From the NCBI GenBank assembly GCA_002709695.1, contig PAQF01000022.1, forward strand, positions 1-52,424: a DNA stretch of 52,424 nucleotides, given 5' to 3'. Made by a program: the position numbers and the translations under genes. This document shows, piece after piece, positions 1 to 52,424 of the stretch (its first letter is position 1; each line of letters begins with the position of its first letter). The stretch comes from Candidatus Poribacteria bacterium. Lineage in GTDB: Bacteria; Poribacteria; WGA-4E; UBA9662. The notes below the pieces were generated by a model. It did not search any database, was not told where the DNA came from, and saw nothing but the letters and a program-made list of their open reading frames with translations.

Positions 1-816
1 TGTTTTATCACCACCCACTCGGGTAAATTCACCCTGCTCTAGAACACGAAGGAACCGAACTTGAGCTTCAAGTCCCATTTCACCAATTTCATCAAGTACA
101 AGTGTACCTCCATGAGTTTGTTCAAAGATACCCAATTTTCTGCTTGTGGCGCCGGTGAATGCGCCCCGTTCGTGCCCAAAAAGCTCACTTTCAAGCAAAG
201 TTGGCGTCAGTGCAGCACAATTAATCGCCTTATACGGCTTATCTGCTCGACGACTATGATTATGTATAGCTTTCGCAATAAGCTCTTTACCAACACCATT
301 TTCACCTGTAACAAGCACCGTGGCATTTGTGGGGGCCACCTGTTGGGTCAGGCGAAAAAGCTCAATCATAGGCTTTGAATGTCCAATGATGTTATCAAAC
401 CCAAACTTGTCATCTAGCTGCTGACGCAAGTTCACATTTTGAATGAAGAGTGCCCACTTCTCTAACGCATTCCGAACAGTTTGACGAAGAATATCAATAT
501 TCACCGGTTTTTGCAGATACGATAATGCCCCAGCATGCATCGCTTCAACCGCACTATCAACTGTACCATAACCAGTTAAGATAATAACTTGTGTATCCGG
601 AGCTCTCTCACGAATATTCGTCAAAAGCTGAAGACCACTTAAATCTGGCATCTGCAGATCCGTAATAACGACATCAATTCTCTCTGATTCAAGCGTCTTC
701 AAGGCCTCTCGACCACCTGCTGCTGCATAGAGATCATACCCTTCACGCTCTAGGGCTTCCACCGTTGTTTCTACACTTGATTTGTCATCATCTACAACTA
801 AAATCTTTGCGCTCAT
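1..816 (-). CDS. NtrC-family sigma-54 response regulator (3' part cut by window edge)
   Basis: I translated this from the raw sequence; it has no stop inside the window, so 272 codons of the N-terminal part are visible. Residues 1-120 form a receiver domain: acidic cluster DDD at 9-11, phosphoacceptor D53 in [10 protein letters not shown], and the K of LQKPVN. It continues into an AAA+ sigma-54 activation domain with Walker A GENGVGKE, the GAFTGA loop that contacts sigma-54, and the Walker B stretch LVLDEIGE. It should activate sigma-54 promoters after phosphorylation by the kinase encoded just upstream. The start codon overlaps that gene's stop in an ATGA (813-816), so the two are translationally coupled. 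The C-terminal DNA-binding domain lies outside the window. Confidence 0.93.
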
Positions 817-1601
817 GTACTCTGTACTGTAGGTATCCGAATTGAGAAATTTGCACCGTACCCAAGCCTACTCTCAACACCAAGGGTGCCACCATGTGAT
901 TCTACTATTTGTTTTACAATTGCAAGCCCCACCCCTGTTCCTTCTTTCCTTGTTGAAAAGAAAAGATCAAAGACCTTATCAATATACACCTCCTCAATAC
1001 CATCACCAGTGTCTTCAACTTCGATTTGCAATTCATTAGCTAAATTTTTAGCACGAATAGTCAATATACCTCCATTTTCCATCGATTGGCTAGCATTAAT
1101 AACCAAATTAAGAAACACCTGTTTAAATTGTGTCGGGTCAAGCTCAACAAGCGGCAAATCCTCAATCTCACGACGAACCTCAATCTTTTGACTTTGGATT
1201 TCCGGTTCGCTAAATGCAAGGACTTCCTCAATTAATTCTGTTGGTTTGGTTAGCTCAAATTTTGGTGGGGGCAATTTCGCGTATCGACGAAAGTTTGTCA
1301 ATATCGAATCAAGCCGATCAACTTCTTCACACACACGATGAATCCTATTGGCCAAATCCACTCCATCTTCATACTTTTGGGAAAGATCTTCATCCAAAAG
1401 CTGAAGATTCATACTAATACCATTCAGAGGATTCCGGATTTCGTGCACCAACTTTTGTGTCAAAACACCAAATTCTGCCTGCTCTTCCGGCGTTTGCCAA
1501 TGTTGTTTATGAATTCGAGTACTCAGCTTTGCAAACAGAACACCAACACCCACTCCAGCAAAAAGACATCCCAGCGCAACAAGCCATAAAATGTTTCCCA
1601 T
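813..1601 (-). CDS. Membrane-anchored NtrB-like sensor histidine kinase
   Basis: This is a short (262 aa) kinase. One hydrophobic segment at residues 4-24 anchors it; no periplasmic or PAS sensor domain is visible. The H-box [11 protein letters not shown] (about residues 51-61) carries the phosphorylated His. Then come the N-box [12 protein letters not shown]1 DTGDGI and G2 [10 protein letters not shown] of the HATPase domain. It should phosphorylate the NtrC-like regulator whose start overlaps its stop. The SPOR-like membrane protein gene ends 8 bases upstream, so three genes probably form one transcript, and that protein may supply or relay the signal (inference). The lack of a sensor domain is the main oddity. 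Confidence 0.92.
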
Positions 1602-1609
1602 AGTACCAA

Positions 1610-2443
1610 TTAGAAGGAAATTCTAACGGCAGGGTTTTTGAACCTTGCAATGTAACAATCCTTAAATTCCTCTAAATGTTTCCCCTGTTCCAACTGAGCC
1701 TCAACTTTCGTATCGAATCCGGTAACAATAACCAGATATTTCTCACCAACTTCCTTAATCTCAGTGTTTGGATTTCCTGCGAGATCTCGCATTTGTCTGT
1801 CAGCTCTTTGCCTACTGTCAAACGTAGCAACCACTACGACAAAATCTGGTTTCTCCACCATCGTCTTGTCATCTGTACCAAACACATTCTCCTGGATTTC
1901 TGTCCTTGTGCTCACCTGAGTCAAATCTACATCTGAGGACGTTACCACCATATTGGCTTGTGGGTCATTTGAAACTGGATTCCCACGACCAGACTTAACC
2001 TTCTCACCTTCAAGTCCTTCTGAACTTTTAGGAAACGATTGTTCCTGCAAACGAACAGGAAAAGTTTGTGCTAACTGTTGACCTGATTGCGGGCTTAACG
2101 CAGTAAACAAAAAGGAGAGAAGAACTAAAATTTCCAGAAGAATACCAAAAATCAAAACAAGGCTAACAACTTGACTGTAAAGAAAAACAGTCTCGTCTTT
2201 CGTGACAATTGGAAAATTGTGTGTACTAATAGCATCAACAGCACTGTAGATCCACAATACAGGGTAGGCGATTAATCCAATAACACTTAACGTATCAACT
2301 TGATGGTATATAGGATAAATCAAAAAAGCTTGAATTAAGACAATGTCAGCAGCTTTAGGAAGACGACGATCAACAAGTTGTGTAAATCCCGGAATCAAAA
2401 GAGATATAATTCTGGCAAATGTCAGTTCGGGAGCCATGGACAC
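1610..2443 (-). CDS. Polytopic membrane protein with C-terminal SPOR-like domain
   Basis: I do not recognise the family of the 277 aa protein as a whole. The N-terminal half has three or four hydrophobic segments (about residues 32-48, 52-70 and 85-115). A polar linker (about 120-200) follows, and the last 75 residues look like a sporulation-related repeat (SPOR) fold: VVVVATFDSRQRADRQM, then VGEKYLVIVTGFDTKVEA. SPOR domains bind denuded peptidoglycan glycans, so a role at the wall or division site is possible, but this is inference from a weak match. The first codon is GTG (2443); an ATG two codons on (2437) is equally possible and no Shine-Dalgarno decides. It ends 8 bases before the kinase gene, suggesting co-transcription with the two-component pair. 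Confidence 0.7.
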   Translation of the reverse strand: MSMAPELTFARIISLLIPGFTQLVDRRLPKAADIVLIQAFLIYPIYHQVDTLSVIGLIAYPVLWIYSAVDAISTHNFPIVTKDETVFLYSQVVSLVLIFGILLEILVLLSFLFTALSPQSGQQLAQTFPVRLQEQSFPKSSEGLEGEKVKSGRGNPVSNDPQANMVVTSSDVDLTQVSTRTEIQENVFGTDDKTMVEKPDFVVVVATFDSRQRADRQMRDLAGNPNTEIKEVGEKYLVIVTGFDTKVEAQLEQGKHLEEFKDCYIARFKNPAVRISF

Positions 2444-2523
2444 TAAATTCTATTCGTTAAAGACCACACAGATGCTTTAGAAAGTCTGAGATGATTTACG
2501 TGAACTTCTGTTTCCAAATAGGA

Positions 2524-3441
2524 TTATTGGACTTGCAACTTCTGTCTCCAGATATGAACTATAGGGCTTGCAACGAAAATCGATGAATATGTACCCACCA
2601 AGACACCAATAATCAATGCTAGTGCAAAGGTATTTATTTCCTCACCAGCAGCAGAATAGAAATAAATCACCAATACAACAGATAATGTGGTTAATGATGT
2701 AATAATCGTGCGGCTGAGAGATTGATTGATACTCTTATTCAAAATATGCAAGTAGTCTGTCCCCCCTTTCATTGCATCTTGATTTTCACGTATCCGATCA
2801 AAAACAACAATCGTATCATTCAATGAATAACCAATTATAGTCAAAAAGGCAGCAACAGTTGGAAGATTGATCTCAATTGACAACATAGAAAAAATTCCAA
2901 GTGTAATCAACACATCATGAATGAGCGCAACAATTGCCCCAACACCAAACTGAAACTGAAATCGGAAAGAAATATAGGCAAGCAGAATCAAGATTGAAAC
3001 CAAAATTGACCACGATGCGGCCCATGTCAAATCTTTTCCAACACTTGGTCCAACCTCAGAAATATTCAACCCCCCAGGAACAATCTTCAAAGAACTTGAA
3101 TCAGCGGCAAGTAAACCGTTGGCCACAGCTTGACCAACACTCATATCGCCTCGATCAATATTTGTACCAGTGACAGAAATGGTAGCTTCTTTTTTCGTTT
3201 GATCTAGTTGAATAGACGCTAAGGGATAACCAAGTTCAGTCAATTTACTCTTCAATTGTTCATGAGTCACTTGATCAAATTGGGCACGAATTTTCACTCC
3301 TCCGATAAAGTCTATACCTAAATGAGGACCCTCCTTCAAAAACAAGGAGATAATCCCAGCAAAGATCAAAACCATAGATAACATGAAACCGACGTACCGC
3401 TTACCGAGAAAATCAATTTCCGTGTCCTTTAGTAATTCCAA
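2524..3441 (-). CDS. secF: Protein translocase subunit SecF
   Basis: SecF works with SecD in the inner membrane, using the proton motive force to pull exported proteins through SecYEG. The 305 aa protein has the family layout: TM1 near residues 17-34, the GIDFIGGVKI signature just after it, a periplasmic domain to about 135, then five TM segments carrying LNDTIVVFDRIREN. The start codon is TTG (3441), preceded by AAGGAG nine bases upstream; this keeps the IDFLGKR lead-in usual for SecF, while the next Met would cut into TM1. It lies 13 bases behind secD and is surely in one operon with it. Confidence 0.97.
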   Translation of the reverse strand: MELLKDTEIDFLGKRYVGFMLSMVLIFAGIISLFLKEGPHLGIDFIGGVKIRAQFDQVTHEQLKSKLTELGYPLASIQLDQTKKEATISVTGTNIDRGDMSVGQAVANGLLAADSSSLKIVPGGLNISEVGPSVGKDLTWAASWSILVSILILLAYISFRFQFQFGVGAIVALIHDVLITLGIFSMLSIEINLPTVAAFLTIIGYSLNDTIVVFDRIRENQDAMKGGTDYLHILNKSINQSLSRTIITSLTTLSVVLVIYFYSAAGEEINTFALALIIGVLVGTYSSIFVASPIVHIWRQKLQVQ

Positions 3442-3454
3442 CTATCGATTCTCC

Positions 3455-5659
3455 TTAAATACTTAGTTTTTCCAACCGCTTTTTCCCAATAACCCAACCA
3501 TACACTTCTCGTGTTACCACAATAGCAGTAAACATGCTCGCAAGAATTCCAATACCAAGTGTAACAGCAAATCCTTTAACTGGGCCAGTACCAAAATTAT
3601 ACAAAACCACAGCGACGGCGAGAGTTGTCAGATTGGCATCCAGAATCGTCCAAAATGCACGTTGATACCCACTCTCAATAGCTGACCATACAATTTTTCC
3701 CGTGCGCAATTCTTCACGAATTCGCTCAAAAATCAGCACATTAGCATCAACCGACATTCCAATAGTAAGCACCAAACCGGCAATACCTGGTAGAGTCAGA
3801 GCAGCACCAAACCCAGCAAGAGCAGCAAGAACAATCAGCATATTGAAAGACAAAGCAATTACAGCAACAAAACCAGACATTTTGTAGTAAATCAAGATAA
3901 ATATCACAACCACTGTCATTCCCACAGCACAAGCCAATTTACCATTATCAATTGACTGCTGTCCAAGCGTGGGCCCTACAGTTCGTTCCTCCGCAATCTT
4001 GACACCCACCGGAAATGCCCCTGATTTTAAAATATTAGCCAAATACTGCGATTCCTCGAAAGTGAAGTTGCCTGAGATCGATGCAGTTCCACCTATAATT
4101 GGTTCCTGAATTGTTGGAGCAGACTGAACTCTTCCATCAAGTAGGACAGCCAATGCTTCTCCAACATTATCCGTTGTAACTTCAGCAAATTTGCCTCTCC
4201 CATCTCGGTCGAACCGCAACGCTACGGTTCTCTCAAATCCAGTGACACCTGTATCTGAGTAAGCATCAGCAATTTGATCACCTGTCAACAAAACTTGATC
4301 TTTCAGAACATACCAACCGTCAGACTCCTCAGAACGCCCCACTTTTCCATAGTAGATTTTAGCCCCTTCAGGAATTTTTTCAGGAGGTGGAGTATTGGCT
4401 AATCCATACCAACTGCCTCCACCACTTGGATTTTTCTCGACCAGTTTAAATTCCAACAGTCCCATCGTCTTAACAATTCTGAGCGGCCCAGTAGAATCTT
4501 TAGCCCCCGGTAGTTCTACTACAATACGAGGCCTATTCGCTTCACGCCGAATAGATGGTGAAGCCACACCAAAGGCATCCACACGTTGATCTAAAACTGT
4601 CCGAACCTGATCTATTGATTCATTTTTGTACTCAGTTATCTGATCCGAATCTATACGAATTTGATAGACGACTTGTGCATCTGAAGATAAACTCTCTTCA
4701 ATTGGTTCATTAAAATACCGTAGATTATTAAGAATTTCTTTGGCTGTGGAGAGATACTCTTCTTTCTTAATAACATCTGCAATACGGTTCCTGGGAATAT
4801 TAACGGTTGCTTTCAGCCAATAATCGGTAACTTCAATACTATCCGGCAAAACTTTCCACAATATTTCTTCACCTCGCAAGCATCTACTGATCGCTTGACT
4901 AGTGCTGACCCCATCTTCAAAATCTACAACCTCTGCATATCGCACAGAGATAAGAGCTTTATTTGACTCCTGATTAAGTCGATACAACCCCAATCCAATA
5001 TCAGCAAACCGTTTTTCCAAATCATCTCGATTGACGGGCTTATCAAACGTTGCTTGAACACTAAACCCTCCATAAACATTGCCTTTCCGACAACGGATTT
5101 TTTCAGCACGCATTCTAGTTGGTATTACATCCACACGGTTTCTAATCATAGCCTCTATTGATTTTTCAACGTCGACGGCTAACACAAGATGAACACCTCC
5201 AGCCAAATCTAGCCCGTATTCAAGACGACTATCAGGGAGCATACGACGCAAAGCGACAGGCAAACTACCATAAAGGTTGAGATCGCCCACTGTAACCTTC
5301 TTCGTTTTTGCTCTTTCCGAGAGAAATTTTACGTGAAATTCCCTCTCGGCTGTAGTTTCAAAGGTGTAATCTCCCGTTACTTCCGATAAACCTATCTTAT
5401 TGAGTTGACTATCTAAGACATCAGAAAGTTCATTTACTACTTTCCTATAATTTTTACCTGAAGGATAGCTAAATTTATCAGTTTCTTTTAGACTAGTCTT
5501 TAGCGTATGATCATCGATAACATCAAATTTTAAGCCCTCTTGCATCCAGAGAGGAAGATAGCCATATAGATTGTCATAAGTAGTCGGAAGCAAATACAAA
5601 ATCGAAAATAAAAGTACAGCTAGAATTAAAGCGAGCTTCCAAGCGCTAAAAATATACAT
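3455..5659 (-). CDS. secD: Protein translocase subunit SecD
   Basis: SecD partners SecF in late steps of Sec export. TM1 is at about residues 6-25, followed by LDLAGGVHLV, a long periplasmic P1 region with GRVQSAPTI near its end, and five C-terminal TM segments with SVDANVLIFERIREE. At 734 aa it is longer than E. coli SecD (about 615 aa), mainly in the periplasmic part. I start it at ATG 5659: a TTG reading exists at 5671, but the Shine-Dalgarno GGAGA lies between the two and fits the ATG. tRNA-Arg ends 22 bases upstream, so tRNA, secD and secF may share a promoter at 5787-5815. Confidence 0.97.
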   Translation of the reverse strand: MYIFSAWKLALILAVLLFSILYLLPTTYDNLYGYLPLWMQEGLKFDVIDDHTLKTSLKETDKFSYPSGKNYRKVVNELSDVLDSQLNKIGLSEVTGDYTFETTAEREFHVKFLSERAKTKKVTVGDLNLYGSLPVALRRMLPDSRLEYGLDLAGGVHLVLAVDVEKSIEAMIRNRVDVIPTRMRAEKIRCRKGNVYGGFSVQATFDKPVNRDDLEKRFADIGLGLYRLNQESNKALISVRYAEVVDFEDGVSTSQAISRCLRGEEILWKVLPDSIEVTDYWLKATVNIPRNRIADVIKKEEYLSTAKEILNNLRYFNEPIEESLSSDAQVVYQIRIDSDQITEYKNESIDQVRTVLDQRVDAFGVASPSIRREANRPRIVVELPGAKDSTGPLRIVKTMGLLEFKLVEKNPSGGGSWYGLANTPPPEKIPEGAKIYYGKVGRSEESDGWYVLKDQVLLTGDQIADAYSDTGVTGFERTVALRFDRDGRGKFAEVTTDNVGEALAVLLDGRVQSAPTIQEPIIGGTASISGNFTFEESQYLANILKSGAFPVGVKIAEERTVGPTLGQQSIDNGKLACAVGMTVVVIFILIYYKMSGFVAVIALSFNMLIVLAALAGFGAALTLPGIAGLVLTIGMSVDANVLIFERIREELRTGKIVWSAIESGYQRAFWTILDANLTTLAVAVVLYNFGTGPVKGFAVTLGIGILASMFTAIVVTREVYGWVIGKKRLEKLSI

Positions 5660-5681
5660 TAATTTCTCCAATTAAAGATAA

Positions 5682-5754
5682 TACGCCTGGGAGGATTTGA
5701 ACCCCCGACACGAGGCTTAGGAAGCCTCTGCTCTATCCCCTGAGCTACAGGCGT
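5682..5754 (-). tRNA. tRNA-Arg (anticodon CCU)
   Basis: The complementary strand folds into a full cloverleaf. The acceptor arm is ACGCCTG/CAGGCGT, the D-arm GCTC/GAGC, and the anticodon stem GAGGC/GCCTC holds loop TTCCTAA, giving anticodon CCT (reads AGG, Arg). The T-arm is GGGGG/CCTCC with loop TTCAAAT and one G-T pair. The discriminator base is A (5682) and CCA is not encoded. It lies between apt and secD. Confidence 0.96.
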
Positions 5755-5786
5755 GCAAAACTTTCCCCCAAAATCTCAAGACGGCA

Positions 5787-5815
5787 ATTATATCATACTA
5801 CCCTCTAAAATTCAA
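5787..5815 (-). promoter_or_regulatory. Sigma-70 type promoter for tRNA-Arg (and secDF)
   Basis: On the minus strand, -35 TTGAAT (5815-5810) and -10 TATAAT (5792-5787) are 17 bases apart. The -35 box overlaps the last codons and stop of apt. Transcription would begin near 5780, about 25 bases before the mature tRNA. No terminator separates the tRNA from secD. Confidence 0.65.
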
Positions 5816-6323
5816 TCAGAGAAAAGATGTTCTCGTGAATAAATTTTTCACGACCGTTAAGAAAGGCCAACTCAATAAGAACAGCAATTCCGACCAAATC
5901 CGCCCCAAGCTTTTCAACCAAATTAATCGTTGCCGCAAGCGTCCCTCCAGTAGCAATCACATCGTCGCAGATAACAACTCGACTTCCTTCAGAAAAAGCA
6001 TCCTGATGAATTGCCAGTGTACTGCCACTACCATACTCAAGCTGATAACTAGCCTCGTAAGTTTTGTATGGTAATTTTCCACTCTTTCGAATTGGGACAA
6101 AACCAACCCCAAGCTGATAGGCCAAGGCACTACCCAAAATAAATCCACGGGCATCAATCCCAGCAATTATATCTATATTTCGGTCGCCATATTCCTCAAC
6201 GAAAACATCAATAACAGCTCGAAACACCTTAGCATCTCCAAGCAGTGGCGTAATATCTTTAAAAACCACACCTTCCTCTGGAAAATCCGGAATATCACGT
6301 ATATATTTTGTAAAATCAATCAT
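5805..6323 (-). CDS. apt: Adenine phosphoribosyltransferase
   Basis: Apt salvages adenine with PRPP to form AMP in the cytosol. The 172 aa length is normal. The PRPP-binding loop is VVICDDVIATGGTLAA (about residues 118-133), and the N-terminal DFTKYIRDIPDFPEEGVVFKD is typical of bacterial Apt. The ATG has a good Shine-Dalgarno (GAGGA, about 11 bases upstream). The gene is followed on the same strand by tRNA-Arg and secDF, but that tRNA appears to have its own promoter inside the apt tail. The 189 bases upstream hold no gene. Confidence 0.96.
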   Translation of the reverse strand: MIDFTKYIRDIPDFPEEGVVFKDITPLLGDAKVFRAVIDVFVEEYGDRNIDIIAGIDARGFILGSALAYQLGVGFVPIRKSGKLPYKTYEASYQLEYGSGSTLAIHQDAFSEGSRVVICDDVIATGGTLAATINLVEKLGADLVGIAVLIELAFLNGREKFIHENIFSLIEF

Positions 6324-6512
6324 ATAGCTTTATCCTCAAGCTTTCTATACCATCGGGTCGGATTCAATAATTTTCATGCCTTTCTTCCAATAGTTTCCAA
6401 GGGCAACTACACCGTAAAAACACAGCCTATCAGAACTTCTTCACCTGGAACAAGCAATAGAAGGTAGGGTTAATTTCTATATATGCAAACACAAACTACC
6501 ACGAACATTAGT

Positions 6513-6881
6513 TCATTCACCACTAGCAACAAGATACACACCGGCACAAATAATAATTGCACCAAGAATACGCGCTTTTGGCACAGATTCCTTAAACAAC
6601 AACCAAGCAAAGAACATGGAAAAGAGATAACCAAGGCTGAGCATCGGGTAGGCAATACTAAGCTTAACACGCGAGAGGATAATCAACCAAAGCATAGTGG
6701 TAAAACCATAAATGCTGATACCTCCAATGACAAATGGATTTGTAAAAGCTTGGATAAGCTTAGGTACAACATCTGCCAATGCCCCCTCTATCTTACCGAC
6801 TTTAATCATTCCTTGCTTCATAAGAATCTGTCCAATCACCGTCAAAAAAACGTTGATTATTAATAAAATATAATTTACCAT
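6513..6881 (-). CDS. Small four-TM membrane protein of the EamA/DMT (ArnE-like) group
   Basis: The 122 aa protein has four hydrophobic helices (about residues 3-22, 45-70, 75-94 and 98-118) and the pattern SIAYPMLSLGYLFSM, typical of half-size DMT transporters such as ArnE/ArnF. ArnE/F flip undecaprenyl-phosphate aminoarabinose across the inner membrane. Its start overlaps the end of the GT2 gene by 7 bases, and such glycosyltransferase/small-transporter pairs usually make and flip a polyprenyl-phosphate sugar. The sugar cannot be told from sequence. SD GAGGAAGG lies in the GT2 3' end. A generic small multidrug exporter is the alternative, less likely given the neighbour. Confidence 0.8.
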   Translation of the reverse strand: MVNYILLIINVFLTVIGQILMKQGMIKVGKIEGALADVVPKLIQAFTNPFVIGGISIYGFTTMLWLIILSRVKLSIAYPMLSLGYLFSMFFAWLLFKESVPKARILGAIIICAGVYLVASGE

Positions 6882-7897
6882 CCTTCCTCATTTTCACACT
6901 TGACAATTTCGCGAATCACATAAATCGGTTTGCTTTGAGATTCATGGTACGTACGAATAACAAGCTCCCCAATCAACCCCATTGAAATCAATTGCACACC
7001 TGTAAACAACAAAAGCACACTAAGGATCAACATCGGCATGCGCTCGTTTAAGCTTGTTTCGGAGTAGAAGTAAGAGAGCCATCCTTCTTTTTTTCCACCA
7101 GGAAAAAAGAGCTTGCCCACTGAAAGATAAGCGGATGTCACAAACCCAGCACAAAAGGAGAGGATTCCCATCAGGCCAAAAATTTGAATTGGCCTGGTCG
7201 AGTAGCTCATCAGAAACCGAATCATAACCAAATCCAGTATTACGCGTAGAGTACGAGATATTCCGTATTTCGACTGGCCACGTGTACGAGGATAATGATT
7301 GACCTTAATTTCCGTGATCTTTGCACCAATAAGATTACCAAGCACGGGAATGAAACGGTGTAGTTCCCCATAGAGACGGATATTTTCAATTACATCACGA
7401 CGGTATGCCTTGAGTGTACATCCAAAATCGTGGAGTTTCACACCTGTCAGACGGACGATCAAACGATTGGCAAGTATTGACGGTAATCGTCTAAGAACAA
7501 ACCCATCTTTTCGATCCGCACGCCAACCGCTAACAATATCATAACCCTCTTCAATCTTGTTGAGCAACGCCCCTATATCGTTAGGATCATTTTGTAAATC
7601 CGCATCTATTGGTATAATAATACTACCTTTTGAATGGTCAAAGCCTGCACTCATAGCCGCAGTCTGCCCAAAGTTACGTCTAAAACGAATAACCCTTACA
7701 TTCGGATCAGCAAAAGCAATCTCTTTCAAAACAGAGAAACTGTCATCAATGCTACCATCATCAATAAAAATAATTTCGTAAGTTCTCTTGAGTTCTGATA
7801 AAGCGTCACAGAGCCGATCATAGAGTTCGGGTAGATTCTCAACCTCATTCAGTAGAGGTACAACGACAGAAATCTCAACATTATCTTCTGGTGCCAT
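6875..7897 (-). CDS. GT2 glycosyltransferase, polyprenyl-phosphate sugar synthase type (DPM1/ArnC/GtrB-like)
   Basis: The N-terminal GT-A domain begins ISVVVPLLNEVENLPELY, with the nucleotide-binding IIFIDDGSIDD and the DxD-type DADLQNDPND. It ends in two TM helices (about residues 225-250 and 285-310), as in ArnC, GtrB and DPM1 relatives that move a sugar from NDP-sugar to undecaprenyl phosphate. A TTG-initiated reading extends to 7933, but a strong promoter (7939-7967) would start transcription within that extension, so I use ATG 7897 (340 aa). The downstream overlapping DMT protein is the likely flippase. A role in modifying lipid A, O-antigen or another surface glycan is inference. Confidence 0.92.
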   Translation of the reverse strand: MAPEDNVEISVVVPLLNEVENLPELYDRLCDALSELKRTYEIIFIDDGSIDDSFSVLKEIAFADPNVRVIRFRRNFGQTAAMSAGFDHSKGSIIIPIDADLQNDPNDIGALLNKIEEGYDIVSGWRADRKDGFVLRRLPSILANRLIVRLTGVKLHDFGCTLKAYRRDVIENIRLYGELHRFIPVLGNLIGAKITEIKVNHYPRTRGQSKYGISRTLRVILDLVMIRFLMSYSTRPIQIFGLMGILSFCAGFVTSAYLSVGKLFFPGGKKEGWLSYFYSETSLNERMPMLILSVLLLFTGVQLISMGLIGELVIRTYHESQSKPIYVIREIVKCENEEGW

Positions 7898-7938
7898 ACA
7901 CGTTTTTCGGATCTTTCCGGTTTTTAGGGCCAATCCAG

Positions 7939-7967
7939 ATTATACATCAGCCTGACAGCAATGTAAA
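7939..7967 (-). promoter_or_regulatory. Sigma-70 type promoter for the GT2-flippase operon
   Basis: Minus strand -35 TTTACA (7967-7962), 17-base spacer, -10 TATAAT (7944-7939). The predicted start near 7932 gives a leader of about 35 bases to ATG 7897. It stands back to back with the promoter at 7981-8009. Confidence 0.7.
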
Positions 7968-7980
7968 TCCTTTATTAAAT

Positions 7981-8009
7981 TTGACATTTGCCAATAATTT
8001 AACTATAAT
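7981..8009 (+). promoter_or_regulatory. Perfect-consensus sigma-70 promoter for the Fe-S carrier gene
   Basis: TTGACA (7981-7986), exactly 17 bases, TATAAT (8004-8009): a full consensus match. The predicted start near 8016 leaves a leader of about 40 bases before ATG 8056, which has its own Shine-Dalgarno (AGAGGG, 8043-8048). Confidence 0.8.
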
Positions 8010-8055
8010 TCATTATATATTTCCTTTAAGAAAAGAAACCCAAGAGGGACTACGT

Positions 8056-8388
8056 ATGGTTACAATAACGGACACTGCTGCGACAAAAGCGCTCTTACTA
8101 TTAGAGCAATCAGTAGAAGGCGATCTGGATAAAGAACATGGTTTACGCATGAAAGTTGTCGGTGGTGGGTGCTCTGGCTTTCAGTATGAACTCGGTTTCG
8201 ACGAGCAAAAGAGCAGCGACAAAATCGCCGAGCATAACGGATTGAAAGTTTTGATCGACCCGCGTAGCCTACTTTACCTTGCCGGATCGACTCTCGATTT
8301 CAATGATGGTTTGATGGAATCCGGGTTCAAGATCACAAACCCAAACGCAAACTCAACATGCGGCTGTGGGGAATCCTTTAGCGTGTAA
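8056..8388 (+). CDS. A-type iron-sulfur carrier protein (IscA/ErpA family)
   Basis: The protein is 110 aa, the normal length. It carries the three conserved cysteines: C39 in GGGCSGFQYEL and C102/C104 in the C-terminal TCGCGESFSV. A-type carriers pass assembled Fe-S clusters from the scaffold to client enzymes. An open frame continues upstream, but ATG 8056 has Shine-Dalgarno AGAGGG and lies correctly behind the consensus promoter. No isc or suf genes are adjacent, so it is a stand-alone carrier as ErpA often is; I cannot separate ErpA from IscA or SufA by sequence alone. Confidence 0.95.
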   Translation: MVTITDTAATKALLLLEQSVEGDLDKEHGLRMKVVGGGCSGFQYELGFDEQKSSDKIAEHNGLKVLIDPRSLLYLAGSTLDFNDGLMESGFKITNPNANSTCGCGESFSV

Positions 8389-8415
8389 ATAAGCGATTTC
8401 TTACTCTCTCCTTTT

Positions 8416-8445
8416 GATTCTCTTTTTGCCTTTCGAAGGAGAATC
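8416..8445. other. Inverted repeat after the Fe-S carrier gene
   Basis: GATTCTC (8416-8422) and GAGAATC (8439-8445) are perfect complements around a 16-base loop, 27 bases after the stop. There is no T-run behind it, so it may be an mRNA-end hairpin rather than a classical terminator. Confidence 0.4.
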
Positions 8446-8502
8446 CTTGTTGTATAGCAGTTCGCTAGCTATCCCACCTTAATGTTATGATAAGGGCCCC
8501 TT

Positions 8503-10704
8503 ATGCAGTTTGCTTACTTCTGGCAATTGTGGCAGGTAATTTTAGCCTTCGTCATGGTTATCAGCATAACATCATTCGCTTATATCCGGCTTAAAAGTCC
8601 AATTTCCGCTAGAGTGCGAGCAAGTCTTATTTCTCTAAGAATCCTAGCTGCAACAATCCTTCTTATCTGTTTACTAGCACCAGTTGTAGTCCAGAAAATA
8701 GATATCACCCCTCCGAACAACCTACTCATTTTGGCCGATAGATCCACGAGTATGAACATCCAAGACGTATCAAATAACGGTGAGAAAGTCGACCGTATGT
8801 CTACCGTGAACAATTTACTATTCAATCGAGACAGCGATTTCATTAAGCAGCTCAATGACCATTTCGCCACACATATTTACCAGTTCGATCAAAACCTTGA
8901 AAAAACCACTGAAAACACTTCTGAAATCCATGCAGGTACAGGCTTAACTGACATTACCAAATCTATCCAAACTGCCATCAACGAATGGCGAGGACAAGCA
9001 ATATCTGGCATTGTATTAATTACCGATGGAGGACACAATACGTCAAAATTTGACACGACCCCACTTGTGGCTCTAAAGGTACCAATTTACTCAATTGGCA
9101 TTGGTGACCCCAACCCACAGAATGATCTGGGAATCGCTAAAATCGAAGTTGAACCCATAAACTACCTTGATCATGAAACAACAATCAAGGTAATTATACG
9201 TAACAATGGTTACACAGGAACAAAAATACGCCTGAAACTTAAGCAAAATGACCGTATTATAAGGACAGAAACAATCACTTTGGCGAATCAAAAAGATCAA
9301 ATTGTTACCTTCACTATTATTCCCAAAGAGGAAGGAACTCTTCAATATCTTGTTTCACTACCAATACTCGAAGATGAGATAACAACCAGCAACAACCAGA
9401 AAAAATTCACCCTCAAAATTGTCCGATCAAAACTCCGTGTCCTCTACATCGATGGCCTTCCTCGCTGGGATTACACTTTCCTAAAACGCATATTGGAAAA
9501 AGATCCAAACATAGAAGCAAACTGCCTAATTTTATCACTGGCAAACAGAAACTTACGAATCCAACCAAAGTTCCCACAAAGCGAAGCAGAATTAGTTGCT
9601 TATGACGTCCTCATTATTGGTGATATCGAAATAAATAAACTCACTTCAAACCAACAAAAAATAATTAAGAATTTTGTTGGGAAACGAGGTAAATCAATCG
9701 TGTTTTTAGGAGGCAAAAACTCGCTGGGCAGAAGAGGTTTAGGGCAATCACAGATGGCTGATTTGATGCCAATTGTGTCACCTACAACTGGTTGCCGTTC
9801 CTTAGATCAAGATTTCTTACTTCGCTTAACAACACAAGGCAAATCCCATCCCATTATGCAACTCGGAGGCACAAGAGAAATAAACGACGTCATCTGGCAG
9901 AATCTTCCCCCGCTTTCAAGACGAATTTCCGGTTTTCAACTCAGAAGTGGAGCAACAGCACTAGCTGAACTCGACCACCCTACATTAACCGAACCAATCA
10001 TTATTTTTCAACCGTATGGCCTTGGTAAAAGTTTGTTAATCGCAGCTGAAGGCCTATGGAATTGGGGATTTGGAGCATGGAATTTCAGAAAAGATGGGGG
10101 CAATAACTACCCTCGCTTCTGGGGACAAGCAATTCGTTGGTTATCAAGCCAATCCTCGGCTAAACAAATCCATATTATTGCTGATAAAAGCACGTATCTA
10201 ATCGGTGAAGAAATCAAAGCAACTATTTACACTTATGATAAGATATACCAACCCCTTGACAAAACAAAGCTTAAGCTCGATGTCACACTGCCCAACAATA
10301 AAGTTTTCCAGATTCGGGCCGATCAAGATAATTCAATACTTGGTAGACATACAGCGAAATTCGTGATAGACAAAGAAGGCAAATACACACTGGCAGCATC
10401 TGGAACTATTGACGGTGTATCCATCGGAGAAGACAAAGTTATTGTCTTTTCTGAGCAACAAGTTGCTGAATTCGAAAACCCACAACTCAACCACAAACTG
10501 CTAACATCACTGGCAGACCAAACGAATGGTATATACTTATCTATCAACAAAGCAAGATCATTACCAGATCAAATTGTGGATCAGAGGAAACCAGTCTTTG
10601 CCACCGAAGAAAAAGATCTCTGGGATAATCCAATTATATTAATTCTTGCCGCAGGATTACTCGGATCCGAGTGGTTTTTGCGCAAACGGAAAGGATTAGT
10701 CTAA
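8503..10704 (+). CDS. Large membrane protein with von Willebrand A domain and GATase1-like domain
   Basis: The 733 aa protein has two N-terminal TM helices (about 8-28 and 43-63) and one at the very C-terminus (about 709-725), so the bulk faces the periplasm or cytoplasm as one block. After the second TM comes a vWA domain with a complete MIDAS: D79-R-S81-T-S83, a T in GTGLTD, and ITDGGHN. A beta-rich CARDB-like region follows, then a class I glutamine-amidotransferase-like fold (LRVLYIDGLPRWDY, then DVLIIGD and KSIVFLGG), then a beta-sandwich before the last TM. This layout is found in uncharacterised membrane proteins of Planctomycetes and relatives; the function is unknown, and no MoxR ATPase is adjacent. 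Shine-Dalgarno AAGGG at 8492. The gene ends 5 bases from the convergent selenoprotein gene. Confidence 0.85.
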   Translation: MQFAYFWQLWQVILAFVMVISITSFAYIRLKSPISARVRASLISLRILAATILLICLLAPVVVQKIDITPPNNLLILADRSTSMNIQDVSNNGEKVDRMSTVNNLLFNRDSDFIKQLNDHFATHIYQFDQNLEKTTENTSEIHAGTGLTDITKSIQTAINEWRGQAISGIVLITDGGHNTSKFDTTPLVALKVPIYSIGIGDPNPQNDLGIAKIEVEPINYLDHETTIKVIIRNNGYTGTKIRLKLKQNDRIIRTETITLANQKDQIVTFTIIPKEEGTLQYLVSLPILEDEITTSNNQKKFTLKIVRSKLRVLYIDGLPRWDYTFLKRILEKDPNIEANCLILSLANRNLRIQPKFPQSEAELVAYDVLIIGDIEINKLTSNQQKIIKNFVGKRGKSIVFLGGKNSLGRRGLGQSQMADLMPIVSPTTGCRSLDQDFLLRLTTQGKSHPIMQLGGTREINDVIWQNLPPLSRRISGFQLRSGATALAELDHPTLTEPIIIFQPYGLGKSLLIAAEGLWNWGFGAWNFRKDGGNNYPRFWGQAIRWLSSQSSAKQIHIIADKSTYLIGEEIKATIYTYDKIYQPLDKTKLKLDVTLPNNKVFQIRADQDNSILGRHTAKFVIDKEGKYTLAASGTIDGVSIGEDKVIVFSEQQVAEFENPQLNHKLLTSLADQTNGIYLSINKARSLPDQIVDQRKPVFATEEKDLWDNPIILILAAGLLGSEWFLRKRKGLV

Positions 10705-10709
10705 CCAGA

Positions 10710-11075
10710 TTAGCTCTCTGCTGTCATATTCAGAGATCCTTCACTGACCATTTGATACAGCCCTTTATTATACCCAACACAAAATATCTGACCAATTCGC
10801 AAGGTCGGAGCTCGCAAATTACCACCACGACCAAGCAAAGCCATTAGAATTACTGACCTGTCAGTTCGTTCTGGAATAAAAACTTCGATTTTGTTACCCT
10901 TGGCTACGTAGACTCGCAACGCCTCATGGATCAAATCCCATGCAGAATCTCCGTCAATCTTTTCCTTATTTGAGTAACTGTACTGTACAACTTGAAAATT
11001 GTTTACGTCAAGAACCTCTTGCGCTTTCTGGCAGGAAGTTCAAGATCTTCGAAAATAAAACCAGTCGATTATCAT
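10710..11075 (-). CDS. Selenoprotein: ArsC/glutaredoxin-like thioredoxin-fold protein with UxxC motif (in-frame UGA)
   Basis: Read straight through one in-frame TGA (11042-11040), this gene gives 121 residues: MIIDWFYFRRS, Sec12, then TSCQKAQEVL. The UGA sits where the first Cys of a redox CxxC belongs, making U12-T-S-C15 followed by a helix, as in ArsC/Spx and glutaredoxin folds. Downstream come a beta strand (KIEVFIPE) and GNLRAPTLRIGQIFCVG, with the cis-Pro (P90) expected of the fold. The ATG has Shine-Dalgarno AGAGG four bases away. selA ends only 22 bases upstream on the same strand, and a hairpin begins at the UGA (11012-11041). The family recalls the ArsC family (seleno)proteins of annotation pipelines (from memory, not searched). 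It is probably a cytosolic thiol/selenol redox enzyme with unknown substrate. The alternative is a pseudogene or sequencing error. Confidence 0.87.
11012..11041 (-). promoter_or_regulatory. Candidate bacterial SECIS hairpin
   Basis: Starting with the G of the UGA codon, the mRNA can form a 7-bp stem GAACUUC (11041-11035) with GAGGUUC (11018-11012), a single C-A mismatch, then UGC (11033-11031) with GCA (11022-11020), closing an 8-base loop CAGAAAGC. Bacterial SECIS elements sit directly downstream of the UGA inside the coding region and bind SelB. The loop here is closer to the UGA than in E. coli fdhF, so the fit is plausible but not exact. Confidence 0.6.
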
Positions 11076-11097
11076 AAATCCTCTGTGTTCTCCCTTA

Positions 11098-12516
11098 TTA
11101 ATTGATTGACCTTGCAGCCTCGCAAATCCATTCGATTTCACGATCATTAACTGTCCGAAGATCAATCCAAAAGCAACCATCCTTAACTCTGCCAATAACC
11201 GATCGGGGCTGATTACGAAATCGTTCGGCAATTGAATCAGCAGCTAATTGGTCTGATTTCAACACGATAGCAAGACTCGGCAAATTAGCAACAGGTAAAG
11301 AGCCACTACCAATTTGAGCAAGGCTCTTCTCAATACTAACTTGGATTTTTTGCCTAAAAATCTCATCTAACCGTTTTAATAACTGATTGCCTATCTGCTG
11401 AAGTTCATCGAGTCGACGTGTATAACAACGAAGCATCGGCAGTTTCTTATCCAAATTAAGGTCATTGAGATATAATCTCAGCGTAGACTCCAAAACAGCA
11501 ATCGTCAGTTTTCCGACGCGCAAGGCACGCATAATTGGGTTTTCCCGAATTCTCTCGATCATTTCCTCTTTCCCAACGATAATACCAGCTTGGGAACCGC
11601 CTAACAATTTATCTCCACTAAACAAAACGAGATCAACCCCTGCATCAATTCGATCACGCACAATCGGTTCATTTGGCAAGCTGTATTTGGTCAAATCCAT
11701 AAGCGAGCCACTACCTAAATCTTCTACCGTAGGAACGCCATATCGCTGACCGAGTTCGACAATTTCATGAATTGCCGGCATCTCTGTAAACCCAACAATT
11801 TGATAGTTGCTCGGATGAACTTTTAAGAGCAGAGCAGTGTTTTCATTAATTGCTTTTTCGTAATCCTCCAAATTGGTTCGATTCGTTGTACCAACTTCTT
11901 TTAGAACAGTACCGCTGGACTCCATAACATCCGGAATCCTAAATGCCCCTCCAATCTCTACTAATTCTCCTCGTGAAACAATCACTTCTCTATCCCGAGC
12001 AAAAGTATTGAGTACCAAAAAAACTGCTGCGGCATTGTTGTTAACAATTGTTGATGCTTGACATCCAGTAAGTTGCCGCAACAATGGCTCTGTAATTCGG
12101 TCTCGATGCCCTCTTTTACCAGAGGTCAGATCAAATTCTAAGCCAACGTAGTTCTTTGCAGCCTCAACCAAACTTTCACATGCCTCATCACTCAATATTG
12201 ACCTACCCAAATTTGTATGTGTAATTGTACCGGTCACGTTGACAACCGATTGTAAATTCTGGGTCATGATTGATCTAAGTCGAGCCTGAACCATCTCAGC
12301 AATCATTGAGTCATCCGGTATATCCTCTACCCTTGGCGTACATATTATCTGCCGACGAATATCTAAAATAACAGATCGCAAGACTTCTGTTATCAGATTT
12401 CGCGAAAACTCGTTTTGAATAACAAGAAAGGGCTGAGAAGCTAGTAGCTTTTCAATAGAGGGAATACGCCGCAAAGCAGACAACTGAACAGACGTCATTT
12501 CTTTTTTCATCGACAT
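11098..12516 (-). CDS. selA: L-seryl-tRNA(Sec) selenium transferase
   Basis: SelA is the PLP enzyme that turns Ser-tRNA(Sec) into Sec-tRNA(Sec) using selenophosphate. The match to E. coli SelA is obvious along the length: NVTGTITHTNLGRS, IVNNNAAAVF, SRGELVEIGGAFRIPDVM, VGTTNRT, VEDLGSGSL and FSGDKLLGGSQAG with the PLP lysine (K303 here). Length is 472 aa from ATG 12516, or 466 aa from ATG 12498; the open frame itself goes on to 12561. I choose 12516 because a promoter (12526-12555) ends 9 bases before it, giving a near-leaderless mRNA; 12498 remains possible. selB, selD and selC are not in the window. Its downstream partner is the UGA-containing gene. Confidence 0.97.
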   Translation of the reverse strand: MSMKKEMTSVQLSALRRIPSIEKLLASQPFLVIQNEFSRNLITEVLRSVILDIRRQIICTPRVEDIPDDSMIAEMVQARLRSIMTQNLQSVVNVTGTITHTNLGRSILSDEACESLVEAAKNYVGLEFDLTSGKRGHRDRITEPLLRQLTGCQASTIVNNNAAAVFLVLNTFARDREVIVSRGELVEIGGAFRIPDVMESSGTVLKEVGTTNRTNLEDYEKAINENTALLLKVHPSNYQIVGFTEMPAIHEIVELGQRYGVPTVEDLGSGSLMDLTKYSLPNEPIVRDRIDAGVDLVLFSGDKLLGGSQAGIIVGKEEMIERIRENPIMRALRVGKLTIAVLESTLRLYLNDLNLDKKLPMLRCYTRRLDELQQIGNQLLKRLDEIFRQKIQVSIEKSLAQIGSGSLPVANLPSLAIVLKSDQLAADSIAERFRNQPRSVIGRVKDGCFWIDLRTVNDREIEWICEAARSIN

Positions 12517-12525
12517 AATTTCAAG

Positions 12526-12555
12526 AATATACTTGACACCAAGTAAAATCGTCAA
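12526..12555 (-). promoter_or_regulatory. Candidate promoter of selA, abutting the start codon
   Basis: Minus strand -35 TTGACG (12555-12550), 18-base spacer, -10 TATATT (12531-12526), then 9 bases to ATG 12516. The same segment holds an inverted repeat CTTGAC (12532-12537) and GTCAAG (12551-12556), which could be an operator or simply two opposed -35-like hexamers. Confidence 0.5.
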
Positions 12556-12600
12556 GACCAAAAATCAGGTATTAAGCAACTAGGGAGCAATAGATCGAAA

Positions 12601-13707
12601 ATGTTTTCTATCTTACGCATGTTACGACGTTTGCGTCGCCGGGTTCAAAACCGCTATATTCGACGTGTTATGATTACCATAGGTATTGTAATAATTTGTA
12701 TAATGATCAATTCTGGCACCTTTTATCACTTTGAAAAACAAGTCCAAGACATTAACATATGGGATTCGTTCTGGCTTAGTTTTACCACCATCACTACAGT
12801 TGGCTATGGTGATATTTCAGCCAAGACAATCCAAGGCAGACTAGCCACAATGGTCTTACTGTATTTCATTGGATTAGCTTCATTCCCTTACTTAGTCACC
12901 CAGATAGTTGATTTAACTGTAGAAGGGGCTAACGAACGACGACGCGGATTTGCAGACTTACGAGACAGTTTAGGAAAACATATAATCGTAGTTAACTTCC
13001 CAGATGAACTAACCGTAGGTGCTATAATTGACCAATTAGCATCAGACCCATTATGTGCAGATAGAGACATCGTCATTATCGCAGATACTCTCCAAGAACT
13101 GCCGTTTAAGAGAGAAAAAGTTCATTTTATTCACGGATCATCAATACAAATTGATACTCTCTTGCGTGCAAACGTGGAGGAAGCTTACGTTGCTCTCGTT
13201 CTCTCAAGTGCTTCAGACCGTCGATCTTCGGATGCTTTAACAGCAGCAACAGTCTCAATGATTGAACAAGTTAATCCTAAAATCCGTGTAATTGCAGAAT
13301 GCAGTAGTGTCGAACATTTGACGCTTTTTGAACCACTCCGCTGTTCCGCAGTTATCCCAACACAAAATATTGGAGCTAAGTTACTAGCACAAGAAATTCG
13401 AGATCGCGGCCTTGCACCAGCAGTATCAGAATTGCTAACACAAGCAGAAGGCAGCGAACTTTACAGTGAACCAATCGAAGAAATTATTTCACTTAGACCC
13501 ATGACTATGAATGATCTTCAATCTTTTCTAGTCAAGCTTAAGATACAGCTTGTTCTGGTTGGCATCATTCGTAATAACCAACCTTGGATCAACCCAAATG
13601 CAGAACTCAACTTAGAGGGAACAGACCGACTAATTCTTATTAGTCACTCACGTCAAGACTGGGAGTCTATATACAACCAAATTAAACAGGCTGTCCAAAA
13701 TGAATAG
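12601..13707 (+). CDS. Two-TM potassium channel with RCK (TrkA-N/TrkA-C) domains
   Basis: The 368 aa protein has TM1 (about 22-40), a pore helix with selectivity filter TVGYGD at residues 66-71, and TM2 (about 80-105), the layout of MthK/Kch-type K+ channels. A cytoplasmic TrkA-N domain begins at GKHIIVV (about 126), and the last 80 residues fit a TrkA-C domain. The Rossmann glycine motif is not obvious (VVNFPDELTVG), so nucleotide binding may be lost. Four to five arginines at the N-terminus fit the inside-positive rule. Shine-Dalgarno AGGGAG is about 12 bases from the ATG. It is divergent from selA and 40 bases before the rib genes. Confidence 0.93.
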   Translation: MFSILRMLRRLRRRVQNRYIRRVMITIGIVIICIMINSGTFYHFEKQVQDINIWDSFWLSFTTITTVGYGDISAKTIQGRLATMVLLYFIGLASFPYLVTQIVDLTVEGANERRRGFADLRDSLGKHIIVVNFPDELTVGAIIDQLASDPLCADRDIVIIADTLQELPFKREKVHFIHGSSIQIDTLLRANVEEAYVALVLSSASDRRSSDALTAATVSMIEQVNPKIRVIAECSSVEHLTLFEPLRCSAVIPTQNIGAKLLAQEIRDRGLAPAVSELLTQAEGSELYSEPIEEIISLRPMTMNDLQSFLVKLKIQLVLVGIIRNNQPWINPNAELNLEGTDRLILISHSRQDWESIYNQIKQAVQNE

Positions 13708-13716
13708 AACTCTGTT

Positions 13717-13745
13717 TTGATTCGCAAAATCGGCTATGATATAAT
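13717..13745 (+). promoter_or_regulatory. Candidate promoter of the riboflavin operon
   Basis: TTGATT (13717-13722), 17 bases, TATAAT (13740-13745). The -10 ends 8 bases before ATG 13754, so the mRNA would be nearly leaderless. There is no room for an FMN riboswitch between the K+ channel stop (13707) and ribD. Confidence 0.55.
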
Positions 13746-13753
13746 ATGTGGAA

Positions 13754-14860
13754 ATGTTTTTTTCAGAAGTAGACCAGTATTTCATGCGTCGAGCCGTAGG
13801 CTTAGCAGCTAGAGCCAGAGGGAGAACAAGTCCTAATCCTATGGTAGGGGCAATAATCGTCAATTCAAACCGAATTGTTGGTGAAGGTTACCACAAAAAA
13901 GCAGGCACGCCACACGCTGAACCCCAAGCCGTGAACCAAGCAGGAAGCTACACTCATGGTGCTACGATGTATGTAACATTAGAGCCATGCTGCCATTGGG
14001 GAAAGACACCACCATGCACTGACATGATTATCCAATCAGAGATCAACAAAATATTCGTTGCCATCGAAGATCCCAATCCAATAGTAGCAGGAAAAGGTAT
14101 AAAACAAATCCGTCAAGCAGGAATAGAAGTGGAAGTTGGTCTCTGCCACAATGAAGCATATCAATTAAACGAGATCTTCATCAAAAACATGGTAATGAAA
14201 CAACCATTTGTCATCCTGAAAGCAGCAACTAGTCTCGATGGAAAAATCGCGACCGTCACTGGAGAATCCAAATGGATTACCTCATCAGCCGCCCGCCAAA
14301 AAGGGCACCAACTTCGGGGCACAGTTGATGCTATACTCGTTGGAATTGGCACCATACTTGAAGACAACCCATCTTTAACCACACGATTGCCCAATCAAGA
14401 TAGTCAGGATCCAATTAGGATCATTGTTGACTCATTCTGTCGCACACCAACCAAAGCAAAAATCTTCAACACAGAAAGTGATGCAAAGGTCATCGTTGCA
14501 ACAACCCAATTTGCACCTAAGATCAGAATTGAAGAACTTAGGTCTGCAGGTGCAGAGATACTGATTACAAACTCCAATGAAAAGCGGGTTTGCCTTAAAT
14601 CCTTGATGAATCAGTTAATGGAACTTGATATAACCAGTGTCCTCATCGAAGGGGGCAGCGAAATCCACTCCTCTGCATTACACACAGGTATCGTTGACAA
14701 AGTGATATTTTTCATTGCCCCAAAATTAATTGGTGGAAGAAATGCCCCTGGAGCAATCGGAGGTAGTGGCATTGCAAATTTGTCGGAAGCAATTGGTATT
14801 CATAATTGGGAGTTCAAAAAAATCGGCGAAGACCTCCTAGTTGAAGGATACCTTAACTAA
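13754..14860 (+). CDS. ribD: Bifunctional riboflavin deaminase-reductase
   Basis: RibD performs deamination then side-chain reduction of the pyrimidine intermediate in riboflavin synthesis. The N-terminal CDA-type domain has zinc ligands H54 (PHAEP, with catalytic E56), C79 (LEPCC) and C88 (KTPPC). The C-terminal reductase domain begins near TSLDGKIA (about residue 157) and includes VLIEGGSEIHS. Total 368 aa, normal. A GTG two codons upstream (13748) is an alternative start; neither has a Shine-Dalgarno, in keeping with the near-leaderless promoter. It is the first of four rib genes; ribE starts 4 bases after its stop. Confidence 0.97.
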   Translation: MFFSEVDQYFMRRAVGLAARARGRTSPNPMVGAIIVNSNRIVGEGYHKKAGTPHAEPQAVNQAGSYTHGATMYVTLEPCCHWGKTPPCTDMIIQSEINKIFVAIEDPNPIVAGKGIKQIRQAGIEVEVGLCHNEAYQLNEIFIKNMVMKQPFVILKAATSLDGKIATVTGESKWITSSAARQKGHQLRGTVDAILVGIGTILEDNPSLTTRLPNQDSQDPIRIIVDSFCRTPTKAKIFNTESDAKVIVATTQFAPKIRIEELRSAGAEILITNSNEKRVCLKSLMNQLMELDITSVLIEGGSEIHSSALHTGIVDKVIFFIAPKLIGGRNAPGAIGGSGIANLSEAIGIHNWEFKKIGEDLLVEGYLN

Positions 14861-14864
14861 ACCC

Positions 14865-15464
14865 ATGTTTACTGGAATTGTAGAAGAAGTTGGAATAATC
14901 CAACTAATTAATAGATCACCTCAATCTGCAAAAATAGAAATTGAGGCAAAAAAAACCTTAGGAAATAGTAAAATTGGCGACAGTATTGCTGTTAACGGTG
15001 TTTGCCTAACGGTCACAGATCTTGCTTTGGACAGGTTTAGTATGGATATCACCCCCGAAACCTTAAGACTAACAAACTTGGGAAATCTCAAGATTGGCTC
15101 ACCAGTAAACCTAGAAAGATCAGTACGACTCATGGACCGTGTTAGCGGACATCTTGTTCAAGGACACGTTGATGAAGTTGGTAAAATCCTCGACTGGAAA
15201 GACGAAGGCAATTCTTCACTCATGCGCGTGTCAATTTCGCCAAAATCAATGCCATACGTTGTTTATAAAGGTTCAATCACCGTTGATGGTGTCAGCTTAA
15301 CGATTGCCAACTTGTTAGACGATTCTTTTGAGATATCGCTGATACCCCATACAAAAGCAGTAACCACAATGGGACATAAACAAATAGAGGACCAAGTTAA
15401 CATTGAAGTAGATCTTATTGGCCGCTACGTTGAACGGCTGTTAACTTATCAACAAAAAAACTAA
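14865..15464 (+). CDS. ribE: Riboflavin synthase alpha chain
   Basis: This enzyme dismutates two 6,7-dimethyl-8-ribityllumazines to riboflavin. The 199 aa protein has the duplicated lumazine-binding fold: MFTGIVEEVG at the start, GDSIAVNGVCLTV and GHLVQGHVDEVG in repeat 1 to 2, and KGSITVDGVSLTI in repeat 2. I begin at ATG 14865 because MFTGI is the invariant start of the family; the open frame begins earlier inside ribD. It sits 4 bases after ribD and 40 bases before ribBA. Confidence 0.97.
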   Translation: MFTGIVEEVGIIQLINRSPQSAKIEIEAKKTLGNSKIGDSIAVNGVCLTVTDLALDRFSMDITPETLRLTNLGNLKIGSPVNLERSVRLMDRVSGHLVQGHVDEVGKILDWKDEGNSSLMRVSISPKSMPYVVYKGSITVDGVSLTIANLLDDSFEISLIPHTKAVTTMGHKQIEDQVNIEVDLIGRYVERLLTYQQKN

Positions 15465-15504
15465 CCAAATATACTGGGGATGAAGCTCCGAAAAACACAA
15501 GGCA

Positions 15505-16758
15505 ATGAACGAATTTAACACTATTTCAGAAGCAATTGACGCCATCCAAAACGGTGAGATTATAGTTGTTGTCGACGATCCTGACCGTGAAAATGAGGGA
15601 GACCTAGTGATGGCAGCTGAAAAAGTTACATCAGAAACCATAAATTTCATGTTAAAGAATGGCCGGGGAATGATTTGCTTACCCGCAACAACGGATAGAC
15701 TCTCAGAACTACATTTGCCATTAATGGTCAACCAAAATAACGAAACTATGCGTACAGCCTTTTCAGTCACGATAGACGCTAAAGGCGTTAAAACAGGTAT
15801 ATCGGCTTATGAACGAGCAATGACAATAAGACGATTTATTGAACCGGACGCAACCGCAACCGACTTCATGCGGCCCGGTCATATATTTCCGCTTCAAGCA
15901 ACCGAAGGCGGAGTTCTAAGACGTGCGGGTCACACGGAAGCTGCTGTTGACCTTGCCGAACTCGCAGGCTTATACCCTGCAGGAGTTATCTGTGAAATTT
16001 TAAATGATGACGGCACAATGGCACGGACTCCAGAACTCCTTGATTTTGCTTCTTTCCATAAACTCAAAATTGTTAACATTGCTGACTTAATTGCGTATCG
16101 GCTCCAAAATGAATCACTCGTCAAACGCGTTGCTGAGGCTAGCTTACCAACCCAAAATGGCAATTTCAGGCTTTACACTTATAACAGCATAAACGATGAA
16201 AAAACACATATTGCATTAGTTAAAGGACAAATCACCTCGGAAGAACCAACTTTAGTTCGAGTACACTCACAATGCCTAACAGGCGATATTTTTGGCTCCC
16301 TACGTTGTGATTGTGGCCAACAACTAGAATATGCAATGCAAGCCATCGAGGAATCAGGCTGTGGCGTAATACTTTACATGCGCCAAGAAGGTCGTGGCAT
16401 GGGACTTGACAATAAGATACGTGCCTACCAACTCCAAGATATGGAAGGACTCGATACGGTTGAAGCTAATGAAAAACTTGGCTTCCCACCAGATCTCAGA
16501 GATTATGGAATCGGAGCTCAAATATTATCAGACCTTGGCGTTAGTAAAATGTCTCTAATGACAAATAATCCTCGCAAGATCAGTGGCCTGGATGGGTATA
16601 ATCTTGAAGTGGTCGCACGCATACCAATCGAGGTCCCTGCCCAACAATTCAACTGTCGATACCTTGAAACAAAACGATCGAAGCTAGGTCACCTAATTCT
16701 CCAAGAAATGGACAATCAACAAACAAAGGACACAGAAAAGCATGCCGAAATTTTATGA
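15505..16758 (+). CDS. ribBA: Bifunctional DHBP synthase / GTP cyclohydrolase II
   Basis: RibBA makes both precursors of riboflavin: DHBP from ribulose-5-phosphate, and the pyrimidine from GTP. The N-terminal half has the RibB acidic loop [16 protein letters not shown] (about 24-39) and [13 protein letters not shown]. The C-terminal half has the GTP cyclohydrolase II zinc site [15 protein letters not shown] and the RQEGRGMGL motif. The 417 aa length is normal, and both sites look complete. It ends 17 bases inside ribH, a coupling overlap. Confidence 0.97.
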
Positions 16759-17215
16759 AGGAAATCTAATTGGCAGTGGGCTGGAATTTGCAATCCTTGT
16801 CAGTCGATTTAACAGTTTCATCACCGAAAAATTGCTTGAAGGGGCGCTTGATACACTCAAACTCCATGGTGTGGCTTTGGATGATGTTTCTGTGTTTCGC
16901 ACACCGGGTTCGTATGAAATCCCTGCTACAGCTAAGCGCCTCGCAGATACAGGTAAATTCAATGCTATCATCTGTCTTGGCGCTGTAATCCGAGGAGAAA
17001 CACCTCACTTCGACTATGTTGCAGGTGAGAGTGCATCTGGCATTTCACAAGTTTCGTATGCAACTGGAATCCCAACAATTTTTGGGGTTATCACCACTGA
17101 CACCGTGAACCAAGCAATTGAACGTGCAGGAATAAAAACAGGAAATAAAGGCTCTGAAGCCGCAACAGCGGCGATCGAAGTAATTAATTTGTACAAACAA
17201 ATCGATCAGCTATAA
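16742..17215 (+). CDS. ribH: 6,7-Dimethyl-8-ribityllumazine synthase
   Basis: RibH condenses DHBP with the pyrimidine amine to lumazine, and usually forms icosahedral or pentameric assemblies. The 157 aa protein shows [20 protein letters not shown], the substrate loop [10 protein letters not shown], and [15 protein letters not shown] with the catalytic His in the RGETxHF motif. The ATG overlaps the ribBA 3' end by 17 bases. It closes the rib operon; 53 bases separate it from hisH. Confidence 0.97.
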
Positions 17216-17268
17216 ACTATCATCCAAAACCGATCAAAAAAGAACGGTGTTAACCTCAAATAAACATC

Positions 17269-17874
17269 ATGATTGCTATCATTGATTACAATGCTGGAAA
17301 CTTAACAAGTGTAGCTCACGCCGTAAATTCCTTGGGCTATCCATGCCAAATCACAGCAGATCCGCACAAAATTTTAGCATCCAAGAAAATCATATTCCCT
17401 GGCGTCGGTGCAGCTAAAGCAACAATGGACACGCTCCACAAAACGGGAGTTTCTCAAGTCTTGCTTGAGTCCTATGAATCCGGAAAATCAATGTTGGGCA
17501 TCTGCATTGGAATCCAGATTTTATTCGACTACAGTGAAGAAGAAGACACAAAATGCCTAGGTATTCTTTCCGGACAAGTCAAAAAATTCAACGCCTCACC
17601 AACGATAAAGGTACCACAAATTGGTTGGAACCAAGTACAACAGACTCAGAATCATTGGTTTTTCAGCAATGTAGTAAATTCAGGATATTTCTACTTTGTC
17701 AATTCATATTATGCAATCCCGGAGGATCCTGAAATCGTAATAGGCAGAACTCACTACGGAGTAGAGTTTTGCAGCATAATTGCACATAAGAATCTGATCG
17801 CCACACAATTTCACCTAGAAAAAAGCGGTCGAATTGGGCTACAAATGCTCAACAATTTCCTAAAGAAGGAATGA
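17269..17874 (+). CDS. hisH: Imidazole glycerol phosphate synthase glutaminase subunit
   Basis: HisH supplies ammonia from glutamine to HisF in histidine and AICAR formation. The 201 aa class I amidotransferase has nucleophile C79 in GICIGIQILFD, and H182 and E184 in ATQFHLEKSG. The usual HPE is HLE, and the FVHSYY stretch reads FVNSYY, but the triad is intact. hisF is not adjacent, nor any other his gene, so the partner must be elsewhere. No Shine-Dalgarno is visible before the ATG. Confidence 0.93.
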   Translation: MIAIIDYNAGNLTSVAHAVNSLGYPCQITADPHKILASKKIIFPGVGAAKATMDTLHKTGVSQVLLESYESGKSMLGICIGIQILFDYSEEEDTKCLGILSGQVKKFNASPTIKVPQIGWNQVQQTQNHWFFSNVVNSGYFYFVNSYYAIPEDPEIVIGRTHYGVEFCSIIAHKNLIATQFHLEKSGRIGLQMLNNFLKKE

Positions 17875-18001
17875 AAGACAAAAAAATCCACACTGGCTTT
17901 AACCTTATTTTAGATAACTAGGCTATCTGCAACAAGGTCATATTCATCATATAATTCTAATCGATTAACCCAGAATATTTTAGAAACAAAACAGCATAGC
18001 A

Positions 18002-19522
18002 GTGAAAACAATCTGTCTTACATTTCTGATCCTCCTAATTAACGCTTTCATTTATGGCTCTGACAATCTTCAAAATTATTATATTGCAATCCACCTGTAT
18101 TACGCTCTAATAACTCTGTCAGGCCGATATGATGATCGTCGAGGTCAATTTATCGTGTTAGGAATCACGACAACTCTTAATTTTATCTACCTCGCTTTTG
18201 TTTATCATTGGGTGCAGTTCACCACTTCGGTAATGATTTATCCTTTCATTTCCCTTTGCATTCTCCAAATACAGCAAAAGCTAAAAATGACAGAAGCAGA
18301 CACAAAGAATCAACTCTTGGAAATGGATCAAGACAACCGAGATCTTGAGAGGAGAATCCGAGATATATCGACGCTTTTCGATGTAAGTGCATCAGCAAAT
18401 TCTGCTCATGATCTCAAAAATTTCTTTCAGCAAGTAATTAAAGTACTTACAGACCGCATGGGATTGCACCAAGCCCATCTAAATATCTATAATAAAGATC
18501 AACCAAATCAGTATCTCGAAGTCGCCTTGGGCCTAACAAAGGCAGAAACCCGGGACCGAGCCCAGATTGATGTCATTCAAGAGCAAGTCTTGAAGTATGG
18601 TCGTCCAATCGGTGTCCCTCACAGATGGATGAGAAAAGATGGAGAAAGCTTCCCATTTGCAGATTCGGTTGTTTCTAAAACCCCAATTGCTTTTTGGTGT
18701 TTACCCCTAATTGTTGACGAAGAGGTCATCGGTACCCTAGCAATTGACAAAGGCTCTGACGAGTTTTCTACCGAAGATGAACTTCGGATTCTCACGGCTG
18801 TGACCTCGATCATGGCCCAACAGGTAAGAATCCAGCAAGTAATTGATTCACTCGTCCAATCAGAACGCCTAGCAACCTTGGGAAAAATGGCAACAACCGT
18901 CGCTCACGAAGTTCGGAATCCTCTTGGTGGCATCCGTGGTGCAGCACAACTCCTTGAATCCGAAGGGAATTTTGGTGCTAATGGCCAAGATTACATTAAT
19001 GTTATTTTAAAGGAAGTAGATCGTCTTAATCGCGTCATTGAACAACTACTAACCTTTGGTAAATCAAAAGCTGTCAATTTTGAGCTGCATGACTTAAAAT
19101 CGTTAATCTTCGAGGCGCTCAAAGTCTGTGAACCCGAACTGGAACAACATCAAATTGAAGTGAAACAAAGCTACGAGCGATCTCTGCCAGAGATCAAAGT
19201 GAATCCCGAAGCTATAGAACAGATTTTACTCAATCTCTTTCGGAATTCTATTGAATCCATAGAAAACAACGGAACACTAACTATCAAAGTGGCTTTTGAC
19301 CTTGAACAAACAGCTATTAAACTACGTATTGAAGACACTGGCCGTGGGATAAATCCAGAAATTGCGCACAAACTTTTTGATCCATTCTACACAACAAAAC
19401 CAAAGGGAACAGGACTTGGACTTGCTATCAGCCGACAGATTATCGAAGATCACAACGGTACAATTGAAGTTGATGTAACATCACCAAAAGGCACAGCGTT
19501 CCTTATTACAATGCCAATCTAA
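18002..19522 (+). CDS. Sensor histidine kinase with membrane segment and GAF domain
   Basis: The 506 aa protein opens with three or four hydrophobic helices (residues 1-95), then a coiled coil, a GAF-like sensor domain (about 125-275), an H-box VAHEVRNPLGGI near residue 300, an N-box LLNLFRNSIESI, and the G1/G2 boxes DTGRGI and GTGLGLAISRQI. It is an NtrB-type kinase; the NtrC-like gene 116 bases downstream is its likely partner. The start is GTG with no good Shine-Dalgarno. A TATAAT at 17950-17955 may be a -10 box but has no convincing -35. Confidence 0.92.
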   Translation: MKTICLTFLILLINAFIYGSDNLQNYYIAIHLYYALITLSGRYDDRRGQFIVLGITTTLNFIYLAFVYHWVQFTTSVMIYPFISLCILQIQQKLKMTEADTKNQLLEMDQDNRDLERRIRDISTLFDVSASANSAHDLKNFFQQVIKVLTDRMGLHQAHLNIYNKDQPNQYLEVALGLTKAETRDRAQIDVIQEQVLKYGRPIGVPHRWMRKDGESFPFADSVVSKTPIAFWCLPLIVDEEVIGTLAIDKGSDEFSTEDELRILTAVTSIMAQQVRIQQVIDSLVQSERLATLGKMATTVAHEVRNPLGGIRGAAQLLESEGNFGANGQDYINVILKEVDRLNRVIEQLLTFGKSKAVNFELHDLKSLIFEALKVCEPELEQHQIEVKQSYERSLPEIKVNPEAIEQILLNLFRNSIESIENNGTLTIKVAFDLEQTAIKLRIEDTGRGINPEIAHKLFDPFYTTKPKGTGLGLAISRQIIEDHNGTIEVDVTSPKGTAFLITMPI

Positions 19523-19638
19523 ACAACTGAATACATCTCTGGGAAACTAGCTAATCAACTCAAAAAAACCTTACAATACTTCACTCTAACCAAAGATAAG
19601 CTATTAACAAACACCACCCAATATAGAACTCTAATAAC

Positions 19639-21072
19639 ATGACAAAACACAAAATTCTTATTGCCGATGACGACGAAAGCATCCGTTTTGTTCTATCAAA
19701 GGCTCTGGAAAAAGAAGGTTATCTATCGCTACAGGCTCGTGATGGCAAGGAAACAATAAAATTACTTGAGTCAGGTCCTGTTAGTGTCATCTTCCTAGAT
19801 ATATTCATGCCAGATATTAACGGTTTAGATCTAATCCCCGAAATACTTAAAATACAGGATACTATTCCAATCGTGGTGATTACTGCGCACGGCGACACAC
19901 AAACGGCCATAGAATCAGCCAAACAAGGAGCCTACGATTATATCACTAAACCATTCGATGTCAAAGAAATAGCAGATACAGCCAAACGAGCCGTGAATGC
20001 GAGACAACAGGCAAAAGAAAACCAAAACTTTTCCTCTAAGGACAAGCCTAAATCACAAGCAAGTAAAATTGTTGGACAAAGTTTAGAAATGCGCCGTGTG
20101 TACCAGATCATTGGACGAGCCGCTACTAGCGATGAAACTGTCTTAATTATGGGAGAAAGCGGTACAGGCAAAGAATTAGTCGCACAAGCAATTCACCAAA
20201 ACAGCAACCGTGCGAATCAAGAATTCGTAGTGTTTGACTGTAGTGCAATTCCAACTAACCTAATCGAGAGCGCATTGTTCGGTCATGTTAAAGGCGCATT
20301 CACTGGTGCGGATTCATCTCGTCAAGGTAAATTTGAACAAAGCAACGGGGGCACAATTTTTTTGGATGAAGTTGGTGAACTGCCAGCTGACACACAAATG
20401 AAGCTCCTACGCGTTTTGCAAGAACGTGAAGTAGAACCAGTCGGAGGAAACCAATCTCGAAAGGTAGACGTCCGAGTGGTCGCAGCCACGAACCGCCAAC
20501 TACAACAGGATATAAAAGTAAATATTTTCCGTGAAGACCTCTATTACCGCTTGAATGTAATACCAATTTACATTCCACCTCTCCGTGATAGGAAAGAAGA
20601 TATTTCTGATCTCATAGACCTGTTCACCACACAATTTGCCAACGAATATAACCAAAAGAAGGCAACAATATCTGACCAAACCTGTAAACTTCTGATGGAG
20701 TACAACTGGCCAGGTAATGTCCGAGAGCTGGAAAACACCATAAAACAAGGATTGGTCATGTGCTCAGGTCCTGTCCTACTACCAGAACACTGTCCTCAAC
20801 TACGAGTTAAACAGGCTAAATTTACCACAACAGCTGAATCAGATGAGAAAACACATATACACCAAATAATTGAGAGAAGAGTAAAAAACTATCTGGATTC
20901 AGGAACGAATGATAAGTCTCTTTATCAACACATTCGAAAAACGATGGAGAAACCACTATTTGAAATTGTGCTAAAAAAAACAAAAGGAAATCGTAGCAAA
21001 GCAGCGGAAATACTGGGTATTAATCGGAACACGTTACATGTTAAAATTGAAGAATATGGGATTGAGGTATAA
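19639..21072 (+). CDS. NtrC-family sigma-54-dependent response regulator
   Basis: The 477 aa protein is complete. The receiver has acidic D10-D12 and phosphoacceptor D54 (FLDIFMPD); the AAA+ domain has Walker A GESGTGKE (about 169), GAFTGA for sigma-54 contact and Walker B FLDEVGE; the C-terminal Fis-type helix-turn-helix is NRSKAAEILGINRNTLHVK. It activates sigma-54 promoters under control of the upstream kinase. It is followed after 8 bases by two EutN/CcmL genes, so it may be co-transcribed with them. I found no GG-N10-GC sigma-54 site in the nearby intergenic DNA. Confidence 0.95.
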   Translation: MTKHKILIADDDESIRFVLSKALEKEGYLSLQARDGKETIKLLESGPVSVIFLDIFMPDINGLDLIPEILKIQDTIPIVVITAHGDTQTAIESAKQGAYDYITKPFDVKEIADTAKRAVNARQQAKENQNFSSKDKPKSQASKIVGQSLEMRRVYQIIGRAATSDETVLIMGESGTGKELVAQAIHQNSNRANQEFVVFDCSAIPTNLIESALFGHVKGAFTGADSSRQGKFEQSNGGTIFLDEVGELPADTQMKLLRVLQEREVEPVGGNQSRKVDVRVVAATNRQLQQDIKVNIFREDLYYRLNVIPIYIPPLRDRKEDISDLIDLFTTQFANEYNQKKATISDQTCKLLMEYNWPGNVRELENTIKQGLVMCSGPVLLPEHCPQLRVKQAKFTTTAESDEKTHIHQIIERRVKNYLDSGTNDKSLYQHIRKTMEKPLFEIVLKKTKGNRSKAAEILGINRNTLHVKIEEYGIEV

Positions 21073-21080
21073 TAGCATTT

Positions 21081-21377
21081 ATGGATATAGGTAAAATTAT
21101 TGGCAAAGTTGTCGCAACAGTAAAAGATCCAAGCCTAGTAGGACTAAGACTTTTTGTTGTACAACGTATATCCCAAAATCACGAACCAGTTGGATCTGCC
21201 ATCGTTGCCGTTGATGTTGATGGCATTGCTGGTATTGGTGATATAGTATATGTTGTCAGTGGGGGGGATGCAGCTTTTGCCCATGCGAATCGGGAAATCC
21301 CTACAGACATAACAATTGTTGGACTTGTCGACTCTATTACCATGACATCGGAAACAAATAGTATCGGAGAAAAATAA
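21081..21377 (+). CDS. Bacterial microcompartment vertex protein (EutN/CcmL family), copy 1
   Basis: The 98 aa protein has the family fold signature: IGKVVATVKDPSLVGLRLFVVQ at the start, AIVAVDVDGIAGIGDIVYV with the conserved G-x-G-D turn, and a C-terminal VGLVDSI strand. EutN/CcmL proteins form pentamers that cap the vertices of icosahedral shells around encapsulated enzymes. It begins 8 bases after the NtrC-like gene and is followed by a second copy, probably in one operon. No hexameric BMC shell gene and no signature enzyme is in the window. Confidence 0.93.
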   Translation: MDIGKIIGKVVATVKDPSLVGLRLFVVQRISQNHEPVGSAIVAVDVDGIAGIGDIVYVVSGGDAAFAHANREIPTDITIVGLVDSITMTSETNSIGEK

Positions 21378-21384
21378 TATAATA

Positions 21385-21666
21385 ATGTACTTAGCAAAAG
21401 TAATCGGTAAAGTCGTATCAGTCGTAAAACATTCAGCTTATGAAGCACGAACTCTCTTGCTCGTTCAACCCATTAGTTTACAAGGTCAAGTAGTAAGAAC
21501 TCCAACAGTTGCTGTCGACTACGTCGGTGCAGGAGAAGGGGATACTGTCCTAGTCGGCTCTGCTCCAGGAGCTGCACAAGATGTTTTTGACATTGACCGA
21601 GCTCCAATTAGGGAACTAATTATGGGCATTGTTAATCAATTTGATGTCACCTCTCCCGAGGCCTAA
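21385..21666 (+). CDS. Bacterial microcompartment vertex protein (EutN/CcmL family), copy 2
   Basis: The 93 aa protein is of the same family: MYLAKVIGKVVSVVKHSAY, then LLVQPI, VAVDYVGAGEGDTVLVGSAP with the G-x-G-D turn, and a C-terminal IMGIVNQF strand. It differs much from copy 1, so the two are old paralogues rather than a fresh duplication. It starts 7 bases after copy 1, and a rhomboid gene follows after 12 bases. Confidence 0.93.
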   Translation: MYLAKVIGKVVSVVKHSAYEARTLLLVQPISLQGQVVRTPTVAVDYVGAGEGDTVLVGSAPGAAQDVFDIDRAPIRELIMGIVNQFDVTSPEA

Positions 21667-21678
21667 AGGGAAACAGCC

Positions 21679-22428
21679 ATGCTTATCCCCCTACGCTGTG
21701 TATGGCCCTCTGCCAGAAAACCTAAACACCCCTTAGTAGTCTATTTTTTCATAGGTCTAAATCTGACAGCGTTTATCTGTCAAATCGTCTGTATAACCAA
21801 TGGTATTGATTTAATCCCAATATATGGCATCATTCCATCTGAACTTTTCCTGCAATTTCTAAATCACAGTCAAAATTTCATATATTCGCTTTTTTTGCAT
21901 GATATCCGTTGGAAGATGGGATTTTTACACTTAATCACTAATATGTTATATCTCGCTGTCTTTGGCCCAGCCCTTGAATATCATATTGGAAGGATTCGGT
22001 TTTTCCTTTTCTACTTCGCTTGTGGTATCCTAGCAACATTAATTTTCTCTACCTTCCAACACCAATCGGATATTCCCGTGATAGGTGCAAGTGCGGCCAT
22101 TGCTGGCATAATGGGAGCACACTTAGTCGTTTCCCCCCAAGCACGCGTCCAAAGTCTTTTCCTAATTTACGTCGTGTCACTACGAATAACTGTTGTTCTT
22201 TTAATATGGATTGGAGCACAAATGCTTTATGCTAACATCTCACTACCAAGCACAAACACAGCTTGGATTGCTCATGTTAGCGGTTTTTTCCTAGGGATGA
22301 TACTCATACGAAATTGTGGTAGAATAGAAGATATTCAACCTAAAAATCAATGGATGGCACCGCCACTATCCGACGTAGTAGGTAAAAAGCCCTCAATTCA
22401 CCTGGCGATTCGAAACACGAAGGTCTAA
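21679..22428 (+). CDS. Rhomboid family intramembrane serine protease
   Basis: The 249 aa protein has about six TM helices. Catalytic Ser is S138 in GASAAIAGIMGAH, catalytic His is H199 in IAHVSGFFLG, and the HLITNMLYL stretch (84-92) fits the oxyanion-loop HxxxN. Rhomboids cut TM segments of other membrane proteins; the substrate is unknown. It lies in a tight run (12 bases after EutN copy 2, 2 bases before the lipoprotein), so it may be in the same transcript as the NtrC-like gene and the vertex proteins. Confidence 0.9.
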   Translation: MLIPLRCVWPSARKPKHPLVVYFFIGLNLTAFICQIVCITNGIDLIPIYGIIPSELFLQFLNHSQNFIYSLFLHDIRWKMGFLHLITNMLYLAVFGPALEYHIGRIRFFLFYFACGILATLIFSTFQHQSDIPVIGASAAIAGIMGAHLVVSPQARVQSLFLIYVVSLRITVVLLIWIGAQMLYANISLPSTNTAWIAHVSGFFLGMILIRNCGRIEDIQPKNQWMAPPLSDVVGKKPSIHLAIRNTKV

Positions 22429-22430
22429 AT

Positions 22431-23030
22431 ATGAGCGTGTCTCAAAGAATATCTACTATCTGGACAATACTATTTTGCATCAATCTATTCGGGTGTTTGT
22501 CAACCAACATGCTATCAACACAATGGAGCAACAACCTAGCATTAGCATCGAACAAAACAGAAGCCTCCGATCCAGCTGTTAACGACGGCAAACTAGGTAC
22601 TATTGCGGTTGTCGATCCTGCAAACCACAGAGTGTTTGGGCTCAAATTCGCCCAAACTTACCGAGTAAGGAAAGTAATTATATACAATGTCAATTTGTTC
22701 CGTTTTGATCTTGATTACTGGGACCTTGTACATCAAGAGTGGAAACAAGCACATTCAGTTCTACAACGCCGAAATCTTGACGGCATGCGAGTCCAACCTA
22801 AATATGTGATTGATCGATTAAATTTTCAAACAAATATGCTGCGTCTCACAGTACGTCGAACAGTAGACGATCAAGTTATTTCAAAAACCAACCCAGATCC
22901 AAATGATAAAGTCGTCAATAAAATTCGAAAGAATTTCTTTGGCCGTCTCGTAACTTACTTCCGAGTATTACAACCATCCTATGCGAGCCTACGTGAAATT
23001 GAAGTCTACACTCTTGCTAAACAGGAGTAA
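22431..23030 (+). CDS. Lipoprotein with discoidin (F5/8 type C)-like domain
   Basis: A signal peptide ends in a lipobox LFGC with C22 as the lipidated residue. The mature part opens with SNKTEASDPAVNDGKLGT, the entry pattern of discoidin/carbohydrate-binding folds, and VRKVIIYNVNLFRFDLDYW and ASLREIEVY fit the later strands of that fold. The match is by pattern only. It should be anchored in the inner or outer membrane. It starts 2 bases after the rhomboid stop. Confidence 0.72.
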   Translation: MSVSQRISTIWTILFCINLFGCLSTNMLSTQWSNNLALASNKTEASDPAVNDGKLGTIAVVDPANHRVFGLKFAQTYRVRKVIIYNVNLFRFDLDYWDLVHQEWKQAHSVLQRRNLDGMRVQPKYVIDRLNFQTNMLRLTVRRTVDDQVISKTNPDPNDKVVNKIRKNFFGRLVTYFRVLQPSYASLREIEVYTLAKQE

Positions 23031-23327
23031 AACAAGATTTGCTTAGGAACACCCGCTGGCATTTCACTCTAGTTAAAAACCCACAATTATTAAATTCCTA
23101 TACGACTGAGAGAGTCCTTCAACCCAAAACAGTAAGTTAAAAATTGGCTATGGACTGATTTACCACATTCATTTAAACTTCCACATTAATATAGCTATAC
23201 AAAAAACAATGAAACATCACTGGAGAGGCCTTACTCAAAGCAATCCCCTTTCAACGAGACCTATCCGCATAAGCAAAGAACATCATCAGAAAAACAGAAA
23301 ATTGGGCACTTTAGAGTAAATAACTCC
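23031..23327. other. Intergenic region without recognised feature
   Basis: About 300 AT-rich bases between the discoidin-like lipoprotein and polX. I see no tRNA, no coding frame and no convincing terminator or promoter pair. Confidence 0.5.
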
Positions 23328-25010
23328 GTGGCAAACGAAAAAATCAGTCAAATTTTCAAAAACATTAGTAATCTACTACAAATTAGAGGTGAAAATTCTT
23401 ACCGACAAAGAAGCTACGAACATGCGGCAAACCTAATTGAAGAAATTCAGCAAAGCATTAGACAATTGGCCATCGAAGAAAATTTGAGAACAATTCCTGG
23501 CATAGGTCAGGCAATAGAATCAAAAATACTAGAAATATTAGAAACTGGCACCTGTAATTTTTATGAAGAACTTAAGCATGAGATTGGAGAAGAAGTACTG
23601 AGTCTACTCCAAATACGCGGTATTGGAATTAAAAGCGCTGCACGTTTGTATCATGATGCAAATATAAAAAGCATCGCTGACTTACGCCATGCAATTGATG
23701 AAGGTTTACTGAATAATATCAGCGGTTTTGGGCAAAAGACAATCAAAACGATTGATCTCAATCTTCGACACCTTGAATCTTTTGAAGGTAAACGTATCCT
23801 AAGCCAAATACTCCCAATTGCAAACGAGATTTTTGAAACCCTAAATGGATGCAATTTAGTAAAAAAACTTGATTTCACAGGAGACCTTCGCCGATATGAA
23901 GAAATCCTCCAAAGTCTCGAGTTAGTAATTGTATGTGATGATTTGTCGATTCTGTTACCAATTCTATCTAACTTAGACAGAATCGAGTCACTTGAAATCA
24001 AAGACTCATGCATAATAGCACAGATCTCCAATGGTTTCCCGGTAGAAATACACAACGCAACTGACGATACATACAATAAATTGCTATTCTCAACAACTGC
24101 CACCTCTGAACATCTCCAGAGCATTCACAACCTTGCAAATCATAAAGAACTTACCAAGGACAAGTGGATGAATAACAAAACAGAAGTCGAAATATATGCC
24201 CAACTTGATCTCCCATATATTATCCCTGAGCTACGAAAATCAAAGGAAATTACTGACCTCGCACTCACAGATGAAATGCCCAAACTTATTGAGTTGAATG
24301 ATATTCAATCAGATCTCCACATGCACACAAATTGGAGTGATGGCCTCAACTCAATTGAAGAAATGGTTAATACTGCCCACGGGATTGGACATAATTTTAT
24401 TGCTATCACAGACCATTCAAAGTCATCCAGAATAGCCAATGGACTTGACTCAACACGGTTGTTCTCTCAAATCGAACACATCCGAGATCTAAACACAAGT
24501 ATGGACGAACTAGAGATATTAGTGGGTTCAGAAGTTGACATCTTGAAAGACGGCCAGCTCGATTTCAATGACCAGATTTTGTCGCAACTCGACGTTGTTG
24601 TTGCAAGCGTACACAGTAATTTCGACATGAATGAAACAGATATGACTAAACGATTAATCCAAGCAATAGAAAATCCATTTGTGGATATTCTTGGACATCC
24701 AACGGGAAGACTTTTAATGAGAAGGCCAGAATACGCTCTCAATCTAGAAGCAATTATTGAAGCAGCAATCGCTAACAAGGTAGCATTAGAAATCAACGCC
24801 TCACCAAGCCGACTCGACCTTGGCCCAGAGATAGTCAAACACGCTAGAGAAAAGGGAGCTATGATTTCTATTAATACTGACGCTCACTCAGTAGAAAACC
24901 TAGATCGTATGTGGTTGGGTATCAATGTAGCAAAACGCAGTTGGTTGAATAAAGAGAACGTGATTAATACTTTTACACTTAATGAATTCAAAAAATGGAA
25001 ACAGAGATAA
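23328..25010 (+). CDS. polX: PolX-family protein with degenerate polymerase site and intact PHP phosphoesterase
   Basis: The 560 aa protein has the bacterial PolX layout: helix-hairpin-helix 8-kDa-like region (1-150; TIPGIGQAIESKI, LLQIRGIGIKSA), a family X palm (about 150-310) and a C-terminal PHP domain (328-560). In the palm, GDLRR keeps the nucleotide-binding arginines, but the usual GDIDILV is QSLELVI: the two catalytic Asp become S196 and E198, and the third seems to be E240. The PHP metal ligands are all present (H331, H333, D338, H363, E402, H429, H457, D518, H520). So a nuclease or phosphoesterase role in DNA repair is more likely than synthesis. The start is GTG 23328. trmFO follows after 3 bases. 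Confidence 0.9.
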   Translation: MANEKISQIFKNISNLLQIRGENSYRQRSYEHAANLIEEIQQSIRQLAIEENLRTIPGIGQAIESKILEILETGTCNFYEELKHEIGEEVLSLLQIRGIGIKSAARLYHDANIKSIADLRHAIDEGLLNNISGFGQKTIKTIDLNLRHLESFEGKRILSQILPIANEIFETLNGCNLVKKLDFTGDLRRYEEILQSLELVIVCDDLSILLPILSNLDRIESLEIKDSCIIAQISNGFPVEIHNATDDTYNKLLFSTTATSEHLQSIHNLANHKELTKDKWMNNKTEVEIYAQLDLPYIIPELRKSKEITDLALTDEMPKLIELNDIQSDLHMHTNWSDGLNSIEEMVNTAHGIGHNFIAITDHSKSSRIANGLDSTRLFSQIEHIRDLNTSMDELEILVGSEVDILKDGQLDFNDQILSQLDVVVASVHSNFDMNETDMTKRLIQAIENPFVDILGHPTGRLLMRRPEYALNLEAIIEAAIANKVALEINASPSRLDLGPEIVKHAREKGAMISINTDAHSVENLDRMWLGINVAKRSWLNKENVINTFTLNEFKKWKQR

Positions 25011-25013
25011 AGA

Positions 25014-26366
25014 ATGAAACAAGTTGTCATTATTGGTGGAGGCCTAGCTGGAAGTGAGGCTGCTTGGCAGATAGCAAAACGAAACATTAACGTTAGCCTT
25101 TACGAAATGAGACCAACAGTTGAAACTGGGGCACATGTCACTGCCGACCTAGGTGAGCTGGTATGTTCAAACTCGCTTGGATCAAACCTACCTGACCGTG
25201 CCTCCGGTGTGTTGAAAACAGAACTTAGGCGGATGGGGTCACTACTGATGGAATGTGCAGATCAAACAGCTATCCCCGCGGGTGGGGCGCTAGCTGTCGA
25301 CCGCCAGGCTTTCTCACAACTCATCACTAAACGAATTAAAGAAAACCCAAAAATTGAAGTTATACACCAAGAAATCACTGAAATCCCAATAGGTCCAACA
25401 ATCATAGCATCTGGGCCTCTAACATCAACGAAACTCGCCAATTCAATAGCCGAAGTGAGTGGGAAAGAACATCTCTACTTCTTTGATGCTATTTCGCCAA
25501 TAGTAAGTTTTGAATCAATTAATATGAATATCGCTTTTTTCGGATCTCGATATAACAAAGGAGAACTTAAAGAAGGAGATTATATTAATTGCCCACTCAA
25601 CCAAGATCAATATGACGAATTTGTTAACGATATCAAAAGGGCCGAACGTATTACCCTGCATTCGTTTGAGTCAGCTATTGAATCAGGAGTCAAAGCTGGA
25701 GCAGACAAATTCTTTGAAGGATGCCTGCCAATAGAAATCATCGCCCAGCGAGGGCACGACACGCTTGCTTATGGCCCAATGCGTCCTGTTGGATTAATAG
25801 ATCCCCAAACAAACCGTCGTGCACATGCTATAGTACAATTAAGGCGAGACAATATTGCAGGAACACTATACAATATGGTTGGATTTCAGACAAACCTGAA
25901 ATTTCCTGAACAGAAACGCGTGTTCCAGTCGATTCCAGGCTTGAAAAACGCAGAATTTGTCAGATACGGTCAAATGCATCGCAATACATTCATATCAGCA
26001 CCCCAATTATTGAAAACTACCATGCAATTTCGTTGTCGCGAGGATCTTTTTTTTGCGGGGCAGATTACGGGTGTCGAAGGCTACGTTGGAAATTTTGCTA
26101 CGGGGCTATTAGCTGGTTGGAACTCAGCTCGCCTGCTAAATGGTAAAGAATTAATTACACTACCCAATACAACAATTCTAGGATCTCTTTGCCATTACGT
26201 CACACACGCAAACTTAGCAGATTTTCAGCCAATGAAAGCCAATTTTGGTCTGCTCCCCCCATTAGAGCCCAATGCAGGAAAAAAAATGAGCAAACGAGAC
26301 CGAGCAAAAGCTTACGCCGAAAGAGCAATCACTGATCTAGAAACTTATTTGTCAAACATCATATAA
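25014..26366 (+). CDS. trmFO: Methylenetetrahydrofolate-tRNA-(uracil-5-)-methyltransferase
   Basis: TrmFO is the folate- and FAD-dependent enzyme that makes m5U54 in the tRNA T-loop. FAD is bound by the N-terminal VIIGGGLAGSEAAWQIA. The family stretches GELVCSNSLGS, RGHDTLAYGPMRPVGL, VGFQTNLKFPEQKRVF and GQITGVEGYVG with the TGLLAGWNSARLL tail are all present. The 450 aa length is normal. It starts 3 bases after polX. Confidence 0.97.
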   Translation: MKQVVIIGGGLAGSEAAWQIAKRNINVSLYEMRPTVETGAHVTADLGELVCSNSLGSNLPDRASGVLKTELRRMGSLLMECADQTAIPAGGALAVDRQAFSQLITKRIKENPKIEVIHQEITEIPIGPTIIASGPLTSTKLANSIAEVSGKEHLYFFDAISPIVSFESINMNIAFFGSRYNKGELKEGDYINCPLNQDQYDEFVNDIKRAERITLHSFESAIESGVKAGADKFFEGCLPIEIIAQRGHDTLAYGPMRPVGLIDPQTNRRAHAIVQLRRDNIAGTLYNMVGFQTNLKFPEQKRVFQSIPGLKNAEFVRYGQMHRNTFISAPQLLKTTMQFRCREDLFFAGQITGVEGYVGNFATGLLAGWNSARLLNGKELITLPNTTILGSLCHYVTHANLADFQPMKANFGLLPPLEPNAGKKMSKRDRAKAYAERAITDLETYLSNII

Positions 26367-26378
26367 ACAAGATATATC

Positions 26379-26407
26379 TTGACATCCGCACCATATTTTC
26401 ACATAAT
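26379..26407 (+). promoter_or_regulatory. Strong sigma-70 promoter for the Gfo/Idh gene
   Basis: TTGACA (26379-26384), 17 bases, CATAAT (26402-26407): 11 of 12 consensus bases. The predicted start near 26414 gives a leader of about 40 bases, with Shine-Dalgarno GGGAG just before ATG 26455. Confidence 0.75.
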
Positions 26408-26454
26408 TCAATGTTATCTGCTAAATTGAGTTTTTCACACTAGGGAGTCATTAT

Positions 26455-27420
26455 ATGAGTCAAGAATTAGGCTTTGGCGTTGTTGGCCTAGGCATGGGAA
26501 TGAACAGAGCGAACCAAATTGCCAACACAGAAGGGGCAAAACTAATTGCAGTAGCTGACCTCGATGAGGACAAATGCAATAATGCAGCTGAGAAATTTGG
26601 ATGTGACAAGTACACAGACGCAAATGAGATGTTTGATCGAGACGATATTGATGTTGGGATGATCATGTTGCCAAGTGGATTACACGCCAAAATAGGAATC
26701 GAAGCTGCCAATCGTGGAACGCACGTTATCACGACCAAACCGATGGATGTAAGTATTGAGAATTGTGATGCCTTAATTCATGCTTGCGAAAAAAACGGAG
26801 TTAAGCTGCTAGTTGATTTTCAGGAACGTTACGGAGAACATAATCGACGCATCCAACACGCTGTTCAAAACAAAACAATCGGCGAACCAATTCACTGCGA
26901 ATTACGAATGAAATGGTTCCGTGCTGACAGCTACTATGTTGGCTGGCATGGCACATGGGAATTTGATGGCGGTGGATCCATTATGAACCAAGGTGTACAC
27001 TACATTGACTTGATGTTATGGTTTATGGGAGACGTTGACAAAGTGATTGGTGCCCACTTCGGTGTCTATGCCCACGAAAACTGCGAAACAGAAGACTTAG
27101 CAACCGCTATTTTACAATTCAAAAATGGTGCCGTTGGAACCATATACACAACAACTACTTTTCCGAGCAACAGTGTGTCCATGATCCAAATACATGGAAC
27201 AAAAGGAGTTGTCGGACTTGGACCAAATATTTGGGATTTCAAAGATAACGAACCGGAAATTGAACTACCCCATTATCCAAAAAACACGATTGAAGACGCA
27301 ATTCAGGTCATCAATAACGGCAAGGGAGCCGCTGTGGATGGTCATGAAGGCAAAAGATCTATTGAATTGAATATGGCGATCTATGAATCGGCCCGAACTG
27401 GTAAATCTGTCAATTTATAG
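26455..27420 (+). CDS. Gfo/Idh/MocA family oxidoreductase
   Basis: This is an NAD(P)-dependent dehydrogenase of sugars or cyclitols, by family. The N-terminal Rossmann motif GVVGLGMGMN is followed by the lysine-bearing TTKPMDVS, which stands in for the usual EKP. The C-terminal domain has GGGSIMNQGVHYIDLMLWFMG with the conserved His/Asp of the substrate pocket. At 321 aa it is a little short. It has its own strong promoter and heads the accessory catabolic stretch. The substrate cannot be told. Confidence 0.92.
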   Translation: MSQELGFGVVGLGMGMNRANQIANTEGAKLIAVADLDEDKCNNAAEKFGCDKYTDANEMFDRDDIDVGMIMLPSGLHAKIGIEAANRGTHVITTKPMDVSIENCDALIHACEKNGVKLLVDFQERYGEHNRRIQHAVQNKTIGEPIHCELRMKWFRADSYYVGWHGTWEFDGGGSIMNQGVHYIDLMLWFMGDVDKVIGAHFGVYAHENCETEDLATAILQFKNGAVGTIYTTTTFPSNSVSMIQIHGTKGVVGLGPNIWDFKDNEPEIELPHYPKNTIEDAIQVINNGKGAAVDGHEGKRSIELNMAIYESARTGKSVNL

Positions 27421-27489
27421 ATGTTCCAATAATACAATTGCTTTAAAGTAGCTCTATTAACCTCGATCTAGTATTTGAAATATAAAGTG

Positions 27490-28500
27490 ATGGTAAAAAT
27501 AGGTAATATTAAAATCTCAGAGTTTCCGCTTTTACTAGCTCCCATGGAAGACGTAAGTGATCCACCGTTCCGCATTGCGTGCAAAGAAAATGGTGCCGAT
27601 TTGATGTTTACCGAATTCATTTCTTCAGAAGGCTTGATACGTAACGCAACTAAGAGCATAGCAAAACTTGATATCTTTGAGTATGAACATCCTATTGGAA
27701 TCCAAATTTTTGGAAGTGAAATAGAATCAATGCGAGAAGCAACAGTAATCGCTGAGCAGGCCAGCCCTGACATTATTGATATTAACTATGGGTGCCCTGT
27801 CAAAAAAGTTGCATCAAAAGGCGCCGGCGCCGGAATTCTCAAAGATATTCCAAAAATGGTGCAAATGACTGCTGAGATTGTGAAAGTAGCAAACCTTCCC
27901 GTAACTGTCAAAACCAGACTAGGTTGGGATCACAATACAATGCATATTGTCGAAGTCGCTGAACGCCTGCAGGACGTAGGCATTAAAGCCATATCGATTC
28001 ACGGTCGAACAAGAAAGCAAATGTACAAAGGTTCCGCGAATTGGGAATTGATCGGTCAAATTAAGGATAATCCTCGAATGACAATTCCTGTTTTTGGCAA
28101 CGGTGATATCGATAGTCCCAAAAAGGCTGAGATGATGCGCCGAAAGTATGGTGTGGATGGGATTATGATTGGTCGCGCTAGTATTGGTTATCCTTGGATT
28201 TTCAATGAAATTAAAGACTATCTGTCAACCGGGAGATTACGGCCTCCTCCCTCAGTTGAAGAACGCATTCAAGTATTAAAACGCCACCTTGATTTCTCAA
28301 TTAAGTGGAAAGGAGATCGATTAGGGATATTAGAAATGCGTCGCCATTACAAAAATTATTTTAAAGGAATCCCTCACATGAAGGAATTCCGTATCAAACT
28401 GCAGACTTGCAATTATATCGAAGGAATACATCAAATTATTGAGGAAATCAAAATTCACGTTCATCAAACAGAGTGGGACACGAACCGCCTTGCTAGTTAA
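27490..28500 (+). CDS. dusB: tRNA-dihydrouridine synthase
   Basis: Dus enzymes reduce uridine to dihydrouridine in tRNA D-loops with FMN and NADPH. Hallmarks are LLAPMEDVSDPPFR (FMN site), INYGCPVKKVASKGAG with the catalytic Cys, VKTRLGW, ISIHGRTRKQMYKG and GIMIGRASIGYPWIF. It resembles DusB most closely. The open frame runs back to TTG 27475; I prefer ATG 27490, giving 336 aa. It sits between two catabolic genes with no visible functional tie to them. Confidence 0.93.
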   Translation: MVKIGNIKISEFPLLLAPMEDVSDPPFRIACKENGADLMFTEFISSEGLIRNATKSIAKLDIFEYEHPIGIQIFGSEIESMREATVIAEQASPDIIDINYGCPVKKVASKGAGAGILKDIPKMVQMTAEIVKVANLPVTVKTRLGWDHNTMHIVEVAERLQDVGIKAISIHGRTRKQMYKGSANWELIGQIKDNPRMTIPVFGNGDIDSPKKAEMMRRKYGVDGIMIGRASIGYPWIFNEIKDYLSTGRLRPPPSVEERIQVLKRHLDFSIKWKGDRLGILEMRRHYKNYFKGIPHMKEFRIKLQTCNYIEGIHQIIEEIKIHVHQTEWDTNRLAS

Positions 28501-28766
28501 ACTAATATCCAATGAAACCCCTTCCAATCTAAATTCCAATTCGCTTCCATAAGTCGGCCCTAAAAACAGCTCAGCTTATCATCTAATCGCCTACTTCAAG
28601 CTACCATTTCTTGATCAATTCAAATATTTTCTAATTACAAAATTTGGACTAGAGCTATGGCAGGAAGGGCAATTCTGAAAGGATTCCATCTGAAGTAAAC
28701 AGACCATTGCAACAAATAATAAAAATTAATCTAACCCCATTATTTTTTATATCAAGGAGATAAATA

Positions 28767-29747
28767 ATGAGCAACACTTCAAGTGTTTATAGGAAATGGG
28801 ATCAAGAAATCACCAGATATCCAGACCCAGCCATTGAAATAATTGATAAACGATTTGCCAAGTACCTAATCGGAAACGCTGTGGTAGAGCGGTTGTGGAC
28901 TGGTGCACGTTGGTCGGAGGGTCCAGTCTGGTTTGGAGATACACGTTGCCTAATCTGGAGCGACATTCCCAACAACAGAATGATGCGCTGGACTGAAGAA
29001 ACCAATCAAGTTACTGTATTCCGACAACCTGCCAATAATAGCAATGGTAATACCCGTGATAAACAGGGAAGATTAATTACCTGCGAACACCTAACACGTC
29101 GCGTAACTCGCACAGAATATGATGGTCAAGTCACTGTGTTAATGGATAGTTTCGAAGGTAAACGATTGAATGCTCCCAACGATGTGGTGGTTCATCCAGA
29201 TGGCCATATCTGGTTCACTGACCCCGGCTACGGCATTCTCCTCCACTATGAAGGGGAAAGGGCTGACTTTGAATTACCAACCAATGTTTACCGACTCAAT
29301 CCAGATACAGGAAAAGCGACAGTAGTTACAGACGAACTTGAAAAACCCAACGGTCTTTGCTTCTCACCTGACTATTCCAAGTTATATCTTGTTGATACTG
29401 GTGCCACACATACACCAGATCATCCACGTCACATTCGCCTCTATGACGTGGATAACAATAGCCGACTAAAAAACGGACGATTGTTTTGCGACATGTCACC
29501 AGGGTTAGCGGATGGAATTCGCTGCGATGTTGATGGTAACCTTTGGTCCAGTGCAGGCTGGGTGGGAGAAGGATATGATGGTGTCCACATCTTTGCTCCC
29601 AACGGTGATCTAATCGGCAAGATCCTCCTTCCTGAGGTTTGTGCTAACTTATGTTTCGGTGGTGTCAAAAGAAATCGAGTTTTCATGGCCGGAAGCCAAT
29701 CTCTTTACGCTGTTTATGTGGAAACACAGGGAGCACAAGTCCCATAA
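28767..29747 (+). CDS. SMP-30/gluconolactonase family protein
   Basis: The 326 aa beta-propeller lactonase shows the metal-site pattern of the family: E in WSEGPVWF, N in LNAPNDVVVHPDG, WFTDPGYG, the N of KPNGLCFSPD and the D of GLADGIRCDVDGN. Members hydrolyse sugar lactones such as gluconolactone. It has a strong Shine-Dalgarno (AAGGAG) and no signal peptide. Neighbouring Gfo/Idh and PhyH genes fit a sugar or sugar-acid breakdown role (inference). Confidence 0.93.
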   Translation: MSNTSSVYRKWDQEITRYPDPAIEIIDKRFAKYLIGNAVVERLWTGARWSEGPVWFGDTRCLIWSDIPNNRMMRWTEETNQVTVFRQPANNSNGNTRDKQGRLITCEHLTRRVTRTEYDGQVTVLMDSFEGKRLNAPNDVVVHPDGHIWFTDPGYGILLHYEGERADFELPTNVYRLNPDTGKATVVTDELEKPNGLCFSPDYSKLYLVDTGATHTPDHPRHIRLYDVDNNSRLKNGRLFCDMSPGLADGIRCDVDGNLWSSAGWVGEGYDGVHIFAPNGDLIGKILLPEVCANLCFGGVKRNRVFMAGSQSLYAVYVETQGAQVP

Positions 29748-29788
29748 CCTGTTAATATAAACACAGATACTTGTGTGGGTGTATTTCT

Positions 29789-30598
29789 ATGTCAAGAAAA
29801 AACATTAAAGACTACCGTCAACAATTTATTGATCAAGGCTATGCAATCGTCGAGAACGTTCTTACTCCTAAAGAAGCCCAAAAAGGGGCTAACATCTTGC
29901 TCGACAAGATTCGACCAGAATCCCCAGAATCTTACGCTCATATCTGGGGGACACGACGGCAGCTTAAGACACCTCAGCATAGTATTCCCAGAATTGCCCA
30001 ATTTGCCACGCATCCAAAATTGCTGGAGGTTATTTCGAACATGATTGATGGTCCATTTCGTCTCTCAGCTGAGCCTATTCCAGTTACTACATTCTCCGGA
30101 AAAGTGTGTGGGAATCTAAAAAGCAGGAACTGGAGAGGTCATACCGACGGATTCTCCAACACACCTTTTCTTGAGAGAGAAGGGAGCTTTGCTAACGCTT
30201 GGCTAACTTTCGCTGACATTGAACCCTCAGGAGGAGCAATGACAGCAGTCCCAGGCAGCCACTACCTTATCGAAAAAGCAACATCCAAGCCAAAATTCCG
30301 AGCAGAAAAGGAAAAAGACAACCTCTACACTGCTGAAAATAATCTTGAAGAACTTGATTGGAATCCGAAGGAAATCGTGCTCAAAGCTGGAGGCGTTTTT
30401 TTCTATGATGGACAGGTAATACATAGCGCCTCAGATAATATGACCCAACAACCTCGACTTGTTTGTTTATATAATTTCACCCAAAAAGGTAATCGAGAGA
30501 AAGAGGTAAATGCTCGCCAGACTATCCACGAACGTTTCAACTCTGAACACCTTAAAAAAATGGATGACCAGATGAAACAACTTGTTGGTCTAGTATAG
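29789..30598 (+). CDS. Phytanoyl-CoA dioxygenase (PhyH) family protein, HxD type
   Basis: This is an Fe(II)/2-oxoglutarate oxygenase of 269 aa. The full iron triad is visible: H118-T-D120 in WRGHTDGF and H212 in VIHSASDN, with the 2-oxoglutarate arginine R223 in QPRLVCLY and the family turn GGAMTAVPGSHYL. The open frame extends back to a TTG at 29771, but ATG 29789 gives a normal start (MSRKNIKDYRQQF). It follows the SMP-30 gene by about 40 bases, probably co-transcribed. The substrate is unknown. Confidence 0.92.
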   Translation: MSRKNIKDYRQQFIDQGYAIVENVLTPKEAQKGANILLDKIRPESPESYAHIWGTRRQLKTPQHSIPRIAQFATHPKLLEVISNMIDGPFRLSAEPIPVTTFSGKVCGNLKSRNWRGHTDGFSNTPFLEREGSFANAWLTFADIEPSGGAMTAVPGSHYLIEKATSKPKFRAEKEKDNLYTAENNLEELDWNPKEIVLKAGGVFFYDGQVIHSASDNMTQQPRLVCLYNFTQKGNREKEVNARQTIHERFNSEHLKKMDDQMKQLVGLV

Positions 30599-30856
30599 AA
30601 TCCACACACTAACCAACTCTGAAGTAAGAAGCAATCATAAAAAATCACATAAGAACGATACTTCTAAACCCAACATCGTATTCAGATTAAACATCAAGCA
30701 TACACACCAAGGTTTGCATTAAAAGCTCACCATAGACAACAAGTTTGGCACTCCTGAAATCCACCTAATATGCGCATCTTTAAACAACATGGTTTTTGAA
30801 CACCACCATATACCTCCCTAAAAACACAGAAGCTGCATAGAAAAACTAAGCACTTG

Positions 30857-32068
30857 TCACTGAGATTTCTTTCCGAAACATCCCCTTTCCTTCAGAAAAG
30901 GTAATAGTGGTAAACCCAACAACATGACGACAGCTGCCACATAGAAAATAACATCCAGAGCATATGAATCACCAACCAATCCAAAAAGATAAGGCGAAAC
31001 TGCCGAAGACAGAAAACTAAAAGTATAGTGTAAAGCATATCCACGACTTCGGAACTCAGACCCAAGTGTTGAAGCAACACCAACATAAATAACAGAAGAT
31101 GTGCCATTTAGCACCAAACCAAATAGCGGCAAAAAAAGCAAAAGAATCCACTTTGAGGAAATCGCAGGCAAGACGAAACAACCAAGTACCATCAACATCT
31201 CCGTTACCAAGATAATTTTCTTGACACCAAATCTCTGAATTGGCAAACCACACAAGAGTTTTCCCAACGCTCCACCCATAAAAACCAACGACATCATTCC
31301 GCCTACTGCCTTTTCTCGAACCCCTGTTTTCTCAATAAGCAAAAACCCCAAAAATGTTGTAATAGCAGACCTAATCCCACTATCCAAAATCCCAAGGAAA
31401 AGATAGAGGTTAAATTGGCTTGGCTGTATAATACCCCACTTCCCACTTGTTTTTCCAAACTCACCAACCCACCCTTCCGACAAAAATCGCTTTAAGCAGA
31501 TCTCCTGTCTAAACAAAAACAAGTATAAAACAGAAATACCCAACCCAGCTATTCCTAACATTGCACAATTTACTCTCCATCCGAACCGAATAACCAAGAC
31601 ACCAGCTAGAAAAGGAAAGATAGCCTTGCCAACATCACCAAAGAAATTCAATGTACTGATAGCTGAACCAGACTTGTCACCTACATAGACATTGGACACA
31701 AGAGCTGTGCCTACAGGATGATAAACACCACCGCCAACTCCAGCCGAAATCACCAAAACCAGTGTTAGAGAATAACTAAATGCAAAAAACAAAATCATAT
31801 AGCTACAACTGAACCACAAGGCCCCTATACCGAGCATCACAATATTTCCTAAGCGCTCGGCTAAAAAGCCAGCAGGAACTTGAGAAATACTTATTGCTCC
31901 ATGAATAGCAGTTTTAAGCAAACCAGATTCAGTATAAGTTAGATTCAAATCCTTAGCGATGAAGGGAAGTAAAAGAGCTAAGCTAGCGACATATCCATCA
32001 TTAATAACATGAAGGATGCTACACCACCAAAGGTGCTTTTTCGAATTGACTTCAGGTGTTCTTTGCAC
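30857..32068 (-). CDS. Major facilitator superfamily transporter
   Basis: The 403 aa protein has about twelve hydrophobic helices in two halves. MFS-like turns are GFLAERLGN between TM2 and TM3 and the related IQRFGVKK in the second half. No substrate class is clear; the sugar-acid, lactone and dioxygenase neighbours suggest uptake of a small organic molecule. The start is GTG with Shine-Dalgarno GGAAGG just upstream. It is convergent with the PhyH gene; the 258 bases between them hold no recognisable feature. Confidence 0.88.
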   Translation of the reverse strand: MQRTPEVNSKKHLWWCSILHVINDGYVASLALLLPFIAKDLNLTYTESGLLKTAIHGAISISQVPAGFLAERLGNIVMLGIGALWFSCSYMILFFAFSYSLTLVLVISAGVGGGVYHPVGTALVSNVYVGDKSGSAISTLNFFGDVGKAIFPFLAGVLVIRFGWRVNCAMLGIAGLGISVLYLFLFRQEICLKRFLSEGWVGEFGKTSGKWGIIQPSQFNLYLFLGILDSGIRSAITTFLGFLLIEKTGVREKAVGGMMSLVFMGGALGKLLCGLPIQRFGVKKIILVTEMLMVLGCFVLPAISSKWILLLFLPLFGLVLNGTSSVIYVGVASTLGSEFRSRGYALHYTFSFLSSAVSPYLFGLVGDSYALDVIFYVAAVVMLLGLPLLPFLKERGCFGKKSQ

Positions 32069-32955
32069 AACCTTCCTTTATCTCTGTTACTTGTACTCGA
32101 CCCATGAGAATAATACCAACTTAACCACTGCTAGAATTTCGCCATGGAAAAGTGAGCTTTCTTTCCACACCGAGAAACAAACATATCAATATTTTCATCA
32201 ATCCTCTCTCGATAATAAAATGGATAGACTACCAACAAACACAGTAGGCGGACGCTTGGTAGCAACCAAAATTGGATTGCGCGCACTCCGAAGGCCCAAG
32301 TAGCAAACAAATCGTCAATGTATGTCGACCATAATCCTATCAGAACGAACATATAAGAACAACAAAATAGCAGTTTACCATTGGCACTAATAGTAAATAT
32401 GATAAATCTATTGAACCTCTCAGTTAGCCATGTTACCTTAGAGGAAACGTTGGAAACAAAATCTCCTCTACATTCATCCAATTTCTTATTTTTGAACACA
32501 CATAACGGATAAAATAATGCATAGATCTGGAAACCAAGTGCACAGAGTATTTAGAACGATTATATTGTACTGATCGCCCAGTTTTTGCTGATACCACCAC
32601 ATAATAGAAAACAATCTAAACCCAATACAACTAACTTAACTACCCAAATTAAATTAGCGAAGCTAACACCAAGACCTACAAAACTTCACATAAATATAAA
32701 GAAAATAAATACGCGCTTAGAAGTATCGTGGAGAACCAACAACAGTCCATCGAAATGATCCCTCCTAACAAGAAATAACCTCAGGGTCACTCGGAATTAC
32801 TTCGGAGACAAACCAAAGCAAAACCCAACTTCATCAACAAAGATCAAATGATGTCTCTTATATTACACTACAACAAAAATTCAGGATGAATAACTCATGT
32901 AAACAAATTGATAAAACCCAAGCTCCCATTCTAAAATCCATACTCGGAGAAGGAT
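32069..32955. other. Long intergenic region with one doubtful ORF
   Basis: Nearly 900 AT-rich bases lie between the MFS gene and the RraA-like gene. A 122-codon frame on the minus strand (32499-32131, GTG start, no Shine-Dalgarno) would encode a protein with two hydrophobic stretches, but it matches nothing I know. The last 50 bases carry a promoter for the next gene. Otherwise I see only degenerate sequence. Confidence 0.5.
32908..32937 (+). promoter_or_regulatory. Candidate promoter of the RraA-like gene
   Basis: TTGATA (32908-32913), 18 bases, TAAAAT (32932-32937); the start near 32944 would leave about 12 bases before ATG 32956, which has Shine-Dalgarno GGAGAAGG. Confidence 0.5.
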
Positions 32956-33630
32956 ATGATACATTTTGACAAAACTAAGCAACGTTTATTGAAACTCGAC
33001 ACAGCATGTATCTGCGATGCGGGTAAAGTCCTAAATTTGAACCTTCGCGTTATGGACTCTGGTATAAAGCCAATCCGTACAGGGCTGAAACTCGTGGGTT
33101 ACGCACACACAGTCACCTGTCACAATGACTTTCTGACCGTAGTAAAGGCTTTGCATGATGCAACATCAGAAGAGGTTATTGTCATCGACTCACAAAACAG
33201 CCAGAAAGCACTTACTGGTGAACTTTTTCCCACCGAAGCCGCACGAAAGGGACTAGCAGGCATTGTTAACGATGGCCCCTGTAGAGATACCGCAGCTGTT
33301 CAGACCATGGAAATTCCCTGTTATGCACGATCAGTTAGTTGTGTACCTGGTACGACAAACCAACTTTTTGAAACCCAAATTCCAATCGTATGCGGGAGCA
33401 TCATCGTCAACCCTAAGGATATTCTGTTCGGTGACGACGACGGCATCATTGTTTCAACTATCGAGGAGCTAAATACACTTATACCTGTGGCAGAAGACAT
33501 CAAAAAAGATGAAAATCGTTTGCTACAAAATATGGCCAATGGTGTTAGTCTTCTGGAGATGTTAAATTTTGAAGAGCATTGTACTAATATTCGAAACGGC
33601 AAGAAGAGTAAACTAAGGTTTCAGATATGA
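32956..33630 (+). CDS. RraA/HMG-aldolase-like family protein
   Basis: The 224 aa protein carries the RraA-fold core: GELFPTEAARKGLAGIVNDGPCRD (the G-x(20)-DGxxRD metal/substrate site) and VNPKDILFGDDDGII. Enzymes of this fold act as 4-hydroxy-4-methyl-2-oxoglutarate or oxaloacetate aldolases/decarboxylases; others (RraA proper) inhibit RNase E. The RD pair needed for lyase activity is present, so an aldolase role in aromatic or keto-acid breakdown is more likely than RNase regulation. It is divergent from the MFS gene and convergent with the next PhyH gene. Confidence 0.88.
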   Translation: MIHFDKTKQRLLKLDTACICDAGKVLNLNLRVMDSGIKPIRTGLKLVGYAHTVTCHNDFLTVVKALHDATSEEVIVIDSQNSQKALTGELFPTEAARKGLAGIVNDGPCRDTAAVQTMEIPCYARSVSCVPGTTNQLFETQIPIVCGSIIVNPKDILFGDDDGIIVSTIEELNTLIPVAEDIKKDENRLLQNMANGVSLLEMLNFEEHCTNIRNGKKSKLRFQI

Positions 33631-33678
33631 ATGAGCAATCTTCACAACCATTTAATCTTCAAACCAACCCAGCATGCT

Positions 33679-33698
33679 AAATCTCTTTTAAGGGATTT
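33679..33698. terminator. Possible bidirectional terminator hairpin
   Basis: AAATCTC (33679-33685) pairs with GGGATTT (33692-33698), one wobble, around a 6-base loop, between two convergent genes. It has no clear T-run on either side, so the call is weak. Confidence 0.3.
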
Positions 33699-33747
33699 AA
33701 GATTTCCAACAAATAGCTAGCATTTACAACCAAAATTTACTGCACGC

Positions 33748-34482
33748 TCAATCATTCAGGCTTGGTTGTGAATCTACTCCAAGCAGTCGTTTTAATGTAC
33801 CAGAAGCACCTTCAATGACCTCCGGTGCAATTAGCCTCAGATGATCTTGTTGTGGCTTCATAAAAGACCGACAGAAAAAACCCAATAAAGCAACGCGATC
33901 CTGATCAGTACGATTTTCACCACTACCATGCCATATATGCCCATGAACAATAATAATATCCCCTTTCTTGCCAGTAACCTGAATAATGTCGTCGTATACC
34001 TCCCCAGATGAAGGGCCATAACCCCGCTTGTGACTACCAGGCACAAGATGTGTAGCACCATTTTCCAAGCTAAAATCATCAAGAAGATAAATGCTATTAG
34101 CACAAAGAGCGAAGGACGGGTGTGGCGTTGGAAGACTACTTAAAGGGTAATCAATATGTAACTCAGAAGAGGGCGAACCTGACCCAATTAGATTGATTGT
34201 AAAGCTGCTTAAAGTGCAATTTTTTCCCAACAAATATTCTTGGAATTCTAGTACTGCCGGATGTTGTATCATATTAGCAAAGATCTTGCCTTTGTTCACC
34301 AAATTCCACACACGCTGTGATCTATTATCTAAGTATAACTGTGCGCCTAGCTCCCGTTCTCTTTTAACCAGCTCGACCGACCTTTCCCTTAGGGTGCTAA
34401 CCTGCTCGGTTGTTAACACCCCCTCCAACACAACGTAACCGTACTCATCAAGATGAGCAAAAAGCCCTGCTTTATCACTCAT
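33748..34482 (-). CDS. Phytanoyl-CoA dioxygenase (PhyH) family protein, HxD type
   Basis: The 244 aa Fe(II)/2-oxoglutarate oxygenase keeps its triad: H109-I-D111 in ELHIDYPL and distal H185 in WHGSGEN, with R196 in DRVALLGFF for 2-oxoglutarate and ATHLVPGSHK. An ATG lies two codons earlier (34488), but Shine-Dalgarno GAGGG is spaced correctly only for 34482. It is downstream of the M81 gene on the same strand with a 183-base gap. The sequence is far from the other two PhyH proteins in the window. Confidence 0.9.
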   Translation of the reverse strand: MSDKAGLFAHLDEYGYVVLEGVLTTEQVSTLRERSVELVKRERELGAQLYLDNRSQRVWNLVNKGKIFANMIQHPAVLEFQEYLLGKNCTLSSFTINLIGSGSPSSELHIDYPLSSLPTPHPSFALCANSIYLLDDFSLENGATHLVPGSHKRGYGPSSGEVYDDIIQVTGKKGDIIIVHGHIWHGSGENRTDQDRVALLGFFCRSFMKPQQDHLRLIAPEVIEGASGTLKRLLGVDSQPSLND

Positions 34483-34671
34483 TACCATCCCTCAAATTCT
34501 ATATAAAGATTATAAAAACGAAACAATGCAAAAAATCACATTAACCTGAACCATCTATCTTCATTAAACTCATGTAACTTCCAACCACAATCAAATTACA
34601 ATCTCAAACAAATCGTAGTAAAATTTGGACCAGTATTTTTACCAAGTTAAAAATCTGTCCCGTAAACATTT

Positions 34672-36141
34672 TCAGGAAAATATCTCTACACGAGGTATAA
34701 ATGACATATCTTCATCCAACGGATACATAGGACGGGGGACAATTTGATGTCCTAATGTCTTAATATTAGGACTGGCTGCACCTGGCACATCGATAGTCAT
34801 GTTCCTCACAGCCCAAGCATCATAAAGATCATGCGGCGTATGAGGTAATTTAACAATAATGACATCAAATTTTTTCGGATCTTGTCCCAAACCAAGATAC
34901 ATTGAATAATCACATAATACACCAGATTGAGTTGAAACAACGATAGTGATATTCTTGGCTCTTAGTACAGCTAAAAAACCAGCATTCTCCATCCTACCAT
35001 CTCGTGAAAAATAGTTACCAGTTGACAACATTTCCACCATGACCTCCACTTCTAGTGGAATGAAACGAGAATCTTTAGTTCCGCCAAGTGAAACAATAAT
35101 AGTGTGACCTATTCCCGTCTCCATTGCCTTCTCAACAGCAGGTTCATCTCGAATTGGGAAAAGTACCCGACCAGTATAATCACTCTGCAAAAAACCTTTA
35201 AGAATAGCATTGCTGGTCCCCGGTGCTCCAGAACTAGTAGCATCAGCTGCATCGGAGAAGATAACCGGTCCATTCGCTTTTTCCGCTACTTCAATTGCAT
35301 CTTCCACTCGGTATAATACACACTGCATACGTGCACGCATAGCCCAAAAATCGGTTCCCAATTTCAAAGCTTCTTGTGCAGCCAATTTCTTATTACCATC
35401 AGTGACAATCACAATTCTGGATCCCTGTTCAGGTACATCAGTAGGCGGATGACCTAGCATAATACCTGCAGCCAGCACGTCATTTCGTTCCTCAAGACGC
35501 TCACAATATCGTATAAGTGTCCCATGGACACCAGTGGCTGTCTTCAATTCGTCACCACGCACCATGGTTGGCGTATAAACGCTAGCTATAAAAGGCTTTG
35601 CCCCTTCGAGAATACACAACAACATGCTAGCTGCACGCTCTCCCAACTGGTACCAATCAATATGGGGATAAGTATGTAAAATCGCAGCACCATCGATATT
35701 TCGTAACATGCGCCGAGTAAGAGTACCATGCATGTCCAATGAAATCACGATAGGTACGTTAGCCCCCAAAAGCTTTCGTACTTTTTCCAGAAGGTACCCT
35801 TCTGGATCCTTTTCTTCTTCCGCTGCCATTGCACCATGCATAGAAAAATAAAGTGCATCAACATCAACATTGTTCTCTTCTATAGCTCCTAGGCATTCCT
35901 CAGCGATTCGATCAAAGCACATCTGGGCAATAGTACCACCTGCCCCCATACTAGCGCCATAAGCAGGCACAAGTTCTATGTTAGCCTGCTGAGAAAAAAC
36001 ATTTAAGGCACCACTGATATCCTGACGACCAGCATCGAATAAATCTTGACCAAATCGAACGTCAAAATGCTCATAGTTGGTCGGATTAGGATGAAACGAG
36101 TTGGTTTCCTGAAAACAATTGGCAACAATGATCTTAGACAC
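34672..36141 (-). CDS. M81 family metallopeptidase (MlrC-like)
   Basis: MlrC of Sphingopyxis opens linearised microcystin, but most M81 members act on unknown small peptides or amides. The 489 aa protein has the family stretches CFQETNSFHPNPT, YFSMHGAMAAEE, ISLDMHGTLTRRM and LHTYPHIDWYQLGERA with the putative zinc His/Asp residues, and the C-terminal MlrC domain begins near residue 300 (DAADATSSGAPG). The start is GTG with SD AAAGG 6 bases away. No signal peptide, so cytosolic. Confidence 0.92.
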   Translation of the reverse strand: MSKIIVANCFQETNSFHPNPTNYEHFDVRFGQDLFDAGRQDISGALNVFSQQANIELVPAYGASMGAGGTIAQMCFDRIAEECLGAIEENNVDVDALYFSMHGAMAAEEEKDPEGYLLEKVRKLLGANVPIVISLDMHGTLTRRMLRNIDGAAILHTYPHIDWYQLGERAASMLLCILEGAKPFIASVYTPTMVRGDELKTATGVHGTLIRYCERLEERNDVLAAGIMLGHPPTDVPEQGSRIVIVTDGNKKLAAQEALKLGTDFWAMRARMQCVLYRVEDAIEVAEKANGPVIFSDAADATSSGAPGTSNAILKGFLQSDYTGRVLFPIRDEPAVEKAMETGIGHTIIVSLGGTKDSRFIPLEVEVMVEMLSTGNYFSRDGRMENAGFLAVLRAKNITIVVSTQSGVLCDYSMYLGLGQDPKKFDVIIVKLPHTPHDLYDAWAVRNMTIDVPGAASPNIKTLGHQIVPRPMYPLDEDMSFIPRVEIFS

Positions 36142-36950
36142 AACAACCTTTCTGAATCAATAACAAGCTAAGCTACACATACAAACCTAAGCTGTCGACT
36201 TAAAATTTACAAGACAGTAGCTTACGAATCTTTGTCAGCGCTCAAAATGTTAAAAACAAACGAGGCGTATTTATTTCCCTAAAGTTTAAAACCACTTTAA
36301 CATAGTTTAGCATGCCCAAAAACTCTCAACAAATTCTCACCACATAGACAAACCAATATATTTCCGTCTTAATCACATTCGTATTATAACCAACAAACCT
36401 TCATCATTTTATGGTATGGCAAGCTGCGTATCAGCTAGAATCTAATCCAAATTCCTACGACCTTCTCATATAACGTTGGACATAAGCTACGAAAATCGAT
36501 CGATCCTAAGCATTCAAATTCATGAAAGTTGCTCTAAAAAAAACTCTACCTCTATCGCATTGACTATGTACTTCTTCAATATAATACTGGCCTTTACTCC
36601 ATTCACCTAATGATTACTAAAGAATCAACAGTATTCCGACCTTAAACATCAAACTTACATATTCCCAGATCAATCAAATATCATATGTTCTATAAAGACG
36701 ATCAAAAAACATAACAGAACTAGAAGACGGCAAGACCTGGAAACAGGAGTCTCTATTTGAAACCAGCACATAATTCGAAAAAATGCTCGTAGAACCATTT
36801 CTATGATACACTGTCAAAAATCTGAGGCTTGTGAATTTCAAATATCACACGGTCGACAAACCAAAAAGCTACTGGCCTTCAATCGAATTAAGTGGGGAAT
36901 ACATGGCGGGAATAATGGACGAATCGAGTGTTCTTTATACATCTAACAAC
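36142..36950. other. Long intergenic region without recognised feature
   Basis: About 800 AT-rich bases upstream of the M81 gene. A 62-codon plus-strand frame at 36831 overlaps the small helix-turn-helix gene and looks spurious. I see no RNA gene, repeat or clear promoter pair. Confidence 0.5.
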
Positions 36951-37151
36951 TCAGAAAACGAAGGGTTGCTTACGCAAATACAACAGCATTTCCTCTTTCT
37001 GCTCCAACGTGTTCCGTAGCTGTTCCAGCTCATCTCTCAGTTCATCAACTTGAGACTCGAGCATCTGTATCATTGAGATTCCGAGGACCTCGTGAACAGT
37101 ATCAATACTAACGCCTAATTTTTCTGCGGCGTCTTCTAATGTTAACCACAT
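36951..37151 (-). CDS. Small helix-turn-helix protein with C-terminal coiled coil
   Basis: The 66 aa product (from ATG 37151) begins MWLTLEDAAEKLGVSIDTV, an excisionase/MerR-type helix-turn-helix, followed by a heptad-rich Leu/Glu/Gln helix (about 27-58: VDELRDELEQLRNTLEQ) likely to dimerise. A longer frame starts at 37178. The composition is that of a real protein, unlike shadow frames, but no Shine-Dalgarno is visible. It may regulate the divergent solute-binding protein gene 145 bases away (inference). Confidence 0.55.
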   Translation of the reverse strand: MWLTLEDAAEKLGVSIDTVHEVLGISMIQMLESQVDELRDELEQLRNTLEQKEEMLLYLRKQPFVF

Positions 37152-37296
37152 AGACTTAATGCCAATACAAATAATCAAATCCTATATCTTGTATACCTAA
37201 CGAACTACACATTGCAGATGTTTCGCTAAAAGCGCTTATTCTTTACAATATAAACCGATATTACCGTTTCATATATCATAGAATTATATTCCCAAT

Positions 37297-39141
37297 ATGC
37301 AAAAACGAAAAATGATCTCCTCAATATCCTACAGAAAACAAAAAAGTATAAGAAATTGGACCGAATCAATCCCACTCGACCCTAAAAGTTTCCTCACAAA
37401 GAAAAATTCTGTATTCATTTTAGCCTTCATTCTATCAACTACGATTTTTAGCAATTATGTAGCTGCTCGAAAAAATGTGCCTAGAGAAGACACCGTCATT
37501 TTTGACGCTTATGGCAAAATCGCTAATCCCCGAAATTTTAACTGGATGGTCCCAGGTACATCTCGAAGCCAAGGTATGCATCAGGCCGTTTGGGAACCAC
37601 TCTTTATACTAAACTACGAAACAAATCAAATAGAACCTTTTCTGGGAAAAAGCTTTACCTCGAATAAGAAGATGGACATCTGGATACTGAAAATCCGTGA
37701 TGACGTAACATGGGCAGATGGCGAGGCATTTGATGCCGATGACATTATATTCACCATCGATACCTTATTACAAGATGAGACTAAAACTCTAGCCGAAGCT
37801 GCCAACATGCAACAATGGATAACAAATATTAAAAAGATTGATAACTTAACTATTCAATTTGATTTAAAATCGCCCAACCCCCGGTTTCAACTAGATTACT
37901 TTTCAGTCCGAGTTTGGGGAAACGTAGTAATTCTTCCAGAACATATCTGGAAGGATAAAGATCCTTTTACATTCAACTTCTATAATCCATCAAAAAATTG
38001 GCCCTTTGGTACAGGTCCATACCAACTCACTAGTGCGAGTGAACATGAGTTTGTATATGACCGACGCGACGATTGGTGGGGAATTGAAGCAGGTTTTCAG
38101 ACCGCGCCCGTTCCCAAACGGTTAATCTGGATCGTAACCGGAGCAGAAGAAAACAGGGCATTGCTGGTTGCTGATAGCCAACTGGATAGTGTCGGTGGAA
38201 TTACACTAGGTGCCTTCGAAGCAATTCAAGCTATTAACCAAAATGTTATAGCTTGGAAAAGACAAATGCCGTTCGTCTGGCTAGATCCTTGCCCACGCCA
38301 AATGTCTTTGAACCATGCAACTGAACCTTGGAATCATCCTGACATGCGCAGAGCACTCAGCTTAATAATCGACCGCCAGCAACTTGTTGCAATTGCTTAT
38401 GAAGGCACGTCAATTCCATCTAAGACTATCTTTGTTGAATATGCTGGAATGGAACCCTACATCAACACAATCAAGAATCTATGGATCGACCCAATTGCAA
38501 ACGTGAAATCGGGGCAGCAACTAATCGAAGAGCATGGCTGGCATATCAATGCTAACGGATTTTATCAGCAGAACGAGGCATTACTGTCACTTGACATTCA
38601 AACACATGAAGCGGGCATCGAACTACGTCGAGTCGCGGAAGTACTTGTGGAACAATTACGAATGGCAGGCATTCGCGCAACAACACGTGCCGTTGCCGGC
38701 TCAACTTGGAACGACAACAAAGCCTTTGGTAACTTTGAAGCTGTCATAGACTGGGATGCTTGCGGATCAGTCAACGAACCATGGGTCACCATGAACCGCT
38801 ATACAAACCAATTTTTCCGAAAAACTAGCGAGCGAGCACCTAGTCTCAATAACTTTGTGCGCTGGACTGGACCAAAATCCGAAACATATAGCCAGATAGT
38901 CAGCCAAATCGGCATCCTCCCTCTAGGAGACCCCACTATTAGACCATTGTTTACGGAAGCAATGGAGATCTATTCATCCGAACAAGTCACCATTCCACTG
39001 ACGCAAGCTGTCCAACTTGTGCCTTTCGATACTACTTACTGGACAGGATGGCCCACAGCAAATAACAATTTTATTCAGCCAGCAACTTGGTGGATGAGTG
39101 CACATCGCATTATTCATAACCTTCGCAAAACAAATAATTAG
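37297..39141 (+). CDS. ABC transporter substrate-binding protein, family 5 (peptide/nickel type)
   Basis: The 614 aa protein has a basic N-terminus and one hydrophobic segment (about 34-50) serving as signal or anchor. The mature part has the family 5 landmarks: VWEPLFILNYETNQIEP, WILKIRDDVTWADGEAFDADD, and MRRALSLIIDRQQLVAIAYEG. This family binds oligopeptides, nickel or sugars in the periplasm. No permease or ATPase gene is in the window, so its transporter is elsewhere. Its N-terminal tail (about 33 residues before the hydrophobic stretch) is long; a later start at Met6 is possible. Confidence 0.9.
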   Translation: MQKRKMISSISYRKQKSIRNWTESIPLDPKSFLTKKNSVFILAFILSTTIFSNYVAARKNVPREDTVIFDAYGKIANPRNFNWMVPGTSRSQGMHQAVWEPLFILNYETNQIEPFLGKSFTSNKKMDIWILKIRDDVTWADGEAFDADDIIFTIDTLLQDETKTLAEAANMQQWITNIKKIDNLTIQFDLKSPNPRFQLDYFSVRVWGNVVILPEHIWKDKDPFTFNFYNPSKNWPFGTGPYQLTSASEHEFVYDRRDDWWGIEAGFQTAPVPKRLIWIVTGAEENRALLVADSQLDSVGGITLGAFEAIQAINQNVIAWKRQMPFVWLDPCPRQMSLNHATEPWNHPDMRRALSLIIDRQQLVAIAYEGTSIPSKTIFVEYAGMEPYINTIKNLWIDPIANVKSGQQLIEEHGWHINANGFYQQNEALLSLDIQTHEAGIELRRVAEVLVEQLRMAGIRATTRAVAGSTWNDNKAFGNFEAVIDWDACGSVNEPWVTMNRYTNQFFRKTSERAPSLNNFVRWTGPKSETYSQIVSQIGILPLGDPTIRPLFTEAMEIYSSEQVTIPLTQAVQLVPFDTTYWTGWPTANNNFIQPATWWMSAHRIIHNLRKTNN

Positions 39142-39184
39142 CCAGAATTTTGCAAATTGACTCAAAGAATTTAGAATATAACTC

Positions 39185-40087
39185 TCACCCTAAATCCCAA
39201 GGAGGATCTTCTGGTAACAGAACATCAAATTCACCAATCAATTTTTCCTCATATGCCCCTTTATATGTACCACCAAGGAATTTATCAATCCCCTGCTCAA
39301 GGAAATTCTGCCATGATTCCTCTTCATATCCTGGATTGACTGGAAAAAATAGGCCCTCAACACTTTCAGCCGCCTTCAAATCACCAGGGGAATCCCCGAT
39401 CATAATAATACGATCAGCCGTATATCTACCCTTGGCAGCAATAGACAGGTGCTCAGATTTCGATCCCATTTCCTGACCTGCGATTAAAGCAACATACTGG
39501 CTAATGTTATGTTCATCCCATTCACGTTTGAGAGCTTCATAAGGCGTTGCTGACACAACAATCATGTCAACTTTTCCTACTAATTGCTGCAAACTTTGGC
39601 AAACGTAAGGAAAAGGAGGTAAATTGTAAACAATCTCAGATATAGTCTTATTAACATCAAGACTCCACTCCATAACTTGGCTCAATTCTTTCAATCGCGC
39701 ACCAGTTGATTTTTTAATAACTTGATCAAGAACAGGATTTCCAAGTTTAGTTTCGGTCTCTGTCCATTCTCGCAGATAAGGTAAGGACGGAATCTGCACA
39801 CCGGTTCGTTTGACTTTCGGCATCTGGCTCAAAAAATCAAAAGCCAAAATAATAGCTTTAAAGCGATTAATACCACGTGTTTTAGAATATAAATTGACAA
39901 AATCCCACACTTGATGAACTTGTCGAGAAATAGCCGCCAATCCAAAGTACTTAATCAAATTAACACTGAAACTGTCATTATGCTTCACTTCCATAGAATT
40001 AAAAGCACAACCATCAGAATCAATTCCGACAAAAAACTCGTGTTGAGGCTCAAACGCTTTCAAGTCAGCTTGTAAATCTTTCCCCAT
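39185..40087 (-). CDS. HAD-superfamily hydrolase
   Basis: The start at ATG 40087 is fixed by a perfect Shine-Dalgarno (GGAGG, 9 bases upstream); the longer frame overlaps gnd. The 300 aa protein has motif I GIDSDGCAF (nucleophile and acid Asp around 23-25), a helical cap, motif II VVSATP, and motif III/IV IIMIGDSPGDLKAAE. It is a phosphatase-type HAD protein; the substrate is unknown, but co-location 13 bases after gnd hints at a sugar phosphate. Confidence 0.88.
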   Translation of the reverse strand: MGKDLQADLKAFEPQHEFFVGIDSDGCAFNSMEVKHNDSFSVNLIKYFGLAAISRQVHQVWDFVNLYSKTRGINRFKAIILAFDFLSQMPKVKRTGVQIPSLPYLREWTETETKLGNPVLDQVIKKSTGARLKELSQVMEWSLDVNKTISEIVYNLPPFPYVCQSLQQLVGKVDMIVVSATPYEALKREWDEHNISQYVALIAGQEMGSKSEHLSIAAKGRYTADRIIMIGDSPGDLKAAESVEGLFFPVNPGYEEESWQNFLEQGIDKFLGGTYKGAYEEKLIGEFDVLLPEDPPWDLG

Positions 40088-40100
40088 ACTGATTTTCCTC

Positions 40101-41564
40101 CTATACCTCAATTTCTGGTCTGTCTTCAAGCATCCATTCGGTATGAAAGACGACTGGTTCACCAACCGTATCAACAATGACATCCCCATCGCTATTAATC
40201 TTATGGTAGGTATGTGCACCAAAATAATCACGCTGTGCTTGAATTAAATTAGCCGGAACTCTAGCACTACGATAGCTATCAAAATATGCTAAAGCTGAAC
40301 TAAAAGCCGGAATTGGAATACCAAGTTGAGTAGCAGTAACAATTACACGACGCCAATTCGGCTGCGTAGATTCAATTACACCCTGAAAATAGTCATCAAG
40401 AAGCAGATTTGGAAGATCTGAATTTCGGTCAAAAGCCTCCGCAATTCGATACAGAAATTTCGCTCGGATAATACATCCACCACGCCACCCCAAACTGATC
40501 TGTCCAAAATCAAGGTCCCACTCATAGTCAAAACTAGCCTGGCGCATTAAGCCAAAACCTTGTGCATAAGAACATATTTTAGCCGCATACAGTGCATCTC
40601 CAATAGCACTTAGAAATTCATTTTTGTCTCCTTCAAACCTAACCTGTGGCCCACTAAGGACTTTGGATGCCGCAACCCGCTCACTCTTGACAGCAGAAAT
40701 ACAACGGGCAAAAACGGCTTCCACAATGGTCGGCACAGAAACACCAAGTGTCAAAGCAGAGATCCCTGTCCACTTACCAGTTCCCTTCTGACCAGCTTGA
40801 TCGAGAATTTGATCAACTAATGGAACGCCTGATTGATCAAATTGAGTAAAAATATCGGCGGTGATCTCAATCAAGTATGATCCCAATTCTCCTTGGTTCC
40901 ATTGATCAAAAGCCTGATGAACCTCTTGGGCATCCATACCAAGTACCTGTGTCATCAAAGCATAAGCTTCACAAATGAGTTGCATATCGCCATACTCAAT
41001 TCCGTTATGCACCATTTTAACATAGTGACCAGCACCATCATCCCCAATATAGGAACAACACGGCATACCATCTACCTGAGCAGCAATTTTGGTGAAAATA
41101 GGCTCAACAAGTCCGTACGCTTCTGACGAACCACCAGGCATCATTGCTGGCCCCTTCAATGCTCCTTCCTCACCACCGGAAACTCCTGTACCAATAAAAA
41201 GAAATCCTTTTTCCGTCAGAGATTTGGAACGACGAATAGTATCCATATAGTTCGAATTACCACCATCAATGATTAAATCCCCTTCATCCAAATAGGGAAC
41301 CAACATATCAATAAATTGGTCAACAGGATCACCGGCCTTGACCAACAGGATGATCTTTCGCGGACTTGAAAGTACGTCGACGAACTCCTCAATTGATTTA
41401 GTCCCAATAAAATCCTTATTCCTAGCACGCCCATTAATAAGGTCATCTACCCTTGAAATAGTACGGTTAAAAACAGCGATTGAAAAGCCTTTACTCTCTA
41501 TGTTTAGAGCCAGATTCTCACCCATAACGGCTAGGCCAATCAGACCAATATCAGCTTTTTGCAA
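40101..41564 (-). CDS. gnd: 6-Phosphogluconate dehydrogenase, decarboxylating
   Basis: Gnd converts 6-phosphogluconate to ribulose-5-phosphate with NADP+ in the pentose phosphate pathway. The NADP motif is IGLIGLAVMGENLALNI, and the signatures GGNSNYMDT, GTGVSGGEEGA, KMVHNGIEYGDMQ and GQKGTGKWT are all present. The 487 aa length is normal. The start is TTG (41564) with Shine-Dalgarno AGGAG nine bases upstream. The HAD hydrolase gene follows directly and is probably in the same operon. Confidence 0.97.
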   Translation of the reverse strand: MQKADIGLIGLAVMGENLALNIESKGFSIAVFNRTISRVDDLINGRARNKDFIGTKSIEEFVDVLSSPRKIILLVKAGDPVDQFIDMLVPYLDEGDLIIDGGNSNYMDTIRRSKSLTEKGFLFIGTGVSGGEEGALKGPAMMPGGSSEAYGLVEPIFTKIAAQVDGMPCCSYIGDDGAGHYVKMVHNGIEYGDMQLICEAYALMTQVLGMDAQEVHQAFDQWNQGELGSYLIEITADIFTQFDQSGVPLVDQILDQAGQKGTGKWTGISALTLGVSVPTIVEAVFARCISAVKSERVAASKVLSGPQVRFEGDKNEFLSAIGDALYAAKICSYAQGFGLMRQASFDYEWDLDFGQISLGWRGGCIIRAKFLYRIAEAFDRNSDLPNLLLDDYFQGVIESTQPNWRRVIVTATQLGIPIPAFSSALAYFDSYRSARVPANLIQAQRDYFGAHTYHKINSDGDVIVDTVGEPVVFHTEWMLEDRPEIEV

Positions 41565-41697
41565 GTCGTTATTCTCCTAAATTGATTAACAGATTTTAAT
41601 GATGAAGTAAAACACAACGTATCCACTATTAATGAAGAAATTTCTTTTGCCAACTCAACAAACAACACTACTATTCCACACAAGAAAAGATAAATGT

Positions 41698-42516
41698 TTA
41701 ATACTTACGCTGCCAACTCCAACTTTCACTACCGGATATTAATGCACGCATCTCATCAGGCAAAGTTTTGACGAACTCTGGGTCGACTTCATTTCCAGGC
41801 CAAGGTTGAAACATAGTTGGGGTATAACCAGCAATTAGTATCGTTCGTTCCTTATCAGATTTAATTGCTGTCGTACTATGAATTAACGATTCAGGAAACA
41901 ACAGGACATCTCCAGCTTCAGCCTCCACTTGACACACAAGACTTTCATCGGACATAGCAGCCTCAATCATTTCACTTCGATCCCAAGTCAAGCGATGACT
42001 GCCGGGAATAAAAGCTGTTCCCCCATCATCCGGACCAACATCTGTTAAATAAGCAAGGGTTTTAACAAAAACACAGTGAAACTTGTTTTGTTCGATATAA
42101 GTTCCCCAACCATGTTTAGTGCCACGGTGAAAAGCAACTGGATTATAACGATGTTTCTCCAATTCCCGCAGATCGGCATCTGGGTCGCGACTATTGATGA
42201 TTGCTTCTGTTTCTTCTAATCGAATCTTTCCACCAACAACTTCCTCCACTAGAGGAACAAGCTTAGGATGAACAGCATACTCCAACAAGGAGGAATCATA
42301 CTCTACTAAATTGCCTAGCAAGACATAATGATCGCTGTTTCGTCTTATATATACACGACTATCAACATCCAGATTTGGATCCTCATTAGCTCTATGAAGA
42401 GCAGACTTCATTCGCTCAACCTCATCTGGCACCAAAACATTTTTCAGCAAAACATACCCATAAATATCAAAGTGCAGGCGCTGCGATACCATCAAGCTAA
42501 CTAGATTTTGCTCCAT
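41698..42516 (-). CDS. PhyH-family protein with HxG in place of the HxD iron motif
   Basis: The 272 aa protein has the PhyH fold pattern (LTDVGPDDGGTAFIPGSHRL, GDVLLFPESLIHST, R224 for 2-oxoglutarate), but the proximal iron motif reads H130-R-G132 in AFHRGTKHGWG, with the Asp replaced by Gly. Distal H213 is intact. A Gly or Ala at this position opens a halide site in Fe/2-oxoglutarate halogenases such as SyrB2 and WelO5; large HxG PhyH clades of unknown activity also exist in Planctomycetes and relatives. The gene starts 7 bases after the MazG-like gene, with Shine-Dalgarno AAGGA, so the two form an operon. Confidence 0.88.
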   Translation of the reverse strand: MEQNLVSLMVSQRLHFDIYGYVLLKNVLVPDEVERMKSALHRANEDPNLDVDSRVYIRRNSDHYVLLGNLVEYDSSLLEYAVHPKLVPLVEEVVGGKIRLEETEAIINSRDPDADLRELEKHRYNPVAFHRGTKHGWGTYIEQNKFHCVFVKTLAYLTDVGPDDGGTAFIPGSHRLTWDRSEMIEAAMSDESLVCQVEAEAGDVLLFPESLIHSTTAIKSDKERTILIAGYTPTMFQPWPGNEVDPEFVKTLPDEMRALISGSESWSWQRKY

Positions 42517-42523
42517 TTCCTTG

Positions 42524-42862
42524 TTAACCTTCTTTTAATTTTGGGTTGCCGAGGTGCCTTTTTCTATCCCGTTTTGTCTTTTTTTCCATTGAACGTCTAA
42601 ACGCTGATTCGAGATCTATATCAGTCTGATTTGCTAAACAAATCAATACAAAGAGGACATCAGCAACCTCTTCCGCTAAATCAACTTCCATATCGGAAGT
42701 TTTGAAACTTTGATCACCAAAACGGCGGGACATAATCCTAGCTACTTCCCCTACCTCTTCCATCAAAATTGCGGTATTGGTCAATTCTGAGAAATAACGG
42801 ACACCAATCGTTTGAACCCAGTCATCAACAAGCTTTTGGCAGTTCTTCAGAGTAAGTTCCAC
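42524..42862 (-). CDS. MazG-like nucleotide pyrophosphohydrolase
   Basis: The 112 aa all-alpha NTP-PPase has the metal motif EEVGEVARIM (EExxE) and the paired EEVADVLFVLICLAN (ExxD) of MazG/dUTPase-type enzymes, which hydrolyse (d)NTPs to NMP and PPi, clearing damaged nucleotides. The start is GTG (42862) with no Shine-Dalgarno, but a strong promoter (42870-42898) ends 7 bases before it, so translation is likely leaderless. It leads the PhyH (HxG) gene. Confidence 0.9.
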   Translation of the reverse strand: MELTLKNCQKLVDDWVQTIGVRYFSELTNTAILMEEVGEVARIMSRRFGDQSFKTSDMEVDLAEEVADVLFVLICLANQTDIDLESAFRRSMEKKTKRDRKRHLGNPKLKEG

Positions 42863-42869
42863 AGTCTAA

Positions 42870-42898
42870 ATCATATCACGGGTAGCAAATACTGTCAA
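42870..42898 (-). promoter_or_regulatory. Strong promoter abutting the GTG start of the MazG-like gene
   Basis: Minus strand -35 TTGACA (42898-42893), 17 bases, -10 TATGAT (42875-42870), then only 7 bases to the GTG at 42862. The transcript would begin one base before the start codon or at it. Confidence 0.75.
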
Positions 42899-42909
42899 TT
42901 GGCTTTCAA

Positions 42910-44523
42910 CTAACGCCGTAGAATGGAATCTAGCAACTGATCCAATTCCTCAACCCTCAATAATTTGTACATGAGCAGTAAAATTAACAACCCAGTACTC
43001 ATAGGCAGAAACACGCTAAGCAAACGACTAGTTAGACTGTCAATAACCATTTGGTTTTTAATGATTAAACTTATGCTCCAACAACTAATTCCCATAACAG
43101 CACTAGCAAACATAAGCCTAACTAAGAAAAACCAAATACCATTTAACGCAAGACCCCCAATCTTCCTATGTAGTAAAACCAACAAGAGCAAAAAATTCAG
43201 CGTAATTGTAAAAGAAGTCGAAAGCGCAAGAGCCCGATACTCCAATCCCAACTCAAAAATGAAAAAATAATTCAGGATAATGTTAAGTCCTACAGCTAAT
43301 AAACTAACTTTGACAGGCGTTTTCGTGTCACTAAAAGCATAAAAACCATCAGTTACAACTTTGACAGCCGAATAACCACACAATCCGAAAGAATAACAAA
43401 ATAAAGCTGCAGCAATCGGTTTAGTGTTTCCAATATTCCTACCAATCCCATAAATTAATTGACAAATAGATTCGGACAAAACCATTAACCCAACTGAAGC
43501 AGGAATTGTTAAGAGAAAAACCAACCTTAAAGCAAAAGAAAAAGATTTGCGAAACTCTTCGATTTCACCTTTTGCTACTAACCCAGCCAAGTTTGGCAAT
43601 GCAACAGTTGATATAGCCACACCAAAAATGCCGATAGGAAGATGCATTAACCGAAAAGCCCATGCAATCCATGAAAGCCAGTTCTCACCAACCGAAGCAA
43701 ACATACCATTAACCAAAACATTGATTTGTACCGCTGCCACACCTAAAATGGCAGGGATGACGAGAAAACATACTTGCTTAACACGTTTATCTTTAAAACC
43801 GATTATAAACTGGTAACGGAACCCAACATACCACATTGATGGTAACTGAACTAAAAACTGCGCCCCCCCTCCGACCAAGATTCCAACAGCTAAGCCAGTA
43901 ACCGGATGAAATCCAGCTCTTGGGCCAAGATAATAACCCGACACACCAATAATAATGGTTGAAATATTAAAAAAGGAAGATGCTATTGCGGGAACGCCAA
44001 ATTTACCTTTGCTATTCAAAATCCCCATAGCAATAGCAGCAAGGGAGACCAACAGTAAGAAAGGAAACATAATGCGGGTTAAATAAACGGTAAGGTCACG
44101 CTTATTGGAAAAACCAAAGTGACGGGAATGATCAAGTTGGACATCAAAACCTTTCCCCATAAACATCAAATCAACAATAATCGGAGAAACCAAAATACCA
44201 ATCAACGTCAAGAGAAAAAGAATCAGGGCTGTGCCATTAAAAATCCGATTCGATAACTGCCAAGCTGAGTCTTCACCGTCTTCAATCTCCGTCATTTTGA
44301 AGGTCGTGATAAACGCTTTGCTTAGAACTCCTTCCCCAAACAGATCTCGCATCAAATTGGGGATACGGAATGCGGCATAAAACGCGTCAGTAACAACAGT
44401 CGCCCCAAAGAAATAAGCTATAACTTGTTCTCGAACAAGCCCCAAGATTCGCGAAACCATTATAGCAACGCTAATGATACTAGTGCTTCTCACTGCACTT
44501 TGCAATCCTTCTGAATCATTCAT
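42910..44523 (-). CDS. murJ: Lipid II flippase MurJ
   Basis: MurJ (MviN) flips undecaprenyl-PP-linked peptidoglycan precursor across the inner membrane. The N-terminal signature is VSRILGLVREQVIAYFFG, followed by VTDAFYAAFRIPNLMRDLFGEGVLSKAFI, both diagnostic, and about fourteen TM helices. The frame extends to 44574, but I start at ATG 44523, which overlaps the RimK-like stop by 8 bases; this gives 537 aa, a normal length. It is the last gene of a Gfo/Idh-RimK-murJ group. Confidence 0.95.
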   Translation of the reverse strand: MNDSEGLQSAVRSTSIISVAIMVSRILGLVREQVIAYFFGATVVTDAFYAAFRIPNLMRDLFGEGVLSKAFITTFKMTEIEDGEDSAWQLSNRIFNGTALILFLLTLIGILVSPIIVDLMFMGKGFDVQLDHSRHFGFSNKRDLTVYLTRIMFPFLLLVSLAAIAMGILNSKGKFGVPAIASSFFNISTIIIGVSGYYLGPRAGFHPVTGLAVGILVGGGAQFLVQLPSMWYVGFRYQFIIGFKDKRVKQVCFLVIPAILGVAAVQINVLVNGMFASVGENWLSWIAWAFRLMHLPIGIFGVAISTVALPNLAGLVAKGEIEEFRKSFSFALRLVFLLTIPASVGLMVLSESICQLIYGIGRNIGNTKPIAAALFCYSFGLCGYSAVKVVTDGFYAFSDTKTPVKVSLLAVGLNIILNYFFIFELGLEYRALALSTSFTITLNFLLLLVLLHRKIGGLALNGIWFFLVRLMFASAVMGISCWSISLIIKNQMVIDSLTSRLLSVFLPMSTGLLILLLMYKLLRVEELDQLLDSILRR

Positions 44524-45409
44524 TCTTCTTTGATTGCTTCGATGTAGCAAACGAAATAATCGCTTCTGCGACATGTATATTTGTCACTGCCTCAATCTCC
44601 TCAAAACCAGGTGAAGGATTGACTTCGAGGACAACATATCCTTCCACTGTTTTGACTAAATCAACACCTGCTACATCTAGATTAAGAGCTTTCACAGCGC
44701 CAACAGCGATATCCTTCAATTCACGATTAATGACAAGTTCGTGCCCACTTCCCCCTCGATGCACATTAGAACGAAATTCACCATTCTGGGCAACACGTTT
44801 CATACCAGCTATAGCCCTGTCGCCAACAACGATTACTCGCACATCCCCACTTGAACTAAGGTTAACATACTTTTGTACGACATAATCCCTGTTAAAATCG
44901 CACATGGCACCAATTGCTGATTGCAATGAAATGAAAGTGTCAAGCAACATAATACCATTACCGTGTGTACCAATAAAAGGCTTCGCAATAACTGGATATT
45001 CACCGCCTATATAAGAGATTGATTGTTCCAATGATTCATCAGTACCAGTAGTAAAACTAGGTAATATGGGAATCTTATGCTCCGCAAGAATACGCAGAGA
45101 CCTAAACTTATGGCGCGCATTTTGAATATTGTCAGGCAAGTTGATAATGTATGCAGTACCAAGTGAAGCAAAATGTGAGAGAATCTCAAAACCAAATTCT
45201 GCTGTTGCTGAACTAAAACGGGGAATAATCAGATCAAATTTCTCAGCAACATACCCATTATAAAATATGCGGATATTATCGTTTTGAACATGCAACGAAA
45301 AACCAAATGGATCAAGAATTTGTGCTTGGCACCCTGAGAGTTCAGCAGCTTCCAACAACCTGCGAGTTGAATATACTTGACTGCCACGGGAGAGAATTGC
45401 GACTCTCAT
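44516..45409 (-). CDS. RimK-like ATP-grasp ligase
   Basis: The 297 aa protein has a RimK-type pre-ATP-grasp domain (MRVAILSRGSQVYSTRRL) and ATP-grasp domain: YPVIAKPFIGTHGNGIML, a metal-binding DVRVIVVGDRAIAGMKR, and VLEVNPSPGFEEIE with the conserved Glu/Asn. RimK relatives add glutamate or other amino acids to proteins, tetrahydromethanopterin or F420. The start overlaps the upstream Gfo/Idh stop in ATGA, and the stop overlaps murJ, so the trio is translationally coupled. The substrate is unknown. Confidence 0.9.
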   Translation of the reverse strand: MRVAILSRGSQVYSTRRLLEAAELSGCQAQILDPFGFSLHVQNDNIRIFYNGYVAEKFDLIIPRFSSATAEFGFEILSHFASLGTAYIINLPDNIQNARHKFRSLRILAEHKIPILPSFTTGTDESLEQSISYIGGEYPVIAKPFIGTHGNGIMLLDTFISLQSAIGAMCDFNRDYVVQKYVNLSSSGDVRVIVVGDRAIAGMKRVAQNGEFRSNVHRGGSGHELVINRELKDIAVGAVKALNLDVAGVDLVKTVEGYVVLEVNPSPGFEEIEAVTNIHVAEAIISFATSKQSKKNE

Positions 45410-46455
45410 CCGACTGTAACGATCTGCCCAGTACGAACAGATTCAGCTTCTTTATAACAGAGAAGTAACGCATCTCTAGCTTTAGTACCAGAAAGCAAAA
45501 CTGCATCTGAATCGCCATTAATAGCATCTACAGCATGCTGTATTTCATTGGTAAATGCGTCAATCGGATCAGTATCACCCAGATCAACCTGCTCCACTTT
45601 GCCATCATCAGTAATAATTGTCAGTGGTTGTGAAACAACTGGTTGCCCACCGAGTGTCGAGGACTCGAAAAGTAGCGTAGCTTTCTGCAGAAAGATCTCG
45701 AATCCATGAGAAAAAGCTCTCCCTTTTTGTGCTATAGAACCGGACGAACAACTAATTGTAACAGGATTATCTGTATAAATATATTGAGTCGTTAAATAGT
45801 CAGTATATTTTTCACCGATGAGTTTTCCCTGCGAGAAAACAGCACTCGGCATGCCATTCAATAATTGAATAAAATGCGTATCATGGATATGTAAATCAAT
45901 GCCCGGGCCACCACTCCTCTCTACATCCGAAGCACTAGGAGTATCAGCAGCTTTTGAGGTTATCCGCTTTAGGTTTGCCCCCAAGAGCTCACCATATTCA
46001 GCATTTTTGACCGCTTCGAGTGCATAGCTGAATTCTGCAAAGAATGGCAATACATGAGCCACCATCAATCTGTTACCAGTTTCATCTGCAACCCGTGTCA
46101 TTTCGTTTGCAGAGTCGAGATCAATTGCAATCGGTTTTTCAACTAAGACATGCTTTCCTGATTTAAGGGCTGAAATAGTAACATCTCTATGATAATGGGT
46201 AGGCAAACAGATATCAATAAGATCTATTTCAGGATCAGACAAAATAGCATCAATATCATCATAAGTCTTAATTTCCGAGAGGTCCTCTACCGATCCTCTC
46301 GGCCCAAAATTACCTTGGATTGAGGTCCAATCCCCATTCAATTTTTTCGGGCTTCTCGTACAAATAGCTGTAACTTTACCACCTAAAATTTTCTGTATAC
46401 CATAGTAATGAATCATTCCCATGAAGCCAATACCAATAATTCCAATTCTTACCAT
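45406..46455 (-). CDS. Gfo/Idh/MocA family oxidoreductase
   Basis: The 349 aa dehydrogenase has NAD(P) motif GIIGIGFMGMIH, canonical lysine motif LVEKPIAID (unlike the other Gfo/Idh protein in this window) and GGPGIDLHIHDTHFIQLL for substrate. A GTG two codons before ATG 46455 is an alternative start. Family members oxidise sugars, cyclitols or their derivatives. It heads the coupled trio with RimK-like and MurJ genes, which could hint at a cell-envelope sugar (inference). Confidence 0.92.
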   Translation of the reverse strand: MVRIGIIGIGFMGMIHYYGIQKILGGKVTAICTRSPKKLNGDWTSIQGNFGPRGSVEDLSEIKTYDDIDAILSDPEIDLIDICLPTHYHRDVTISALKSGKHVLVEKPIAIDLDSANEMTRVADETGNRLMVAHVLPFFAEFSYALEAVKNAEYGELLGANLKRITSKAADTPSASDVERSGGPGIDLHIHDTHFIQLLNGMPSAVFSQGKLIGEKYTDYLTTQYIYTDNPVTISCSSGSIAQKGRAFSHGFEIFLQKATLLFESSTLGGQPVVSQPLTIITDDGKVEQVDLGDTDPIDAFTNEIQHAVDAINGDSDAVLLSGTKARDALLLCYKEAESVRTGQIVTVG

Positions 46456-46597
46456 ATCCACACTCGTAACTGCTTTAGTATACAGGCACTATTATATTCG
46501 ATTTACGTTTAACCTTCAAATTTTAAAAAAATATCCTCTTAAATATCAATTGGATTTCAACAGCAAGAACAAGGACAAATCAGAATCATTAGCAATT

Positions 46598-47311
46598 CTA
46601 GCTCGAAATAGCAGGGGAAAGAGGGAAAGATTGTAAGATTTGACAACTTGGGTATGGCTTTTGTAGAACGGCTTGCAATAAATCAATATGAGTCACTTCA
46701 ATGGTACCAACTTCAGTGTTGCGAATCTTTTTAACTTTTTCTTTCAATTCTTCAAGCTGACGTTTGCTTTTTACCCCAGCTATGCTCATATGTGGCAACC
46801 ATCTTTCTCCTTCAAGCGGATATTTAGGAATTGCTGTTGCCTCAGAATGAAAATGGCCTTGAATCTGAGCAATTGCGCCATTGTCCTCTGCTTCCAAGAC
46901 AATATAGCTTTCAAGACCATTAACTCTTCCTAGTCGAACCCGAAAAGCTTGGATGCGCGAAATTATTTGTTCGGCCTGCTCGAGAATCTGCTCCAAAGTT
47001 TGAGCTTCAATATCACATTCAAGTACCTTCTGATCAGTCAAAAAGCCAAGCCATTTGACAGTAATATGATAATAATCTGGAGGCATAACATAAACATCGG
47101 TAATTCTTCTGACAATCTCAGCGACTTCAGCTATTTGGGAGAGGATTTCTTGATCTTTAATCAAAATAGCAAACGCTAAACTGGTCTTCCTACCCTCAAA
47201 CCCTGCCGCACGTTCAGGATCATAAATTGCTGGATTATAACCATTTTGGAAATGGTTCCATATAGCGTTAAATTTCTCGCGATATGCTTGAGGAACTGGT
47301 TTGTCATTCAT
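46598..47311 (-). CDS. 2H phosphoesterase superfamily protein (2'-5' RNA ligase/LigT-like)
   Basis: The 237 aa protein carries the two H-x-(T/S) motifs of the 2H superfamily: YHITVKWLG (about 101-109) and LPHMSIAGV (about 173-181), spaced as expected. Members are cyclic phosphodiesterases or RNA-end enzymes, but several have unknown small-molecule substrates. It is longer than bacterial LigT (about 180 aa) through N- and C-terminal extensions. A candidate promoter (47320-47348) ends 8 bases before its ATG and no Shine-Dalgarno is visible, so it too may be leaderless. Confidence 0.85.
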   Translation of the reverse strand: MNDKPVPQAYREKFNAIWNHFQNGYNPAIYDPERAAGFEGRKTSLAFAILIKDQEILSQIAEVAEIVRRITDVYVMPPDYYHITVKWLGFLTDQKVLECDIEAQTLEQILEQAEQIISRIQAFRVRLGRVNGLESYIVLEAEDNGAIAQIQGHFHSEATAIPKYPLEGERWLPHMSIAGVKSKRQLEELKEKVKKIRNTEVGTIEVTHIDLLQAVLQKPYPSCQILQSFPLSPAISS

Positions 47312-47319
47312 ACTTTAAA

Positions 47320-47348
47320 GATATAACTCCACATTTACAGAATAACAA
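47320..47348 (-). promoter_or_regulatory. Candidate promoter abutting the 2H phosphoesterase start
   Basis: Minus strand -35 TTGTTA (47348-47343), 17 bases, -10 TATATC (47325-47320), then 8 bases to ATG 47311. Each box matches consensus in only four of six positions. Confidence 0.4.
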
Positions 47349-47642
47349 TTTCAAAGATGACACATGTCCATTGTAAACATACCAGAAAAACGATAAAGCC
47401 CCAAACAGAACCCCCGCCAACGAGTTGTCAAATATATCATAACTCCTTTTGAAATTCAAATAAAAATATGGAAGGACACTACATCATCTTCTTTTCAATC
47501 CAAATATAATGTTAAACTCAATGTCTCTAACTTTTTCCTTTGACATTACAGGGCGTTTATGATAAATTTCTGATTGTCTTTATGCTAATATAATTCTATT
47601 ATTAAATGAATATCATTTGAGAACTGTGCTGAGGGAAGCTTA
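47349..47642. other. Divergent intergenic region
   Basis: About 290 AT-rich bases. Promoter-like words for the plus-strand lipoprotein gene are a TTGACA at 47540-47545 and a TATAAT at 47589-47594, but neither has a partner at 17 bases. Shine-Dalgarno GAGGGAAG precedes the next gene. Nothing else is recognised. Confidence 0.4.
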
Positions 47643-48404
47643 ATGAAAAAAACAAGTTACTTCAAGTTTCTACTCTTTACTGTAGTAACAGTTGTAGTCT
47701 TCTCCGGTTGTAGCAGCAATGAGCCACCACAGATGGAAGAAGGTTACGATAGTATTATATCCACGATTGTACCACCACTATCTGTTTCTACAGGGCAGAT
47801 AATCGTTCTAGAGGCAAAAGCCAAAGACCCGGATCAGGACGAACTCAGTTACGTGTGGACTGCCAGGGATCCCGAGAGTAAAGATGTAACATCTGTAGTA
47901 TTTGTTGCTGGGATTCCATCCGAAGACTCCAAGAAGGATGAAGATAAAGCGAAAGAGAAGTCTGCACCTAATGAGGGATCACGTATCAATTTCTCCGCAA
48001 CTGAAGGTGGCACCTACCTTATAACTGTTACGATCGACGACGGAAACGATGGGAAAATTACGCGCTCTACTTTCATTAGCGTTGCGAAGACTAACCGTCA
48101 ACCAACACTCAATTCAACAGATCCAATAACCATTAGCCCAATTTCCCCTCACTACACCAACCAAGAAATTTTTCTTGTCGCCCAAGCAGACGATCCCGAC
48201 GGTGACAAACTGTTGTATGAATGGTCAGCTAGGGATCAAGCAAACGCTGATGCTGGTGGCCTGCTTGAATCAACCGAAGGAACTAGTGTAAAGCTAGTTG
48301 CCGACGTACCTGGTAGCTATCTGATCAGTGTCCTTGTTCAGGATGGTCATGGAGGGCAAGATCGTGGATCTTCTGTCATTGTGGTAACTGATCGAGAAGA
48401 GTAG
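47643..48404 (+). CDS. Lipoprotein with two PKD-like beta-sandwich repeats
   Basis: A signal peptide (1-22) ends in a lipobox FSGC with C23. The mature protein has two Ig/PKD-like repeats with the same pattern: a Pro/Thr-rich entry, an AKDPDQDELSYVWTARDP or ADDPDGDKLLYEWSARDQ strand pair, and a closing GTYLITVTIDDGNDGKI or GSYLISVLVQDGHGGQD strand. Such domains bind surface polymers or hold proteins apart. The rhomboid-TPR gene follows 12 bases later, so both are probably in one transcript. Confidence 0.9.
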   Translation: MKKTSYFKFLLFTVVTVVVFSGCSSNEPPQMEEGYDSIISTIVPPLSVSTGQIIVLEAKAKDPDQDELSYVWTARDPESKDVTSVVFVAGIPSEDSKKDEDKAKEKSAPNEGSRINFSATEGGTYLITVTIDDGNDGKITRSTFISVAKTNRQPTLNSTDPITISPISPHYTNQEIFLVAQADDPDGDKLLYEWSARDQANADAGGLLESTEGTSVKLVADVPGSYLISVLVQDGHGGQDRGSSVIVVTDREE

Positions 48405-48416
48405 CTTACTTGAATC

Positions 48417-50171
48417 ATGGAATTTCGACTGCAAGATAGGGCCATCGAAATTACGAGTAAGACCATCCATAAGTGGGAAAACTTAAATCGAAGATCAAAC
48501 GTTGTCCTTCCCCCTCAGACAACTGACAAAAAAAACACCACACCATATAACATAAAATTACTTCGTCAATTTCGCCCCAGTTTTACTCTATTATTCATTA
48601 CTCTTAACACGCTAATTTACTTCCTTATAGATAATCCTTTTAACAATGAACAAGTAAATTTGCGAAAACTTATCCAGTTTGGAGCGTACTCCTACCCCCT
48701 AATAATTCAAAACAATGAATACTGGAGACTTATTACAAGCACCTTCCTCCATATTGGTTTTAGCCATTTCATCTTTAACATTGGTCTAATCCTAATTTTA
48801 GGACTGCTAATCGAACGTATTTACGGTAGTTGGCAATATCTAATCATTTACCTAACATCAGCAGTAACAGGAAACCTACTGAGCCTATTCTGGATTAGAA
48901 ATTCAGTTGGCGCAGGAGCATCCGGCGCAGTTTTCGGTGTGATGGGTGCTATGGTAGCCTACGGAATCTGGTATAAGAACAAAATCCCTAATTACCAGAA
49001 ACGCATCTTTGGCTATCGTATTCTGCCATTCATCATTCTAGACTTGATCATAGGAATTTGGATACCGCAAATCAATGTTGCTGCACATGTGGGTGGGTTT
49101 ATCTGTGGTCTAATTTCAGCAGTATTCATCAAACCACAGATCCATAGACCGAAAGACTCCTACCGCCCCTTCCAAAGTAAAGCAATCGGAATATTAGCTG
49201 GTACTGCCGCAATATGTTGCTTTGCAATTGCAATTCTCCACTCTTTCACTGACACTCCGGATATAGTAGACGCCAGAGTAGAGGTTGTCATGGATACCAT
49301 CAAATCTCAAAACTCTATAATTCGCGAGTACGAAATCCGAGCAAAAAGGCGATATAATCGCCAAGACTTTGAAGCATTGGAGTTGCTATATCTGGAACAA
49401 TTGCAGAATAATCCTAAGAACGAAACATGGCTCAATAAACTTAAATCTTTTTATAGTCGAGCACTTGAATTAGATCCATCTAACAAGAGTTGGAATGAAA
49501 ACCTGCTAGCTCTATATCTCAGAAATGTACAAGGAACGAAAAACGAAACCTCTGAATTAACAGACTATATTAACATTTGCAAAAAGGTAGCCGAAAAACA
49601 CGGTTATCACGAACCTCTATATCGAAACCTTGAAATTTTCTTGCAACACGCATTAACTTTGGCTTCTCACGAAAATCAACCTGCGACGCAAAACGAACTT
49701 GAGAAATTTTACAATAGCGCAATCGAAGTAGATACAGCTAATCCAACTTGGCAAAACAACCTAGCTTGGTACTATGTCGAACGAAAAATAAAACCAACAA
49801 AAGCACTTACACTCGCAAGAAACGCTGTAAAGCTCGACCCCAGCAACTCAACCTTATTAGACACATTAGCTTGGGCCTACATGCGAAACAAAAACCATAT
49901 CAAATCTCTCCATGTATTTGAAACTGTCTTTTGGAATGTGTCCCAACCCAATAAAAATAATATTTCAGAAAATCAAGCCGCTGAAGAAAGTAGTTGGCAA
50001 GGACTCACAACTTTAATCGATGGATTCAATTCAATACCAAATAGTCACGATTTTGCTCACGCCTTTTCCGATTTCTACCGCCGTCTTTCGACTGATTTGG
50101 CCCAAAACACAGATTTACAAGCCAAACTGACCGAAGCTTTCGAACACTTCAAAAGCCTGAAGGCAAACTAA
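48417..50171 (+). CDS. Rhomboid protease fused to C-terminal TPR domain
   Basis: The 584 aa protein has six or seven N-terminal TM helices with HIGFSHFIFNIG, catalytic S169 in GAGASGAVFGVMGA and H224 in AAHVGGFICG, an intact rhomboid active site. Residues 300-560 are helical and contain TPR-like repeats (WQNNLAWYYVERKIKPTKAL, LLDTLAWAYMRNKNHIKSL). TPRs recruit partner proteins, so the fusion may direct the protease to a complex. It lies between the PKD-like lipoprotein and the membrane-anchored ORF at the edge, 4 bases apart from the latter. Confidence 0.92.
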   Translation: MEFRLQDRAIEITSKTIHKWENLNRRSNVVLPPQTTDKKNTTPYNIKLLRQFRPSFTLLFITLNTLIYFLIDNPFNNEQVNLRKLIQFGAYSYPLIIQNNEYWRLITSTFLHIGFSHFIFNIGLILILGLLIERIYGSWQYLIIYLTSAVTGNLLSLFWIRNSVGAGASGAVFGVMGAMVAYGIWYKNKIPNYQKRIFGYRILPFIILDLIIGIWIPQINVAAHVGGFICGLISAVFIKPQIHRPKDSYRPFQSKAIGILAGTAAICCFAIAILHSFTDTPDIVDARVEVVMDTIKSQNSIIREYEIRAKRRYNRQDFEALELLYLEQLQNNPKNETWLNKLKSFYSRALELDPSNKSWNENLLALYLRNVQGTKNETSELTDYINICKKVAEKHGYHEPLYRNLEIFLQHALTLASHENQPATQNELEKFYNSAIEVDTANPTWQNNLAWYYVERKIKPTKALTLARNAVKLDPSNSTLLDTLAWAYMRNKNHIKSLHVFETVFWNVSQPNKNNISENQAAEESSWQGLTTLIDGFNSIPNSHDFAHAFSDFYRRLSTDLAQNTDLQAKLTEAFEHFKSLKAN

Positions 50172-50175
50172 GCTA

Positions 50176-52424
50176 ATGTCAAGATACACGTTGCTAATTC
50201 TGCTCATCATTCATATTCCTGAAGTTATAGCACAAGAAAATGCTGGAAATAATGAGGTTTGGAGCTGGAATAATTTTGTTTCTCACCCACTTGCGATATC
50301 TGCCTTTTTCATTTTTCTCTTTGCTAGCATAAATTACCTAATTGACTTATTCAAAAAGGACAAAATCCTCAAGCAGCTACTCAGAAAATACCTAGTTTTT
50401 CAAATGCAAGATGACAGCCGTTATCGAGGAACCATGCGACTAGAAAGAGACGGAGTTGAAATTATTTCTGAGGAATCACGTCAAAGAGGTCACGCAGCCA
50501 GTTACATTTTTCATAAAGCCGAAATGAACTCCATTAAAGCCTATATCCGCTACATCGATTCAATGAACGAAAACGAGAAGATACAACGAGATTGGGATCT
50601 CAACCGAGTATACCATCCGAGCTTTTCAACACGGCTACTTCGGAAAATTAGGAACTTTTGGGTTGCTTTAAAGGACTCGGTAAGAACAACTATCCAAATG
50701 GTCTGGGGGTCATTTCAAAAGATGAAAGCCCTTCAACCCATGCAAAGACACAGAACTGACGCCAACATCGGTCGTGAAATAGATGACATAGAGAAAAGTT
50801 TGGTTGAATATGCTCTAGATGAAAGTTATGAAAGACTAATCGAACGATTTGTAGGCACGCGCGTCAAAGTAGAAGTAGAAGAAAATAAAATCCCCAAACA
50901 ACCCCTGGAAACTAGTAAATTCACTGCGATTCTTAAAGAATATAACACACAATATATGTACCTAATGGACATCAAACAAGAAAATGGACAGGGATATCCT
51001 GACCAATGGGAAGTAAATTTCAACATTGGAGGGACTACACGAGACGAACGAGGAATGCGTTGTAGAACAGAAGGAGAACACCTATTTTTTGAGAACAATA
51101 CTCCTTATGACATATTAGTTGGGGATGTTCGGCTTCACGACGGCAGTCCAGATTTTGTGAACGAACTTAAATATGAATTCCGCGTTCCGGCGTTTGAGAT
51201 ACTGTCTATGACCTTACGCCCATCAGACCTTAATCAAACCGTACCACCATTCCAAAAGATTATAACTAGACAAAAACGCACCTACAAAAACTTCAAGCAA
51301 GTTCACGTCCAATTCAAGTCGGTCCGTGAGGCAGACATCGTTTTCCCTCGACAGTACTGTCACATCATTGAAAGTGCTGAAAAACACGAAACACACTTGT
51401 TGGATCTTGACACTTTAACGGAAAACATACTTACTCAAAATAAAACCACGGATGTTACTATTACAGATACTCAAGGGAACCCAATTAAAGGTATTAATAT
51501 TATTCATGGATATATAACCAATATTAATGAAGACCGAATCGATATCAAAGAGATTGGACATAGCTACGCCAGACGCTGGTCTGTTGAACATGCTTTTAAT
51601 CGTCTTGACAATAAGATGCGGAAATTCACATCTCAAACGGTCAAAGTCCTGCCCAACTTCCGAAAGAGAATAATAACCCAAACAGTCCTCATAGCCAAAA
51701 TGAGAGGAAAAAAACCGGAACAAAAGCCAATCAGTCCACTTCTTTTTTCTCCCGCATCACCACGGATCAAGCCACATATAAAATCTCAAGTACCACTTAA
51801 AACAATTGTCCTCACAGGTAATGCTGCTGACGTAGAATTCCCAGCCATCCAAAAATTTGATAAGATAGAAAATCACCACATACTTTATCAGGAAACGCAA
51901 AGTCTCAAATCTGTCCAGATTTCAAAATCACATATCCTTTGGATCGGACACGGAGAAATTTACAACGAAAAATATCAACTAAATATTGATGCGGAACATA
52001 GAATCAAAACTTTCGTTAGTCAGGGAGGAATAGTTATAACATCAGGCCAAGATGTAACAGGCTTGCGTCGGCGAAGTGCTGGCTGGATACCAGAACCACT
52101 AATCGCCACTGAACGTGAGGAAACTACGGAATTTGAAACGACACATGCGGGCAAAAACCTCTTCCAATATCCTAACAAGATAAAATCAGGTGATATTAAA
52201 ATGGACGATATGTGGACTGGCTGGAACAATAAGTTCCAGCTCTACGCGCATGCGCATGGCAACGACGATGCTGCAGTTCTATTGCTAAAATTCCAAGCTG
52301 GATTATACATCATCACCAGCTTGAAAAACGAAACTAGAAATGACATCGAAGTAAATCAAAAAATGATACAAAACCTCATGTATTTTGCTGTAAAATGGTA
52401 TGATCGCCAGAAGCACCAAAATCT
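50176..52424 (+). CDS. Large membrane-anchored protein, GATase-like C-terminal region (cut by window edge)
   Basis: I translated this myself: ATG 50176, 749 codons, no stop before the end. A signal peptide or first helix (1-19) and a TM segment (about 38-58) anchor it. A long region of no family I know follows (residues 60-540). From about residue 540 the sequence has the strand-helix rhythm of a class I amidotransferase-like fold (HILWIGHGEIYN, then FVSQGGIVITSGQDV), similar in style to the vWA protein at 8503-10704. It starts 4 bases after the rhomboid-TPR stop and should be co-transcribed. Function unknown. Confidence 0.85.
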   Translation, partial: MSRYTLLILLIIHIPEVIAQENAGNNEVWSWNNFVSHPLAISAFFIFLFASINYLIDLFKKDKILKQLLRKYLVFQMQDDSRYRGTMRLERDGVEIISEESRQRGHAASYIFHKAEMNSIKAYIRYIDSMNENEKIQRDWDLNRVYHPSFSTRLLRKIRNFWVALKDSVRTTIQMVWGSFQKMKALQPMQRHRTDANIGREIDDIEKSLVEYALDESYERLIERFVGTRVKVEVEENKIPKQPLETSKFTAILKEYNTQYMYLMDIKQENGQGYPDQWEVNFNIGGTTRDERGMRCRTEGEHLFFENNTPYDILVGDVRLHDGSPDFVNELKYEFRVPAFEILSMTLRPSDLNQTVPPFQKIITRQKRTYKNFKQVHVQFKSVREADIVFPRQYCHIIESAEKHETHLLDLDTLTENILTQNKTTDVTITDTQGNPIKGINIIHGYITNINEDRIDIKEIGHSYARRWSVEHAFNRLDNKMRKFTSQTVKVLPNFRKRIITQTVLIAKMRGKKPEQKPISPLLFSPASPRIKPHIKSQVPLKTIVLTGNAADVEFPAIQKFDKIENHHILYQETQSLKSVQISKSHILWIGHGEIYNEKYQLNIDAEHRIKTFVSQGGIVITSGQDVTGLRRRSAGWIPEPLIATEREETTEFETTHAGKNLFQYPNKIKSGDIKMDDMWTGWNNKFQLYAHAHGNDDAAVLLLKFQAGLYIITSLKNETRNDIEVNQKMIQNLMYFAVKWYDRQKHQN

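Follow-up and report, generated by a model that had tools for sequence, protein, structure and literature searches.

Positions 10710..11075 of the window, as we call the whole stretch of 52,424 nucleotides of Candidatus Poribacteria that was analysed, carry on the minus strand a gene with an in-frame UGA, and its product is very probably a selenocysteine-containing oxidoreductase of the thioredoxin fold. It would be a protein of NF041106, a family related to ArsC and Spx, in which UGA12 is decoded by way of a SECIS element and SelB, Sec12 attacks the substrate and Cys15 resolves the intermediate. The frame that a UGA interrupts next to selA is a genuine gene of a barely studied selenoprotein family, and the biochemistry of one member would give the whole of NF041106 its name.

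A single reading frame across a UGA codon

The mechanical list of open reading frames contains the two parts of this gene as separate entries (11040-11231 and 10710-10934), and a sequence-only reading of the window had proposed that they join across the TGA at 11042-11040. Translation with TGA as U bears this out. From 11075 to 10710 the minus strand reads MIIDWFYFRRS-U-TSCQKAQEVL...GNLRAPTLRIGQ...TAES, a frame of 121 residues that contains a single TGA and has TAA as its next codon. The TGA (11040..11042, minus strand) stands at the first residue of a UxxC motif, U12-T-S-C15, and the LRAPT segment picked out by the same reading is found at residues 87 to 91. In a 17-row alignment, U12, S14, C15, V57-A-K-G60 and L87-R-A-P-T91 are invariant, among others. 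The ribosome-binding site had been judged well too: a Shine-Dalgarno-like AGAGG lies 4 nt ahead of the ATG, within the 22-nt gap (11076..11097, minus strand; ..GGGAGAACACAGAGGATTT-ATG) that separates selA from the selenoprotein gene.

Purifying selection acts on the codons past the TGA, with dN = 0.17, dS = 1.18 and a dN/dS of 0.15 over codons 25-112 in comparison with a relative of the same genus. A scan of the whole window for further conserved in-frame TGAs, made against the relative's contig, was dominated by shadow frames of ordinary genes. On the downstream side, the stop codon of the selenoprotein gene lies 5 bases from that of a convergent plus-strand gene of 733 aa (window 8503-10710).

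Conservation of the UGA and its exchange for cysteine

Whole-genome searches found a homologue in 71/83 genomes of the class, which corresponds to 71/85 genomes of the phylum. The aligned codon is TGA in all 71, spread over four families; neither a Cys form nor any other sense codon was found at residue 12 among these phylum homologues. A single-gene frame with TGA kept in all 71 homologues from the 83 class genomes is far beyond chance.

This conservation also bears on the most obvious alternative, that the TGA is a nonsense codon, true or artefactual, in a dead gene, be it a pseudogene or one dead on paper through a sequencing error. A lone stop within the frame is what decay usually looks like, and the source genome is a draft of 87 contigs. 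A decaying gene, however, would not share its TGA with every homologue across four families or show the low dN/dS past that codon, nor would its protein stay conserved as far as the C-terminus and synonymous change be all but absent from codons 17-24. Judged from the aligned sequences, conservation refutes this explanation in practice, and we give it next to no chance.

The sequence-only reading had looked to homologues for Cys at residue 12, and such forms occur outside the phylum. In one order there, that of genome G219, the gene is present in 55 genomes, of which 28 have the TGA and 27 lack a stop. Seven distinct loci of the latter kind were read (L099, identical to L087, and L110, L112, L114, L116, L118 and L119), and all have Cys exactly at residue 12, as in the segment VDWSYHRNG-C-NTC. 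In a tree built from few columns, whose deep forks are unsure, the Cys forms are nested within Sec-bearing branches of a second clade, that of this order, and the clade of the window protein is Sec only. Relatives in plasmids or viral contigs were searched for in both collections and none were found.

In one bacterial order nearly every genome has the selenoprotein family, always in its Sec form, whereas in the other Sec and no-stop forms (Cys, where read) are divided about half and half. The contrast between the two offers a ready system to ask why some lineages never swap Sec for Cys, and the 28 TGA and 27 no-stop genomes of the order of G219 form a natural series for studying the exchange itself.

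Selenocysteine machinery

Directly upstream of the gene lies selA (11098..12561, minus strand), which encodes L-seryl-tRNA(Sec) selenium transferase and scores 513.6 bits with Pfam SelA and 577 bits with TIGR00474. The selA neighbour, 22 bases away on the same strand, is therefore as the sequence-only reading described it. Adjacency to selA is restricted to the window's genus (the window's genome and locus L036 of genome G023), and selA was near the gene at none of 68 other loci within flanks of 0.7-4 kb. We consider the adjacency a genus-level accident which, being unconserved, carries little functional weight.

The same reading had named selB, selC and selD as genes to look for elsewhere in the genome, and selB, tRNA-Sec (selC) and selD were all found there. 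The tRNA-Sec scores 70.6 bits, above its cut-off, against 45 for the next candidates, which are presumably ordinary tRNAs with a long arm. The selB gene, at 343.6 bits likewise above cut-off, is on contig C82, with 19 bases between it and the tRNA-Sec (L001/L004, C82:26341-28341 of genome G000). Since this contig lies apart from the one with selA, and selD is on contig C48 (L077, C48:8595-9515, minus strand), the Sec genes extend over three contigs of the draft. The selD gene has an in-frame TGA of its own (..ACTTGTGGT-TGA-GCTGCTAAA..) and a SECIS-like hairpin with a GGUC loop 17 nt past the UGA, the 48-nt stretch reaching -14.8 kcal/mol. By the same signs as for the gene in the window, selD of this genome is itself a predicted selenoprotein gene.

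Across genomes the selenoprotein gene and the Sec machinery co-occur. A selA above cut-off is present in 62 of the 71 gene-bearing genomes, and tRNA-Sec was found in five of the nine remaining, all of which are drafts; in the other four, MAGs of which one is 96% complete, neither selA nor tRNA-Sec gave a match above the cut-offs. In eight genomes of the class selA is present and the selenoprotein gene is absent; the gene is therefore not part of the Sec machinery.

A SECIS-like hairpin downstream of the UGA

The RNA just past the UGA can form a SECIS-like hairpin at positions 19-38, with the T of TGA as position 1 (11005..11024, minus strand), for which pairing, covariation and synonymous constraint provide the evidence. 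In the window its stem consists of GCG and CAAG paired with CUUG, a bulged A and CGU, and its apical loop is AGGUU, whose second base is G, with a spacing of 22 nt between UGA and loop. Across the phylum homologues the hairpin takes the form CAAG-AG(G/U)U(U/A)-CUUG, and the outer stem is GUG/CAC, GCG/CGC or GCG/CGU across the bulged A. Pairing is kept in 95.2% of cells, and three pairs have changed on both sides in a compensatory manner. This covariation was reached in 0/500 shuffles, a figure that is not a probability because the shuffles leave relatedness in, and it exceeded that of all slid controls.

Synonymous variation tells a similar story. Over codons 17-24 the synonymous entropy amounts to 0.10 of the value that codon usage predicts, compared with 0.81-0.83 elsewhere (codons 13-16 and every block from 25 on). 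The codons for Gln19 (CAA, 69/69), Leu22 (CTT, 69/69) and Asp23 (GAC, 67/67) are frozen.

A published model of bacterial SECIS elements specifies an apical loop of 3-9 nt on a stem of 4-16 bp, a G in the first two loop positions, a distance of 16-37 nt from UGA to loop, and an MFE no higher than -7.5 kcal/mol (PMC13188914, Fig. 2). The window hairpin agrees with this model in shape, loop G and spacing (AGGUU, 22 nt). Its MFE as an isolated hairpin is -6.6 kcal/mol, which does not reach the limit of -7.5; the median among the homologues is -7.0, and 13/70 reach the limit. A 48-nt segment of the window gene, which includes a second hairpin, comes to -8.9 kcal/mol. A ribosome at a UGA would hide about the first dozen bases downstream, and when the first 12 nt after the UGA are treated as occupied, the SECIS hairpin folds with a probability of 0.998. 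Rfam gave no match in the gene region.

A rival fold, a hairpin that includes the UGA itself (window 11012-11041, minus strand), is more stable in the free RNA of many relatives, and it could gate readthrough. As a conserved signal it was dropped, its covariation not rising above that of the shuffles.

These results also speak to the proposal that the TGA is read as Trp or Cys, through a genome-wide change of the code or through suppressor readthrough. The frame is indeed open through the TGA, as such a reading would have it. Yet many other genes in the window have ordinary frames under table 11, the genome has the full Sec machinery, homologues have Cys at the site, and the SECIS-like constraint on the RNA sits as far from the UGA as would be expected, so that we hold decoding as Trp or Cys to be very improbable. 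Selenocysteine at codon 12, as the sequence-only reading had it, is very strongly supported: the machinery, the TGA in 71/71 homologues, the Cys forms, the hairpin and the purifying selection all point to it.

Family membership and known relatives

The window protein scores 106.4 bits against NCBIfam NF041106 'ArsC family (seleno)protein', for which the curated cut-off is 85, and its residues 3-107 cover positions 1-107, the full length of the model. In the genome search the cut-off was passed by 70/71 phylum members, and the window gene had the lowest score of those that are full length. NCBI had already built a model for such a protein, which qualifies the expectation of the sequence-only reading that automatic gene calling would miss or truncate it. 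This model, ArsC_rel_Se_1, resembles the window protein in its full-length match, its UxxC motif and its having both Sec and Cys members, and nothing in it excludes the window protein. In the literature, a UxxC 'Arsenate reductase-like protein' appears in the selenoprotein list of a 2026 review (PMC13188914, Table 1). Earlier, Table 2 of the Global Ocean Sampling study gave an 'Arsenate reductase 2' family (cd03032, UxxC) with 42 selenoproteins and 238 Cys homologs (PMC2398784); in the review it seems to be placed in NF041106. The ocean sequences are metagenome reads, and it is in motif and naming that they are likened to the window protein. Because the NF041106 cut-off is passed, the review lists such a protein and the ocean metagenome report of 2008 describes one, the family counts as already known; by its sequence the window protein is an added member of it and not the founder of a new one. 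Among the papers searched, none linked Poribacteria with 'selenoprotein'.

Among solved structures the nearest by profile are those of Spx (7f75, 1z3e, 6ghb and 3gfk), with weak E values of 0.003-0.005. A thioredoxin fold of the window protein is what we infer from its relation to Spx and glutaredoxin. The Grx-like UxxC and Uxx-star thioredoxin-fold selenoproteins share with it the N-terminal segment of strand, UxxC and helix, whereas Grx-type models align with only the first 25-50 residues of the window family and stay under their cut-offs. For glutaredoxin PF00462 (cut-off 22.9) the best relative has 20.9 bits over 26 residues, and the window protein is not listed. An AlphaFold2 model made from the window protein together with one relative had a pLDDT of 39 and was set aside.

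Could the protein be a true arsenate reductase of the R773 type, with Sec in place of the catalytic Cys? The general ArsC-related architecture is shared, and Arg88 in the LRAP segment might correspond to the arginine in the RP motif of ArsC, a point in favour of this function. The family name and the literature label 'arsenate reductase-like' (PMC2398784, 'Arsenate reductase 2') point the same way. R773-type ArsC (PF03960), however, has a single Cys where the window protein has UxxC, and the second Cys of such a motif is typical of disulfide chemistry. Every protein tested falls under the Pfam ArsC cut-off of 24 bits (the best relative reaches 13.9, and the window protein is not listed at E 1), Spx and glutaredoxin come closest among solved structures, apart from a single weak match to an arsenate reductase at E 0.97, and the neighbouring genes are not ars genes. 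Genuine ArsC activity is in our estimation unlikely. The name 'arsenate reductase' is inherited from distant similarity, arsenate reduction is unsupported, and a protein disulfide or another product of thiol oxidation is the more likely substrate.

A different function is suggested by the Spx matches, which extend over nearly the whole length and include CTSC, LR.P and VGYNE. Spx of Bacillus subtilis (PDB 1z3e, 7f75) has its CxxC in the same place and a similar C-terminal LR-P...VGYN segment, and the protein might by analogy be a redox-sensing regulator in which Sec12 and Cys15 are oxidised to a selenenyl-sulfide before RNA polymerase is bound. Spx itself has Cys in place of Sec, and the stretch between the motif and LRAP is unlike Spx in length and sequence. 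Scores are far under the cut-offs of the Spx models TIGR01617 (75.05) and NF002459 (123): relatives reach at most 21-23 bits and the window protein 12 bits with NF002459. A regulatory role of this kind is consequently improbable for the window protein, and the idea of an always-selenium relative of Spx in this order, sensing oxidants by its selenenyl-sulfide and binding RNA polymerase, is a long shot. If it were true, the selenium switch would explain the absence of a Cys form in 71 genomes, and as a selenocysteine-based, Spx-like control of transcription it would be a regulator of no kind known to us.

Proposed mechanism

For the selenocysteine oxidoreductase that we favour, the following course can be outlined. 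With the ribosome at the UGA covering the dozen nucleotides that follow, the SECIS hairpin further downstream would fold and bind SelB carrying Sec-tRNA(Sec), so that codon 12 is read as Sec. In UxxC proteins of the thioredoxin fold the Sec attacks, the Cys resolves and a cis-Pro lies at the active site. By extension, the selenolate of Sec12 would attack the oxidised substrate and Cys15 would resolve the intermediate as a selenenyl-sulfide, which a cellular thiol system would then reduce. The cis-Pro segment LRAP would stack against the site formed by Sec12 and Cys15.

Gene neighbours

The surroundings of the gene in other genomes offered no conserved redox neighbour or clue to the substrate at the loci examined. 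In the largest family it is flanked by a gene for a Gfo/Idh/MocA-like oxidoreductase and one for a protein like sugar-nucleotide NAD-epimerases, both on its own strand and each present at 39 loci (neighbours named by eye); the other families have mixed neighbours. Outside the phylum, two loci (L103 and L104, in genomes G178 and G316) have downstream, on the opposite strand, a gene with the pattern CPCN..CACDE..CHCLLF. Its product resembles the catalytic subunit of ferredoxin-thioredoxin reductase and is a possible electron donor for the selenoprotein.
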